Assembly: GCA_016218975.1 (NCBI GenBank) | Contig: JACRCO010000003.1 | Span: 1-51,296, forward strand | Source of the DNA: Deltaproteobacteria bacterium | Lineage (GTDB): Bacteria > Desulfobacterota > Deferrimicrobia > Deferrimicrobiales > Deferrimicrobiaceae | DNA length: 51,296 nt | Direction: 5' to 3' | Part shown: positions 1 through 51,296 of the stretch, piece by piece | Numbering within the stretch: the first letter of the stretch is position 1 | How the letters are laid out: each line of letters starts with the position of its first letter | The notes under the pieces: generated by a model | What the model was told of the DNA's origin: nothing | The model's input: the letters and a program-made list of their open reading frames with translations, nothing else | Database searches by the model: none | Made by a program: the position numbers and the translations under genes

Positions 1-384
1 CTCCCCGGCGAGGACCCCGAACAGGTGGCGGCGCAGGTGCGGGAGATGCTGCGCGATCTCGACGTCTACGTGGTGACGCTCTTCTCCGAGAAGCCGTCCG
101 GCTCGCCCCGGGGGCCGCTCTACGACGCGATGGCGGACGCCGTCCGCACCGTTCATCCCGATGCCGTAGTGCTTCCTTACCTGTCCACCGGGTTCACCGA
201 CTCCCGCTTCTTCCGGGCGGCCGGGGTGGAAACATACGGGCTGATGCCGCTGCTGCTCGAGCGGGGCGACATGGGCCGGATCCACGGCGTGGACGAAAAG
301 ATCCCGGTGGACGGAATCGCGGAAATGACCACGATCATCGGGGCGCTGATCAATAGGTGGAACACCGCCGGGGGCGCGGGGTAG
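1..384 (+). CDS. M20-family metallopeptidase, C-terminal part (5' truncated)
   Basis: The reading frame is open from base 1 to the TAG at 382-384, so only the last 127 codons are in the window. The stretch TDSRFFRAAGVETYGLMPL, followed about 20 residues later by IHGVDEKIP, is the typical end of M20/M28-like zinc peptidases (carboxypeptidase G2, ArgE, DapE and PepV relatives). In that family the His of this HG(x)DE motif and nearby residues close the metal site. Substrate specificity cannot be read from this fragment. The next gene's ATG follows the stop directly, so the two are probably co-transcribed. The link to the polysaccharide genes downstream may be only positional. Confidence 0.8.
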   Translation, partial: LPGEDPEQVAAQVREMLRDLDVYVVTLFSEKPSGSPRGPLYDAMADAVRTVHPDAVVLPYLSTGFTDSRFFRAAGVETYGLMPLLLERGDMGRIHGVDEKIPVDGIAEMTTIIGALINRWNTAGGAG

Positions 385-1800
385 ATGCCCGCGAAACCGG
401 ACCTGATCTCGTATCTCGACTCCCAGGCTCCGCAGTCCGACCGCTGGAAGGCCAAGAACCGGTACTACTACGAATCGATCGAGAAGATTCTTCGATTCCA
501 CGTGCCGCCGGGCTCCTCCGTGCTCGAAATCGGGTGCGGGACCGGCGATCTGTTGCATGCGCTCGCACCGATGCGCGGGGTTGGTGTGGACGTAAGCCCG
601 AAGACGGTTGAGATCGCCCGCGCGAAGTATCCGGATCTCTCCTTCCTTGAAGGTGACGCAGAGGACCTGCCGGTCGATGAAACGTTCGATTACGTCATCC
701 TCTCGGACACCATCGGATACATCGAAGACGTCCAGCGTGCCTTCGAGGAACTCCGCAAGGTGTGCCATCTTCGTACTCGCGTGATCGTCACGTACTTCAA
801 TTATTTTTGGGAGCCGTTGCTTAAACTCGGGGAACAGCTCGGATTGAAACGGCCGCAGCCGGACCTTAACTGGCTGGCCCTGGGGGACATACAGAACCTG
901 TTTTCCCTCACCGGCTTCCAGACGATTCACAAGGGGTACAGACTGCTGCTTCCAGTCAGGATTCCCCTTCTTTCCCCGCTCTGCAACCGCGTTCTTTCGA
1001 ACCTGCCGATTTTGAGAAAACTCTGCCTGATGGAGTTGATCGTCGCCCGTCCGGTTCCCGAGCCGGTTGCGGAAGATTCTCTTACCTGCTCCATTATCAT
1101 CCCGGCACGCAATGAGCGGGGAAATATCGAGCAGGCGGTGGCGAGAACGCCGGCGATGGGACGGCACACCGAACTGATCTTCGTGGAGGGAAATTCCGCC
1201 GACGGCACGGCAGAGGAAATAGAGCGGGTAATCTCCTCGAATCCCGGCAAGGACATCAAGCTCATACGGCAGGGAAACGGCACAGGTAAAGGAGACGCGG
1301 TCAGGAAAGGCTTCTCCGCCGCATCGGGAGACGTCCTCATGATATTGGACGCAGACCTCACCGTGCCCCCGGAAGACCTTCCGAAATTCTTCCGGGCGCT
1401 GGCGTCCGGCCACGGCGAATTCATCAACGGATCCCGCCTCGTCTACGCGATGGAAAAGCAGGCCATGCGGTCACTGAACACCCTGGGAAACAAATTTTTC
1501 AGCATGGCGTTCACCTGGCTTCTCGATCAGCCGTTCAAGGACACGCTTTGCGGGACCAAGGCGCTCTTCCGGAAGGATTACGAACGGATCGCGGCCGAGA
1601 GGAGCTACTTCGGCGAGTTCGACCCGTTCGGGGATTTCGACCTGATCTTCGGCGCGGCAAAGCTCGACCTGAAAATCGTCGAAGTGCCGATCAGGTACCG
1701 CGAGCGGACGTACGGTACAACGCAGATTTCCCGTTTCCGCCACGGATGGCTGCTCTTGCGGATGTGCCTGTTCGCGCTCCGGCGTATCAAGTTCGTATAA
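385..1800 (+). CDS. Fused SAM-dependent methyltransferase / GT2 glycosyltransferase
   Basis: The 471-aa protein has two enzyme domains. Residues about 30-190 are a class I methyltransferase with motif I VLEIGCGTGDLLHAL (46-60) and an acidic end of strand 2 (GVGVDVSP). Residues about 232-471 are a GT-A family 2 glycosyltransferase resembling dolichyl/undecaprenyl-phosphate sugar synthases: SIIIPARNE at the start, the DxD-type motif MILDADL near 320, and NGSRLVYAME and CGTKALFRKDY downstream. No membrane anchor is obvious at the C-terminus. The domains suggest that one polypeptide loads a sugar onto a lipid carrier or glycan and methylates a related substrate; this is inference. The ATG directly follows the upstream stop. 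A second methyltransferase gene follows after 17 nt. Confidence 0.82.
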   Translation: MPAKPDLISYLDSQAPQSDRWKAKNRYYYESIEKILRFHVPPGSSVLEIGCGTGDLLHALAPMRGVGVDVSPKTVEIARAKYPDLSFLEGDAEDLPVDETFDYVILSDTIGYIEDVQRAFEELRKVCHLRTRVIVTYFNYFWEPLLKLGEQLGLKRPQPDLNWLALGDIQNLFSLTGFQTIHKGYRLLLPVRIPLLSPLCNRVLSNLPILRKLCLMELIVARPVPEPVAEDSLTCSIIIPARNERGNIEQAVARTPAMGRHTELIFVEGNSADGTAEEIERVISSNPGKDIKLIRQGNGTGKGDAVRKGFSAASGDVLMILDADLTVPPEDLPKFFRALASGHGEFINGSRLVYAMEKQAMRSLNTLGNKFFSMAFTWLLDQPFKDTLCGTKALFRKDYERIAAERSYFGEFDPFGDFDLIFGAAKLDLKIVEVPIRYRERTYGTTQISRFRHGWLLLRMCLFALRRIKFV

Positions 1801-1817
1801 AGGATCAGGCGTAAACC

Positions 1818-2567
1818 GTGACCGGAATGATGTCCCGACGGGCGGATCGCGAAATCGCACACGGGAAAAAGCTCTCTCAAGTGGATCCGGAATCCGTCTG
1901 GGGGTGGAAGACACCCGCCGGCCAGGTCCGCGCCGGGAGGAGGGCGGAACGAATCGCTACCGGCGCAAATCTGGGGCCGGGAGTGCTGGCGCTGGAGGTC
2001 GGGTGCGGCACGGGACTGTTCACGGAAATGTTCGCGCGGACCGGGTCCCGGATCGTTGCCGTCGACATATCCTCCGATCTCCTTGAAATGGCCGTCGCCC
2101 GGAACCTTCCGCCCGACAGGGTTCGATTCGAGAGAAAGCAGTTCGAGGAGTGCGACGTGGACGGCCCGTTCGACGCGGTCATAGGATCTTCCGTCCTGCA
2201 TCATCTGGATCTCGAAAAAGCACTTTTCCGGATCTTCGAACTGCTCAAACCCGGGGGGATCATGAGTTTCGCCGAGCCCAACATGCTCAACCCACAGATC
2301 GTCATCGAGCGGAAATTCACTTTCATGCGGAAGTGGTTTCCGCAAGTTTCCCCGGACGAAACGGCCTTCCTGCGTTGGCGTCTCCGCAGTCGCCTGGGAA
2401 AAGCTGGTTTCGACATGATCGAGATAACGCCGTTCGATTGGCTGCACCCGCACACCCCGGAACGGCTCATCGGGCTTGTCGGTGCAACGGGACGCATGTT
2501 GGAGAAGATTCCCCTTCTCCGCGAGTTCGCAGGGTCCCTCTATATCAGGTGTCGCCGCCCATCTTAG
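1818..2567 (+). CDS. Class I SAM-dependent methyltransferase
   Basis: The 249-aa protein shows a full set of class I methyltransferase motifs: VLALEVGCGTGLFTEMFA (motif I), IVAVDISSDLLEMA (motif II), DAVIGSSVLHHLD (motif IV) and LKPGGIMSFAEPN (post-motif). This pattern is of the Methyltransf_11/25 type, acting on small molecules or lipid-linked sugars; the substrate is unknown. The start chosen is a GTG 17 nt after the preceding stop. Its last 23 nt overlap the 3' end of the convergent glycosyltransferase-type membrane gene. It is probably the last gene of the plus-strand unit. Confidence 0.8.
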   Translation: MTGMMSRRADREIAHGKKLSQVDPESVWGWKTPAGQVRAGRRAERIATGANLGPGVLALEVGCGTGLFTEMFARTGSRIVAVDISSDLLEMAVARNLPPDRVRFERKQFEECDVDGPFDAVIGSSVLHHLDLEKALFRIFELLKPGGIMSFAEPNMLNPQIVIERKFTFMRKWFPQVSPDETAFLRWRLRSRLGKAGFDMIEITPFDWLHPHTPERLIGLVGATGRMLEKIPLLREFAGSLYIRCRRPS

Positions 2568-3771
2568 AGATGCCGGCGAAAGGCGGGACCGCTCCGGCTA
2601 GAATCGGATATACCGCAAGGCCGTATCGAGGATCCCCCCACAACAGCGCGTGCTCGATCCAGTATGTCCAATAGAGAAGCATGACGAAACCGAAGCCGGG
2701 CGGCGCAAGCCCACTCCCGAATTGCCAGGTACGGTACACGAGAAAAAGAAACAACGGAATGTGAAACAGGGATGTCAGTATCCAATACAACGTCCCGTGC
2801 TCGCCGGGCGCACAATGTCCTCGAAGTATCCACCAGTCCCTCGAGGGCGCGGCGAAGTGGATGACGTTACGCGCGGTACGACGCACGAGGAAATGGTATG
2901 GATGTTCCTTGACGTAATTCCATAACAGTTCCTTTCGTTGATTTTCGGTAAAGTTCCCCGTTTGGACTTTCTTCACGTACTCCTCCCCCGGCGCCTCGCC
3001 GGGGATTTCCGCGTGAGATACATTCCATTCGAGCAATCCCTCTCCCTGGCCGTTCACCGGTATGAGACGGTTGAAGTGAACATAGTTCCGGATCGTCCAC
3101 GGAGCGATCGCCGCGGTAAAGCAGAACAAAAGGGCCAGGACCTCCTTCCCCCGAAGCGTAAAGCGGAACCTCGCAGGCAGGAACCGCATTGCGACAATCA
3201 GCAAGGGAACGTACCAGGATACGACCTTGGCCAGAGTGCAAACTCCCCATGCCGCCCCGGACAAGGCGGCTTTCGCAGCCGAATGGGCCTTGACGAGCCG
3301 CACCGTCAACCATGCCGCAATCATCGTGAACAACAGGACCGTCGGCTCCTGGAGGACGAAGGCCACCCGGCTTACGAGAAGCGGATTCACGGCAATGAAC
3401 AACGCGGCTCCGAACGCCCATGCAAGGGATGGAATGATCTCAAGAAAAAGGCCGAACGCCGCGACGGTCCCAAGGGTGTGAAGAAGCGATTGGAAAACGG
3501 AGGCGGACAGGATGGACGAGGTCCCCGTCGCCCGGAACCAGCCGCCCAGCAGGAGCGAAAAGAGAGGAGGCCTGTACACCGCCGGAGTGATCCCTCCGTC
3601 CTCCGAAAAACCGGTCCCCTGCGCCACGCTTCGGGCCAGCGCCATATACCCGATATCGTCGCTGGTCAGCGGCGGTAACGGATAAGAAAAGACGAAGACG
3701 AGACTGCACGCGAGCGCTACGGCCGCAACGATCGCCGTCGCGACGCCCCGCGATGACAGATTACGTTTCAC
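2545..3771 (-). CDS. GT-C family membrane glycosyltransferase (ArnT/PMT_2-like)
   Basis: The 408-aa polytopic membrane protein opens with a hydrophobic helix, followed by LTSDDIGYMALARSVAQG. An acidic pair in the first loop of this kind is the hallmark of GT-C enzymes that use polyprenyl-phosphate sugars (GT39/GT83, PMT_2). A YRPPLFSLLL segment and about ten hydrophobic stretches follow. I chose the GTG at 3771 because the frame upstream of it lies inside the preceding gene and reads as low-complexity shadow, whereas the hydrophobic leader begins just after this GTG. It lies 17 nt after the GT2 gene and is the last gene of the polysaccharide operon. It probably transfers a sugar on the outer face of the inner membrane. 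Confidence 0.75.
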   Translation of the reverse strand: MKRNLSSRGVATAIVAAVALACSLVFVFSYPLPPLTSDDIGYMALARSVAQGTGFSEDGGITPAVYRPPLFSLLLGGWFRATGTSSILSASVFQSLLHTLGTVAAFGLFLEIIPSLAWAFGAALFIAVNPLLVSRVAFVLQEPTVLLFTMIAAWLTVRLVKAHSAAKAALSGAAWGVCTLAKVVSWYVPLLIVAMRFLPARFRFTLRGKEVLALLFCFTAAIAPWTIRNYVHFNRLIPVNGQGEGLLEWNVSHAEIPGEAPGEEYVKKVQTGNFTENQRKELLWNYVKEHPYHFLVRRTARNVIHFAAPSRDWWILRGHCAPGEHGTLYWILTSLFHIPLFLFLVYRTWQFGSGLAPPGFGFVMLLYWTYWIEHALLWGDPRYGLAVYPILAGAVPPFAGISKMGGDT

Positions 3772-3787
3772 CGCTTCATCCCGGCAT

Positions 3788-4795
3788 CTATGTCCTTCTT
3801 GCAGGCCAGGATTGCCGCCCGCATATTCTCCGGAGACGGTCCCACTTCCGTCCAAGGTAACCCGGCAATCCGATCGCCTTTCGCACCGGGAAACTGTCGC
3901 AGATATCGAGATACCCGTACGCAATTGCCCTGCGGACCGCCGAGCCCGGCGCCCCTTCCGCGGAATGCCGCAGATAAAGTTCCAGAGAGTGCTGCGACGC
4001 GGGGAAGTAGGCTCTCCTCTTCAGCCGGACCGCAGCCATGAAAAAGAAGCGATGCAGCCAGCCCGGACAACCGCCCGCGGCATAATCGGCCGCTATGGCA
4101 TCGAGACAACGCATGAAATATGCATTCCCTTCCGCAAGACAGGTATCGGCCATACGGCGCGTTCCCTGGCCGGGGTGAACCCGTGATCCGATAAGGATCC
4201 TGTGGACGTGAACGAACGTGTACCTCGATGCCATCCGGAACCAGAGGTCGTAGTCCTGGTTTGTCCTGAGCCTCTCGTCGAAGACGCCCACGGTTTCGAA
4301 GAAACATTTCGGAACGAGCGTCGTGCAGCCGTTGACCGCAATGTCCGTGATCAATGCCATGCGGAAGTCCCGAGCGGTCATGTGCCCGGTACGGACCGTC
4401 TCCAGGAACCGCCCCCGCTCGTCGATCAGCTCGTAATCGCCATACAGGATCGCATCGCGCCCCATATGAGCCAGGCATTCGACCTGCGCCTCCACTTTTT
4501 CCGGCCGGTAGACGTCGTCATGGCTGAGCCAGGAAAAGTACTCCCCGCGCATTTCCCGGATGCCGAGGTTCAGTGCGGAAGCGACGCCGCCGTTTTCCTT
4601 CCGGATATACCGGACCCTGTTCCCGTAGGAAAGGACGATCTTCTCCGATTTGCCCCCGTCGTCGGATCCGTCGTCGACGACAATCACTTCGATGTTCGGA
4701 TAGGTCTGGGCCAGGGCGCTGTCGATCGCCTCGCCCAGGTAGTTCGAACCGTTATATACGGGAATGACTATGGAAACGTACGGCCGGGACTCCAC
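3788..4795 (-). CDS. GT2 family glycosyltransferase
   Basis: The 335-aa protein starts VSIVIPVYNGSNYL and carries VIVVDDGSDDGG, GGVASALNLGI and the DxD-type WLSHDDVY. These are the nucleotide-sugar and metal-binding signatures of GT-A fold family 2 enzymes. Further down, FDERLRTNQDYDLWFRMA is the usual catalytic-base (ED-like) region. The C-terminus is basic and probably peripheral at the membrane. It starts 1 nt after the stop of the UDP-sugar 2-epimerase gene, so it is co-transcribed with the deoxysugar pathway. It may transfer that pathway's deoxy-amino sugar; this is positional inference only. Confidence 0.88.
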   Translation of the reverse strand: MESRPYVSIVIPVYNGSNYLGEAIDSALAQTYPNIEVIVVDDGSDDGGKSEKIVLSYGNRVRYIRKENGGVASALNLGIREMRGEYFSWLSHDDVYRPEKVEAQVECLAHMGRDAILYGDYELIDERGRFLETVRTGHMTARDFRMALITDIAVNGCTTLVPKCFFETVGVFDERLRTNQDYDLWFRMASRYTFVHVHRILIGSRVHPGQGTRRMADTCLAEGNAYFMRCLDAIAADYAAGGCPGWLHRFFFMAAVRLKRRAYFPASQHSLELYLRHSAEGAPGSAVRRAIAYGYLDICDSFPVRKAIGLPGYLGRKWDRLRRICGRQSWPARRT

Positions 4796-4796
4796 G

Positions 4797-5879
4797 CTAC
4801 CGCCGGTTGTATCCGAGAACGATCTTCGCCACCGTGCCGCTTACATCCGTCGCCAGGTACTCCCGCGGCGGGGACCATTCGAAAGTCCGGGAGAGAACCG
4901 TTCTCACGCATGAAAGGATCGACTCCGGCTCCGCACCGCTGAGAATGTTGCTCCCCGCTTCGAGCGTTTCCGGGCGCTCGGTTACGTCGCGCAGCGTGAC
5001 CGAAGGGACGCCGAACAGGCAGCACTCCTCCTGCACGGTGCCCGAATCGGAAAGGACGCATTTCGCCCTCTTCTCCAGGTTGACGAAGTCGAACAACCCG
5101 AGCGGTTCCATTGTCCGCACTCCGTCGCAATCCATCGTCTTTCCCCGGCGCAACAACTGCGACCGCGTCCTGGGATGGAGGCTCACGATGACGGGAAGCC
5201 GGTGCTCCTCGTATATTCCGCGGAACGCTTCGGCGAATTTCGCAAGACGGTCCCCGTCGACGTTCTCGGCCCGGTGCAGGGTAACGAGAAAGTACTTTCC
5301 GGCGGCCAGCCCGAGATTTTCGAGAGCGCGGCTCTCCGCGATCCTCGGACCGTAGCGGTCGAGGACCTCCTTGATGGGATTGCCCGTAACGAAGATCCGC
5401 TCCCCCTCGATCCCCTCGCGAAGCAGGTTCGCCCTGCTCCGTTCCGTGTACGGCAACAGGACGTCGCTCGTGTGGTCGATTATCCGCCGGTTGACCTCCT
5501 CGGGAACCCGGTCATCGTAGCAGCGGTTCCCCGCTTCCATGTGGAACACGGGGATTCCCATCCTCTTGGCTGCGATCGCGGAGAGGCCGCTGTTCGTATC
5601 GCCCAGGACCAGGAGGCGGTCCGGCTTTTCCGCGATCATCAGGCGTTCGCTTTCCGCCAGGATCGCCCCCACCTGCGCCATGGGAGTTTCCGCCCTGCAC
5701 GTCACCATGTAGTTCGGAGGCCGGATCTCCATCTCCTCGAAGAAGACGTCGTTGAGCGACCGCTCGTAGTTCTGGCCGGTATGGAGGATGACATGCTCGC
5801 AGAGTCCGTCGAGGACCGGGATCACGCAGCTCAGACGAATGATCTCCGGGCGGGTTCCGAGGATGGTAAGGACCTTCAT
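4797..5879 (-). CDS. UDP-N-acetyl-L-hexosamine 2-epimerase (WbjD/CapG/FnlC type)
   Basis: The 360-aa protein has the fold and motifs of non-hydrolysing UDP-GlcNAc 2-epimerases: TILGTRPEIIRL at the N-terminus, HTGQNYE, VTLHRAENVDGD and SDSGTVQEECCLFG. The segment EAGNRCYDDRVPEEVNRR has the GNRC(F/Y)D form that I associate with WbjD/CapG/FnlC/WbvD, rather than the GLRTGD form of WecB. In those pathways it inverts C2 of a UDP-2-acetamido-2,6-dideoxy-L-hexose in the last step. Its ATG overlaps the stop of the upstream dehydratase by 4 nt (ATGA). The pair and the RmlD-like gene upstream form a three-enzyme set. Confidence 0.85.
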   Translation of the reverse strand: MKVLTILGTRPEIIRLSCVIPVLDGLCEHVILHTGQNYERSLNDVFFEEMEIRPPNYMVTCRAETPMAQVGAILAESERLMIAEKPDRLLVLGDTNSGLSAIAAKRMGIPVFHMEAGNRCYDDRVPEEVNRRIIDHTSDVLLPYTERSRANLLREGIEGERIFVTGNPIKEVLDRYGPRIAESRALENLGLAAGKYFLVTLHRAENVDGDRLAKFAEAFRGIYEEHRLPVIVSLHPRTRSQLLRRGKTMDCDGVRTMEPLGLFDFVNLEKRAKCVLSDSGTVQEECCLFGVPSVTLRDVTERPETLEAGSNILSGAEPESILSCVRTVLSRTFEWSPPREYLATDVSGTVAKIVLGYNRR

Positions 5880-6940
5880 CGGAGCATTTCCTCCTCCTCG
5901 GGCGCCCGGCCTACCATGAGATTGTGCTTCGTAAGCAGATCCCGGGTTTCCTCGAGCGTCAACAGCGAGTCGCCGGAGCTGTATTCCCGGTTAAGCGCCG
6001 GACGCCCGTGCTCCGCCTTCATCAGTTCGGGCAGGAGGGGCCTGATGGCGTAGTACCCGTCCCGGTCGAATGTCCGCCATGCTTCCTCTTCCGATACCAT
6101 CACCTCGTGGACCTTCTCGCCGGGACGGATACCGGTTATCTCGATCTTTACGGGCAGGTCTCCGACAAGCGCCTTCGCGACGTTTATCATGCGGGCCGAG
6201 GGAACCTTTGGCACGTAGATATCGCCCGGCAGAGCCGATTCGAGCGCTGCGAAGACGGTCTCCACCGCCCTTTCCAGCGGAAGCAGGAAACGCGTCATCT
6301 CCTCGGTTGTGACGGTCACAGGCCCGCCGTTCCGGATCTGTTCGTGGAACAGGGGGATCACCGACCCCCGGGAGGCGAGAACGTTGCCGTACCGCACGCA
6401 TACGAATCGGGTGGAAGGAATCGCTATGTTCGCCGAGATGAAGATCCGCTCCTGCAAGGCCTTGGTCATCCCCATGACGTTCACCGGCTTGCATGCCTTG
6501 TCGGTGGACACGCCGACGACCGCGTCCACCTTGAGGTCGTTCTCGCGTATCGCGCGCACGATGTTCTCCGCGCCGCCGACGTTGGTCCTGACCGCCTCGA
6601 AGGGGAAATACTCGCATGACGGGACCTGCTTCAAGGCCGCCGCGTTAACCACGATGTCGGCGTTTTTCAGGACCGAGCAAACGGAGGAGTAGTCGCGCAC
6701 GTCCCCCAGGCGGAATTCCAGGAGCTGTTCGAAGTTCCGGTAGATCACCTCGTCGGTGACTATCCTCTTCTGCTGGTAATAGATCCGCATCAGGTGCTGC
6801 TTGGCTTCGTCGCGGGAGAAGACGATGATCTTCCTGGGCATGCCGTGTTCGCCGGAGAGAAGGCGCCGCGAGAGCACCTTTCCGAGCGAGCCGGTGCCTC
6901 CGGTTACGACGATCGTCTTGTCCTTGAAGAGAGACTTCAT
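5876..6940 (-). CDS. UDP-GlcNAc 4,6-dehydratase/5-epimerase (CapE/WbjB/FnlA type SDR)
   Basis: The 354-aa extended SDR has the NAD(P)-binding VVTGGTGSLGKVLSRRLL at residues about 11-28, ending the fold with FSRDEAKQH. GVSTDKACKPVNVMGMTK places the catalytic Lys in an M-x-x-K context, as in CapE, FlaA1 and WbjB, instead of Y-x-x-K. ITGIRPGEKVHEVMVSEEEA is the usual C-terminal signature. The start at 6940 is chosen because a GGGAGGA ribosome-binding site precedes it; a longer reading back to 7006 would enter the intergenic region. It converts UDP-GlcNAc to a 4-keto-6-deoxy-L-sugar, the first step of UDP-L-FucNAc or UDP-L-QuiNAc synthesis. Confidence 0.87.
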   Translation of the reverse strand: MKSLFKDKTIVVTGGTGSLGKVLSRRLLSGEHGMPRKIIVFSRDEAKQHLMRIYYQQKRIVTDEVIYRNFEQLLEFRLGDVRDYSSVCSVLKNADIVVNAAALKQVPSCEYFPFEAVRTNVGGAENIVRAIRENDLKVDAVVGVSTDKACKPVNVMGMTKALQERIFISANIAIPSTRFVCVRYGNVLASRGSVIPLFHEQIRNGGPVTVTTEEMTRFLLPLERAVETVFAALESALPGDIYVPKVPSARMINVAKALVGDLPVKIEITGIRPGEKVHEVMVSEEEAWRTFDRDGYYAIRPLLPELMKAEHGRPALNREYSSGDSLLTLEETRDLLTKHNLMVGRAPEEEEMLR

Positions 6941-6980
6941 GCCTGTCCTCCCGTCCTGCGGCCCGGGGCGCGGCGCCGCG

Positions 6981-7886
6981 TCATCCGATTCTCGCACGGG
7001 ACGCATACAGCGGGGAATCGAGGAAATGGGCGTGCATCATCGATACGAGCTCCGGCCACGCGGGCGGCTCGTATCCGGTCGCCTTGCGGAACCTCGACGA
7101 ATCGAGAGACCGGTCGGCTGAAAACGACAATTCCCGGTCGATGGCGATCTTCTTTCCGTACCTTTCCGCCACGAGTTTGAGCAAATCGAATTTGGCGATG
7201 GGTTCGGAGGAAACGTGGTAAATCCCCGCCAATTCTTCGTTCGGAAAGATGCGCTCGCAAAGGATCCTCGCCAGTTCCACGGTGGGAAAGCCCGAGAAGA
7301 CGGCTCCTGCGAATCCCTTTACCTTCGCGTCCTGCCCCAGGAACCACTCCAGCAGCCCGTTTCTTCCGGATAATTCATGACCGATGACGGATGTGCGGAC
7401 CGTCAGGCATCCGGGAGAGTCGACCTCTCCCAGCAGTTTCGTCCGGCCGTACATGTCCGGCGGATCCGGCGGGTCATCCTCGCTGTAATTTCCCTTCGCC
7501 CCCGAAAAAACGCAATCCGTGCTGAAATGGATCGACCGCGCCCCGATCTCCCGGCATGCCCGGGCAAGCAGGTGCGGGAACAGCGCGTTGACCGAAATCG
7601 ACAGGACGGGGTCCTTCGACGCCGCAAGCTGCTTGACGACCCCTATGCAATTTACGACTGTCTCCGGCCGGATGTCGTTCAGCACGGCGCACACGGAATC
7701 GAAGTGTTCCGCGTCCACCCCACCGCGGATTTTCGCGAAAAGACCCTCGGAGAACCATCGGTCGAGGCCCTCCCTGGCCCGTACCGTCGCAAAAACGTCC
7801 ATGTCCCCCCGTTCGGAAAACGACGAGAAGAGCACATGGCCGAGCATGCCGGCCGCACCAAGGACCAGGACCCGACGGGGTTTCAT
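6981..7886 (-). CDS. RmlD-like SDR, UDP-4-keto-6-deoxy-HexNAc 4-reductase
   Basis: The 301-aa protein begins VLVLGAAGMLGHVLF (Rossmann GxxGxxG) and contains VNCIGVVKQL, STDCVFSGAKGNYSED and MYGRTKLLGE, where Y-x-x-x-K is the SDR catalytic pair. This is the RmlD (dTDP-4-dehydrorhamnose reductase) pattern. It lies directly upstream of the CapE-like and WbjD-like genes. FnlB/WbjC proteins of the L-FucNAc pathway are longer because they carry a C-terminal cupin domain. This protein lacks one, which fits the WbvR/Qnl-type reductase of UDP-L-QuiNAc synthesis better. The upstream methyltransferase stop overlaps its start by 4 nt. Confidence 0.8.
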   Translation of the reverse strand: MKPRRVLVLGAAGMLGHVLFSSFSERGDMDVFATVRAREGLDRWFSEGLFAKIRGGVDAEHFDSVCAVLNDIRPETVVNCIGVVKQLAASKDPVLSISVNALFPHLLARACREIGARSIHFSTDCVFSGAKGNYSEDDPPDPPDMYGRTKLLGEVDSPGCLTVRTSVIGHELSGRNGLLEWFLGQDAKVKGFAGAVFSGFPTVELARILCERIFPNEELAGIYHVSSEPIAKFDLLKLVAERYGKKIAIDRELSFSADRSLDSSRFRKATGYEPPAWPELVSMMHAHFLDSPLYASRARIG

Positions 7887-8881
7887 CGGCGCACCCTCAT
7901 CCAGAAGCTTGTCGGTTCGGATTGGGGATAGAGTTCCCGCATCTTGAGAAATTCCGGAAACACCGCGAGTATCCTTTCGGGATAGCGTACCATCAGGCGG
8001 TTTCCCGCCCAGAGCACCTCAAACCGGGAGTTGAAAGCGAGGAAGGCCTGAAGAAGGTACTGCTCATTCCAGTACCAGCCGTTCTCAAAATAAACGCGGG
8101 GATAGGGTCCGGGGAGACTCACGTCATGAACGTGCACCAGAACCCCCGGCGCAAGGCGCGGGAATATGTCCAGGTACAGCCGCTGTACGTCGTTTCCCGC
8201 GCGTAGAACGTGGGAGGAATCCGTGAACAGGATGTCGCCGGCGCGGAGGGATGTAAAGCGTTCGAGCGGCACTTCCTGTACCTTCACCGGAAGAAGCTCC
8301 GATAATCCGGGAAATCCGCCGTGGAACAATTCGCCCGGGTACGGCTCGATTACCTCGAGCCGCGATTCCCGGCCCGTCTCCTCGCGATTCCGGATGCAGG
8401 CTATCCCCGCCAGCAGGCTGGAACGGCCGCCGCCCACCTCCATGATCCTTCCAGGCCGGAAAGAGCGTATCAATGCGTAGTATACCTGGGCATCGACCGC
8501 CATAAATGTGCCGTTGAGAAGGAAAAACCGCTTCGGATCGTTATCCGCCTCTTCCTTCAAGGGAATCCGCTGCCGAAACTCGGAGATATACGGAGTGAGC
8601 GCATTCTCCATAAGATCAAGTCCAGCCGCGTCGTTCATCTCCAGGCCCGCAAGATCGGACCCGGCAAGGTGGTACCCCGCTTCGAGATCGGCATTGTCGG
8701 GGATCGGCAGATAATAATGCGGCCGTAGAAAATGGAATCCCCCGGCGTTGAAGATATCCCGCACCATCCTCTCGGACACATCCGAATGCCATCGCCCCAG
8801 AACGGCCGCCGTGAACCGTGCGGCGGCACATAGAGCAGACGTGGCCAATCGCCTTCCCGTTTCCCGGAATATGGACCTCAT
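7883..8881 (-). CDS. SAM-dependent methyltransferase (Methyltransf_24-like)
   Basis: The 332-aa protein has an unusual motif I, IMEVGGGRSSLLAGIA, at about residue 140. It is followed by RLEVIEPYPGEL, a strand rich in acidic residues (AGDILFTDSSHVL), and VLVHVHDVSLPGPYP. This matches Methyltransf_24-type enzymes often found in surface-polysaccharide clusters. The N-terminal about 130 residues precede the fold and are of unknown role. GAGAGACAGG lies just upstream of the ATG. It ends with an ATGA overlap into the RmlD-like gene and belongs to the same operon. Confidence 0.72.
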   Translation of the reverse strand: MRSIFRETGRRLATSALCAAARFTAAVLGRWHSDVSERMVRDIFNAGGFHFLRPHYYLPIPDNADLEAGYHLAGSDLAGLEMNDAAGLDLMENALTPYISEFRQRIPLKEEADNDPKRFFLLNGTFMAVDAQVYYALIRSFRPGRIMEVGGGRSSLLAGIACIRNREETGRESRLEVIEPYPGELFHGGFPGLSELLPVKVQEVPLERFTSLRAGDILFTDSSHVLRAGNDVQRLYLDIFPRLAPGVLVHVHDVSLPGPYPRVYFENGWYWNEQYLLQAFLAFNSRFEVLWAGNRLMVRYPERILAVFPEFLKMRELYPQSEPTSFWMRVRR

Positions 8882-8914
8882 CCTGTCTCTCTCCGGCCGG
8901 CTATTAACTCCGCC

Positions 8915-10111
8915 TCAGCCACTGCAGCCGGTTCCCGCGGCGACCTGCGTATAGAAACCGGCGGCCATCCGTCGGATGCGCTCACGGTCGAGGCGTTCAG
9001 CGGCAGTACGCAGATTGATCTCCGCCGCTTTGTCCACGAGTTCGTCGTCGCTCAACGCCCTCCTGAGGGCCGCCTCCACCGCCTCGGGGTCGTCCGGCGG
9101 TACGAGAAGCCCCGACTTTCCGTCCACGATCCATTCGTCGGCGCATGCGGTCCACGACTGGATCGGAAGCGACCCCATGACCATCGCTTCAAGCAGCGAA
9201 GTGCTAATGGCGTCGCTGATGCTCAAACCTATCGAGATCCTTGCCCGTCCGTGCCGGGACAGGATTTCCGCATGCGGCGTATCCTTCGGAATAAGCGTAA
9301 CAGGGATGCCCGTCGAATTCGCGAACAGCTCCGCGGCGACCGCGACGTCCGGGGTGGCCGAGTAGATCCACACCTCATATCCTGCAAGCCGGTCGGCACA
9401 CCTCTCAAGCGCGCGAAGCCCCGTCAACGCCCTTCCTCCCCAATGCTGATACCCTTTAAGCATGATCGCCCGTCGTGCAGAGGAGGGCCCATGCTGCCGG
9501 AGAGACGCAATTTCCTTCATGTCGAATCCACCGGTGTTGGGGAAAACGGGAAACACCATCCCGCCGAAGCCGAATGATTTCGCCAGGGCGACATCGCGAA
9601 GGCATTCGCAGGAGTAGTAATCGCAGGAGGAGAGAACTTCCCGTATCCTCGGAGCATGTTCCGCCAGTCTGCCGTACAGGTAAATGTCGCTGCCCCAATT
9701 CGTCACGATCCACGGGGGAAAAGACCCACCCAGCCGCCGCCGTGCTTCCAGGCTCAAATAGCCCGCATGCTGGATTTCGAGGGAGTGAACAATGTCGGGC
9801 GAAAGGCGGTCCACCAGGCGGGCGAGGCGATTCGCTTGGTGTTCCGTCCCTTCCTCCTTCAGGACCCTTCGTCGCCACATGTCCTTCGCGCGCCCCGCGA
9901 AGGAGACCCCCCGGAACCGGACGGCGTTCTGGGTTCGGGGCGGATTCCTGAATCCCGTGTGGTGCAGGGTGACGTTCCTCATGTCCGGATGTACGTCGAT
10001 CCAGGTGTCCGTACTCGGAAAGAGGTGCAGGTCCCACCCCTCATTGGCGATCTGCCCGACCCAGCGGGCCGTGTGAATGCTGTTCGCCATGGCGACGAGA
10101 AGGATACGCAT
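8915..10111 (-). CDS. GT4 family glycosyltransferase
   Basis: The 398-aa GT-B protein opens with MRILLVAMANSIHTARWV, the Rossmann start of GT4 enzymes. Its C-terminal half has the donor-binding signature SISDAISTSLLEAMVMGSLPIQSW (quoted without a break only in part: SLLEAMVMGSLPI), with the conserved Glu of E-x7-E, and then GLLVPPDDPEAVEAAL, the standard GT4 ending. The cytoplasmic face of the membrane is the expected site. The gene lies 5 nt after the previous GT4 gene, and 33 nt separate it from the next methyltransferase. Acceptor and donor are unknown. Confidence 0.85.
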   Translation of the reverse strand: MRILLVAMANSIHTARWVGQIANEGWDLHLFPSTDTWIDVHPDMRNVTLHHTGFRNPPRTQNAVRFRGVSFAGRAKDMWRRRVLKEEGTEHQANRLARLVDRLSPDIVHSLEIQHAGYLSLEARRRLGGSFPPWIVTNWGSDIYLYGRLAEHAPRIREVLSSCDYYSCECLRDVALAKSFGFGGMVFPVFPNTGGFDMKEIASLRQHGPSSARRAIMLKGYQHWGGRALTGLRALERCADRLAGYEVWIYSATPDVAVAAELFANSTGIPVTLIPKDTPHAEILSRHGRARISIGLSISDAISTSLLEAMVMGSLPIQSWTACADEWIVDGKSGLLVPPDDPEAVEAALRRALSDDELVDKAAEINLRTAAERLDRERIRRMAAGFYTQVAAGTGCSG

Positions 10112-10116
10112 CGCGA

Positions 10117-11364
10117 TCAGGCCTTCCCCTCATCCGCCGGTATCTTAACAACCCGGACTTCGTTGTGCTGTCGAGCATTCGTGAAGGATCCGATCGCTTC
10201 GAAAAACACGGCTCTGACGGTTTCCTCTTCGAAGTCCCGCTCCGCGGCGGAACGAGCGCGGATTCCGAGTTCGATTCCAAGCTGTCGGTCCGTAAGCAGT
10301 TGATCGATGGACGAGGCGAGCAACTCTGAATCGTCCCGGTCCGCAACAAGCCCGCAGCCGTTCTCCCGGAAATACCAACTTACAAACGAATCAGCGGGAA
10401 CATGCGCCAGAATAGGCCTGCCCACGGAGAGATACTCTCCCATCTTCCCGGGTGCGGAAGTACGGATGACTTCCTGGATCGGGGAACGGAAGGCCAGCGG
10501 CAGGAAGAGAATATCGGCCTGACGCAGGATCGCCGCCACTTCCGAATGGGGGATGTGCGGATGGCGGACCACCATCGGTCCGGCGATTCCCTGTGCCTCG
10601 AGTTCCGCAGCGGATTGCGCGGTGAATATGTGCAGCAGCACTCTATTCGGAACGAGTTTCGGGATCGCTGCGATAAGGTTCAGGAATGCATCTCTCTGCG
10701 CATGGTAAACGGCACCAGCGTAGACGATATGGGCCGCGCCCCGCTCGAATACACGCTCCTCCCCGTCCAGGCACGCGAGATCCGGTATGTGACATGGGTT
10801 CCTGACGATGGTGCCATGGATCCCGTAACGTCTTTCATACTCCTTCTGCGCATGCTCATTAGGCACGATCAACGCGCACGCGTCCCGGATGGCTACCGGC
10901 TCCCAGCGTGAAGCGATTCTCCCCGATATGCCCGTCCATTGATAAACATAGTCGTCGAAAATCCAGGGCACAAACGGCAACCCCGTCCGCCGTCCTGCCA
11001 GTGCAGCGGCCGGCAGGTCGTACAGGTCTCCCGTGCAGCCGATAAGGATACCGCATTCTTCTCTTCGGACGAGTTCGGCTATCTGCCGGGCCCTGCTTCG
11101 GATCGCGATTCCGGCATTCAGGTATTCAGCCGCACGGGACGCGGCAATCCCCGGAATTCGGAGCCGATACGGGGGGGGAAGCCGGTAATATCGCGCGGAG
11201 AGCTTCACCGAGGCTGAATCCTCCCCCCTATCCCCTTCGTAATCCTCCCGGGAGATCAGGACGTACTTCTCTCTCGGCATTCCCGACAACAGCCGGTAGA
11301 GAGCAACCGCCTGCCCTGAGGGAGACGGGGGGAGGACATGGGAAACGATGGCAATTTTACGCAA
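10117..11364 (-). CDS. GT4 family glycosyltransferase
   Basis: The 415-aa protein is a GT-B glycosyltransferase. It begins KIAIVSHVLPPSPSGQAVAL and has FVPWIFDDYVYQW, IVRNPCHIPD and HIVYAGAVYHAQRD, then LRQADILFLPLAF and APGKMGEYLSVGRPILAHVP, a common GT4/GT1 donor-site end. I place the start at the TTG at 11364, 4 nt after the upstream stop: the family's first strand starts here, while the open frame back to 11508 lies wholly inside the upstream gene. GGTAGG precedes this TTG closely. The start is thus less sure than the product. Confidence 0.8.
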   Translation of the reverse strand: MRKIAIVSHVLPPSPSGQAVALYRLLSGMPREKYVLISREDYEGDRGEDSASVKLSARYYRLPPPYRLRIPGIAASRAAEYLNAGIAIRSRARQIAELVRREECGILIGCTGDLYDLPAAALAGRRTGLPFVPWIFDDYVYQWTGISGRIASRWEPVAIRDACALIVPNEHAQKEYERRYGIHGTIVRNPCHIPDLACLDGEERVFERGAAHIVYAGAVYHAQRDAFLNLIAAIPKLVPNRVLLHIFTAQSAAELEAQGIAGPMVVRHPHIPHSEVAAILRQADILFLPLAFRSPIQEVIRTSAPGKMGEYLSVGRPILAHVPADSFVSWYFRENGCGLVADRDDSELLASSIDQLLTDRQLGIELGIRARSAAERDFEEETVRAVFFEAIGSFTNARQHNEVRVVKIPADEGKA

Positions 11365-11368
11365 ACGC

Positions 11369-12145
11369 CTACCTTCGCTTTCGATCCCAGGCAACCAGGG
11401 AATCGACCAGTCGCCTCCCCCATCGGATCGACCTTCCCCGAAGGACTCCCCGCATAGCGAGGATAAAGCCGTCAAGGTCAGCAGAGGTATTCTCGACGGA
11501 CAGGTCATGAACCCTTTTTATCCTTTTCTTCCTGTCCAGCGTCTCGGCCCCGACCGAAGCCTCCTCGCTGTGGGTCATGATCGCCCAGAACGCGCCGTGT
11601 GGAGGCGAAAGAGGCCTTCCCTTATGGTCGACAGTGTGAAATGCACGAGAAGCGTAGATATCCCAAAACTCCTCGAAGTCCTCCGGAAGCCAGCCGGATT
11701 TATGCTCCTGCCAGGAAGCGCCGTCCATCCCCCAGGCGTCCATTCCTTCCGCGTGCTGGGGTAGGAATCCGAGCGGCGTAAACACCGCCACCTGCCGCCG
11801 CGCGATCCTGACAGTCGACTGCAGCAGGCGGGCGCCCGCTTCCTTCTCGATGTGTTCGATAACATCTACAAGAAAAACCGTATCGACCGATTTCGGCGGG
11901 AATATGCTCACCGCATCCTCCCATGCGGCCTGTACGATGAGGAAGGTGCGGTCGAAGCTCTTAGCGGTCTTCTCCTTGAGGCACTCGACGTATTGTCCGA
12001 AAGGCTCGCAGCAGATATGGACCATCGGGCGGACGTAGTTCTGAGGTTCAATCCCACATCCGATATCCAGAACCACCTCTATTTTCTCCAGCCGGTCGAC
12101 AACGGCTGGAATCAGTTCCCCCCTTTCCAGCCAGCGTATGCTCAT
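11369..12145 (-). CDS. SAM-dependent methyltransferase, possible chain-terminating enzyme
   Basis: The 258-aa protein starts at the ATG at 12145, which overlaps the upstream stop by 4 nt. The open frame continues further upstream only as a shadow of that gene. VVLDIGCGIEP is motif I; ICCEPFGQYVECL is motif II with the acidic residue; and TVFLVDVIEHIEKEAG is the DxxEH segment common in Methyltransf_11/23 enzymes. It is one of two methyltransferases directly downstream of the ABC exporter wzt. In O-antigen systems of this kind a methyltransferase can cap the non-reducing end. That role is inferred here from gene order only. Confidence 0.75.
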   Translation of the reverse strand: MSIRWLERGELIPAVVDRLEKIEVVLDIGCGIEPQNYVRPMVHICCEPFGQYVECLKEKTAKSFDRTFLIVQAAWEDAVSIFPPKSVDTVFLVDVIEHIEKEAGARLLQSTVRIARRQVAVFTPLGFLPQHAEGMDAWGMDGASWQEHKSGWLPEDFEEFWDIYASRAFHTVDHKGRPLSPPHGAFWAIMTHSEEASVGAETLDRKKRIKRVHDLSVENTSADLDGFILAMRGVLRGRSIRWGRRLVDSLVAWDRKRR

Positions 12146-12927
12146 CTGTTTTCGGCCGTGACCGGCCCCGATTGCCATGCAGGCAAGGGGAACGGAATCC
12201 CCTGGGCAACGACCCTTGGCAGATCGGGCCGGCTGCATACGCAGAGAATCATGTTGGGCTTGGCAGGTTTGCGCAGGGCATCGTAGATGATTCCATCCAG
12301 ATCCTGATAGAAGAACTCGGCATCCGGGAAAATAGAAAAGGCATCCTCGGTGATCCCGGTCAGCGCGTGATGGGGGTTGGCCTCTCCCGGTTCGTTGTAG
12401 GGGACGTCGAACAGGATGCGATTGCGCCATCGTGTACCATTGGCCAGGAGCAATCCGTTCGGCAGATGTTCCAGGGCACCGCGCGAAACGACATAGTCAA
12501 ACATCGGCATCTCCGGCACGTATGCGCGCAGGTCGCATACACGGTAGGCCACATTATCCGCACCGTAGCGGTGCTTGGCGTACGCGATGCATTCCGGCGA
12601 GACATCGACGCCCGTGATGCGGGAACCCGGAATACCGGAAAGCGTGAGACATCCATGGCCTACTCCGCACCCCAAGTCCACTATCTCGACTCGACCGTGG
12701 ATGCGAAGTCCGTCGTCCAAAGCCAAGTCGGTCTCGATGACCTTCCGGAAAAATTCATAGGAACTGGTGTGACGCGTGACCTCCCGGGAATCGTGGGTTA
12801 TCCCGGGGATGAGACGTTCCCCCTTGTTATAGATCGCCTCTTCCTGTGGAGTTAGACCGCCATCCCCCACCCCGGCCCTCCCCAGCACTCTGTCGAGGAA
12901 TCGCAGCAACAACGCTTTAACCCCCAT
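12142..12927 (-). CDS. SAM-dependent methyltransferase
   Basis: The 261-aa protein has IVDLGCGVGHGCLTLSGIPG as motif I, ITGVDVSPECIAYAKHRYG as motif II, and DYVVSRGALEHLPNG, with the E-H pair of UbiE/Methyltransf_11-like enzymes. The N-terminal 80 residues include GERLIPGITHDSREVTRH. Similar N-termini occur in methyltransferases of polysaccharide clusters. Its start abuts the stop of wzt with no spacer, and its own stop overlaps the next methyltransferase start. The three genes wzt, this one and the next are thus tightly coupled. The substrate is unknown. Confidence 0.78.
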   Translation of the reverse strand: MGVKALLLRFLDRVLGRAGVGDGGLTPQEEAIYNKGERLIPGITHDSREVTRHTSSYEFFRKVIETDLALDDGLRIHGRVEIVDLGCGVGHGCLTLSGIPGSRITGVDVSPECIAYAKHRYGADNVAYRVCDLRAYVPEMPMFDYVVSRGALEHLPNGLLLANGTRWRNRILFDVPYNEPGEANPHHALTGITEDAFSIFPDAEFFYQDLDGIIYDALRKPAKPNMILCVCSRPDLPRVVAQGIPFPLPAWQSGPVTAENR

Positions 12928-14196
12928 TCATGCGTCCACCTTGTCAGTAGCCCACGGAAAGTCCGGCCGGATCCTGCAGGCATAGGCACCGAAGTAGTCA
13001 CCGCGCGTCTCAATGCCGTCCTGGACGTCTATGGCGACGACTTCGCCGGCAACGACTGCATCCGTATAGTTCTTTCCGAATAGCACGATGCTCACCGTAT
13101 AACAGACGTTGTTCAGCAGGTTTTTCGGCACCCGGCACACGCTTCGATATATACCAGCCGGCATCGGCTTGCCGTACCAATTAGACTCATGGTTGTTGAT
13201 GGACGCCAGTACACATACATTCTCGCTGTCGTAGAAGATCAGGTTGATCCCGACCGAAGCCCCCTCCTTTTTCACACCGTATTCAACCTCGATGGAGAAC
13301 GGCGTATCGGTGCAGATACCTGCCGGCACCTTTCCATCCTCGTCGCGGACGATTACCTTCCTAAGGATTGCGGAGGCGTTCTGCGGCGCCTTTGCAGCTT
13401 CCGGCCATTCTCGAACCAGAAGGTTCCCCACCGGCGCGCCCACGTAACGGGCAAACGTCGTTGCCGGTTCTCCATCGCAAACCAACTTTCCGTCCTCGAT
13501 CAGGAGAACACGGGTGCACATCGCCCGGATAGCCGTAAGATTGTGACTTACGAAAAGGATAGTCCTCCCTTCCTTTCCGGCCTCCTCCATTTTTCCAAGG
13601 CACTTTTTCTGGAACTGAATGTCCCCAACTGCGAGCACCTCGTCCACGATGAGGATCTCCGGCTCCAGATGCGCGGCCACGGCGAATGCCAGTCGCATGT
13701 ACATTCCCGAAGAATAATGCTTCACCGGCGTGTCGAGGAACTTCTCCACCTCGGCGAAGGAGACGATTTCGTCGAACTTCTTCCGGATCTCCACGCGGCT
13801 CATTCCGAGGACCGATCCATTTAGAAATATGTTCTCCCTGCCTGTAAGTTCGGGGTGGAAACCGGTTCCCACCTCCAGGATGCTGCCGATCCGCCCGTCA
13901 AGCTCGGCCCACCCCGCAGTCGGTTCGGTCACCCGCGAAAGGATTTTGAGAAGAGTGGACTTCCCCGCCCCGTTCTTTCCGATTATGCCGACCGTTTCCC
14001 CGTGCTCCACCTCGAAGCTCACATCCTTCAGGGCCCAGAAACGCTCTTCGGGCGTCGCAGCGCCACCGAGCCTCCGAAACCTGCGGAATGGGGCAAGCAG
14101 TGAATCCGTGATCATCTCGCGGAAGCTGTCCCGATCGTTCTTCCTCCCCCCGATGACGAATTGCTTGGACAGGTTTTTCGCTTTTATAGCCGGCAT
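12928..14196 (-). CDS. wzt: Polysaccharide ABC exporter ATPase with C-terminal glycan-binding domain
   Basis: The 422-aa protein has an ATPase domain followed by an extension of about 170 residues. Walker A is GKNGAGKS at 73-80, the signature is YSSGMYMRLAFAVA, and Walker B is ILIVDEVLAVGD. LFVSHNLTAI gives the H-loop. Residues about 250-422 form a beta-rich domain (IEVEYGVKKEG, AGIYRSVCRVP), as in Wzt proteins that recognise the capped non-reducing end of the O-polysaccharide; Wzt proteins without specificity lack it. The permease gene lies 30 nt upstream. Together they export lipid-linked glycan across the inner membrane. The adjacent methyltransferases are good candidates for making the cap. 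Confidence 0.92.
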   Translation of the reverse strand: MPAIKAKNLSKQFVIGGRKNDRDSFREMITDSLLAPFRRFRRLGGAATPEERFWALKDVSFEVEHGETVGIIGKNGAGKSTLLKILSRVTEPTAGWAELDGRIGSILEVGTGFHPELTGRENIFLNGSVLGMSRVEIRKKFDEIVSFAEVEKFLDTPVKHYSSGMYMRLAFAVAAHLEPEILIVDEVLAVGDIQFQKKCLGKMEEAGKEGRTILFVSHNLTAIRAMCTRVLLIEDGKLVCDGEPATTFARYVGAPVGNLLVREWPEAAKAPQNASAILRKVIVRDEDGKVPAGICTDTPFSIEVEYGVKKEGASVGINLIFYDSENVCVLASINNHESNWYGKPMPAGIYRSVCRVPKNLLNNVCYTVSIVLFGKNYTDAVVAGEVVAIDVQDGIETRGDYFGAYACRIRPDFPWATDKVDA

Positions 14197-14226
14197 GCAT
14201 TCCTCAAAGGACCGGGTCGGATAACG

Positions 14227-15030
14227 TCAGATGACATCCGCGAATTTCCCCGCAACCCTTTCGAAATATGCCACTCCAGCGAGGAAGATGGCTCCCGCCA
14301 TGACGACGGAAATGGACAATCCGACGCCGTCGAAGGGTTTTCCAAGAAAGGCGGACCGGAATCCCTCGACCAACGCCGCCATCGGATTCAAATGAAGAAC
14401 CCATCTCCACGTTTCCGGTACCAGGCTGGACGGGTAGACCACCGGTGTGGCAAACATCCAGAACTGAAGAAGGAATACCATGACGGCGATGAAATCCCGG
14501 TACGCCACGATGAGAGCGGAGAAAAGGATACCCACACCGAGAGCGAGGAAAAGGACCGCGAGAGTGAGGAAGGGAACGGCCAACAGATTGGCACTCCATC
14601 CCACGCCGAACAGCGGTAGAAGGATCAACAGAAATAGCGAGGACACGGCCAGGTCGACGATCCCGCTTCCCACAGAAGCCACGGGTATGATGAGGCGGGG
14701 AAAGTAGACTTTGCCGATGAGCCCCGAGGAACCAACGATAGAATTGCCGGCCGCTCCGGCGGAACCGGCGAATAAGTTCCAGGGAAGGAGCGCGGAAAAA
14801 ACGAAGATCGCATATGGGTATCCGTCCGAGGGGACCTTGACCAGCATGCCAAAGACCAGAGTGAACACGGTCATACCGAGTAGCGGGCGTAAAATCACCC
14901 ATGCCGCCCCCATAACGGTCTGTTTATATCGAACCTTTATGTCCCGAAGAATCAAGACCCAGAGGAGTTCGCGGCATTCCCGAAGCTCCCCCAAATTGAG
15001 CATCCGCCATCCGCGGGATGGCTCGATCAC
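14227..15030 (-). CDS. wzm: Polysaccharide ABC exporter permease
   Basis: The 267-aa ABC-2 type permease has six predicted membrane segments. It opens with LRDIKVRYKQTVMGAAWVIL, the cytoplasmic amphipathic segment typical of Wzm/TagG/KpsM proteins, and includes NLFAGSAGAAGNS and RWVLHLNPMAALVEGFR. It forms the channel partner of Wzt. It is the first gene of the minus-strand polysaccharide operon. The likely start is the ATG at 15030. The ATG of MLNLGEL, nine codons later, is an alternative. A candidate sigma-70 promoter lies about 90 nt upstream in the divergent intergenic region. Confidence 0.92.
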   Translation of the reverse strand: MIEPSRGWRMLNLGELRECRELLWVLILRDIKVRYKQTVMGAAWVILRPLLGMTVFTLVFGMLVKVPSDGYPYAIFVFSALLPWNLFAGSAGAAGNSIVGSSGLIGKVYFPRLIIPVASVGSGIVDLAVSSLFLLILLPLFGVGWSANLLAVPFLTLAVLFLALGVGILFSALIVAYRDFIAVMVFLLQFWMFATPVVYPSSLVPETWRWVLHLNPMAALVEGFRSAFLGKPFDGVGLSISVVMAGAIFLAGVAYFERVAGKFADVI

Positions 15031-15117
15031 CGTTTTCGGTCTGTGATCGGTGTGGCCGAGGATATCCTGTCCCCTCTCGAATTGCCGCCCTGCGCCGCAA
15101 GGTATCGCAGCTCATAC

Positions 15118-15146
15118 ATTCTAACAACTTCCAATTATGGTATGAA
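15118..15146 (-). promoter_or_regulatory. Candidate sigma-70 promoter for the wzm-wzt operon
   Basis: On the minus strand a TTCATA box at 15146-15141 and a TAGAAT box at 15123-15118 are 17 nt apart, in an AT-rich patch of otherwise GC-rich DNA. This is 4/6 and 5/6 match to the consensus. Transcription from here would give wzm a leader of about 80 nt. The same 150-nt gap must also hold a promoter for the plus-strand GT4 gene, which I could not pick out clearly. Confidence 0.45.
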
Positions 15147-15182
15147 ATATCTCATGAGGCGGACGGATTGCGCGGATCGCCG

Positions 15183-16340
15183 GTGAAGATCGCCTACCTC
15201 CTGCCCAATATAGAGGCGGGCGGAACGGAGAGGCACATCCTGTCGCTTGCCCGGTCGCTCGACCGCGCGCGGTTCTCCCTTTCGCTGGCGACGACGGCGG
15301 GAGGAGGGAGCCTGTTCCGGGAATTCTCCGATCTCATGCCGGTCTCGATCATCGGTGGGAATCCCGAGGCTCACCGGCAGGTACGGCCCGGGGTGCGCGA
15401 CCACATCGGCGCCATTGTCACCTTGGCGGGATTCTACCGGCGGGAGCGCCCTGACATAGTTCATGCCTATTTGCCGGCCGCTTGCGTCATCGGCCCCGTC
15501 GCAGCGCGGCTGGCGGGGGTGAAAAATGTGATTGTCAGCCGCAGGTCGCTTTCCAACTACAAGGCATCGCACACTCTACTGAGCCGGGCGGAACCGCTTG
15601 GGTACCGGCTGGCGGACATCGTCCTCGTGAACTCAGACGCGGTGCGGCGGGACGTCGAAAAGACGGAGCGGTTCTGGGAAGGGAAGATCCGGCGGATCTA
15701 CAATGGAATCGATACCGCCGCACGGGATCCAGGGCCGATCGGGCGGCTCCTTCCGGAGCTTGCAGGCAACGAAGAAGCGCCGGTCGCTACGTACGTGGCA
15801 AACCTCTTTCATTATAAAGGGCACATCGATCTCGTTCGGGCGGCAAGAATCGTGGCGGATGCCTTCCCTTCGGCGCGATTCGTCCTTGTCGGCCGGGATG
15901 CCGGGGCGATGGAGGAGGTTCGGGAGGAAATTGCGAGGCTTTCGCTTGCAGGAAACGTCTTCCTCGCCGGGTTGAGAGCCGACGCCGGGGCGATTCTCGC
16001 AGCATCGACCTTCGCCGTCCATCCTTCGCACGAAGAGGGGTTCTCGAACGTGATCCTGGAGGCGATGGCGGCGGAGAAAGCGGTTGTCGCCACACGGGTT
16101 GGAGGCAATCCGGAAGCCGTGCTCGACGGGGAAACGGGGATACTCGTACCGCCGGGTGACCCGTCTTCGCTCGCCGAAGCTATTCTTGCGCTCCTGCGCG
16201 ACCCGGATCGTGCGCGTTCGATGGGCGCGGCGGGAAGACGGCGGGCCGTCGAACGGTTCTCTCTGGAACGGATGACGATGGAGATCGCATCCCTTTACGA
16301 AGAGCTTTACGAGGCGGAAGTCGCCCCCATGCGGACATGA
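15183..16340 (+). CDS. GT4 family glycosyltransferase
   Basis: The 385-aa GT-B enzyme reads KIAYLLPNIEAGGTERHIL at its start, a strong GT4 N-terminal signature. Then come HAYLPAACVIGPVAA, RRIYNGID, VLVGRDAGAMEE, the donor-site HEEGFSNVILEAMAAEKAV and GILVPPGDPSSLAEA. I chose the GTG at 15183 because the family start falls exactly there and no in-frame ATG precedes it closer than the one that would overlap wzm. It is divergent from wzm and 4 nt before asnB, with which it should be co-transcribed. It probably belongs functionally to the polysaccharide cluster. Confidence 0.86.
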   Translation: MKIAYLLPNIEAGGTERHILSLARSLDRARFSLSLATTAGGGSLFREFSDLMPVSIIGGNPEAHRQVRPGVRDHIGAIVTLAGFYRRERPDIVHAYLPAACVIGPVAARLAGVKNVIVSRRSLSNYKASHTLLSRAEPLGYRLADIVLVNSDAVRRDVEKTERFWEGKIRRIYNGIDTAARDPGPIGRLLPELAGNEEAPVATYVANLFHYKGHIDLVRAARIVADAFPSARFVLVGRDAGAMEEVREEIARLSLAGNVFLAGLRADAGAILAASTFAVHPSHEEGFSNVILEAMAAEKAVVATRVGGNPEAVLDGETGILVPPGDPSSLAEAILALLRDPDRARSMGAAGRRRAVERFSLERMTMEIASLYEELYEAEVAPMRT

Positions 16341-16344
16341 CCCA

Positions 16345-18213
16345 ATGTGCGGAATAGCGGGCTTCCTGGCGCACGGGAAAACCCGGCCGGGGATCGAGAT
16401 GCTTGCCCGGATGGGGGAGCCGCTGGCGGTGAGGGGACCCGATGCGTCGGGCGCCTGGATATCCGGCGACGGACGTGTCGGCCTGGCTCATCGGCGGCTT
16501 TCCATCCTCGACCTAACGGAGGGCGGCGCCCAGCCGATGTCGGGAGCCGACCGGCTGTCGGTCCTTTCCTACAACGGCGAGGTATTCAACTACCGGGAGA
16601 TACGGAAAGACCTCGAAAAGGCCTGCCATACCTTTCGCGGCGAATCCGACACCGAGGTGATCCTTGCCGCCTGCCGCGAGTGGGGGGTCGGGGGGGCCGT
16701 CGCCAGGTTCATCGGCATGTTCGCATTCGCCCTGTGGGACGCGCATGCGGAAAAACTCTTCCTTGTGCGGGACCGGCTCGGCATCAAACCGCTCTACCTG
16801 GCGCGGGCGCCGGGACTCGTCATGTTCGCCTCCACCCTCCGTCCGTTCCTCGCCTGCCCTTCCTTCTCCCGCGAGGTGGACAGGGAGGCGCTGCAGTACT
16901 ACCTCGAGTTCCAGTACGTCCCCGCACCCCATTCAATCTTCCGGGACGCCCGCAAGGTGCTCCCCGGCCATATCATGGAGGTCCTGCCCGACGGCAACGT
17001 GCGCGACAGGACGTATTGGGATCTATCCGACCACTGGGGATACGGGAGAAGGCCGGCGCGTTCGGAGGAGGAGTACCTCGAGGAACTCTCCGGCCTGCTC
17101 TCTTCCTCCATAAAATACCGGATGATCAGCGACGTCCCGCTTGGGGCCTTCCTCTCAGGAGGGATCGACTCCTCCCTCACCGTCGCTCTCATGCAGAAGG
17201 CGGCCACAGCGCAGGTGAAGACCTTTTCCATCGGGTTCAGGGAAAGGGGATACGACGAGTCGGGATACGCCCGGGAAGTGGCGAAGCATATCGGGACGGA
17301 CCATCACGAGAAAATCTGCACCGCCGGGGAGGCGCTCGCCCTTGTACGGAAAATTCCGGAGGCGTACGACGAGCCGTTCGCGGATTCATCGGCCATCCCG
17401 ACGATGCTCGTTTCGGAATTCACGCGGAGCCACGTCACCGTCAGCATATCGGGAGACGGGGGGGACGAGCTTTTCTGCGGTTATCCCCGTTACGAGTGGG
17501 TCAGGCAAGGGTGGACGTTCCAGGGGATACCGGCCGTCGTGCGCCGCCCTCTCTGCTCGCTCCTGTCGCGCATCCCTGTCCACAAGGTGCAGCGGGCGGC
17601 CGAAAGCCTGCGCCACGGCGACCCGGCCCAATTCTATTTTCATACGGTAGGAATCTTCGAAAAGGGGCGGCTTGCGGAGATCATCCCCGAAGTGACGGAC
17701 GACTCGCACCTGTCCTACTACCGGACGTTTCTGGACGACCGGTGGGGAGGGGTCGTCGAGCGGGCGATGGCCACCGACATACGCACCTACCTGGTGGACG
17801 ACATCCTGTCGAAGGTCGACCGGGCCTCGATGGCTTACTCCCTGGAGGCGAGGGTCCCCCTGCTGGACCACAGGATCGTGGAGTTCGCCGCGAGGCTTCC
17901 GATGGACTTAAAGGTGCGCGGCGGAGAAACCAAATACCTCCTGCGCAAGGTCCTCTACCGCCTCGTTCCGAAGGAGCTGATCGACCGTCCGAAGATGGGG
18001 TTCGGCATCCCGGTCAACCGCTGGCTGCGCAACGAGCTGAAGCCCCTCCTGGAGGAATATCTGGGCGAGGACCGGGTCCGCAGGGAAGGGTTCCTGCTGC
18101 CGGAGGGTGTTTCCCGGGTCGTTGAAGAACACCTCTCGGGGCGGCAGGACCACCAGTACCGCCTCTGGGCGCTCCTCGTCTTCGCGATGTGGAGGGAGCG
18201 CTACCTGTCCTGA
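16345..18213 (+). CDS. asnB: Asparagine synthetase (glutamine-hydrolysing)
   Basis: The 622-aa protein starts MCGIAGF, so Cys2 becomes the N-terminal nucleophile of the class II glutamine amidotransferase domain. RGPDASG and SYNGEVFNYREI continue that domain. The synthetase domain has the PP-loop FLSGGIDSS, SGDGGDELFCGYPRY and YLVDDILSKVDRASMA. It converts aspartate, glutamine and ATP to asparagine. AsnB homologues also sit in polysaccharide clusters, where they can amidate uronic-acid residues. The position 4 nt after a glycosyltransferase makes that plausible here. Length and all key motifs are intact. Confidence 0.93.
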   Translation: MCGIAGFLAHGKTRPGIEMLARMGEPLAVRGPDASGAWISGDGRVGLAHRRLSILDLTEGGAQPMSGADRLSVLSYNGEVFNYREIRKDLEKACHTFRGESDTEVILAACREWGVGGAVARFIGMFAFALWDAHAEKLFLVRDRLGIKPLYLARAPGLVMFASTLRPFLACPSFSREVDREALQYYLEFQYVPAPHSIFRDARKVLPGHIMEVLPDGNVRDRTYWDLSDHWGYGRRPARSEEEYLEELSGLLSSSIKYRMISDVPLGAFLSGGIDSSLTVALMQKAATAQVKTFSIGFRERGYDESGYAREVAKHIGTDHHEKICTAGEALALVRKIPEAYDEPFADSSAIPTMLVSEFTRSHVTVSISGDGGDELFCGYPRYEWVRQGWTFQGIPAVVRRPLCSLLSRIPVHKVQRAAESLRHGDPAQFYFHTVGIFEKGRLAEIIPEVTDDSHLSYYRTFLDDRWGGVVERAMATDIRTYLVDDILSKVDRASMAYSLEARVPLLDHRIVEFAARLPMDLKVRGGETKYLLRKVLYRLVPKELIDRPKMGFGIPVNRWLRNELKPLLEEYLGEDRVRREGFLLPEGVSRVVEEHLSGRQDHQYRLWALLVFAMWRERYLS

Positions 18214-18249
18214 CGGAACGATGCGGTAAAAATCCGGCACGTCCGTCAG
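18210..18249. terminator. Hairpin between convergent asnB and MBL genes
   Basis: CTGACGGA at 18210-18217 can pair with TCCGTCAG at 18242-18249. It spans the stop codons of both convergent genes. The loop is 24 nt and contains a short A-run, and no clear T-tract follows on either strand. A bidirectional terminator is possible but weakly supported. Confidence 0.3.
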
Positions 18250-19148
18250 AAGACGATCGTGTCCCCGTTCCCGAGGTAATATTCGCTCTGGCTGCCCTGC
18301 GCGCCCGATCCCATGACGACGGGCATACCCCGCTCCAGCATTTTCTGAACGGTAAGGATCCCCGTGCAGTGGTTGCAGGCAAGGCGTTGCAGCCTGAACG
18401 TCTTTAGCTTGTCCAGCAGCTCGTCCTGGGCGGGGCCCCACTCCTCGAACGGGGAGATGTGCAGCCCGCCGTAAACTCCGTGGAACTCCGTAAATCCATC
18501 GAACGATTCCCTGGCGTATTCGAGGAGCGTGATCACCCCGGGGTGGCAGCATCCCGTGACAGTGACCATCCCCCGTCCTTCGACGTGGATGTAGAGGGCC
18601 TGTTCCCCGTGGGTCTTCAGGAATATGGGGATGTCGAATGTGGCCGATGCGCATCCCGGAAACAGGAAGTGGGGGGCCTCCGGCCCGAGCTCCTTCACCT
18701 TCCCCGTGTGCCCGCTCTGTTTAAGGATCTCCAGGCTTTTTTCCGAGAATCCCGCGGGAAGGAGGATCTTTATATCGGGGCGGTACTTGAGAACGGCGGG
18801 CAGACCCCAGAAATGGTCCACGTGCTCATGGGTGACGTACAGGAAGTCGATCTCTCCCCGGGAGAGCATCCCGTCGACACCCTCGCGCCGGAAAACGCCG
18901 TCCATGTACTCCACGTCCCAGCCAGTGTCCATCAGGATCTTCCGCGGGCGTCCGCCGCCGTCGATCGACTCTATGAGAGCGGAGACCCCGGCGGCGTTCC
19001 CCGGAGTCCACTTGACGTCGAACTGGTCGGCCTGCAGTCCGCCGGACTCCCGGACATCGAGCCGCATCCTGTTGTTGTCGTGCCATGCGACTTCGGAGAG
19101 GCACTTGATGGAAAGCGATCTCACACGCCCGATGTCTACCTTGCCCAT
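18246..19148 (-). CDS. Metallo-beta-lactamase-fold hydrolase
   Basis: The 300-aa protein carries FLYVTHEHVDHFWGLPAVL, the HxHxDH metal motif of the MBL fold, preceded by KILMDTGWD. Downstream, MVTVTGCCHPGVITLLEYA supplies another metal ligand, and the C-terminus has GGLHIS and CNHCTG. The shape recalls the MBL group annotated as dihydropterin/RFA-P synthase-like. No substrate can be assigned from sequence. The start at 19148 is a GGAGG-type site (rc of CCACCTCC) away from the ATG. It lies downstream of a long inverted repeat and the DoxX gene on the same strand. Confidence 0.8.
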   Translation of the reverse strand: MGKVDIGRVRSLSIKCLSEVAWHDNNRMRLDVRESGGLQADQFDVKWTPGNAAGVSALIESIDGGGRPRKILMDTGWDVEYMDGVFRREGVDGMLSRGEIDFLYVTHEHVDHFWGLPAVLKYRPDIKILLPAGFSEKSLEILKQSGHTGKVKELGPEAPHFLFPGCASATFDIPIFLKTHGEQALYIHVEGRGMVTVTGCCHPGVITLLEYARESFDGFTEFHGVYGGLHISPFEEWGPAQDELLDKLKTFRLQRLACNHCTGILTVQKMLERGMPVVMGSGAQGSQSEYYLGNGDTIVF

Positions 19149-19185
19149 CTATCCACCTCCGTAACGGCTGATTACGCCATCTTAT

Positions 19186-19319
19186 CTCAAAATCAGGGAC
19201 GTTCTTAAAAACGTTCTTAAAAACGGGGACGTTCCCGTACTTAAAAACAGGGACGTTCCTGTTTTTAAGTACACGTCCCCGTTTTTAAGAACGTTTTTAA
19301 GAACGTCCCTGATTTTGAG
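19186..19319. repeat. 134-nt near-perfect inverted repeat (REP/BIME-like)
   Basis: The left arm begins CTCAAAATCAGGGACGTTC at 19186 and the right arm ends with its exact complement at 19319. About 62 positions pair. The only interruption is a 4-nt bulge, TCCC, at 19233-19236. The central loop is about 6 nt around GACGTT. Each arm is built from sub-repeats of GGGACGTTC and TTAAAAACG. The right arm supplies the last seven codons and the TAA stop of the DoxX gene (TQNQGRS). Similar modular hairpins occur as dispersed elements mobilised by REP-associated Y1 transposases; none is encoded in this window. Confidence 0.85.
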
Positions 19320-19716
19320 TTGCGGGATTCGACGGCTTGCATCCGAGGGAGAACTCGCCGCCGCCGGATGCGACGATCGCGAACAGCCCGCCGATGATCG
19401 CGAAGTTCTTGGCGAAGTGGGCGATCTGGGCGGCGTCGGAAAAGTTCCGGTGAAATACGAAAGTGGTCGGAACGAGGAAGAGGATCAGGGCAAGCGCGCC
19501 CAGCCTCGGGTAATACCCCAACAGTACCGAGAGCCCTCCCCCCAGCTCGAACAGGATCGCAAGGACCAGGAACAATCCGGTCGCATGCATCCCGGCGCCA
19601 GCCATGTAAGCCTGCGTCTGCTGGAAAGCGAGCACCTTCCCTGCCCCGGAATAGATGAATATGCAGGAAACAAGGATGCGGGAGACGAGCAGTCCCACGG
19701 AAACAAGGCGCTCCAT
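19297..19716 (-). CDS. DoxX family membrane protein
   Basis: The 139-aa protein has four hydrophobic segments: ERLVSVGLLVSRILVSCIF, YSGAGKVLAF, LFLVLAILFELGGGLSVLLG and LALILFLVPTTFVFH, then AHFAKNFAIIGGLFAIVASG. This is the DoxX/DoxD-like family, membrane proteins often linked to thiosulfate or thiol redox. The ATG at 19716 follows GGAGGTGA. The C-terminal seven residues (TQNQGRS) and the stop derive from the inverted repeat, suggesting that the repeat inserted into or replaced the original end of the gene. It lies 62 nt downstream of selD. Confidence 0.85.
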   Translation of the reverse strand: MERLVSVGLLVSRILVSCIFIYSGAGKVLAFQQTQAYMAGAGMHATGLFLVLAILFELGGGLSVLLGYYPRLGALALILFLVPTTFVFHRNFSDAAQIAHFAKNFAIIGGLFAIVASGGGEFSLGCKPSNPATQNQGRS

Positions 19717-19778
19717 TCCGTCACCTCCGACTGCGGGTTCGGGCCGTGGCCGCCCCCGCGAGGATGCCCCGCCGTATG

Positions 19779-20906
19779 TCACACGACCGTGATGCGCGGC
19801 ATCTCCGGCGAAGTCAGCCTGTGAGTGCGCCCTATCCACCATGACTGCTGGCCGGCTCCGGCGAGCGCACCGCGCAACGCATCCGCCCGCTCCTCCGGAA
19901 CGAACATCAGCAGCCCGCCCGAAGTCTGCGGATCGACCATCAGAAACACTTCGTCTTCGGGAAAGAGGGGGGGGAACCGAACCTTCGCCTGCTGGTGGGC
20001 GATGTTCTCCCGCGAGCTCCTCGGTATGGGATGGATGCCGAAGGTGCGATGGATCCATCCGGCCCCGGGCAACCCGCGCACCTTTTCCAGCGCCGGGCTG
20101 ATCTTCCGTTTCATCAACTCGCGCACTCCGGGGAAGACGGGAATTTCAGAATGGCGTATTTCAGCGCAAAGCCCGCTTCCCTCGAGGACCTCGAGGAGAT
20201 GGCCGAGAAGTCCGAAACCGGTGACGTCGGTCGCAGTGTGGATCTCCGCCACGCGTCCCGCCCGGGCAGCCGCCGCGTTCAGCCGTGACATCGACTCTAT
20301 AACGATGTTCTCCGTCTCCTTCGGGGCGATCCCCCATTTTATGCATGTGGTCGCCACTCCGGTACCGAGAGGCTTGGTCAATACGATGAGATCGCCCGCC
20401 TTCGCCCCACGGTTGTGCCAGATCCTGGCCGGGTTCACCCGGCCGGTGACGGAAAGTCCGAACTTCGGTTCCTTATCAGTGACCGTGTGCCCCCCGATGA
20501 TGCAGATCCCCGCTTCTTTCGCCTTGTCTGCGGCCCCGGCCATCACGTCGGAAAGCAGGGGGAGGATCTTCGAATCGTTCGGGAAGGCGGCGACCGCAAG
20601 GGCGAACAGCGGCTCGCCACCCATCGCGTAAACATCGCTCAGGGAATTGGCCGCCGCGACGGCCCCGTAGGTGTATGGATCGTCAACGATCGGAGTGAAG
20701 AAGTCCACCGTCGCGACCAGCGCCGCCCCCTCTTCGAGGAGAAAGACACCCGCATCGTCTGCATGCGAAGTCCCCACGATCACCCTCGGATCCGAGGGAG
20801 GAGGGATCGCGGAAAGCACCCGGGCAAGGACCCCTTGCCCCAGCTTCGACGCTCAGCCGGCACAGGATGACAGGTGAGTCAGGTAAATCTTCTCCCTGTC
20901 GCTCAA
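19779..20906 (-). CDS. selD: Selenide, water dikinase containing selenocysteine (in-frame UGA at 20855-20853)
   Basis: SelD makes selenophosphate from selenide and ATP, for Sec and selenouridine synthesis. Read through the TGA at 20855-20853, the N-terminus is LSDREKIYLTHLSSCAG-Sec-ASKLGQG. This puts Sec at residue 18, the active-site position where Cys or Sec occurs in the family, with the conserved Lys at 21. Then follow DDAGVFL, TVDFFTPIVDDPY, GGHTVTDKEPKFGLSVTG, TDVTGFGLLGH and DPQTSGGLL. A gene starting after the TGA (GTG, 20819) would lack the catalytic residues. I chose TTG at 20906, with GGGAG 8 nt upstream; GTG at 20912 is possible. Total length is 375 aa. A SECIS-like hairpin follows the UGA. 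Confidence 0.9.
20822..20855 (-). promoter_or_regulatory. Bacterial SECIS-like hairpin after the selD UGA
   Basis: On the minus strand the TGA (20855-20853) is followed after 12 nt by GGGCAAGG, a GGT loop, and CCTTGCCC (20840-20822). This is an 8-bp perfect stem with a 3-nt loop carrying an apical GU. Bacterial SECIS elements lie in the coding region directly after the UGA and show a short stem with a G/U apical loop bound by SelB. The spacing resembles that of E. coli fdhF. Confidence 0.75.
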
Positions 20907-20999
20907 CCGCACACTCCCAGTTGGATTTACGCAACCTCCCGGACTTGTCCGCCGCTTGCCCCCCGAAGCTCCAAGCGAAGGGGGATAGCTCCCCACCGT

Positions 21000-21497
21000 T
21001 CAGGCCGCGGAGCGAAGGCGGATCGGGACCTGTATCTCCGTCAGCATGTCGTCCTGCGTCCCGCCCGCGTGCGGCTCGGGAGCCACCAGGAACACCTCCC
21101 GGGTCTCACCGGCTATTTCATACCGGTTCTCCCGGAGCCAGTCCAGCACTTTTTCGTAGGTGCAAGGAATCCAGTCGTACGGCCCCCTATGGGCGAAGGA
21201 GGCGACTTCCTGCTCGGGAAGAGTCACGATCTCCATTCCCGGGACCGGATCCTCTATCTCCCCGATCGCCTCCTCGATCAGCGGATACAGAACCTCGTAA
21301 TCCGCGTGGAAGGGATCGGGCACGCCGAGACGTTCGTGCCGGATCCCAACCCCCGGCTGCTTGAACATGATCTTCCGCTCCATCGCCTTGTCGTACAGCC
21401 TGGAAAAGGCGGTGTCCAGGTTCCATACGGAAGCGTCGACGCGGGCCCCGACGGCCTTCATCCCGCGCACCTTCTTTATCTCCTGAAATGGGGTCAT
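21000..21497 (-). CDS. GyrI-like/AraC effector-binding domain protein
   Basis: The 165-aa protein is a stand-alone GyrI-like (SHS2-repeat) small-molecule-binding domain. The start is FQEIKKVRGMKAVGARV, the middle EIEDPVPGMEIVTLPEQEVASF (quoted in part: GMEIVTLPEQEVASF), then HRGPYDWIPCTYEKVLDWL, and the end MLTEIQVPIRL. These are the family's two repeats: a beta strand ending with the effector-contact Glu, and the closing strand E-x-Q-x-P. It has no DNA-binding domain. AAGGAGGATGAA precedes the ATG. It is first in the minus-strand run GyrI-like, selD, doxX. A regulatory or drug-binding role is family knowledge; the ligand is unknown. Confidence 0.82.
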   Translation of the reverse strand: MTPFQEIKKVRGMKAVGARVDASVWNLDTAFSRLYDKAMERKIMFKQPGVGIRHERLGVPDPFHADYEVLYPLIEEAIGEIEDPVPGMEIVTLPEQEVASFAHRGPYDWIPCTYEKVLDWLRENRYEIAGETREVFLVAPEPHAGGTQDDMLTEIQVPIRLRSAA

Positions 21498-21857
21498 TTC
21501 ATCCTCCTTGGGAACACTTCACAATCATTATGATGGGAGCGGAACGGCAATCGATTCTGCTGGGAGTAATCTCATGGCGAATGGACAAGCCATTAATAAA
21601 TAAGCTGTTTTATTATGCGCACCGATAACCCCTTAAAATCCGTGACTCGGGAAACCTTGCAAGTGATTTCAATAAAACCATGTTTACAAAATTTCTTGAC
21701 ACCCCCTTCCCGGTTGAGGTAGATATAGGGGAACCGATTTTATAGGGTAAAACTGTTTTTTCCAGGAAAGGGGGTGGTCTGCTGATTCGTCGGCAAGGCT
21801 GGGAGGGTTCGGTTTTTAGGAGATGACAGGAGTAATAACCTGAAGGAGGGGTAACGA
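21498..21857. other. Divergent AT-rich intergenic region with a promoter and a long leader
   Basis: This 360-nt gap between the GyrI-like gene and the OFA transporter holds no convincing gene. It is more AT-rich than its surroundings. It contains a plus-strand sigma-70 promoter at 21696-21725, giving the transporter a leader of about 125 nt, and presumably a minus-strand promoter that I could not resolve. The leader ends in a strong GAAGGAGGGG site. I do not recognise a known riboswitch class in it. Confidence 0.6.
21696..21725 (+). promoter_or_regulatory. Sigma-70 promoter of the OFA transporter gene
   Basis: A perfect TTGACA at 21696-21701 and TAGATA at 21720-21725 are separated by 18 nt. 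They lie directly upstream of an untranslated leader leading to the ATG at 21858. The -35 box is a full consensus match. Confidence 0.75.
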
Positions 21858-23084
21858 ATGGCGGAAGAGAAATTGACAAATCGTTGGTTGATGGTCGCCG
21901 CGGCCCTCGTGCTGCAATTGTGCTTGGGAGTTCTCTATGCTTGGTCGGTATTCGTGGGACCGTTAAAGGCGCAGTTCGGGTACAGCGTCAAGGAAGCCAG
22001 CTACCCGTTCATGGCCTCGCTCTTCTTCTTCGCCGTGGGAATGATCTTCGCGGGAAGGTGGCAGGACAAGGCCGGTCCCCGGAAGGTCGCGATCTTCGGC
22101 GGGCTGCTGCTGGGCGCCGGCGCGATCCTCTCGGGCGTGTTGCACCCGACGGTCGGCGGGTTGGTCTTCTCTTATGGAGTCCTCGGTGGGTTGGGCGTCG
22201 GGTTCGCCTACGTGACCCCGATCGCAACCTGCATCAAGTGGTTCCCCGATATGCGCGGGACGATCACGGGCCTCGCGGTATTCGGGTTCGGCGCGGGAAC
22301 GCTGATCTTCGGACCACTCATCAACAAGCTGGTCGCCGCCCAGGGTCTCGCGACAACGTTCTACGTCCTCGGTGTGGTCTTCATCGCATGCGTCTGCGGC
22401 GCGGGCAGCATGTTCAAGGCTCCCCCGGCGGGTTACAAGCCTGCCGGCTGGAACCCCCCGGCCCCCGCGGCGGGCGTGGCGCAGAAAGCCGACTGGTCAC
22501 CGAACGAGATGATCGGCTCCGGGCAGTTCTGGCTACTGTGGATCATCTACTTCTTCGGCGCGGCCGCGGGCCTCATGATCATCGGGCAGGCGGTTCCGAT
22601 CGGGCTGGAAGTCGCCAAGCTCACCCCGGCGGTTGCGGCGGGCGGACTCGGGATCATGGCGCTCTTGAACGGCCTCGGCCGTCTGGTGCACGGGTCGATC
22701 TCAGACAAGCTGGGCCGCCAGAAGACCGTTATGCTGATGTTCGCGCAATATATGATCGCGTTCGTCCTGATCCTTCCCAATGCCGACAGCTTCATGAAGT
22801 GGCTGGTGGGGATCTGCATCGTCGGCTTCGCCTATGGGGGATACCTGGCCCTGATGCCCTCGCTCACGGCGGACTACTTCGGTACGAAGTCCCTCGGCCA
22901 GAACTACGGCTACCTGTTCACGGCGTGGGGTGTCGCCGGACTCGGTGGACCGTTCATGATCGCCTACATCAAGACGGCGACGGGCGCCGTCACGAACGCC
23001 ATGTACGCGATCACCGTGGCGTGCGTGATCGGCTTAGTGCTCTGCTTCTTCTCCAAGCGGCCGGTCTTCAAGGGAGCTGCGTAA
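21858..23084 (+). CDS. OFA-family MFS transporter (oxalate/formate antiporter-like)
   Basis: The 408-aa protein has twelve predicted membrane helices. NRWLMVAAALVLQLCLGVLY and AWSVFVGPLKAQFGYS at the start are typical of the oxalate:formate antiporter branch of the major facilitator superfamily. FAGRWQDKAGPRKV is the loop 2-3 MFS motif, and SISDKLGRQKTVMLMF is its repeat in loop 8-9. The substrate is probably a small carboxylate, but family members vary. GAAGGAGGGGTAACGA precedes the ATG. It stands alone with its own promoter and a strong intrinsic terminator. Confidence 0.85.
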   Translation: MAEEKLTNRWLMVAAALVLQLCLGVLYAWSVFVGPLKAQFGYSVKEASYPFMASLFFFAVGMIFAGRWQDKAGPRKVAIFGGLLLGAGAILSGVLHPTVGGLVFSYGVLGGLGVGFAYVTPIATCIKWFPDMRGTITGLAVFGFGAGTLIFGPLINKLVAAQGLATTFYVLGVVFIACVCGAGSMFKAPPAGYKPAGWNPPAPAAGVAQKADWSPNEMIGSGQFWLLWIIYFFGAAAGLMIIGQAVPIGLEVAKLTPAVAAGGLGIMALLNGLGRLVHGSISDKLGRQKTVMLMFAQYMIAFVLILPNADSFMKWLVGICIVGFAYGGYLALMPSLTADYFGTKSLGQNYGYLFTAWGVAGLGGPFMIAYIKTATGAVTNAMYAITVACVIGLVLCFFSKRPVFKGAA

Positions 23085-23125
23085 CGATCGCTTCTCCCCA
23101 GGCCGCATGTCGGATGCACCACCCG

Positions 23126-23157
23126 GAAGGGCCCCCAAAAGGGGCCCTTCCTTTTTT
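23126..23157 (+). terminator. Rho-independent terminator of the OFA transporter
   Basis: GAAGGGCCCC (23126-23135) pairs perfectly with GGGGCCCTTC (23141-23150) across a CAAAA loop, and CTTTTTT follows. This lies 42 nt after the transporter stop. Confidence 0.92.
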
Positions 23158-23244
23158 ATATGCCATGGATTGCGGCACACACAGAACCGGGACGTTCCCA
23201 AGAACTCGCGGTGCGGGGGCATCCCCCTGTGATATCGTCGAACG

Positions 23245-25110
23245 ATGAGCGTTGAACCGGGATCCTTTCTTCGCGGACTGGTCCTGTCCGACCCCCCTCC
23301 ATCGAAGGAGTTGATCCTTTCCGAACTCTCCCGCCTTGCGTCGGAGCATGTACTGTTCGGCGCCGAGGTTAACCCGGAAATCCTGAAGAAATCCGAATCC
23401 GGTTCAAAATTCCTGATAAGGGATCCTCCGCCTCACGTAAGGCAGCTCGCTCTTTGGGAGTCCTTGTTCGGCAACAGGATCTTGCCCAATCGGCTTCTCG
23501 AGCTCCTGGGGGCCAGGTTCCGCGACTTCGCGCACCGGGAGTGCATGCTGCTGTTCGCCAGGGATCGCCTCGTCTACGACACCCGGATCGTCCACGGGGA
23601 GGAGCACATCGGCGACCTGACGATGTTCCTCCGTACGGAGCATGAGCGGGGGCCGGGACTTCTCGGGCTTTTCCGGGGACGTATGCTCAAGATCGTCTTC
23701 ATCGAAAACATATCCTTAAGGGAGCAGAGCTCCGGATACGCGTCCGACCTGTTCCGCTATTACGAAGAGCTTTTCGGGAGGCTCGGCTTCCATCAATTCC
23801 GTCTTAAGGCCTCTCTCTCCGTGGGTAAATATTATTGGGCAAAAGAGGGCTTCGACTGCATGGACGGCTCCGGCGTGGAGCGGATGAAGACGGGGCTTGC
23901 CGACCTGGTTCGATCGAAGAACCTTCCTGTCAACGAATGGGAAATCGACCGGCTGAACCACGCATACGACGTCGCGCTGTTCCGGCGGGACCTGAAAATT
24001 CCCGTCTACCGGGATAAGGAGGGGTATTACGCCCTCGAAAAGGACTCCATCAATACGGAAGAGGTCCTGCTGCCGCTTGGAAAAGCATTTCTCCTCTCCT
24101 CGGACTCATGGGACGGGTACAAGGTCATCTATACCGACACTCCTCGCCGAACGGGATTCATTTATTCCGACCGGTACCTCGAGCACAGGACGCCCACAGG
24201 CCATGTCGAGCATTCCAAACGCCTGGAGGCGCTGCTGAAGGCGATCGACCGGGACGGACTCCGGGACAGCCTGGTGTTCCTGAAGCCCTACCCCGCCGAC
24301 CGGGAATTCATCGGGAAGATCCACGACGATGCCTACATCGAATCGTTCCGCGAAGCGGCGGCAAGCGGGGCAAGCCACTTCAGGACACGCGACTGCTCCC
24401 TTTCGCAGCGCAGCTACGAAGTCGCACTGCTGGCGGCAGGCGGCGTCATGGCCGGGGTCGATGCTGTGATGAACCGACGGGTGGAGAACGTCTTCTGCGC
24501 CGTACGACCGCCGGGGCACCACGCCACGCGGAACGCCGCAATGGGATTCTGCTTCATCAACAACGTGGCAGTCGGCGCCGTTTACGCCCGCGCGGCCTAC
24601 GGCGTGAAACGCATCCTCATACTCGACTGGGACGTCCATCACGGGAACGGCACCCAGGAGATCTTCGAGGAGGACCCATTCACGTATTTCCTGAGTTTTC
24701 ACGAGCATCCGACCTTCTGCTTCCCCGGCACCGGAAGGCGCATGGAGCGGGGAAAGGGGGACGGCCAGGGGGCCACCCTGAACATACCGCTTCGGCCTCA
24801 TGCGGGAGATGCGGAACTGGCCGAGCTGTTCGACAGGGAAGCCCTCCCCGAAATCGACCGGTTCCGGCCGGACCTGATCATGATCTCGGCGGGGTTCGAC
24901 GCGCACCGGGACGATCCCATCGCGGACATCGAACTGACGGACGGTTCGTTTGTGTACATGACGCGCAGGATATGCGAGGCGGCGGACCGGCATTGCGGGG
25001 GGAAAATTGTCTCCGTCCTCGAGGGGGGATATCACCGGCCGGCATTCGCCGCGTCCGTGATCGCCCACTTAAGGACGCTTCAGGGAAGGAGCGAGAACCA
25101 ACAGGTTTAA
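23245..25110 (+). CDS. GNAT-like acetyltransferase / class II histone-deacetylase-like fusion
   Basis: The 621-aa protein has two parts. Residues about 90-290 look GNAT-like: KIVFIENISLREQSSGYAS (149-167) resembles motif A (R/Q-x-x-G-x-A), and LKASLSVGKYYWAKEGFD (187-204) matches the family's following strand-loop. Residues about 300-620 are a full histone-deacetylase/AcuC/AphA domain: RPPGHHATRN (421-430, the His pair), LDWDVHHGNGTQ (460-471, charge-relay Asp and Zn ligands), ISAGFDAHRDDP (547-558, third Zn ligand) and VLEGGYH. It may act on protein acetyl-lysine, acetylpolyamines or other acetylated amines. No strong ribosome-binding site precedes the ATG. The CBS gene follows after 17 nt. 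Confidence 0.85.
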   Translation: MSVEPGSFLRGLVLSDPPPSKELILSELSRLASEHVLFGAEVNPEILKKSESGSKFLIRDPPPHVRQLALWESLFGNRILPNRLLELLGARFRDFAHRECMLLFARDRLVYDTRIVHGEEHIGDLTMFLRTEHERGPGLLGLFRGRMLKIVFIENISLREQSSGYASDLFRYYEELFGRLGFHQFRLKASLSVGKYYWAKEGFDCMDGSGVERMKTGLADLVRSKNLPVNEWEIDRLNHAYDVALFRRDLKIPVYRDKEGYYALEKDSINTEEVLLPLGKAFLLSSDSWDGYKVIYTDTPRRTGFIYSDRYLEHRTPTGHVEHSKRLEALLKAIDRDGLRDSLVFLKPYPADREFIGKIHDDAYIESFREAAASGASHFRTRDCSLSQRSYEVALLAAGGVMAGVDAVMNRRVENVFCAVRPPGHHATRNAAMGFCFINNVAVGAVYARAAYGVKRILILDWDVHHGNGTQEIFEEDPFTYFLSFHEHPTFCFPGTGRRMERGKGDGQGATLNIPLRPHAGDAELAELFDREALPEIDRFRPDLIMISAGFDAHRDDPIADIELTDGSFVYMTRRICEAADRHCGGKIVSVLEGGYHRPAFAASVIAHLRTLQGRSENQQV

Positions 25111-25127
25111 CCCGCAAGGAGGTGTTC

Positions 25128-25754
25128 ATGTTCGTCGGAAAAAGGATGACGAAGAAAGTGATCACGGTCGGGCCGGAGGATACGCTCGAACAGGCGGCCT
25201 CTCTTCTCGCCGGGCACCGGATCCACAGGCTGCCGGTGGTACGGGACGGCCGGCTCGTCGGGATCGTTTCCGACTCGGATATCCGCAACGCCGCGGTGCG
25301 TCCGGTCCAACCCGAAACGGGACCGGTGGGCTCTAAGACAGTCGGGGAGATCATGACACGCGAGGTCATCACCGTGACACCGTGGGACACGGTGGAGGAC
25401 GCCCTCCTCATCCTTCAGAAAAAACGGCTGGGAGCGCTTCCGGTCGTCGAGGGGAGCCGCGTCATCGGGATCATTACAAAAGCGGACGTGCTGGCGGCGC
25501 TCGTGGAGACGCTGGATATCGAGGGAATCGGGGCGAGGATCGAGGTCCTCCTTCCGCGGGATATCGCCTCGGTGCGGAAGCTGGTCGGCCTTATCAGCGA
25601 GAAGGGAATAGAGGTGCGAAGCATCGTCCTCGCGCCGCACAACGACCGGTTCGCCGCCTTCCTGCGCCTCGTGACGATCGACGTGCCCTCAGTCAAGGAC
25701 ACGCTCAGAAAGGCAGGCTTCACGATCGCGGAGCTGGAGGATTTCCTCGGCTGA
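25128..25754 (+). CDS. Tandem CBS-domain protein with ACT-like C-terminus
   Basis: The 208-aa protein has two CBS motifs: VGKRMTKKVITVGPEDTLEQ with HRIHRLPVV and GIVSDSDIRN, then VGEIMTREVITVTPWDTVED with LGALPVV and IIGIITKADVL (as GIITKADVL). Residues about 140-208 (DIASVRKLVGLISEKGIEV) resemble an ACT-like domain of AcuB proteins. In Bacillus the acu cluster pairs AcuB with the AcuC deacetylase. The same pairing here, with the deacetylase fusion 17 nt upstream, suggests one functional unit. CBS domains usually bind adenine nucleotides. AAGGAGGTGTTC precedes the ATG. Its last 35 nt overlap the convergent otsB gene. Confidence 0.85.
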   Translation: MFVGKRMTKKVITVGPEDTLEQAASLLAGHRIHRLPVVRDGRLVGIVSDSDIRNAAVRPVQPETGPVGSKTVGEIMTREVITVTPWDTVEDALLILQKKRLGALPVVEGSRVIGIITKADVLAALVETLDIEGIGARIEVLLPRDIASVRKLVGLISEKGIEVRSIVLAPHNDRFAAFLRLVTIDVPSVKDTLRKAGFTIAELEDFLG

Positions 25755-26535
25755 AGTCTAACCCGCATTTCTCACCAGGCTTCTGCTGCGGCGGGGGAGA
25801 ATCGGCCAACTCCCGGACGATACGGGAGAGTTCCATAGGCCCGTCCACGTGCCGGACCGCCGGAATCCTGATACTGTTCCCGACCGCGACCGCGATCCCG
25901 TTCTTCGAGATGACCCACCGCATCGCCGCTGCGTCGTTTTCGTCGTCTCCCGCATAGAAGATGCTTCCGCAGGACGGATCGAACTTCAGTATCCCGCAAA
26001 GCCTGCGTATCCCGAACGACTTGGCGGCGGAACGAAGGAACTGCACTTCGGCAACCGCAGGTCCCTCGAAGACGCGGATTCCAGGAAGTTTTTTGAGACC
26101 GTGGATCATCGATGGCAAACGATACCGCTCGCCGGGCGAAATTCGGCGGAAGTGAACCGCGACGGACCAACGTTTGTCTTCCAGTTCCACCCCCGGTAAT
26201 GCCGAAAGCCTGGCGAGGGCGGGAAAGACAGCCCCCCGAGTCTTCTCCAGTTTTTTTTGAGCGTCTTTTCCGGGGAGAACCCTGCGGTCATCCGGAAGAC
26301 GCCATTCCAGTCCGCTCCCACCGCCCAGGAACAGATCAGGGAGCGGGACCCTGCGGGCAAGGTCCTCGAGGGAGCGGCTCGAAAGAACTGCGACCTGGTT
26401 CCGGGGGTCGGCTGCAAGCCGTTTCAGCAGGGAGCGGGACGCCTGGTGCAACCGGGCCGCGTTCCTGTCGGGAACCAGCGGCGAGAGGGTTCCGTCGAAA
26501 TCGAAGACCCACAGCCGCCGGGCGCCGGAATTCAA
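25720..26535 (-). CDS. otsB: Trehalose-6-phosphate phosphatase
   Basis: The 271-aa HAD-superfamily phosphatase has WVFDFDGTLSPLVPDRNAA (motif I, DxDGT), VAVLSSRSLEDL (motif II), and IFYAGDDENDAAAMRW (motif IV). These fit OtsB, which dephosphorylates trehalose-6-phosphate. I place the start at the TTG at 26535, which overlaps the otsA stop as TTGA and gives a normal length. The frame upstream of it lies inside otsA and has no similarity. The last residues (QQKPGEKCGLDF) are encoded by a dispersed repeat at 25759-25783, and the gene's 3' end overlaps the convergent CBS gene. Confidence 0.9.
   Translation of the reverse strand: MNSGARRLWVFDFDGTLSPLVPDRNAARLHQASRSLLKRLAADPRNQVAVLSSRSLEDLARRVPLPDLFLGGGSGLEWRLPDDRRVLPGKDAQKKLEKTRGAVFPALARLSALPGVELEDKRWSVAVHFRRISPGERYRLPSMIHGLKKLPGIRVFEGPAVAEVQFLRSAAKSFGIRRLCGILKFDPSCGSIFYAGDDENDAAAMRWVISKNGIAVAVGNSIRIPAVRHVDGPMELSRIVRELADSPPPQQKPGEKCGLDFSRGNPPAPRS
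25759..25783. repeat. Dispersed 25-nt repeat, copy 1 (TAACCCGCATTTCTCA type)
   Basis: TAACCCGCATTTCTCACCAGG followed by CTTC is nearly identical to the sequence at 37713-37737, with two differences. It lies just after the CBS stop codon and inside the 3' end of otsB. (Core motif: TAACCCGCATTTCTCA.). Confidence 0.65.
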
Positions 26536-28766
26536 TTGATAGACTCCCGCAGCCTGCCCCGTTTGCGCATACCGGCGGCATCCAATAGCATGCGGCCCGC
26601 CCAGCGGTAGACGTTGAATTCGCTGATCAACCCCCGCATGATGCGCATTCGGTCGCGCTGCTCGGTGGCGGGCATCGTAAGCGCGAGATGGAACGCCGCA
26701 GCGCACTGATCGATATCGTAAGGGTTGACCAGCAGCGCCTCCGGCAGTTCACGCGACGCCCCCGTAAACCGGCTGAGTATCAGCACGCCCCGGTCGTCGT
26801 CGCGGGAAGCCAGGAACTCCTTCGCCACCAGGTTCATGCCGTCGTGAAGGCTGCTCACGCAGCACACTTCCGCCGCCCGGTAGTGCTCGTAGACGGCGGG
26901 CGGCTCGTGGTGCTCCACCTTCAGGACGATGGGCGGCGTGCCTCCCTTCGAGAAGCGCCTGTTGATCTTTTCCGCCAACGCGCGGACGCGCACATCGAAT
27001 TCCCGGTACTCCTCGATCCTCGAACGGCTGGGCGCCGCGATCTGGATGAAGCTGAACCGCCCGATCCAGCGCGGCTCCATCTCGAGCAGCCGCTCGATCG
27101 CGAGAAACCGCTCGACGATCCCCTTGGTGTAGTCGAGCCTGTCCACGCCGATGCCGAGGAATTGGTCCGGCGGCAGACCGTTGTGGATGCGAACGTCGGT
27201 GCGGCACTCCGCGACCGGCTTTCCGGTCAGTTCCTCGCCCGGGGGCCATTCGATCGAGATCGGGTACCGCTTGACGGCGGTGGGCTTGCCGCCGTAGACG
27301 ACCTCGAACGTTTCACGGTTTACGCGGGCTTCCAGCGTACGGTCCACGGTGTCGAGGAAGTTGTTGCAATGGAACCTGGTGTGGAAACCGAGAATGCTGC
27401 TTCCGAGCAGTCCGTCGAGCAGTTCCTCCTTCCAGGGGCAGATCGCGAACGTTTCCGGGTTCGGCCAGGGTATGTGCCAGAAGGTGATGACTGTGGCGTC
27501 CGGCATCTTCTCCCGTATCATGCGGGGGAGAAGGGCGAAATGATAATCCTGTACAAGGACGATCGGGTCGGCTGTCTTGCTTTCCTCGAAGACTGCGTCC
27601 GCGAATTTTCTGTTCACCTCGGTATACTGTTTCAGGTCGTTGGCGCGGAATACCGGGCGGACATGCGCAATGTGGCACAAAGGCCACAGCCCTTCGTTGG
27701 AGAAGCCGAAATAATGGCCCGCCTCCTCCTCTTCCGTCAGCCATACGCGGCGGAGGCTGTAGGACGGTTTTCCCGGGGGAACCGCGATGCGGCCGAAGGA
27801 GTCCACCGTCTCGCGGTCGGCCGATCCGCTGCCGTGGGCGATCCACGTCCCCGAGCAGGCGCGTACTACCGGTTCGAGGGCGGTAACAAGTCCGCTTGCC
27901 GGACGCGACACCACGATGCGTCCGTCGCGGCGTATATGTAGGTACGGCTCCCGGTTGGATACGACGAGGACATCCTCTCCGCGAAGATCGTTTCGAAGGA
28001 TGGCACGCAACGCATCCGGGGACCAGGTGATCTGGCTTTCGTCGCGGGCGCGGAACTCGGATTCCATGTCGCGTATGATCGTACGCAGATCGCTTTCGAT
28101 AGGTGCCAGCTCGGGGGCCGTCGCTTCCGGCGCCGCCGACGGAGGATCGGCAACGGACGGCCGCAGCAACCCCTCTCCCCGCAGCAGGGCGCGGACACCT
28201 CTCACCCATCCGCGCCAACTAAGCTCCGCGATCGCCACCGTGATAAGCGACACGATCACGCCGAGTCCGATGAAAAAGTAGAACACATACCTCTTGGTCT
28301 CCTCGCTGCGGCGCTGCACGAAGCTCATGTCGTGGACCAGGACAAGATTGCCGACCTTCAAGCCATCCATCTCGATTCCTACGACCGCCACGTGCAGCGG
28401 GCCTTTTTGGCTCTGGAGAAGTTTTTGCGAAGGATCGGCGAACCTGTCGAGATTAACGCAGCCTATCTCGCCGGGAAACGTCGCAGTGGCGATCGGCGGG
28501 CCGCCCGATGCATTGCAGTACCCCAGCGCATATAAACGTTCGTCCAATGTGATCTTGTTGAATAGATTGAGCGTCTTGTCTATCGACCCCGCGCTCAGCG
28601 AATCCCGGATCGAATCGTGGATGGCGTTGGCCACCAGGTTCGACCTCATGTCCATGTCGCGCACGGACCAGCGCAGCGTCAGCCGGTCCACCAGCGGCAC
28701 GACCGCATAAGCGATTGTCGCGAGGGCAAGCAACAGTGGAACAATAAAACGCAGGGAAAAACGCAC
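26532..28766 (-). CDS. otsA: Membrane-anchored trehalose-6-phosphate synthase (GT20)
   Basis: The 744-aa protein has a hydrophobic helix at about 6-26, an extracytoplasmic region of about 130 residues, a second helix at about 160-182 ([20 protein letters not shown]), a Pro/Ala-rich linker, and a GT20 domain from about 265 to the end. GT20 marks are [50 protein letters not shown] and [18 protein letters not shown]. It makes trehalose-6-phosphate from UDP-glucose and glucose-6-phosphate. The GTG at 28766 has AGGAGAT 5 nt upstream. A longer frame to 28850 has no such site. The usual OtsA (about 470 aa) lacks the N-terminal membrane module, which looks like a two-helix sensor. Confidence 0.9.
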
Positions 28767-28917
28767 TTCATCTCCTGTGAAGCGCTGCGGATGTTTGTAT
28801 GACGTCACGGGGTGCAAGTACGTTTCAACCCCCGGCACCTGAGGCGCCATTGCCGTACGGAAGGCTCACCTTCGGGGACGAATATTCTGTATCCTGATCA
28901 ACATGCGCAGGAGACTT

Positions 28918-28935
28918 ATGAGAAATACCGGATAG
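28918..28935 (+). CDS. Possible 5-codon leader ORF in frame with the ClC gene
   Basis: ATGAGAAATACCGGATAG (MRNTG-stop) is preceded by a good ribosome-binding site (CAGGAGACTT). It lies in frame with, and 6 nt before, the ClC ATG at 28942, which has only a weak site of its own. It may serve as a translational-coupling leader. Alternatively, a stop mutation or sequence error may have shortened the true N-terminus by eight codons. Confidence 0.45.
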   Translation: MRNTG

Positions 28936-28941
28936 ATCCGC

Positions 28942-30741
28942 ATGAACGGGAAATCCCTCTTATCCCGGCTGCGCATCGAGGAGCTGTTCCGGGATTTCAC
29001 GGACCGTTTCAGGTCGCTTTTCTTCTCGGGCGTCGAAAGACTCCGAATCGGGGACCAGACATTCCACATACTTCTTGCTTCCGCGATCGGGGTCGCCTCC
29101 GCCCTGGCGACGGGGGCCTTCCTGTACATGGTCCGTTTCGCCGAAACATTCTTCTTCGGACGGTTGTTTCCCGCCATGGGCTCGCGTGGTTTCCTGGTCT
29201 TCCTCCTCCCGGCCCTGGGCGGTCTTCTGATAGCTCCCTTGATCCACTTCTTCCCGTCGGAAGCCGAAGGAACCGGCATACCGCATACGATGGAATCGGT
29301 GGCGATCCGGGGCGGCGTGATGCGACTGCGCGCGGTGGCGCTTAGAACCATCGCAGCCGTGCTGACGATCGGATCCGGAGGGTCAGCGGGGCGTTTCGCT
29401 CCCAGCGCCGTTCTCGGAGCCGCCGTCGGATCAGGAGTCGGAAGATTCCTCCGGGTTTCGGGGGAGCGGATGAGAAGCCTCGTGGGGTGCGGAGCGGCGG
29501 CGGCCATTGCTGCAGTGTTCAATGCCCCGATCGGGGGGGTCTTCTTCGCTCTCGAGGTTATCCTCGGGGACTTCTCCGCGCAGATGTTCGCCCCGATCGT
29601 AGTCTCGTCCGTGGCCGCCACCGCAGTCTCGCGCGCCTTCATCGGAAACCTCCTGTTCCTGGACGGCGTACCGCACATTGTGTTCGCAGGCGCGCCCCAG
29701 ATCGGGCTCTGCCTGGTCCTGGGCGCGGCCTGCGGCGCAGCCGCGATACTGTTCATACGGGGACTCGAGTCGGCGGAAGGGAAGTTCTCCTCTTCCGGCA
29801 TCCCGCGCTGGCTGCGGGCGGCGGTCGGCGGGGGATTGACGGGTCTAATAGCGGTCGAATTCCCCCAGGTGCTGGGCACGGATCTCGCCACGCTGGGCAC
29901 GGCGGTCAGCGGAAACCTGCCTTGGCTGCTCGCGATCTGGATCGCTTTCCTGAAAATGACCGCGACCTCGTTATCCCTCGGGTCGGGCGGTTCGGGCGGC
30001 ATCGTCGGCCCCTCTCTCTTCATCGGCGGGATGATCGGGGCGTCCGCCGGCGGCGTTCTTTCCTCCTGGCTTCCGGCGATCGCGGGGAGCGCGGGTGGAT
30101 ACGTCCTTGTGGGGATGGCCGCGTTTCTCGCTCCGGTGATCGGAGCCCCGCTTACCGCCATTCTCATTCTGTTCGAGATCACCGGGGACTATTCGGTCAT
30201 CCTCCCCCTTTTGGCGGCGGTCATATCGTCGATGCTCGTCGCCGGGCGATTCTCCCGCTTCTCCCTCTATACCCTCAAGCTTCACCGCAGAGGGATCGAC
30301 CTTTCGGGGGGTAGGGAATCGGGCGTGCTGAAAAATTTGCCCGTCCGGGAGGCGATGCGGCCGGAAGCCCATACCATAGCCTCGACCGCGACGTTTGCGG
30401 AACTGTCCCGACGCTTTCTGGAAGATCCGGTGGACTATCTTTACACGACCGGAGAATCCGGGGAATTGACCGGCGTAGTCTCATTCACGGACATACGGCC
30501 TTACATCAAGGAGGAGGGGCTTTCCTCCCTCGTCCTGGTCCGGGATATAGCGACTCCGAACCCGGTGGCGGTCACCCCCGATGAAACCGTCCATGATGCG
30601 CTGGTGAAGTTCGGTTACAGGAACGTGGCGCAACTGCCGGTCGTCGCCGATCCGCACTCGCGGAAACTGATCGGCGTTCTTCGCCGCAAGGAGATCCTCG
30701 AGGTGTACCGGAAAAGAATCGTCTCCGGGGAGCGGTATTAA
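28942..30741 (+). CDS. ClC-family chloride channel/transporter with CBS pair
   Basis: The 599-aa protein has a ClC membrane domain and two C-terminal CBS domains. GTGIPHTMES (111-120) is the first selectivity motif. GSGGSAGRFAP (144-154) is the position of the G-R-E-G-P motif, where the gating Glu is replaced by Phe. GSGGSGGIVGPSLFIGGM is the third motif. CBS repeats start with VREAMRPEAHTI and VRDIATPNPVAV. Loss of the gating Glu in ClC exchangers turns them into passive channels in known cases, so this may be a channel. It diverges from otsBA and precedes MscS. Confidence 0.85.
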   Translation: MNGKSLLSRLRIEELFRDFTDRFRSLFFSGVERLRIGDQTFHILLASAIGVASALATGAFLYMVRFAETFFFGRLFPAMGSRGFLVFLLPALGGLLIAPLIHFFPSEAEGTGIPHTMESVAIRGGVMRLRAVALRTIAAVLTIGSGGSAGRFAPSAVLGAAVGSGVGRFLRVSGERMRSLVGCGAAAAIAAVFNAPIGGVFFALEVILGDFSAQMFAPIVVSSVAATAVSRAFIGNLLFLDGVPHIVFAGAPQIGLCLVLGAACGAAAILFIRGLESAEGKFSSSGIPRWLRAAVGGGLTGLIAVEFPQVLGTDLATLGTAVSGNLPWLLAIWIAFLKMTATSLSLGSGGSGGIVGPSLFIGGMIGASAGGVLSSWLPAIAGSAGGYVLVGMAAFLAPVIGAPLTAILILFEITGDYSVILPLLAAVISSMLVAGRFSRFSLYTLKLHRRGIDLSGGRESGVLKNLPVREAMRPEAHTIASTATFAELSRRFLEDPVDYLYTTGESGELTGVVSFTDIRPYIKEEGLSSLVLVRDIATPNPVAVTPDETVHDALVKFGYRNVAQLPVVADPHSRKLIGVLRRKEILEVYRKRIVSGERY

Positions 30742-30887
30742 ATTCCATCGGTAAAACCGGAAGGCGCCGTCGCTGCGCGCCGTCGTATGGAAAGTGTTGT
30801 GATCCTTTCCAAGCGCCCCCGCGTCAAATAGTATTACGGAAGTAGAAGTGTATCGGACATCCGTCGATTCGCCCGGCAGGAGGAGAC

Positions 30888-31919
30888 TTGAAACCGTTCC
30901 TGGTTCCCGCCCTTGTCGCTCTGGCGGTCACCGCGGCGCTCTGCGTCGTAAGGACAGTGGCGATCCGCCTTTTTCATCGATGGGCGGAGAAAACGGAGAC
31001 GCGGGCCGACGACATCCTGCTCGCCTCACTCCGGACGCCATCCCTTTACTGGTGCCTCGCAATCGGGATCTATTCGGGAGTCGCGGTATCGGACCTTCCG
31101 GACCGGCACCTTTCATACATAAGCAAGGCGGTCCAGGTCCTCCTGATTCTTTCCGTAACCATCGCGGCCACGAACCTGGCAGGCAGATTTTTCGGCGAGT
31201 ACATAAGGAAAACGGATCTTCCCGTCCCGGCGACCGGCCTGGCCCAGGGGATCGTCAAGGGATCGATACTGGTGGTGGGGTTCCTCCTCGTTCTTTCCGC
31301 GGCCGGGATCTCCATAACGCCGATCCTGACGGCACTCGGCGTCGGAGGTCTCGCCGTCGCGCTCGCCCTCCAGGACACGCTCGCCAATCTCTTCGCCGGC
31401 ATCTATATCCTTGCCGAAAAATCCATACGGGTCGGCGATTTCGTACGGTTGGAGACGGGGCAGGAAGGATACGTCGATGACATCACCTGGAGATCCACCA
31501 GGATCAGGATGCTGTCGAACTACCTGGTCGTCATCCCGAACCACAAGCTGACCCAAAGCGTATTGACCAACTTCTCCCTGCCCGAGAAGAAAATGTCCCT
31601 GCTCATCCCGGTATCGGTCAGTTACTCCGCGGATCCGGACGAGGTGGAGCGGATACTCGGCGAGGTCGCGGCCAAGGCTGTCGGAGAGGTATCGGGGCTT
31701 CTCGGCGAACCTGCGCCCTTCGTCCGTTTCATACCGGGGTTCGGGGCATACTCGCTCGATTTTACCCTCATCTGCCAGGTGGGGGAATTCGTCGACCAGT
31801 ATCTCGTGCAGCACGAACTCAGGAAGCGGATACTGCGCAGGCTCCGGGATGAGGGCATCGAGATCCCGTTCCCGCAACGGACGGTCCATATCAAAAGCGA
31901 GAACGGGAGGGCCGAGTGA
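30888..31919 (+). CDS. Small-conductance mechanosensitive channel (MscS family)
   Basis: The 343-aa protein has about four N-terminal hydrophobic segments, then the Gly/Ala-rich pore helix TALGVGGLAVALALQDTLAN and FAGIYILAEKSIRVGDFV, the highly conserved start of the MscS beta domain. TWRSTRIRMLSNYLVVIPN is the standard cytoplasmic motif. It releases solutes on hypo-osmotic shock. The TTG start at 30888 follows AGGAGGAGAC. The next gene begins in the GTGA overlap at its stop. The 146 nt upstream may hold a promoter, but no clear one is visible. Confidence 0.9.
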   Translation: MKPFLVPALVALAVTAALCVVRTVAIRLFHRWAEKTETRADDILLASLRTPSLYWCLAIGIYSGVAVSDLPDRHLSYISKAVQVLLILSVTIAATNLAGRFFGEYIRKTDLPVPATGLAQGIVKGSILVVGFLLVLSAAGISITPILTALGVGGLAVALALQDTLANLFAGIYILAEKSIRVGDFVRLETGQEGYVDDITWRSTRIRMLSNYLVVIPNHKLTQSVLTNFSLPEKKMSLLIPVSVSYSADPDEVERILGEVAAKAVGEVSGLLGEPAPFVRFIPGFGAYSLDFTLICQVGEFVDQYLVQHELRKRILRRLRDEGIEIPFPQRTVHIKSENGRAE

Positions 31920-33229
31920 CATCGAGAAACCGGTGGTCGATAATCGCCGTTCCGCTCGTTCTACTGTTGCCGTCCGCGGCGCACGCCGCCGGCGAGGATC
32001 CCTCCCTTCCGCTCCTGTTCCTCCTCGTCTTCATCCTCTTGTCGGCGAAACTCATGGGGCACTTCTGTGTCAGGCTGGGGCAACCCGCCGTTCTCGGAGA
32101 ACTTTGCGCAGGGATACTGATAGGAAACCTCGGACTGTTCGGCCTCGGGGGCTTCGAAGGAATCGCCGCCGACCCTTACGTCGACATCCTGGCGCGGATC
32201 GGGGTTATCGTTCTGCTTTTCGAAGTCGGGCTTGAATCGACCATACGGGACATTCTGCGCGTCGGACTCTCGTCCTTTATGGTGGCGGTGCTCGGCGTGG
32301 CGGCCCCCTTCGGACTGGGATGGCTCGTAGGCATCTGGCTGCTGCCGGAGGCCTCCCCTTACGCCCACGCATTCCTCGGCGCGACATTGTGCGCGACAAG
32401 CGTGGGCATCACCGCACGAGTGCTGCATGACATCGGGAAATCGCGCGAGAAAGAGGCGAGGATAATCCTCGGGGCGGCGGTGATCGACGACGTGCTCGGG
32501 CTGATAATCCTCGCATCCGTCTCGGGGGTCATCCTGGCCGCGGAAGGGGGAAAGGCTCCCGGAGTATGGCCGCAGGCGGTCATCGTCCTCAAGGCGGTGG
32601 GATTTCTCGCCGGCTCGCTCCTGCTCGGTGCCCTGTTGACGCCGAAAATCTTCTCGACGGCCGCGAAGCTGCGCGGTCCGGGGGTTCTGGTCGGCGTTTC
32701 CCTCGCCTTCTGCTTCCTGCTTTCTTTCCTTGCGGGCCGGGCGGGACTCGCTCCCATCGTCGGCGCGTTCGCGGCAGGCCTGATCCTGGAGCCGGTCCAC
32801 TTCCAGGCTTTCGGAGAGCGCAACATACGCCAGCTCGAGAACGCTCTCAAGCCCCTGTCGGAATTTCTCGCGCCCGTGTTCTTCGTGCAGATGGGTGCGA
32901 AGGTGGACCTGCGGGTGTTCTCGTCCGCGGAAACGCTATGGCTGGCTTTGGCGCTGACGATAGCCGCGATCGTCGGAAAGCAGGCCTGCTCGCTCGGGGT
33001 ATGGGGGAAGGATATCAACCGGTGGGCCGTCGGGTTCGGCATGATACCGCGGGGGGAGGTCGGGCTGATTTTCGCCAGCATCGGGGCGACCCTCGTGCTC
33101 GCAGGCGAGCGCATCATAGACGCCACCACGTATTCCGCCGTCATCATCATGGTGCTGCTGACCACCCTCGCAACGCCGCCGCTGCTCAAGTGGTCACTGT
33201 CCTCCCGCAAGCCTCCCGCCGGCGCATAG
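31916..33229 (+). CDS. CPA2-family cation:proton antiporter (KefB/NapA-like)
   Basis: The 437-aa protein has about twelve hydrophobic helices. After a leader-like first helix (SIIAVPLVLLLPSAAHAAG) come LGQPAVLGELCAGILIGNLG, VGLESTIRDILRVG, TSVGITARVLHDIGKS, and AAVIDDVLGLIILASVSG, in which DD is the ion-binding pair of the NapA/KefC branch. No regulatory RCK (TrkA-N) domain follows. It exchanges K+ or Na+ for protons. GTG overlaps the MscS stop (GTGA), so the two are coupled. No ion specificity can be read. Confidence 0.88.
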   Translation: MTSRNRWSIIAVPLVLLLPSAAHAAGEDPSLPLLFLLVFILLSAKLMGHFCVRLGQPAVLGELCAGILIGNLGLFGLGGFEGIAADPYVDILARIGVIVLLFEVGLESTIRDILRVGLSSFMVAVLGVAAPFGLGWLVGIWLLPEASPYAHAFLGATLCATSVGITARVLHDIGKSREKEARIILGAAVIDDVLGLIILASVSGVILAAEGGKAPGVWPQAVIVLKAVGFLAGSLLLGALLTPKIFSTAAKLRGPGVLVGVSLAFCFLLSFLAGRAGLAPIVGAFAAGLILEPVHFQAFGERNIRQLENALKPLSEFLAPVFFVQMGAKVDLRVFSSAETLWLALALTIAAIVGKQACSLGVWGKDINRWAVGFGMIPRGEVGLIFASIGATLVLAGERIIDATTYSAVIIMVLLTTLATPPLLKWSLSSRKPPAGA

Positions 33230-33270
33230 ACAAGGCCGGGTCCCCGCCGGAGTCGAGGGCTTCCCGGCGG

Positions 33271-33318
33271 GCTCGGCACGCCTCGCGGGGTACCCCTCGC
33301 GGGGGACGCCTTGCCCGG
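33271..33318. repeat. Dispersed 48-nt repeat, copy 1
   Basis: Forty-four of 48 positions match 48744-48791, counted by eye. The core TACCCCTCGCGGGGGACGCC is identical in both copies. Both are intergenic. Confidence 0.75.
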
Positions 33319-33409
33319 CCGTCCATGGCCGAGCTACGGCTCGCGAGCTCCTCGCTCCGCCCTCCCTGGCTCCCGCTTCGTCGCTCGACGCCCCCGCGAG
33401 GGGCACCCC
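33287..33409. repeat. Imperfect inverted repeat, arms about 22 nt
   Basis: The left arm GGGGTACCCCTCGCGGGGGA (33287-33306) has a near-complement at 33389-33409 (CGCCCCCGCGAGGGGCACCC), with one gap and one mismatch, about 80 nt apart. It could fold as a long-arm hairpin in RNA. Confidence 0.65.
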
Positions 33410-33553
33410 GTCTCGGCGGCTCGCCCGCCGGCCAGCCCTCGGCGATGGCAGCACAAAGCATGCTGTAAGCGCACCTTTGGGGCGGGCATCCGTTGCTGCA
33501 ACCGATCTCCATCCAGCATAGGCGGTATCATGGAATCAGAGGGTGAGGAAATA

Positions 33554-33868
33554 ATGCCGAGCGCGGGCAGGATCCGGATGGAGGAGAGGTACGGAGCGAT
33601 CCGGGAAGGGGCCGGTACGGTCGCGGTTCGGGGAAAGGAGTACAGCGTAAAGCAGGTCCTGGCGCAATGGATGATGGATGTTCCCGAGCTTTGGACGCTC
33701 GACGCAGGCGAATTGGGAGACGACCGGTACTGGGTCAGGGTCCTCGATGCGGACGACCGTTATGTCGTCGTATTCGAGTTCGACGGAAACTTCGACATCG
33801 TCGGTGAAATGCGTGTGGACAGCCTTGCCTGGGAAGGAGAGGCGTTTTTCACTTCCCGCACACGTTGA
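33554..33868 (+). CDS. Small protein of unknown function
   Basis: The 104-aa protein is acidic and has no membrane segment. Its text, GKEYSVKQVLAQWMMDVPEL then WTLDAGELGDDRYWVRVLDA and YVVVFEFDGNFDIVGEMRVD, suggests a compact alpha + beta fold, but I do not recognise a family. The ATG at 33554 follows GGTGAGGA closely; an in-frame ATG at 33530 would add eight residues. It lies just upstream of livK, 27 nt apart, so may be co-transcribed with the transporter. Confidence 0.6.
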   Translation: MPSAGRIRMEERYGAIREGAGTVAVRGKEYSVKQVLAQWMMDVPELWTLDAGELGDDRYWVRVLDADDRYVVVFEFDGNFDIVGEMRVDSLAWEGEAFFTSRTR

Positions 33869-33895
33869 CGAAGCGGTATATGGTATCTTTTCCCC

Positions 33896-35080
33896 ATGAT
33901 CGGTCCGCGGTTGTTGCGTATCATCGCGCTTATCACCGGATTGACCGCGCTTGCCGCCGCCCTTCCGTCGTTCGCGGCCGGCCCCGCATCCCAACAGTCG
34001 ATCAGGATAGGGGTGGTTGCGCCTCTTTCCGGTCCGTTCGCTTCGGGCGGATCGTCTTTTCTCGAGGCCGCCACCTTGGCCGTGGAGCAGGCGAACGAGG
34101 CTGGAGGCGTCCTCGGGCGACGGATTGAGCTTGTGGTAGCCGATTCCCAGGGACGCGTCGAAACCGCAAAATCGGAAACGATGCGCCTGATCTCGAGGGA
34201 AAGGGTCTTCGCCATAGTCGGCGCTTACCTGTCCGAGGAAACGATCGGCGCGATCGAGGCGGCCACGGCCGCCCGGAAAATCCTCATTGTCCCCGTGGCG
34301 GCGACCGCGGAGATTACCGACGGAGTGAAGCGCGACTATCCCCGCTACCGGTACGTCTTCCGGGTCAGCTATTCGATACCCCAGTGGGCCGCCATGATGG
34401 CGGAATTCCTGCGGCAGCACCAGGCGAAGACGTACGCTTTCGTGGGAGCGGGAATCCGCTGGAACCGCGAACTGGCGGGAGCTCTGAAAAGATCCCTGGC
34501 CGGGCACGGGATAGTCCCGGTCTACGAGGCGTTCTATAGCCCGCGCAACCCCGCGTTCGAGCCGGTGGCCGTGGCCGCGACCGCGGCGTCCCCCGACTTT
34601 CTCGTGCTGGGGGACCCCGGGAAAAACTCCATTTCTTTCGTCAAGCGGATCCGCGAGGGAGGAAGCGTTGTCCCCATCCTCTCTGTGGGAGGATCGCTGG
34701 GAGACGAGCGGGTGGCGTCGACCCTCCCGCTTTCCGGCCCGCTATATGTTCAGGCTGCCGCCTGGAAGGGCTCCACCGACGCCGCGACCCGTTACGTGGA
34801 GGCCTTCGCGAAGCGGTTCGGTTATTCCCCCGTCGGTTATAGCGACACCCTGCCGCATGACGCGGTGGCGGTCCTTCTCGCCGCTATCCGATCGGCGGGA
34901 AGGCAGGATACGGATGCGGTGATTTCCGCCCTCGAGAAAGGCGCCTTTCCCGGCGTGGCGGGGACGTACCGGTTCGACGCATCCCACCAGGCGGCATGGG
35001 GCGCCGGGGCGCGGGACCTCCACGGAACCGTGATCCGGTGGGAAAAGGACGGCAGCCGGATCGTCTTCCCCCGGCGCTGA
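33896..35080 (+). CDS. livK: Branched-chain amino-acid-type ABC substrate-binding protein
   Basis: The 394-aa protein has a signal peptide (residues about 1-27, IIALITGLTALAAALPSFAA) and a type I periplasmic-binding fold: IRIGVVAPLSGPFASGG at the start, VEQANEAGGVLGRRIELVV, and RVFAIVGAYLSEET. The family binds branched-chain amino acids, amides, urea or other compounds. It is the first gene of an importer cluster and is followed after 19 nt by the permease. The ligand is not evident. Confidence 0.88.
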   Translation: MIGPRLLRIIALITGLTALAAALPSFAAGPASQQSIRIGVVAPLSGPFASGGSSFLEAATLAVEQANEAGGVLGRRIELVVADSQGRVETAKSETMRLISRERVFAIVGAYLSEETIGAIEAATAARKILIVPVAATAEITDGVKRDYPRYRYVFRVSYSIPQWAAMMAEFLRQHQAKTYAFVGAGIRWNRELAGALKRSLAGHGIVPVYEAFYSPRNPAFEPVAVAATAASPDFLVLGDPGKNSISFVKRIREGGSVVPILSVGGSLGDERVASTLPLSGPLYVQAAAWKGSTDAATRYVEAFAKRFGYSPVGYSDTLPHDAVAVLLAAIRSAGRQDTDAVISALEKGAFPGVAGTYRFDASHQAAWGAGARDLHGTVIRWEKDGSRIVFPRR

Positions 35081-35099
35081 AGTAACGGACGGCGCCGCC

Positions 35100-35963
35100 G
35101 TGGAATCCCTCGCCCAGGTCCTTGTCGACGGCATCTTCACGGGGGCTTCCTACGCGCTTATGGCCGCAGGACTGGCGCTGATCCTCGGCGTCGTCAAGGT
35201 GGTCAATCTATCCCACGGGGCGTTTTTCACGCTGGGCGCATACGTCGCGTACGTGCTCGGGAGCCGGGGGATCGCGAACCCTCTCGCGTCCGTTTTCATG
35301 GCCGCGGTCATCGCATTCGCTTTCGGCGTGTTCCTCGGGAAAAGCTTCATCAACCCCGTGCGTTCCCACCCTTTCTCGGTGGCGGTCGGCTCGCTCGGGT
35401 TCGCCATCCTCTTCGAGCAGGCGGCCCAGATTCTGTGGGGCCCCCACCCGCTGTCGATCGACCTCGGCGCTCCCCTCGCCCGGATCGGCGGCGTCACTTT
35501 CCGGCGCTGGGGGGTGGTTTCCTTCCTCGTTTCCCTGGGGCTTATCGGCGGTCTTTCGCTTCTCCTGTCCGGACCGTGGGGCCTCCCCTTAAAACTCATC
35601 GCGGAGGACGAGGAGATCGCCGGCTCGGTAGGCATGGACGTCGAGAAGATACGCTACCTGACGTTCGGCGCCGCTTCTTCCATCGCCGCCGTGGCAGGCG
35701 CGCTGCTCGCACCCGCCGCGACGATAACTCCGACGATGGGCAGGGTTCCCCTTATCCTGTCTCTCATCGTCGTCATCGCTTCCGGGATGGAGAAGGTGTG
35801 GAACATCTTCTTCCTGGCAGCCGGGCTGGGGCTGCTTTCGAACGTGAGCGCCTATCTCATCGCACCGCACTGGTCGTACGTCCTGTCGCTGGCCGTCATA
35901 TGCCTTCTCCTTGTGATTCGCCACGAAGGGCTGGGCACGGCGGGCCCGGTGCGGGACTACTGA
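35100..35963 (+). CDS. livH: Branched-chain amino-acid-type ABC permease LivH
   Basis: The 287-aa permease has about eight hydrophobic segments. FTGASYALMAAGLALILGVV and VVNLSHGAFFTLGAYVAYV are hallmark LivH sequences. EDEEIAGSVGMDVEKIRYLT gives the coupling (EAA-like) loop. It forms the membrane pore with LivM. The GTG start follows the livK stop by 19 nt, and the gene ends at TGA one nucleotide before the livM start. Confidence 0.9.
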   Translation: MESLAQVLVDGIFTGASYALMAAGLALILGVVKVVNLSHGAFFTLGAYVAYVLGSRGIANPLASVFMAAVIAFAFGVFLGKSFINPVRSHPFSVAVGSLGFAILFEQAAQILWGPHPLSIDLGAPLARIGGVTFRRWGVVSFLVSLGLIGGLSLLLSGPWGLPLKLIAEDEEIAGSVGMDVEKIRYLTFGAASSIAAVAGALLAPAATITPTMGRVPLILSLIVVIASGMEKVWNIFFLAAGLGLLSNVSAYLIAPHWSYVLSLAVICLLLVIRHEGLGTAGPVRDY

Positions 35964-35964
35964 T

Positions 35965-36945
35965 GTGAAGAAACCCCCCATCGGAAAGATCCCAGGCGTC
36001 CTGGCCGCCGGGGCGGGCATCCTCCTGCTGCTGCCGCTTGCGGGGCTCGACGCTTTTCTGCTGGACGTGCTGACGATCGGCTTTCTGATCGCCGTCTACA
36101 CGGGGTCGTGGGACATCGTCGGAGGACTCGCGGGCCAGATCTCGCTCGGCCACGCCCTTTTCTTCGGCGTCGCGACCTACGCCTGCGCGCTTCTCACGAG
36201 CCTTCTCGACTGGCCGTTCCCGCTGGCGGCCGGGGCGGCGCTGGTCCTCTCCACGACTGCCGGCGCGGCGGTGGGGATGCTGTCGGCCCCGCTCAAGGGC
36301 CCCTTCGTCGCGCTCCTGACCCTCGCTTTGGGAGAAGCGGCGCATGAATTTTTCCTCGGCCAGACCTTCTTCAGCCCCCAGGGGGCCTATTCGTGGGGCG
36401 GTGAGGGAGGCATCCCGGTCGTCCTCGGCATCCAGCCGTTGTCCCCATGGACCGCCTACTACGCCGCGCTCGCCTTCCTCGTCGCATGCACCTGGATCAT
36501 GCTGCGGATCGCCCGTTCGGAAACAGGGCTCATATGGACGGCCCTTTCCGGCAGCGAGCTCTCCGCGCGCGCATCGGGAGTCGATATCCGAAAGCGGAAA
36601 CTCCTTGCGTTCGTGATCGGGGGAGCGCTGGCGGGGGCTGCGGGAGTTGGGTTCGCCGCATGCGTGGGACGCGCCACCGCCGACGATTTCTCCCTGGAAC
36701 TCTCTTTCCAGGCGGCCACATTCGCGGCCGTCGGCGGAAGGGGGACCATCGTGGGACCGATACTCGCCGCCCTCCTGTTCCATTCGCTTCTCCAGGGAAC
36801 CGGGTTCTCTCCGGCAGCGAGGGTTCTCCTGTACGCGCTGGCGCTGCTGCTCACCTTGCGGTTCTTTCCCGCCGGTATCGCGGGCACGCTGCGGGAAAGG
36901 GCGAGGGCGCGCAGGATGACGGCAAGAATGGGGGAAATCCGTTGA
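35965..36945 (+). CDS. livM: Branched-chain amino-acid-type ABC permease LivM
   Basis: The 326-aa permease has VYTGSWDIVGGLAGQISLGH and ALFFGVATYACAL near its start, the LivM signature. LSARASGVDIRKRKLLAFVI and AGAAGVGFAA follow. The start is GTG at 35965; the ATG at 35963 is out of frame. The stop TGA overlaps the TTG start of livG as TTGA. It works with LivH to carry the substrate delivered by LivK. Confidence 0.9.
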   Translation: MKKPPIGKIPGVLAAGAGILLLLPLAGLDAFLLDVLTIGFLIAVYTGSWDIVGGLAGQISLGHALFFGVATYACALLTSLLDWPFPLAAGAALVLSTTAGAAVGMLSAPLKGPFVALLTLALGEAAHEFFLGQTFFSPQGAYSWGGEGGIPVVLGIQPLSPWTAYYAALAFLVACTWIMLRIARSETGLIWTALSGSELSARASGVDIRKRKLLAFVIGGALAGAAGVGFAACVGRATADDFSLELSFQAATFAAVGGRGTIVGPILAALLFHSLLQGTGFSPAARVLLYALALLLTLRFFPAGIAGTLRERARARRMTARMGEIR

Positions 36946-37715
36946 GCGGACTGCTGGTCGCGGAAAAGATCGTGAAATCCTTCGGGACCAACCGCGTCCT
37001 GCGGGGGGTGACGATCTCCATCGGGCGGGGAGAGGTGGTCGGCCTCTTCGGGCCGAACGGTTCGGGGAAAACAACCCTTGCCAACATCATCTCCGGATTG
37101 GAGCGTCCCGACAAAGGGAGGATATTGTTCGGAGAGAAGGACGTGACGAACCTCTCCATGGACGCGCGCTTCCGCATCGGAATCACCCGCACGTTCCAGA
37201 TCCCCGATCCGTACCCTTCCCTTACCGTCGTCGAATCGGTGAGGGTTGCGCTGCTTTGCGGCGAGGCGGCTCGAAAGAGGAGCGGCAAGGAAGCGGATCA
37301 TCCCGGATTCCAGGAAAATCTCGACGCCCTCCTCGTGAGAACGGGCCTCTTCGCCCAACGGTACTGGCCTGCGGCGAAACTTTCCCAGGGATGCCTGCGG
37401 CGCCTCGAGTTCGCCAGGGCCATCTCCTGCCGGCCGAAGTTCGTCCTGCTCGACGAGGTGTTCTCCGCACTTTCCGCGCGGGACGAAGCGGAGCTGGTGG
37501 CCCTCATGCGCACCCTGCACCGGGAAGAGGACACTTCGTTCCTGCTGATCTCGCACAACCCGCTGATCCTCGAGGAACTATGCGACCGTGTAGTGGCGAT
37601 CGAGGACGGGCGGGTCTTCTGGGAGGGGAAGCCGGGAGACCTCGCGAAGTACGTGCCTTCGGTGCACCACGCGCACGGGAACGGGAACGACTGCGGGAAC
37701 CATGAGGCGGGTTAA
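36942..37715 (+). CDS. livG: Branched-chain amino-acid-type ABC ATPase LivG
   Basis: The 257-aa ATPase has Walker A LFGPNGSGKTTLANII, GITRTFQIPDPYPSLTVVES (Q-loop and LivG-specific loop), the signature LSQGCLRRLEFARAI, Walker B FVLLDEVFSALSARD and LLISHNPLI (H-loop). The LSGGQ motif is degenerate (LSQG). The Walker B Pro is replaced (DEV). The TTG start at 36942 overlaps the livM stop. An open frame upstream to 36447 is a livM shadow. Its stop TAA begins a dispersed repeat (37713). Confidence 0.88.
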   Translation: MSGLLVAEKIVKSFGTNRVLRGVTISIGRGEVVGLFGPNGSGKTTLANIISGLERPDKGRILFGEKDVTNLSMDARFRIGITRTFQIPDPYPSLTVVESVRVALLCGEAARKRSGKEADHPGFQENLDALLVRTGLFAQRYWPAAKLSQGCLRRLEFARAISCRPKFVLLDEVFSALSARDEAELVALMRTLHREEDTSFLLISHNPLILEELCDRVVAIEDGRVFWEGKPGDLAKYVPSVHHAHGNGNDCGNHEAG

Positions 37716-37737
37716 CCCGCATTTCTCATCAGGGTTC
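37713..37737. repeat. Dispersed 25-nt repeat, copy 2 (TAACCCGCATTTCTCA type)
   Basis: This is the second copy of the motif at 25759-25783, with core TAACCCGCATTTCTCA. Here it begins with the livG TAA and fills most of the livG-livF gap. Confidence 0.65.
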
Positions 37738-37754
37738 GTCGGGAGGAGCAGCAG

Positions 37755-38516
37755 TTGGATCTGAAGGTAAAGAACCTGACGGTCCGGCTCGGCCCGGTGC
37801 GGGCGGTGAGCGGCGTCACGCTATCGGTACGACAGGGGGAGCTCGTCGCCGTTTTCGGTGCGAACGGATCGGGCAAGACCACATTTCTAAAGGCTGTTGC
37901 GGGGCTTGCGCCGGTGTCGGAAGGGAGGATCACTTACCACGGGGAGGACATCACTCCCCTCCCGGCCCACGAACGGGTCGCACGGGGAGTGTATTACGTT
38001 TCCGACCGGGCGCGTGTCGCCCTGAGGATGACCGTGCGGGAAAACCTGGACGTGGGCGGGTACCTGCGTACTTCCGCGCAGCGGGAGATCTCCCGGCGGA
38101 ACGTGCACGATCTCTTTCCCGTGCTGCGCGATAAGGCGAATGAGCCGGCGGGCATCCTTTCCGGAGGGGAGCGACAGATGCTGGTCATCGGCCGCTCTCT
38201 GATGGGGGACCCTTCGCTCCTCCTGTTCGACGAACCGTTCCTGGGACTCTCGAACGAGGTGCGCGACCGGATTCTCGGCGTTATCGAGGGGGCGCTCAAG
38301 GGGAAGGTGACGATCCTGCTGGCGGAGCACGACCTGGGCGCGGCCCTACGGGTGCTCGACAGGTACTGCATCTTCCTGAACGGAGAGCTGCTTCACCTGG
38401 GCAAGCGGAGCGACGTCACCGACGAGGAGCGTCTTCGCTCGGTGTTTCGCCGCTTCTACCAGCCGGGCGACCGGCGTGCAAGCGAAAGATCCGAAATCAA
38501 GGAGGATAAGAGATGA
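37755..38516 (+). CDS. livF: Branched-chain amino-acid-type ABC ATPase LivF
   Basis: The 253-aa ATPase has Walker A FGANGSGKTTFLKAVAGLAP, LSGGERQMLVIGRSLM, Walker B LLLFDEPFLGLS and ILLAEHDLGAAL. YYVSDRARVALRMTVRENL holds the LivF-type loop. The TTG start at 37755 follows GGGAGGAGCAGCAG. It pairs with LivG to power the importer. The stop overlaps the next gene's ATG by 4 nt. Confidence 0.9.
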   Translation: MDLKVKNLTVRLGPVRAVSGVTLSVRQGELVAVFGANGSGKTTFLKAVAGLAPVSEGRITYHGEDITPLPAHERVARGVYYVSDRARVALRMTVRENLDVGGYLRTSAQREISRRNVHDLFPVLRDKANEPAGILSGGERQMLVIGRSLMGDPSLLLFDEPFLGLSNEVRDRILGVIEGALKGKVTILLAEHDLGAALRVLDRYCIFLNGELLHLGKRSDVTDEERLRSVFRRFYQPGDRRASERSEIKEDKR

Positions 38517-38692
38517 TCGGGGAGCGGCAGAGGAAAGCGGGAAACGGGAGAAGGGAGCAGATCACGGTCTCGATTCCCGCGGAGCTGGCGGAAACCCTGA
38601 GGGAGTTCTGCCGGGACAAAAAGGTGCAGGCGGACATCGTGGTGGAACGCGCCCTCGAGGAGTATTTCCGCGAAGGGGACATGAGCCACTGA
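38513..38692 (+). CDS. Ribbon-helix-helix (CopG/MetJ-like) protein
   Basis: The 59-aa protein has a basic N-terminus (MIGERQRKAGNGRR), a short strand EQITVSIPAELAETLREFCR and a second helix VQADIVVERALEEYF. This spacing of strand, helix, helix is the ribbon-helix-helix fold, which binds DNA as a dimer. It begins in an ATGA overlap with livF, with GGAGGATAAG just upstream. An autoregulator of the liv operon or an unpaired antitoxin-like protein are both possible; no toxin gene is adjacent. Confidence 0.75.
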   Translation: MIGERQRKAGNGRREQITVSIPAELAETLREFCRDKKVQADIVVERALEEYFREGDMSH

Positions 38693-38723
38693 GCCGGACT
38701 CAAGGTACGCGGGAGGCTCAGTG
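38687..38723 (+). terminator. Hairpin at the end of the liv operon
   Basis: CACTGAGCC (38687-38695) pairs with GGCTCAGTG (38715-38723) around a 19-nt loop, and an AATTATT tract follows. It overlaps the stop of the RHH gene. A weak terminator is likely. Confidence 0.5.
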
Positions 38724-38747
38724 AATTATTGAATATGAGGATTAGGG

Positions 38748-39701
38748 TTAAGCGCTCAGCGACTCGGAGATGAGCCCTGCGGTCTTCTCCCGCCGTTCGG
38801 CGTCACGGGCGCTGACGATCCCCGCCATCCGCTCCTTCCACGGCTCGAGGCGGAAGGAAGGGCGATCCTTCACGTAGGCGTCGATCAGCTCCCGGTAGAA
38901 CCGGACCATCTCCCCAACCAGCGGGACCGAATACTCGCGGCCCTGTATCTTGATGGTGTCCACACCCAGATCGATCAGGGACGGGATGTCGTCGACGAGG
39001 AAGTACGCGATATTCGGCAGGACTACGCCGCTTGCCTCCGCCTCGCCGTTCTTCCCCACCTGGTCCCATTCGGTCAGGCAGACCCGGTAGCAGAGCCCGC
39101 CGCGATTGGGGCTCCCGAGGAAGTGGTTCTTGCCTTCCTCGTCGAATCGCCATTCCTGGCGGGTGTAGCTGCTCATCGTGCAGCGGCCCAGAAGCGTGTA
39201 GCAGGTCGTGGCATGGACGAGGACTTCCAGCCCTACCCCCGCCTCTTCCTTGATCCTGCGCATCTCGTCGCGGCCCATGCGGCATTCGGCCACGATCTGG
39301 GTGGCGCCGGCTTCCTTGTAGAACCGGGCGTCCTCCGCGTTGATGATGGTGCACCCGACGCTCGCATGGATCTGCACATCCGTGAAACGGCGTGACAGTG
39401 CGGTCATCGCACCCGCATCCGTCAGGATGAAGTCGCGGATCCCGGCTTTGTAGAATTTCTCCGTTTTGGCCATGAAGAGAGGGATTTCCCTGGACGCAGG
39501 AAGGGTATTGAACGCGACCCTGAGCACCTTCCCTTTGGAGCGGGCATATTCCGCCGACTCGATGATCTGATCGTCGGCCATTTCATATTGGGCCCGGCGG
39601 CGGCTCCACCCCTTGGCGCCCACATACACCGCGTCCGCTCCGTTGTCCAGAACCGCCCGGACCATCTCGGGGGTCCCGCCGGATGCCAGAAGCTCCGCCA
39701 T
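38748..39701 (-). CDS. Peptidase U32-family protein
   Basis: The 317-aa protein begins AELLASGGTPEMVRAVLDNG and has ADAVYVGAKGWSRR, VHATTCYTLLGRCTMSSY (the U32 C-x4-G-x-C motif), and NRGGLCYRVC near the end. The cysteines could ligate a 4Fe-4S cluster, as in UbiU/UbiV. The ATG at 39701 has GAGGAGGA upstream, whereas the TTG at 39719 lies inside that site. It lies 41 nt downstream of a second U32 gene. Substrate unknown; U32 proteins include tRNA/rRNA modification and quinone hydroxylation enzymes. Confidence 0.82.
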   Translation of the reverse strand: MAELLASGGTPEMVRAVLDNGADAVYVGAKGWSRRRAQYEMADDQIIESAEYARSKGKVLRVAFNTLPASREIPLFMAKTEKFYKAGIRDFILTDAGAMTALSRRFTDVQIHASVGCTIINAEDARFYKEAGATQIVAECRMGRDEMRRIKEEAGVGLEVLVHATTCYTLLGRCTMSSYTRQEWRFDEEGKNHFLGSPNRGGLCYRVCLTEWDQVGKNGEAEASGVVLPNIAYFLVDDIPSLIDLGVDTIKIQGREYSVPLVGEMVRFYRELIDAYVKDRPSFRLEPWKERMAGIVSARDAERREKTAGLISESLSA

Positions 39702-39742
39702 TCCAGTCGTCCTCCTCAAAGTTGTGGCTCTGGGAAGCGCAA

Positions 39743-40726
39743 TTATACCTTAGACTTGCCTTCCTGTAAAACAGCGCCGACGTAAAGCCTTCCGGTCTTG
39801 CCGAAGTAATAGCCGTTGCAGAGACCCTCCCGGGAATGCCTTTTCACGGTTTCAGCCCATGCCCGGCCGACTTCGTACTCCTGCCCCGAGGCAGCCAGTT
39901 CCAGGGCTTCGCGATACACCCGGCCGATCTGCGACCGGTAGGCGGCTGTTTCGTATAAGCCCTCGATTTTAAAAACGGAAAACCCGGAGGAAAGGAGCGC
40001 GGGCAGATGCTCCAGCATGCACATGTCCCGGCCGCTCAACACTCCTTTTCCCACCGTTTTCAGCACCCATCCTCCTTCGCGTTTCCCCTTCCCGGCCGTT
40101 TCGGAACCGCTGAGAGGGCCGGGCTTGCTCTTGTTCAGCCAATGCTCCTCCCGGCATGCGGCGGGGCACTTCGTGTCGGTCTCTTCCGGCTCCGTCAGAA
40201 GCGAACATCGGTCGGTCACCCCGAGGGGGATCTTGCCGTGAACCAGGACCTCGACTTCCACCTTTCCCTCGCGGGCGATGATTTCCATCTCCGTCAAACT
40301 GACCTCCGCGTTCGGGCGGACGCGGACCGCCCCGTACTCCGACATCACCTGCGCGGAAAGGTGCGTGTATACGTTGGCGAACGCTCCCATGTGGGCGGGA
40401 AGAGGGTTCCCCTTCTCGCGCAGGATCCGAAGCACCCCCATGTTGTGGATCTCCAGCGCCTGGACTCCGGCGGCGCGGGCGGCATCGATGATCCGCTCAA
40501 CCTGCGGGAGATCGCGTCCCCGGGGGGCTGCCGGGGTCGTCAGGTACGCCTTTTTTCCCGCTTTGCGCAGTGAGGCCACGGTTTCTGGGAGGAGGGATAC
40601 GTCCTCCGCGAAGTTTTCTTCTACGCGGCGGCAATACGGGTTCCCCAGGCAAACTGCGTCATAAGGGCCTAGGTCGGTACCGGCAAGTTCCCGTGGTGAT
40701 GCGATCGTCGCAATGAGTTCCGTCAT
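39743..40726 (-). CDS. Peptidase U32-family protein
   Basis: The 327-aa protein has ALEIHNMGVLRILREKGNPL, VEVEVLVHGKIPLGVTDRCS, DTKCPAACREEHWLNK and LSGRDMCMLEHLPALLSSGF, with FKIEGLYETAAYR later. The last two match the conserved core of U32 proteins (K-I-E-G-R in UbiU/RlhA). Four Cys positions would fit an Fe-S site. It is translated just before the other U32 gene. A UbiU/UbiV-like pair is the closest analogy, but the partner UbiT is not seen and the organism probably makes menaquinone. Confidence 0.78.
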   Translation of the reverse strand: MTELIATIASPRELAGTDLGPYDAVCLGNPYCRRVEENFAEDVSLLPETVASLRKAGKKAYLTTPAAPRGRDLPQVERIIDAARAAGVQALEIHNMGVLRILREKGNPLPAHMGAFANVYTHLSAQVMSEYGAVRVRPNAEVSLTEMEIIAREGKVEVEVLVHGKIPLGVTDRCSLLTEPEETDTKCPAACREEHWLNKSKPGPLSGSETAGKGKREGGWVLKTVGKGVLSGRDMCMLEHLPALLSSGFSVFKIEGLYETAAYRSQIGRVYREALELAASGQEYEVGRAWAETVKRHSREGLCNGYYFGKTGRLYVGAVLQEGKSKV

Positions 40727-40793
40727 GGGCGCGGAAATCCGGGAAAGGATTCGGAAGTAAGCTAATGCGCCATCCCGATTGCGAGACGGTACA

Positions 40794-41384
40794 CTATCTC
40801 CCGCCTTTCTTCAAGTCGATCAGGATCAGCTTGATGATGGCCTTGAGCGTTTCGAAGACGCCCACCCCCGTCGTGGCCACAGCCTCGAACTCGGGGACGT
40901 TCCGGTAATTGAGAAGCGCGTGAAGCTGCGACACCGATGCCACCTGGGACAAATCCCTTTTATTGTACTGCATCACGAGGGGAATCCTGTCACCGTCGTA
41001 ACCTTGTTCCCGCAGGTTTCCCTGAAGGTTCTCCAGGGACTCCACGTTGGCGTCCATCCGCGTGAGCTGGGAGTCGGCGGAAAAAACCACGCCGTCCACT
41101 CCCCGCAGGATAAGTCGGCGGCTGGCGTCGTAAAACACCTGTCCGGGTACGGTGTAGAGGTGGAACCGGGTCTTGAAGCCCCGTATCTCGCCGAGCGAAA
41201 GCGGCAGAAAGTCGAAGAATAGGGTGCGCTCGCTTTCCGTGGCAAGGGAGATCATCTTCCCGCGCGAATCCGGGTTCATCCTGCGGTAGATGTACTGCAA
41301 GTTCGTCGTTTTTCCGCACAGGCCGGGCCCGTAGTACACGATCTTGCAGTTGATTTCGCGCAGCGAGTAGTTGATGAAGGACAT
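40794..41384 (-). CDS. mglA: MglA-type Ras-like GTPase
   Basis: The 196-aa protein has the P-loop [14 protein letters not shown] (19-32), [16 protein letters not shown] (switch II, in the MglA-specific form) and VMQYNKRDL (base-specificity). MglA GTPases set cell polarity and the leading pole in bacteria with type IV pili or gliding. Its ATG shares one base with the mglB stop (TAATG). The two are clearly co-translated. No frz-like or motility gene lies beside them. Confidence 0.9.
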
Positions 41385-41860
41385 TATTTGAACAGGCTCT
41401 CGATGTCGGCCTCGGTGAGCTCCTCGATGTCTCCCTCTTCCTCTTTCGCTGCCCCGGCGTCTATGTCGCGGAGGATTCTTTCGAGGTCCACCGACGCCCT
41501 GCGCGTCCGCAGCCGCACGAGCCCGACGGAGGAGCGCCGGTCGAAGATAACCACGAGGATCAGCCGGTTCGCCACGACGGAGATGTGCATGTTGTCCCGT
41601 TCCCCCTCATGGAAAAGGATGGAAAACTCCTTTTCACCGATGAGGGAGGCAAGCCCCCCCGTGGCTGCGATGTTTCCCGCCGCCAGCGAAGCCAGGGAGG
41701 TGGTGTCGAAATTCTCCGTTTCTCCCGAAGAGGCGATAAGGGACCCGTTCTTGTCGATAAGAAAGACCACTTTGGCGAAGGAATTCGCCAGGAGTTTCTT
41801 CAGGACGGCCTGAAAATCGAGGAATTCCTTCTCGCGTAGGATGAAATGCCCTTGCGCCAT
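41384..41860 (-). CDS. mglB: MglB-type roadblock/LC7 protein (GAP of MglA)
   Basis: The 158-aa protein is a roadblock domain followed by an acidic tail. It opens with [19 protein letters not shown] and has [40 protein letters not shown] and [18 protein letters not shown]. The tail ([20 protein letters not shown]) is typical of MglB. MglB stimulates MglA GTP hydrolysis and binds the GDP/GTP switch region. The ATG at 41860 is the family start; the frame open upstream to 42082 crosses the 3' end of the next gene. Confidence 0.9.
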
Positions 41861-41913
41861 AGGCGAAAGATACCATAGGGAAAGAGAAATCAAAAGACGG
41901 CGGTTGCCGCGCG

Positions 41914-43626
41914 TCACCGATCCGGGACGATCCAGCCGCCGACGGGCGTCACCCAATCCTTCGCATCCTTCGAATACCCCAGGATGTAGCAACCTTTGGA
42001 AGCGAAGCGCTGCCCGGGGCCCAGCGCCATGCGGGGATAGGCGGAGGGAGTCAGCGCGTCCTCCGCCTGGTGCTCGATCCATTCGATGAAATAGTCCCTC
42101 GAGAAATTGCCCAGCAGGTGATCCAGCGCCTCCATCGCGAGCGCGGCCGCAAACAGCGTGTTCGCCTGCAGGCGTTCCTCAGCGCGCCCCATCCCCCGGC
42201 TCCGGAGCCACGCTCTCGAACGGGCCATTCGCCGTTCTTCGTCCAGGGGTTGCGTGAAGGAATGGAGGAGATGGACCCTGTCCCTGAGCGATTCCGGGAC
42301 CGGGATGTTCCTTCCGCCCGTCAGTCCCGAAGAGAGATAGATCCGTTCGGGGAGGACCGCAGGCTCATCCGGAAGGCCGAGTCCGCCCGGTCCGGCGGCG
42401 CGAAGCCAGAGCACGACCGCGTATGGCCGATCCGACGCCGTCACGCCAGCCCAGAAGGCGGGCGTCAGTGCTTCGTTTTCGCCGATGCGCCGGTCCCTGA
42501 GGCCTGCGACGTTGTTTTTGCGCAGGGCGCTCCTGAACGCTTCGGCGGAAATCGTTCCCGCCTCGTCGCTCCGGTAGACCTGGACGATCGTACCTTCCCG
42601 CATCGACTCCCTTTCTCCTCCCAAGTGCCGTGCGAGCGCCTCCGCCTCGAGCGCCATCCCCCGGGAAAAGTAGAAGGAGTAATAGTTTGTCTCTGATACG
42701 ACGGGAAGGACAACGTTCGGGAAGAGGGAAGGGACCTCGTACTTCTCGCAAAAACGGTGGACCGGCCCCCATCCGTTTTCGGCGATTCCGCCGATCAAGG
42801 CGAAGACGGGCCGCGCCCTGTAATGCTCCTCGAGTTGGGCCTCCCATGCCGCTTCGTGCCCCGACATCTCCCATACGTCGAGTTCCCACTTCCGGAACGC
42901 CCCGAACTGCTTCGCCCCGGCCAGTCCGGGGAGCTTTCCCTTCCGTAAAATATTCCGCGGATCGCCGCCGATGTCCGCAAAATAGGTCCGAAGGACGTCC
43001 AGCATCGCTTTCCGTTTCGCTGGATCGGTCCGGCCGTCGACCACGGTCGCGAAGCGGATGGTTTCCTCGGTAACGCCCGGTGCGACGGAAACGGACATGG
43101 ACTTCAGGTAGGAAATCAGGAAGCGTAGATCCCCGTCGCCGAGCCGATAACGCGGCATCGCCGGGCCGAGGATCCGTTCCGAGGGATCGATCCCCTCGCG
43201 TATCGCCCGGGCGAGCGTCTCGTCCGTGTATGCCGGCCACTTCCCCGCCCCGTTCCGCAGCGATTGGAACGGCCCGCGCGCATATAGCTCCGAGGGACGG
43301 TAGAGGGCCGTCCCGGTCACGGGACGCGCGATCGTGCGGCCTTCGATGGAGCCCATCCCGCTGCGGCGGTGGCAGCTCACGCATGCGGCCTGTTTTCCCG
43401 CCAGAGGCACGTCATCACGGATCCGCGCCTGCACCGGTTCCCCCGAGGGGAGCAATCCCTCCCGGTAGATACGCTTCCCGTGAAGTTCTTCTTGCCCGCC
43501 ACCTGTTCCGGTTTGTAAGGGTTTCGGATCGGTTGCTCCTGCAAGAAGAGGAAGCGATACGGCAATGGCCCCGAGGAGAGTCAGGAGACGCTTTCCTGCC
43601 GGTCTGCGGCGTGGCGGTACGGTCAA
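41914..43626 (-). CDS. Cytochrome c / periplasmic solute-binding fusion protein
   Basis: The 570-aa protein has a signal peptide (KRLLTLLGAIAVSLPLLAG, 12-30). A cytochrome c domain follows with CVSCHR (82-87, heme c) and LGPAMPRYRLGDGDL, with Met157 as possible axial ligand. Residues about 190-570 resemble a type I periplasmic-binding (amino-acid/branched-chain type) domain: TEETIRFATVVDGR, FALIGGIAENGWGPVH, and VPSLFPNVVLPVVSE. It should be periplasmic. I chose TTG at 43626, which overlaps the sco1 stop (TTGA); the frame upstream is shadow. It may sense or bind a small molecule and pass electrons, but no function is known. Confidence 0.8.
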   Translation of the reverse strand: MTVPPRRRPAGKRLLTLLGAIAVSLPLLAGATDPKPLQTGTGGGQEELHGKRIYREGLLPSGEPVQARIRDDVPLAGKQAACVSCHRRSGMGSIEGRTIARPVTGTALYRPSELYARGPFQSLRNGAGKWPAYTDETLARAIREGIDPSERILGPAMPRYRLGDGDLRFLISYLKSMSVSVAPGVTEETIRFATVVDGRTDPAKRKAMLDVLRTYFADIGGDPRNILRKGKLPGLAGAKQFGAFRKWELDVWEMSGHEAAWEAQLEEHYRARPVFALIGGIAENGWGPVHRFCEKYEVPSLFPNVVLPVVSETNYYSFYFSRGMALEAEALARHLGGERESMREGTIVQVYRSDEAGTISAEAFRSALRKNNVAGLRDRRIGENEALTPAFWAGVTASDRPYAVVLWLRAAGPGGLGLPDEPAVLPERIYLSSGLTGGRNIPVPESLRDRVHLLHSFTQPLDEERRMARSRAWLRSRGMGRAEERLQANTLFAAALAMEALDHLLGNFSRDYFIEWIEHQAEDALTPSAYPRMALGPGQRFASKGCYILGYSKDAKDWVTPVGGWIVPDR

Positions 43627-44270
43627 CGGGCCGTCAGGATCGACCTGGCTTCGCGTTCGAGCTCCTCGGCGCTCAGGATCCCGTCGAGACGCGTCCAGGA
43701 AATTTCGTGGGATGCGCGCAGGTAGGTGTAAGGGGCATGCTTCATTTTGTTTCCCCGGTAGGCGTCGAAGGCGTGCTGGATCGATACTATGTCGGCCGCG
43801 CTCCCCGTCAGGAACATCCATCCGGAATCCGCGGAGAACCGGTTCGCATATTCCTTCATCACGGCGGGAGTGTCGTATTCAGGATCGATCGTGATGGACA
43901 CCATCCGGATTTTATCCCGGTCCGCGCCGAGATCCTGCCGGAGCTTGGAGACGGATGCGGTCAACAAGGGGCAGATTGTGGGGCACGTCGTGAATATAAA
44001 GTTCAGCATAACCGGGTTTCCGCCTCCGAGCGCCTCACGCAGCGTAATCCCCGCACCGTCCGGTCCCCTCAGGGTGACGTCGGGCACTTCATAAGAGGAA
44101 ACGGACCGCTTATAACCTTCCTGCGGCGCCTTCCCTCCGTGATGATGCATGTGTTCCTTGTGTCCTGCATGTTCGTGGTGATGTTTGTGCTCATCCGCAA
44201 AGCCCCTTACCGGCCCCGCCGCCAGTAATATCGCCGCCGTTCCCGCGAGAAAATGGGAAACAGGTCCCAT
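43623..44270 (-). CDS. SCO1/SenC-family copper/thiol protein with His-rich N-terminus
   Basis: The 215-aa protein has an N-terminal signal (GTAAILLAAGPVRGFA) and then a His-rich stretch (DEHKHHHEHAGHKEHMHHHG, 26-45), likely metal-binding. NFIFTTCPTICPLLTA holds the C-x3-C metal site of Sco proteins (C96, C100), and VSITIDPEYDTPAVMKEYA is a typical following segment. A conserved His before PYTYLR at about 173 completes the likely copper site. Sco proteins deliver Cu to cytochrome oxidase Cu-A or act as thiol reductases. It is translated just before the cytochrome c fusion (TTGA). Confidence 0.87.
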   Translation of the reverse strand: MGPVSHFLAGTAAILLAAGPVRGFADEHKHHHEHAGHKEHMHHHGGKAPQEGYKRSVSSYEVPDVTLRGPDGAGITLREALGGGNPVMLNFIFTTCPTICPLLTASVSKLRQDLGADRDKIRMVSITIDPEYDTPAVMKEYANRFSADSGWMFLTGSAADIVSIQHAFDAYRGNKMKHAPYTYLRASHEISWTRLDGILSAEELEREARSILTAR

Positions 44271-44365
44271 GTTTATTCCTTTCCGCTACAGTATTCCAAC
44301 CGGTTTCCACCTGGACCGCCGATTTGATGCCCTGGTCCCTGTATATGATTCCTGCGCGTCGAAGA

Positions 44366-44404
44366 TAAAAAAACCCGGGAGGCTTTTGGGGGCTCCCCGG
44401 GTTT
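44366..44404 (-). terminator. Rho-independent terminator after the oxidoreductase operon
   Basis: Read on the minus strand, AAACCCGGGGAG (44404-44393) pairs with CTCCCGGGTTT (44381-44371) and a run of T (44377-44366 side) follows. It lies 25 nt beyond the stop of the alpha/beta subunit gene. Confidence 0.85.
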
Positions 44405-44428
44405 CCATGCAAGTATTCAGGACCGTCC

Positions 44429-46708
44429 CTATAAAAGCGGGTTCTTGTGCATCTCCTTTAGGCGGAGCCAGCGGCGGTCCACCTCGGTCTGGAAAGCATC
44501 GAGCACGTGCTTGCAGTCGGGCTTCAGCATGTGCTTGGTCTTCCCCATCTGTTTGATCCACTCCGTAACCGGGACCTTCTTCCCCTTCTCCTCCGGGTCG
44601 TAGTTGAGCGTCGTGATCCCGTGCTCGATCTCGTAGAGCGGGAAGAAACAGCTGTCCACCGCCGCCTGGATGATCGGCACCGAGAGACGCTCTTCAGTGC
44701 GCCACGCCAGCGGGCACATGGAGATCAGTTTGCCGAACACCAGGCCTTCGTCCGCATACTTCTGCGCCTTGGCCGCCTTGCGGATCATGTCCCGCGGGTT
44801 CGATTCGGCCGCCGTGAAGACGTACGGGATGTGCGCAGCGTTGAATATCTGCGCCGTGTCCTTGTGGTGCGTCGCCTTCCCTTTCTGAGCCGGACCGTAG
44901 TTCGACGTGGAGGTCGACTGCCCGATCGGCACGGTGAAGGAGAGCTGGGAGCCGGTGTTCTGGTACCCCTGGTTGTCGTATTCGATGATGATCATGCGGC
45001 TGTTGCGCGCCGCGGCGCCCAGGGACGGGCCGATGCCGATGTCGTGCCCGCCGTCCCCGGTGACCATGAGGAAGGTGATCTTCTCGTCCTTCGGGATCTC
45101 TCCCCGCTTCTTCCGCTCCTCGAACATCTCGACGATTCCCGACATCGTCGCCGCGCCGTTCTGGAATAGGTTATGGACGTAGGTGATCTTGTGGGAGGTG
45201 TACGGGTAGCCGGTGGTGACCACCATCCCGCAGCCGGTGTGGAACAGCACGGTCACGAACCCCTCGATGCCTTTCAGGAACGTGTTCAGGTTCACGAAAA
45301 TCCCGCAGCCGGGGCATGCGCCGTGGCCGGGGCCGACCCGTTTAGGCCGCTCCGTCAAGGCCCGCATGTTGATGCCTCTCACATCCATTTTTCCTTCAGG
45401 CGAAGTCTCGACCCGTACGATCCCGGACGCCTGTTCCTCGGTGATGGGTTCATACGCCTTGGGCGGCTCGTATCCCTTCTCGCCGGGATTGATCCCGAAG
45501 TAGTCGTAGGGGACTTTCACTTCTCCGTCCTTCGCGATCTCAAGCGCTTCGTTCAGCATCGCCTCGGCGTCCTCGACGAAGAACTCCTTCCCGCCGACGC
45601 CGTAGATCCGCCCGGCGACCTGGGTCTCGTTCCCCCTGATCCCCTGGAGCGCGGCCTTGACCTCGATAGTCATCGCGCCGCCGTATGCGCCGAAGTTGTC
45701 CTGCCGGTCGGCGACCACGAGGCCCTTCACTTTCTTCAAGGCTTCGCGGATCTCCTTCTGCGGGAACGGCCGGATCACGTTCGGGCGGATGAGTCCCACC
45801 TTCTTCCCCTGCTTGCGGAGCGCGTCCACGGCCTCCTTGGCCGTCTCCGCGGCCGAGTTCAGGATGAACAACGCCGCCTCCGCATCCTCCATCCGGTAAA
45901 GCTCGACGAAGGGGTACTCACGCCCGGAAATCTTCGCGTATTCCGCGAACACCTTCTTGATCACGGCGTCGGCCCGCACGATCGCGTCGGCCTGCTGCTT
46001 CTTGTTGTTGATGAGGTCGGGGTCGTTCATGTAGGGGCCGATCGTGACGGGCTTGCGCGGATCGACCGACGTCACCGTCGGGACGAACGGTCCCAGAAAC
46101 TCCTGGACCACCTCTTTCGGCTCGGAGAAGATCTCCACCCGGCGCTTCTGGTGCGAGGTGAAGAAGCCGTCGAACGCCACCATCACGGGGAGCCGGACCG
46201 ACATGTCCTCCCCGATCTTGGGCGCCATGATGTTCATGTCGTAGACCGCCTGGACGTCGGAGGCCATGAGGATGATCCAGCCGGTGTTCATCGCCAGCAT
46301 GATGTCGCTGTGGTCGCCGCGGATGTCCAGCGGCCCCGATACCGCACGGGTGACGATGTTGAACACCATCGGGAAGCGGGTCCCCGACTGGACGGGAAGC
46401 TGCTCGAATCCGAACAGCAGCCCGTTGGCCGACGTGGCGTTGAAGACGCGCCCGCCCGCCGTGGTGGCCCCGTAGCAAATCCCGGCTGCGCCGTGCTCCC
46501 CGTCTCCCGGGATCATCCGGATGGTGTGCTCCCCTTCCGCCTTCATCGCGTCCAGCGTCTCCGCGATCTCCGTGGACGGGGTGATGGGGTAGTACCCCAT
46601 GATGTGGTAGTTGACGTGCTTGGCCGCCACCGCCGCGATCTCGTTGCCGCTGTTGACCACGACTTCCTGCGCCGGCCGGGCACCTGTCTTCTTCGCCGTC
46701 TGCACCAT
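44429..46708 (-). CDS. 2-oxoacid:ferredoxin oxidoreductase, fused alpha/beta subunits
   Basis: The 759-aa protein joins the two catalytic subunits. Residues about 15-420 are alpha: YYPITPSTEIAETLDAM and GDGEHGAAGICYGATTAGGR (CoA and pyruvate-binding side). Residues about 465-759 are beta: GPGHGACPGCGIFVNL (Cys ligands of a 4Fe-4S cluster), VTGDGGHDIGIGPSL (TPP binding, G-D-G) and EYDNQGYQNTG. It oxidises pyruvate or another 2-oxoacid to acyl-CoA, reducing ferredoxin. The ATG at 46708 has GAGGGAG 6 nt upstream; the ATG at 46723 has none properly spaced. The gamma/delta gene lies 19 nt upstream. Confidence 0.9.
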   Translation of the reverse strand: MVQTAKKTGARPAQEVVVNSGNEIAAVAAKHVNYHIMGYYPITPSTEIAETLDAMKAEGEHTIRMIPGDGEHGAAGICYGATTAGGRVFNATSANGLLFGFEQLPVQSGTRFPMVFNIVTRAVSGPLDIRGDHSDIMLAMNTGWIILMASDVQAVYDMNIMAPKIGEDMSVRLPVMVAFDGFFTSHQKRRVEIFSEPKEVVQEFLGPFVPTVTSVDPRKPVTIGPYMNDPDLINNKKQQADAIVRADAVIKKVFAEYAKISGREYPFVELYRMEDAEAALFILNSAAETAKEAVDALRKQGKKVGLIRPNVIRPFPQKEIREALKKVKGLVVADRQDNFGAYGGAMTIEVKAALQGIRGNETQVAGRIYGVGGKEFFVEDAEAMLNEALEIAKDGEVKVPYDYFGINPGEKGYEPPKAYEPITEEQASGIVRVETSPEGKMDVRGINMRALTERPKRVGPGHGACPGCGIFVNLNTFLKGIEGFVTVLFHTGCGMVVTTGYPYTSHKITYVHNLFQNGAATMSGIVEMFEERKKRGEIPKDEKITFLMVTGDGGHDIGIGPSLGAAARNSRMIIIEYDNQGYQNTGSQLSFTVPIGQSTSTSNYGPAQKGKATHHKDTAQIFNAAHIPYVFTAAESNPRDMIRKAAKAQKYADEGLVFGKLISMCPLAWRTEERLSVPIIQAAVDSCFFPLYEIEHGITTLNYDPEEKGKKVPVTEWIKQMGKTKHMLKPDCKHVLDAFQTEVDRRWLRLKEMHKNPLL

Positions 46709-46727
46709 CGTTTTCTCCCTCATTTCC

Positions 46728-47747
46728 TTATTTCAGATGCTTGTGTTTTACGGTGATTTTGTCGATGTCCTGCTCCGCTTCCTTGACGGGGAGCAGCGCC
46801 CCGAACTTGCATATGTGGGTGCAACGCAGGCATCCCTTGCAGAACTGGTAGTCGATGCCCAGTAGAATCATCCCGTCCTTACCGGTCTTGGGATCCTTGC
46901 CCTTCTCCCACACGAAGCAGTAGTCGGGACAGGTCAGGTCGCATTCTCCGCAGCGCGTGCACTTGTCCACGATGAAGAGCGGGATCATCCCGGTGCGGCT
47001 GGTGGAAAGGTCCTTGAACCGCATGTTCCCCACGGAGTAGATCGTCCCGCCGATGGGCGCGTTCTCGTACCCCAGCTTGGGGACTTCGCGCCTGAACGGC
47101 GTGGCCGGGTACTTCCCGTCGACCGGGAACTCCTCGAACTTCACCTCGTCGAAACCGCGCTTCAGCGCCTCGAGGTTTCCCTTCATCAGCGCCGGGTATT
47201 TCTTCCCGAACGCCTCCCCGATGGCCTCCTCGAGCGCCTTCCAGTCGAAGAAACCGGCGGCCTTGGCGATGGCGCCCATCATGACCATGTTCACGCGGGA
47301 ACCAGTGGCCATCGCGACCTCCATCGCGTCGACCGTGCCGACCTTCCCGCCCTGGATCTTCAGGAAGTCGCGCGCCTGCGCGGGGGTCTTGCGCGTGTTG
47401 AGGATCACCGTGGTCTTTCCGGGGATCGCCCCCGCGGTCACCGGCACGGTCCTGGCCAGCGCCTCGTGGAAGATCGCCAGCACGTGCGGCTCCTCGATCG
47501 GGCTGTTCACCCGCACCGTCTGGCCCGCCTCGCAGATCCGTACGAACGCCTTGACGGGCGTCCCCTTTTTCTCCGAGCCGTACGAGGCGAACCCGGCTCC
47601 GTTCATTCCCATGCGCAAAATGGCGGCCTCCGTCAGGATCTTTCCCGCGACGTTGGCGCCCAGGCCCCCGATGCTCTCCATCCGGATTTCGAAGAACCCG
47701 AGGTCATTCTTGACCGGCAGTTTTGCCGCCGCCACGCTCTTGCTCAT
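46728..47747 (-). CDS. 2-oxoacid:ferredoxin oxidoreductase, fused gamma/delta subunits
   Basis: The 339-aa protein has a gamma domain (FEIRMESIGGLGANVAGKIL, ASYGSEKKGTPVKAFVRI) followed by a ferredoxin-like delta domain with two cluster motifs: CTRCGECDLTCPDYC and CKGCLRCTHIC. The eight Cys bind two 4Fe-4S clusters that carry electrons to free ferredoxin. Together with the alpha/beta protein it forms a complete two-chain enzyme. It follows recR on the same strand by 29 nt. Confidence 0.9.
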   Translation of the reverse strand: MSKSVAAAKLPVKNDLGFFEIRMESIGGLGANVAGKILTEAAILRMGMNGAGFASYGSEKKGTPVKAFVRICEAGQTVRVNSPIEEPHVLAIFHEALARTVPVTAGAIPGKTTVILNTRKTPAQARDFLKIQGGKVGTVDAMEVAMATGSRVNMVMMGAIAKAAGFFDWKALEEAIGEAFGKKYPALMKGNLEALKRGFDEVKFEEFPVDGKYPATPFRREVPKLGYENAPIGGTIYSVGNMRFKDLSTSRTGMIPLFIVDKCTRCGECDLTCPDYCFVWEKGKDPKTGKDGMILLGIDYQFCKGCLRCTHICKFGALLPVKEAEQDIDKITVKHKHLK

Positions 47748-47776
47748 TGCTTTAACCCCTCTCGAATGGAATTTCT

Positions 47777-48373
47777 CTATAATTCCCGGCGTCCCTTGAT
47801 CGCCCTGCCGACGGTGACCTCGTCGGTAAATTCCAGGTCCGAGCCCACGGGCATGCCGTAAGCGATGCGGGTGATGCGCACGTTCGACGGTTTGACCACC
47901 CCGGCCAGGTAGGAGGCGGTGGCTTCCCCTTCGGCGGTGAGATTGGTGGCGAGGATGACTTCCTCCACCCCTCCCCGTGAAATCCTTTCCAGCAATTCGC
48001 GGATGCGCAGGTCCTCCGGCATCACGCCGTCGATCGGTGAAATCGCCCCCCCGAGGACATGGTACCTGCCCTTGTACTCCCCGCTCTTTTCTATCGGGAT
48101 AATGTCGGTAGGATCTTCAACGACGCAGATCAGGTCATCCCGGCGCGCGGGGTCCGTGCACAGGGAGCACGGGTCAACATCCGCGATGTTAAAACATTTG
48201 GTGCATCTTATCACAGCCTCGGAGATCCCGGCAATAGCCTGGCCCAATTCCCGGACGGACTCTCGTGGCATGCGCAGCATGTGGAGCGCAAGGCGCGTCG
48301 CCGTCTTCTCCCCGATGCCGGGTAGACGGGAAAGCAGGGCGATCAGCCCCCGAAGCGGCTTCGGGTAGGACAT
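47777..48373 (-). CDS. recR: Recombination mediator RecR
   Basis: The 198-aa protein has the helix-hairpin-helix LLSRLPGIGEKTATRLALHM at the start, the four-Cys zinc motif CTKCFNIADVDPCSLC, and the Toprim start ICVVEDPTDIIPIEKSGEYK with GRYHVLGGAISPIDG. These are invariant RecR features. It acts with RecF/RecO to load RecA at gaps. Its ATG follows the ybaB stop by 4 nt. Confidence 0.96.
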   Translation of the reverse strand: MSYPKPLRGLIALLSRLPGIGEKTATRLALHMLRMPRESVRELGQAIAGISEAVIRCTKCFNIADVDPCSLCTDPARRDDLICVVEDPTDIIPIEKSGEYKGRYHVLGGAISPIDGVMPEDLRIRELLERISRGGVEEVILATNLTAEGEATASYLAGVVKPSNVRITRIAYGMPVGSDLEFTDEVTVGRAIKGRREL

Positions 48374-48377
48374 CGCG

Positions 48378-48686
48378 CTATGGAAGCCCCGGGAGGTTCA
48401 TCCCCCCCGTGACCTTCGACATCTCCGAGGCGATCATCTCCCGGGAACGCGAAAGGGCTTCGTTCACCGCGGCGCGTACGAGGTCCTGGAGGAGGTCCGC
48501 TTCCTGCGGCGAGATCACCTCTTTCTCTATTCGCACGGACAGGATCTCCTGGCGGCCGTTCGCCGTCACCGTCACCATGCCGCCCCCGGCGGACGCCTCG
48601 ACCGTCTTCTGAGCAAGCTCCTCCTGGAGCTTGGCGAGGCGCGCCTGCATCTCCTGCGCCTGTTTCAGGATGTTCTGAAAATCCAT
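48378..48686 (-). CDS. ybaB: YbaB/EbfC nucleoid-associated protein
   Basis: The 102-aa protein starts MDFQNILKQAQEMQARLAKL, has KTVEASAGGGMVTVTANGRQ and EILSVRIEKEVISPQEADLL, and ends with SKVTGGMNLPGLP. These match YbaB/EbfC, a small DNA-binding dimer usually between dnaX and recR. The start at 48686 has AGGGGAT upstream; the frame to 48752 has no clear start. Confidence 0.95.
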   Translation of the reverse strand: MDFQNILKQAQEMQARLAKLQEELAQKTVEASAGGGMVTVTANGRQEILSVRIEKEVISPQEADLLQDLVRAAVNEALSRSREMIASEMSKVTGGMNLPGLP

Positions 48687-48743
48687 CGTCGATCCCCTGT
48701 CATTGACCCCGGAAGGCAATTCGCCTCGGGATCTGTTTGCCGG

Positions 48744-48791
48744 GCTACGCACGCCTCACGGGCTACCCCTCGCGGGGGACGCCTTGCCCGC
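48744..48791. repeat. Dispersed 48-nt repeat, copy 2
   Basis: This is the second copy of the repeat at 33271-33318, in the 168-nt gap between dnaX and ybaB. Core: TACCCCTCGCGGGGGACGCC. Confidence 0.75.
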
Positions 48792-48854
48792 GAAAAATAC
48801 CTCGGCGCAAAAACCTTCCGGGCCAAGGCCGGTAATATGTATCACCTGGACCGC

Positions 48855-50555
48855 TCAGGCGTCCGGATCGGACTCGCCCGGCGCAGGTTCTTCGGGTTCC
48901 GCCTCGGGGGCGGCGGGCGGAGGCGCGGGCGCCTTGCGCGGGGCGGGCCGCACTTCCAGCACCGTCGACCCCTCGAACTCCTTGAGCACCTCGGCCAGCA
49001 ACGGATCGTCGAGGGCTTTTCTCCTTGCCCGGTCCTCCTCGGCGGCTGCGTCTACGGTCTCAGGGGTTTTTTTTTCCCCGGAAGCGGTCAGCCGGACCTC
49101 GAGTTTCTTTCCCGCCGCTTCCGAGACGGCCTGAATAAGGACAGGCCACTTGTCGTCTTCCTTCAGCCGGTCGAGCACGAACTGATGGGGGGACGAGATG
49201 ACCAGCTCGTCTCCCTCGCGCCGCCCCTTCATCTGCGAAAGGAGACTCAGCAGCACCGTCTTCTTTTTCCCGGTCAGGTTTTTCAGGAGGGCGTCCCACA
49301 GCTGGTCCCTGGCTCCCGCTGCGGGCGCCGGCGCGGGTCCGCGCGCCGCGAAGGTCGTCGAAGCGGCCCTCGGCGGAGAATCCGTCTCCGGCGAACCGGA
49401 AACCGCGTGCAGCCTGGGCTTCGGCGGAGGGGCCGCCTCCCCTGCCAGACCCTCGACGTCGAGCAACCCCGGAGCGTTTACCAGCCGCAGCAGCAGCAAT
49501 TCGAACCCCAACCGCGGGAACTCCGTGCCGAGAACGTCCTTCTCCGAACGGAAAGCGATATCCAGCAGGAACATCCATTCCTCGCGGCTTTTCCCCGCGC
49601 AAAGCCCCTTCAAACGCTCGAGCGAAGACGGGGAATGCCGGAAAAGCAGGCCGTCGTTCTCCGTGAATTTCCAGACGGCGGCGTCCCGCAGGACATCCAC
49701 GATCGAAAGGTAAAGAAATTTCAGGTCCGCCCCCCGCGACAGAAGGACGGAAAATTTCCGGATCGCCTCTCCCGCATTTCCGGCCGCCACTTCGCCCACC
49801 AGGTCGAGCGCCGCCTCCGTGCCGACCAGCCCGAGCATTTCCTCGACGAGCGCCGCATCGATACGTCCGTTTCCGGACACCGCCGCCTGCTCGAAGATCG
49901 ACTGCCCGTCCCGCATGGAACCGAACGCGTAGCGCGCCACGAGGCCCAGGGCGTCTTCCTCGCACTCGATCTTCTCCGCATTCGCCATCTCCCGGAGGCG
50001 GTCGAGGATCTCCTCTTCCGTGAGCATTCGAAAATCGAAACGCTGTACCCGGGAGAGAATCGTGTCGGGAATTCGGTTCGGCTCGGTGGTCGCGAAGACG
50101 AACACCGTGTGGGGCGGCGGCTCTTCCAGTATCTTCAGCAGCCCGTTGAAGGCCGACTTCGAGAGCATGTGAACTTCGTCTATGATGTAAATCTTGTATC
50201 GCAGGCGGGATGGGGCATACGCGGCGTTTTCCCGAAGCCTGCGGACGTCGTCGATGCCCGTGTTGGACGCGCCGTCGATCTCCTGCACGTCCACCGCCGT
50301 GCCGGCGAGGACCTCGAGACAGGCGGAGCATTGGCGGCATGGAGCCGCGGAGGGGCCTTTTTCGCAGTTTAACGCCCGCGCGAGGATCCTTGCGAATGTG
50401 GTCTTCCCCACTCCGCGCGTTCCCGCGAAAAGGTAAGCGTGATGGATTTTCCCGAGTGAGATCGCGTTGGCAAGCGCCCGGGTGACGTGCCCCTGGCCGA
50501 CGACCTCCTCGAACCCCTTCGGGCGCCATTTCCTGGCCAGCGCCTCGTACGCCAT
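48855..50555 (-). CDS. dnaX: DNA polymerase III tau subunit (with internal gamma-type slippage site)
   Basis: The 566-aa clamp-loader ATPase has AYEALARKWRPKGFEEVVGQ at the start, Walker A YLFAGTRGVGKTTFARIL, four Cys for zinc (CEKGPSAAPCRQCSAC), Walker B IYIIDEVHMLS, and sensor-1/SRC DTILSRVQRFDFRM. The start is the ATG at 50555. After residue 400 the sequence becomes Ala/Pro rich. An A9 run at residues about 494-497 is a likely slippage site giving a shorter gamma form (see separate entry). Confidence 0.95.
   Translation of the reverse strand: MAYEALARKWRPKGFEEVVGQGHVTRALANAISLGKIHHAYLFAGTRGVGKTTFARILARALNCEKGPSAAPCRQCSACLEVLAGTAVDVQEIDGASNTGIDDVRRLRENAAYAPSRLRYKIYIIDEVHMLSKSAFNGLLKILEEPPPHTVFVFATTEPNRIPDTILSRVQRFDFRMLTEEEILDRLREMANAEKIECEEDALGLVARYAFGSMRDGQSIFEQAAVSGNGRIDAALVEEMLGLVGTEAALDLVGEVAAGNAGEAIRKFSVLLSRGADLKFLYLSIVDVLRDAAVWKFTENDGLLFRHSPSSLERLKGLCAGKSREEWMFLLDIAFRSEKDVLGTEFPRLGFELLLLRLVNAPGLLDVEGLAGEAAPPPKPRLHAVSGSPETDSPPRAASTTFAARGPAPAPAAGARDQLWDALLKNLTGKKKTVLLSLLSQMKGRREGDELVISSPHQFVLDRLKEDDKWPVLIQAVSEAAGKKLEVRLTASGEKKTPETVDAAAEEDRARRKALDDPLLAEVLKEFEGSTVLEVRPAPRKAPAPPPAAPEAEPEEPAPGESDPDA
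49067..49080 (-). promoter_or_regulatory. A9 slippery run in dnaX: candidate programmed frameshift
   Basis: On the minus strand the gene reads GGG GAA AAA AAA ACC CCT at 49079-49062. A -1 shift (or one extra A) gives AAC CCC TGA, stopping at residue 498. A +1 shift (or one fewer A) gives CCC CTG AGA CCG TAG, stopping at 500. Both would yield a gamma-like product lacking the C-terminal 66-68 residues of tau. Thermus dnaX uses transcriptional slippage on an A9 run. Confidence 0.7.
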
Positions 50556-50638
50556 ATGCGTATCCGCCCCCGTCCTCCTGCGCTCCATGCGGCATTCAAA
50601 AACCCAACGCATCGGAGCTTCGGAGGGCATGCCCGATT

Positions 50639-50779
50639 ACCGGCCGGGGGTCCGCCGGCAGCCAGGGAAACCGCCGGCACACGGAGCTGTGCGGCTACCG
50701 CTGCTTCCTTCCGGACCTGACGGGGTTTGCCGACTTCCGTTGCGGCGGGCCTGGCCGCCGGCATACCCCCGGCCGGCCT
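50639..50779 (-). ncRNA. ffs: Signal recognition particle RNA (4.5S, bacterial)
   Basis: On the minus strand the core GTCAGGTCCGGAAGGAAGC (near 50722-50704) is the conserved SRP Alu-free domain IV with the GGAA tetraloop, binding Ffh. The ends pair strongly: CCGGCCGGGGGTATGCCGGC (near 50777-50758) with GCTGCCGGCGGACCCCCGGC (near 50661-50642). The coordinates are approximate to a few nt. It lies just upstream of dnaX on the same strand. Confidence 0.9.
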
Positions 50780-50794
50780 TGGCGCAAATAATGT

Positions 50795-50822
50795 ATTCTA
50801 CCCCCATATCCGATAAGTTCAA
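50795..50822 (-). promoter_or_regulatory. Sigma-70 promoter of the SRP RNA
   Basis: TTGAAC at 50822-50817 and TAGAAT at 50800-50795 with a 16-nt spacer, reading on the minus strand. A start about 7 nt after the -10 box would place the RNA 5' end near 50788, close to the predicted end of the SRP RNA. Confidence 0.7.
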
Positions 50823-50838
50823 GCGCCCGAAAGGCTTT

Positions 50839-51063
50839 TTAAAACTCTTTTTGAACTTCCCCGAAAAACTCCCGCCTGATCCGGCATTCCGGGCACCTGA
50901 GCACATATCCTTTCCGGATCTTGATGGCCAGTATCCTCTTTTTGACGCCGCACCGTACGCACCGGCACATGCAGTACGGGTTGTCCTCTTCCGTGGTCTC
51001 GTATAGGATCTGCCAGGTTCCGACGGTCATCCCGGTCAGGTCCGGGATCCGGCACCTCCGCAT
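50839..51063 (-). CDS. Small zinc-ribbon-type protein of unknown function
   Basis: The 74-aa protein has CMCRCVRCGVKK and LRCPECRIRR, a pattern of Cys pairs like a zinc ribbon. The N-terminus reads RIPDLTGMTVGTWQILYETT. This resembles the D-L-T-G-x-x-x-G-x-W/L-x-V-L start of small Cys-rich (HNH-adjacent or phage-type) proteins, which also have C-x-C near the middle. The ATG at 51063 is chosen because the frame upstream overlaps the malic-enzyme C-terminus; no clear ribosome-binding site is present. DNA or RNA binding is possible but unproved. Confidence 0.5.
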   Translation of the reverse strand: MRRCRIPDLTGMTVGTWQILYETTEEDNPYCMCRCVRCGVKKRILAIKIRKGYVLRCPECRIRREFFGEVQKEF

Positions 51064-51109
51064 CCTGGCAGTGGCGACGCCTCCTTCGGCCCGCTGCACC
51101 GCGGCTTCC

Positions 51110-51296
51110 TTAGGATACAAGGTGGATTTCCGAGTACGCCTTCGATGCCCGCTGGGCGACCTTCGTCCGGTGCGCCGCTCGGGATACCTCACGGGCGACC
51201 GCAGGACCCACCTTCCGGTTGAAAACCGAAGGAATGATGTAGTCCTCCGAAAGCTCCTCCTTGCCCACGCAAGAGGCGATCGCGTACGCCGCAGCA
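51110..51296 (-). CDS. Malic enzyme, C-terminal end (5' truncated by the window)
   Basis: The frame is open from the window edge to the TAA at 51112-51110, 61 residues. It reads AIASCVGKEELSEDYIIPSV then FNRKVGPAVAREVSRAAHR. YIIPSVF followed by V-x-x-x-VA-x-x-A is typical of the C-terminus of bacterial NAD(P)-malic enzymes, which decarboxylate malate to pyruvate. The rest of the gene lies beyond the window, so cofactor use cannot be told. Confidence 0.78.
   Translation of the reverse strand, partial: AAAYAIASCVGKEELSEDYIIPSVFNRKVGPAVAREVSRAAHRTKVAQRASKAYSEIHLVS

Follow-up and report, generated by a model that had tools for sequence, protein, structure and literature searches.

Can a single polypeptide hold both a writer and an eraser of lysine acetylation? 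The lysine acetylation switches known to us use separate writer and eraser proteins. The question is raised by a gene at 23245..25110 (+ strand) in a 51,296-nucleotide stretch of DNA from a deltaproteobacterium (the window), for which a preliminary description had proposed a GNAT-like domain and a histone deacetylase (HDAC) domain in one chain, followed by an AcuB-like protein.

The fusion gene and its surroundings

The open frame encodes 621 amino acids, of which approximately residues 21-300 make up the N-domain. This begins with a family-specific, partly structured subdomain (residues 21-94; 23305..23526, +) that carries an FGAEVNP...KK motif and eight columns invariant in the alignment of the fusion family, and is modelled by AF2 as helices and short strands. 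It is followed by a GNAT-like core (residues 95-204; 23527..23856, +) comprising four strands, the loop Q161-S-S-G-Y-A166, a helix (165-179), a further strand (184-188) and the motif GKYYWAKEGFD. Residues 205-300 (23857..24144, +) form helices and then an LGKAFLL..WDGYKVIYT motif, shared in part with a phage relative described below. The HDAC domain (PF00850) occupies residues 301-615 (24145..25089, +). The same in-frame junction between GNAT-like and HDAC parts is present in 15/15 near-full-length members of the family, and the proposed single polypeptide is therefore not a sequencing artefact.

Seventeen base pairs past the fusion stop codon, and preceded by a ribosome-binding site read from the sequence (AAGGAGG, 25116..25122, +), starts an AcuB-like gene (25128..25754, +). 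No separate GNAT that could serve as an AcuA-type partner was recognised at the locus beside the fusion gene. On the other side, 160 bp upstream, lies an MFS transporter of the SfMCT L-lactate family (21858..23084, +; NF049980, 427.7 bits against a cut-off of 320). It is found near the fusion in several genomes, not most, and we rejected it as an operon partner, its position and orientation varying among fusion genomes; it is probably only loosely linked to the fusion and in a separate operon. Elsewhere in the window we noted trehalose-6-phosphate phosphatase and synthase genes (25720-26706 and 26532-28850, both -), the synthase having an N-terminal extension of about 290 amino acids ahead of its glycosyltransferase domain, and a SelD-like frame with a GTG start (19779-20819, -) overlapping a DoxX-like frame (19297-20058).

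A class II-like deacetylase half

Residues 320-611 match PF00850 with an E-value of 1.7e-95. The catalytic H425 and H426, the zinc residues D463, H465 and D552, and Y596 do not vary among the window's protein and 14 homologues (15/15), in line with the earlier claim of a complete catalytic and Zn set. Both by sequence and by fold, the best PDB matches are HDAC6, HdaH of Pseudomonas and Klebsiella, HDAC10, HDAC4 and Hda1. In the classification of Graf et al. 2024 (PMC11532494), HdaH-type enzymes form cluster 1, while Bacillus AcuC falls with class I in cluster 2c. Judged from its sequence, the HDAC half is a class II (HdaH/HDAC6-like) enzyme and not a class I AcuC, the two being set apart here via these published clusters. 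The AcuC label of the preliminary description is thus wrong in detail. The bacterial class II enzymes of cluster 1 share the catalytic set with the fusion, which differs from HdaH in its additional 300-residue N-terminal GNAT-like domain and its paired acuB.

GNAT likeness of the N-domain

A hallmark of GNATs is an acetyl-CoA loop of the form [Q/R]-x-x-G-x-[G/A] between strand 4 and helix 3. The preliminary description had noted a GNAT-like acetyl-CoA motif; the QSSGYA loop of the N-domain is conserved as [QR]-[SA]-[ST]-G-Y-A in 15/15 members: Arg replaces Gln161 in one, and the loop otherwise varies by S/A and S/T alone. Together with the conserved GKYYWAKEGFD that comes after it, the loop lies in the most conserved block of the protein (residues 161-204, 90% mean identity, 29/44 positions invariant), compared with 88% mean identity and 26/50 invariant positions for the HH/DxH block of the HDAC. 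With dN/dS values of 0.09-0.28 in close pairs, the GNAT core is under purifying selection.

Database models recognise this likeness weakly. Against Pfam and NCBIfam the window's own N-half gave no GNAT match (a tRNA-synthetase match at 0.013-0.063 was at chance level and was discarded), and no family member listed reaches the cut-off of any Pfam GNAT model. The IDM1_C GNAT model is matched weakly by 8/16 members (best E 0.0025) and Acetyltransf_10 by 2/16 (best 0.15); the family consensus scores 12-16 bits on GNAT models whose cut-offs are 23.6-33. Profile-profile alignment by hhalign against 30 GNATs from related genomes gave a score of 25.1 (P 0.006) in the right register, and one of 200 column shuffles scored as high. 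A PDB sequence search with the N-domain profile returned no real match. In the profile alignment, Trp198 stands at the position usually taken by the general-acid Tyr and is invariant in every member, as are Tyr196 and Tyr197 just before it. This Tyr in helix 4 is common among GNATs, not universal.

Structure prediction for residues 1-300, the check that had been proposed, gave an AF2 model with a mean pLDDT of 78.5 (78.8 for the whole chain), resting on 15-16 sequences. Strands are predicted at 95-104, 108-117, 120-133, 147-158 and 184-188, with a helix at 165-179 and a short helix near 194-201; this order of elements is that of GNATs, and the acetyl-CoA loop lies between strand 147-158 and helix 165-179, again as in GNATs. 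A Foldseek search of the PDB returned GNAT acetyltransferases as 48 of the best 50 matches and isocitrate lyase 2 as the other two, with probabilities of up to 1.00 and a best E of 1.5e-3, no PDB match falling below E 1e-3. The TM-scores against GNATs stay low, not exceeding about 0.44 when taken by target length, with some 85 residues superposed where the rmsd is good, and the model is weak at residues 191-210 (pLDDT 43-59 by block), adjoining the most conserved stretch. The preliminary description had named a model lacking the GNAT fold or the acetyl-CoA loop as evidence against its proposal; since the predicted fold is GNAT-like and the loop lies where a GNAT loop lies, the proposal holds in this respect. 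On good but incomplete evidence, the N-domain is thus predicted to be GNAT-like with a kept acetyl-CoA loop.

Phage proteins as the nearest relatives

Our deep search for N-domain relatives covered the phylum together with phage and plasmid collections. The nearest relatives by sequence are phage proteins without assigned function. PHROG 25452 matches 15/16 fusion family members (best E 8.2e-7), and the fusion-family profile aligns to 135 residues of a 419-residue protein of Exiguobacterium phage vB_EalM-132 (AYP68572.1; L153:1670-2929). The latter has the loop QGKGIA, the motif SVGVYAWARKGYD and LGKAF, and weakly matches two Pfam GNAT models over the stretch aligned to the N-domain, providing a second link between the window's N-domain and GNATs. 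The phage proteins of PHROG 25452 and 27103 resemble the N-domain in the loop, a GxYxWAxxG motif and the LGKAF motif, but in contrast to the fusion no HDAC was found in them. A weaker profile match is to the N-terminal part of the head-morphogenesis protein of Alteromonas phage R7M (L151:2180-4093), where it stands before the head-morphogenesis domain. Matches by tblastn to Lactococcus phage KSY1 gp034 and to a Polaromonas phage were judged to be chance; scanning IMG/VR with the N-domain profile confirmed no relative, and the plasmid collection held none. Because of Trp198 and of these phage relatives, catalysis by the N-domain cannot be claimed, and its suggested role as a writer is a putative one.

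Distribution and origin of the fusion

Homologues of the fusion occur in 17/59 related genomes. One relative is a Deltaproteobacteria MAG from groundwater. Across the phylum the N-domain is present in 13 of 395 sampled genomes, all in two families of the window's class, and among these 395 none has an N-domain without an HDAC, save for pieces at contig ends. Scanning the genome collection with the single N-half recovered only one relative, since the short patterns used were overly strict.

A tree of 41 HDAC domains groups the 15 fusions in a single clade (support 99/97). The clade neighbouring them consists of stand-alone HDACs of the same class, and one long-branched HDAC from another family stands beside the fusions. 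The window's genome itself has a stand-alone HDAC, 50% identical to that of the fusion; on contig C53 a stand-alone class II HDAC gene (L057:8003-8953) is followed by an AcuB paralogue (8978-9637). The tree fits a single origin of the fusion, which would have followed the ancient duplication of a paired HDAC and acuB. Some stand-alone HDACs have long N-terminal extensions; these were dismissed as candidate N-domains, as they resemble open frame lying ahead of the start, and in the genomes concerned the N-domain profile finds one copy each.

A second, unrelated GNAT-HDAC family

The architecture had been called unusual. This is right only in part: a GNAT at the N-terminus of an unrelated fusion with an HDAC is present in 37/395 phylum genomes (about 9%). 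The loci of this second family (L121, L132-L150 and, in genome G008, L043:3835-5958, +) encode HDACs of the polyamine-deacetylase type, and 19 of 20 loci read hold GNAT and HDAC in one open frame. Most frames are 586-612 amino acids long, and four, of 733-750 amino acids, have an extra C-terminal stretch. In L121 (952-3213, -) the order is GNAT, polyamine-deacetylase type HDAC and a second GNAT (PF13508, 1.1e-21), three more genomes having a frame of equal length; the closest solved HDACs to L121 are acetylpolyamine amidohydrolases. In G008, about 1.4 kb separates the copy from the acuB and window-type fusion of that genome.

Like the window's protein, the second-family fusions, of about 590-610 amino acids, place a GNAT ahead of an HDAC in one chain. 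They differ in that the GNAT is an ordinary one (hhalign probability 97% against ordinary GNATs, with an FYE motif), the HDAC is of the polyamine-deacetylase type and some have a second, C-terminal GNAT. Comparison of their GNAT with the window's N-domain gave no match. The joining of GNAT and HDAC thus recurs, and the second family in the same phylum suggests that the pairing is useful and no accident. We found no description of either fusion in the open literature, a scope that leaves most subscription journals and all preprints outside.

An AcuB-like partner

The gene following the fusion encodes 208 amino acids with two CBS domains and an ACT-like tail (PF00571 twice, E 1.2e-33; ACT weak on its own, 0.072), and the protein aligns over nearly its full length with Geobacillus AcuB (9s4w, 2e-25) and with TTHA0829 (5awe), as its earlier naming as an AcuB-like CBS/ACT protein implied. 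It is adjacent in 14/15 testable fusion loci. An acuB paralogue likewise follows 18/18 stand-alone HDACs of the window's class, and 0/8 HDACs outside it.

In Bacilli, AcuB inhibits the HDAC AcuC and is tuned by AMP or Ap4A (PMC13121692, PMC13039410), and by analogy the AcuB-like protein probably inhibits the HDAC half. Arg33 of Bacillus AcuB is essential for Ap4A binding (PMC13039410). Of 13 AcuBs linked to fusions and aligned here, 12 have His and one has Gln at position 33, and position 34 is mostly His, with Arg in the window's group; since Arg33 is not kept, the ligand may differ.

The locus resembles Bacillus acuABC (AcuA a GNAT, AcuB a CBS-ACT inhibitor, AcuC a deacetylase) in bringing a GNAT-like part, a deacetylase and an AcuB-like protein together in a short operon. 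It departs from it in that the GNAT part is fused to the deacetylase, the deacetylase is of class II and not a class I AcuC, AcuB Arg33 is not kept, and no canonical acsA was found in the window's genome. Of the proposal that acuABC had collapsed into two genes, the AcuB-like neighbour and the GNAT-like part therefore survive, but with a class II HDAC half the resemblance is one of analogy, not descent.

Candidate substrates of the deacetylase

Assays on acetyl-CoA synthetase had been suggested, but this enzyme is unlikely to be the substrate in its usual form: neither the window's genome (97.6% complete) nor 17 relatives has a match to canonical AcsA (TIGR02188) over the cut-off. The best match in the window's genome scores 246 bits against a cut-off of 724.95, which was passed by 7/14 control genomes. 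This best match is a 548-residue AMP-forming ligase ending in DAMPRTAVGKLLRR, with the PRTAVGK motif, whose lysine is an acetylation site in AMP-forming ligases (PMC11532494). Two sister-family genomes encode another HDAC about 120-130 bp after an AMP-forming acyl-CoA ligase (G025:C45:13985-16513 and G024:C2:36225-38746), a likely ligase-deacetylase pair. A precedent is LdaA of Rhodopseudomonas palustris, likened to the window's HDAC by description: this Zn-dependent deacetylase acts on BadA and many other acyl-CoA ligases, reversing their acetylation, but its partners RpPat and KatA are separate acetyltransferases (PMC6640162). A further candidate, for a Pat-like writer bearing a GNAT, was ADP-forming acetyl-CoA synthetase. 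Homologues of it are present, but the one read showed no GNAT by eye at its end, and this candidate was set aside. With no canonical AcsA, a PRTAVGK ligase, ligase-adjacent HDACs and the LdaA precedent, acyl-CoA ligases are by analogy the most likely substrates of the HDAC half.

Discussion

The analysis shows one chain, an intact HDAC active site, a predicted GNAT-like fold with a conserved acetyl-CoA loop and a conserved pairing with acuB. We propose, with a probability of roughly 0.6, that the fusion acts as a class II, Zn-dependent deacylase of lysines to which an acyl-CoA-binding domain of GNAT type is attached, under the control of AcuB. The HDAC half would take acetyl or acyl groups off lysines, those of AMP-forming acyl-CoA ligases being the most likely, and the GNAT-type domain would bind acetyl-CoA or another acyl-CoA. 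The CBS pair of AcuB would bind adenine nucleotides and its ACT domain would block the HDAC pocket, in the way shown for Bacillus AcuC. The part of this reading that concerns AcuB is weighed down by the window's HDAC being of class II, since to our knowledge AcuB inhibition is known for class I AcuC only.

What the attached domain does with an acyl-CoA can be seen in two ways, the first slightly ahead. The GNAT domain may acetylate substrate lysines that the HDAC half deacetylates, AcuB and the level of acetyl-CoA setting the balance. This is a serious candidate, if short of an even chance. The acetyl-CoA loop is conserved and lies inside the most conserved block, no AcuA-type partner gene was recognised at the locus, and an unrelated HDAC class has been fused to an ordinary GNAT with its FYE motif, so that the joining recurs. 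Against this, Trp198 occupies the general-acid Tyr position, no GNAT model is matched over its cut-off and the phage homologues have no known activity.

Alternatively, a GNAT-like domain without catalysis may bind acyl-CoA and tune the attached deacylase up or down allosterically. Replacement of the catalytic Tyr by Trp while the loop is kept argues for such a sensor, which we hold as a tentative alternative. It has a precedent in Mycobacterium tuberculosis ICL2, itself among the fold matches: this enzyme is activated by acetyl-CoA, and its C-terminal domain resembles GNATs without being homologous in sequence (PMC6788997). Like the fusion, ICL2 is a metabolic enzyme carrying a GNAT-like domain whose sequence shows no clear homology; it differs in being an isocitrate lyase with that domain at the C-terminus. 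YYWAKEGFD is more strongly conserved than seems needed for binding alone, but since the phage relative shares most of this motif it may be a hallmark of the family whether the domain writes or senses.

An unlikely third reading makes the N-domain a phage-related, GNAT-derived fold that docks onto protein partners or substrates and does not bind acyl-CoA. It would suit the phage nearest relatives (the PHROG 25452 matches and the 135 residues aligned in the Exiguobacterium phage protein) and the weaker match in the N-terminal part of the Alteromonas phage head-morphogenesis protein, but both the bacterial family and the Exiguobacterium phage retain the consensus of the acyl-CoA loop. That two neighbouring genes were joined artificially, through a frameshift or an assembly error, has a negligible chance of being right, as nothing was found in its favour, it is already refuted by the one in-frame junction common to 15 members from different genera and two families, and the fusion HDACs form a single, well supported clade.

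Returning to the acyl-CoA-binding deacylase under AcuB control, its furthest-reaching form would be a single chain that writes and erases lysine acetylation on shared targets, with the acetyl-CoA input built in and AcuB as an external, adenylate-sensing brake. We regard this form as possible but rather doubtful. If true, it would amount to a complete acetylation switch in two genes, made by way of an acetyltransferase-like domain family for which the other relatives detected are phage proteins. The GNAT-like/HDAC chain and AcuB together give a compact system, with writing or sensing, erasing and control by adenylates accessible in two proteins. AcuB control would reach beyond class I to class II deacetylases, and a phage protein domain without an assigned role would be given a possible function.
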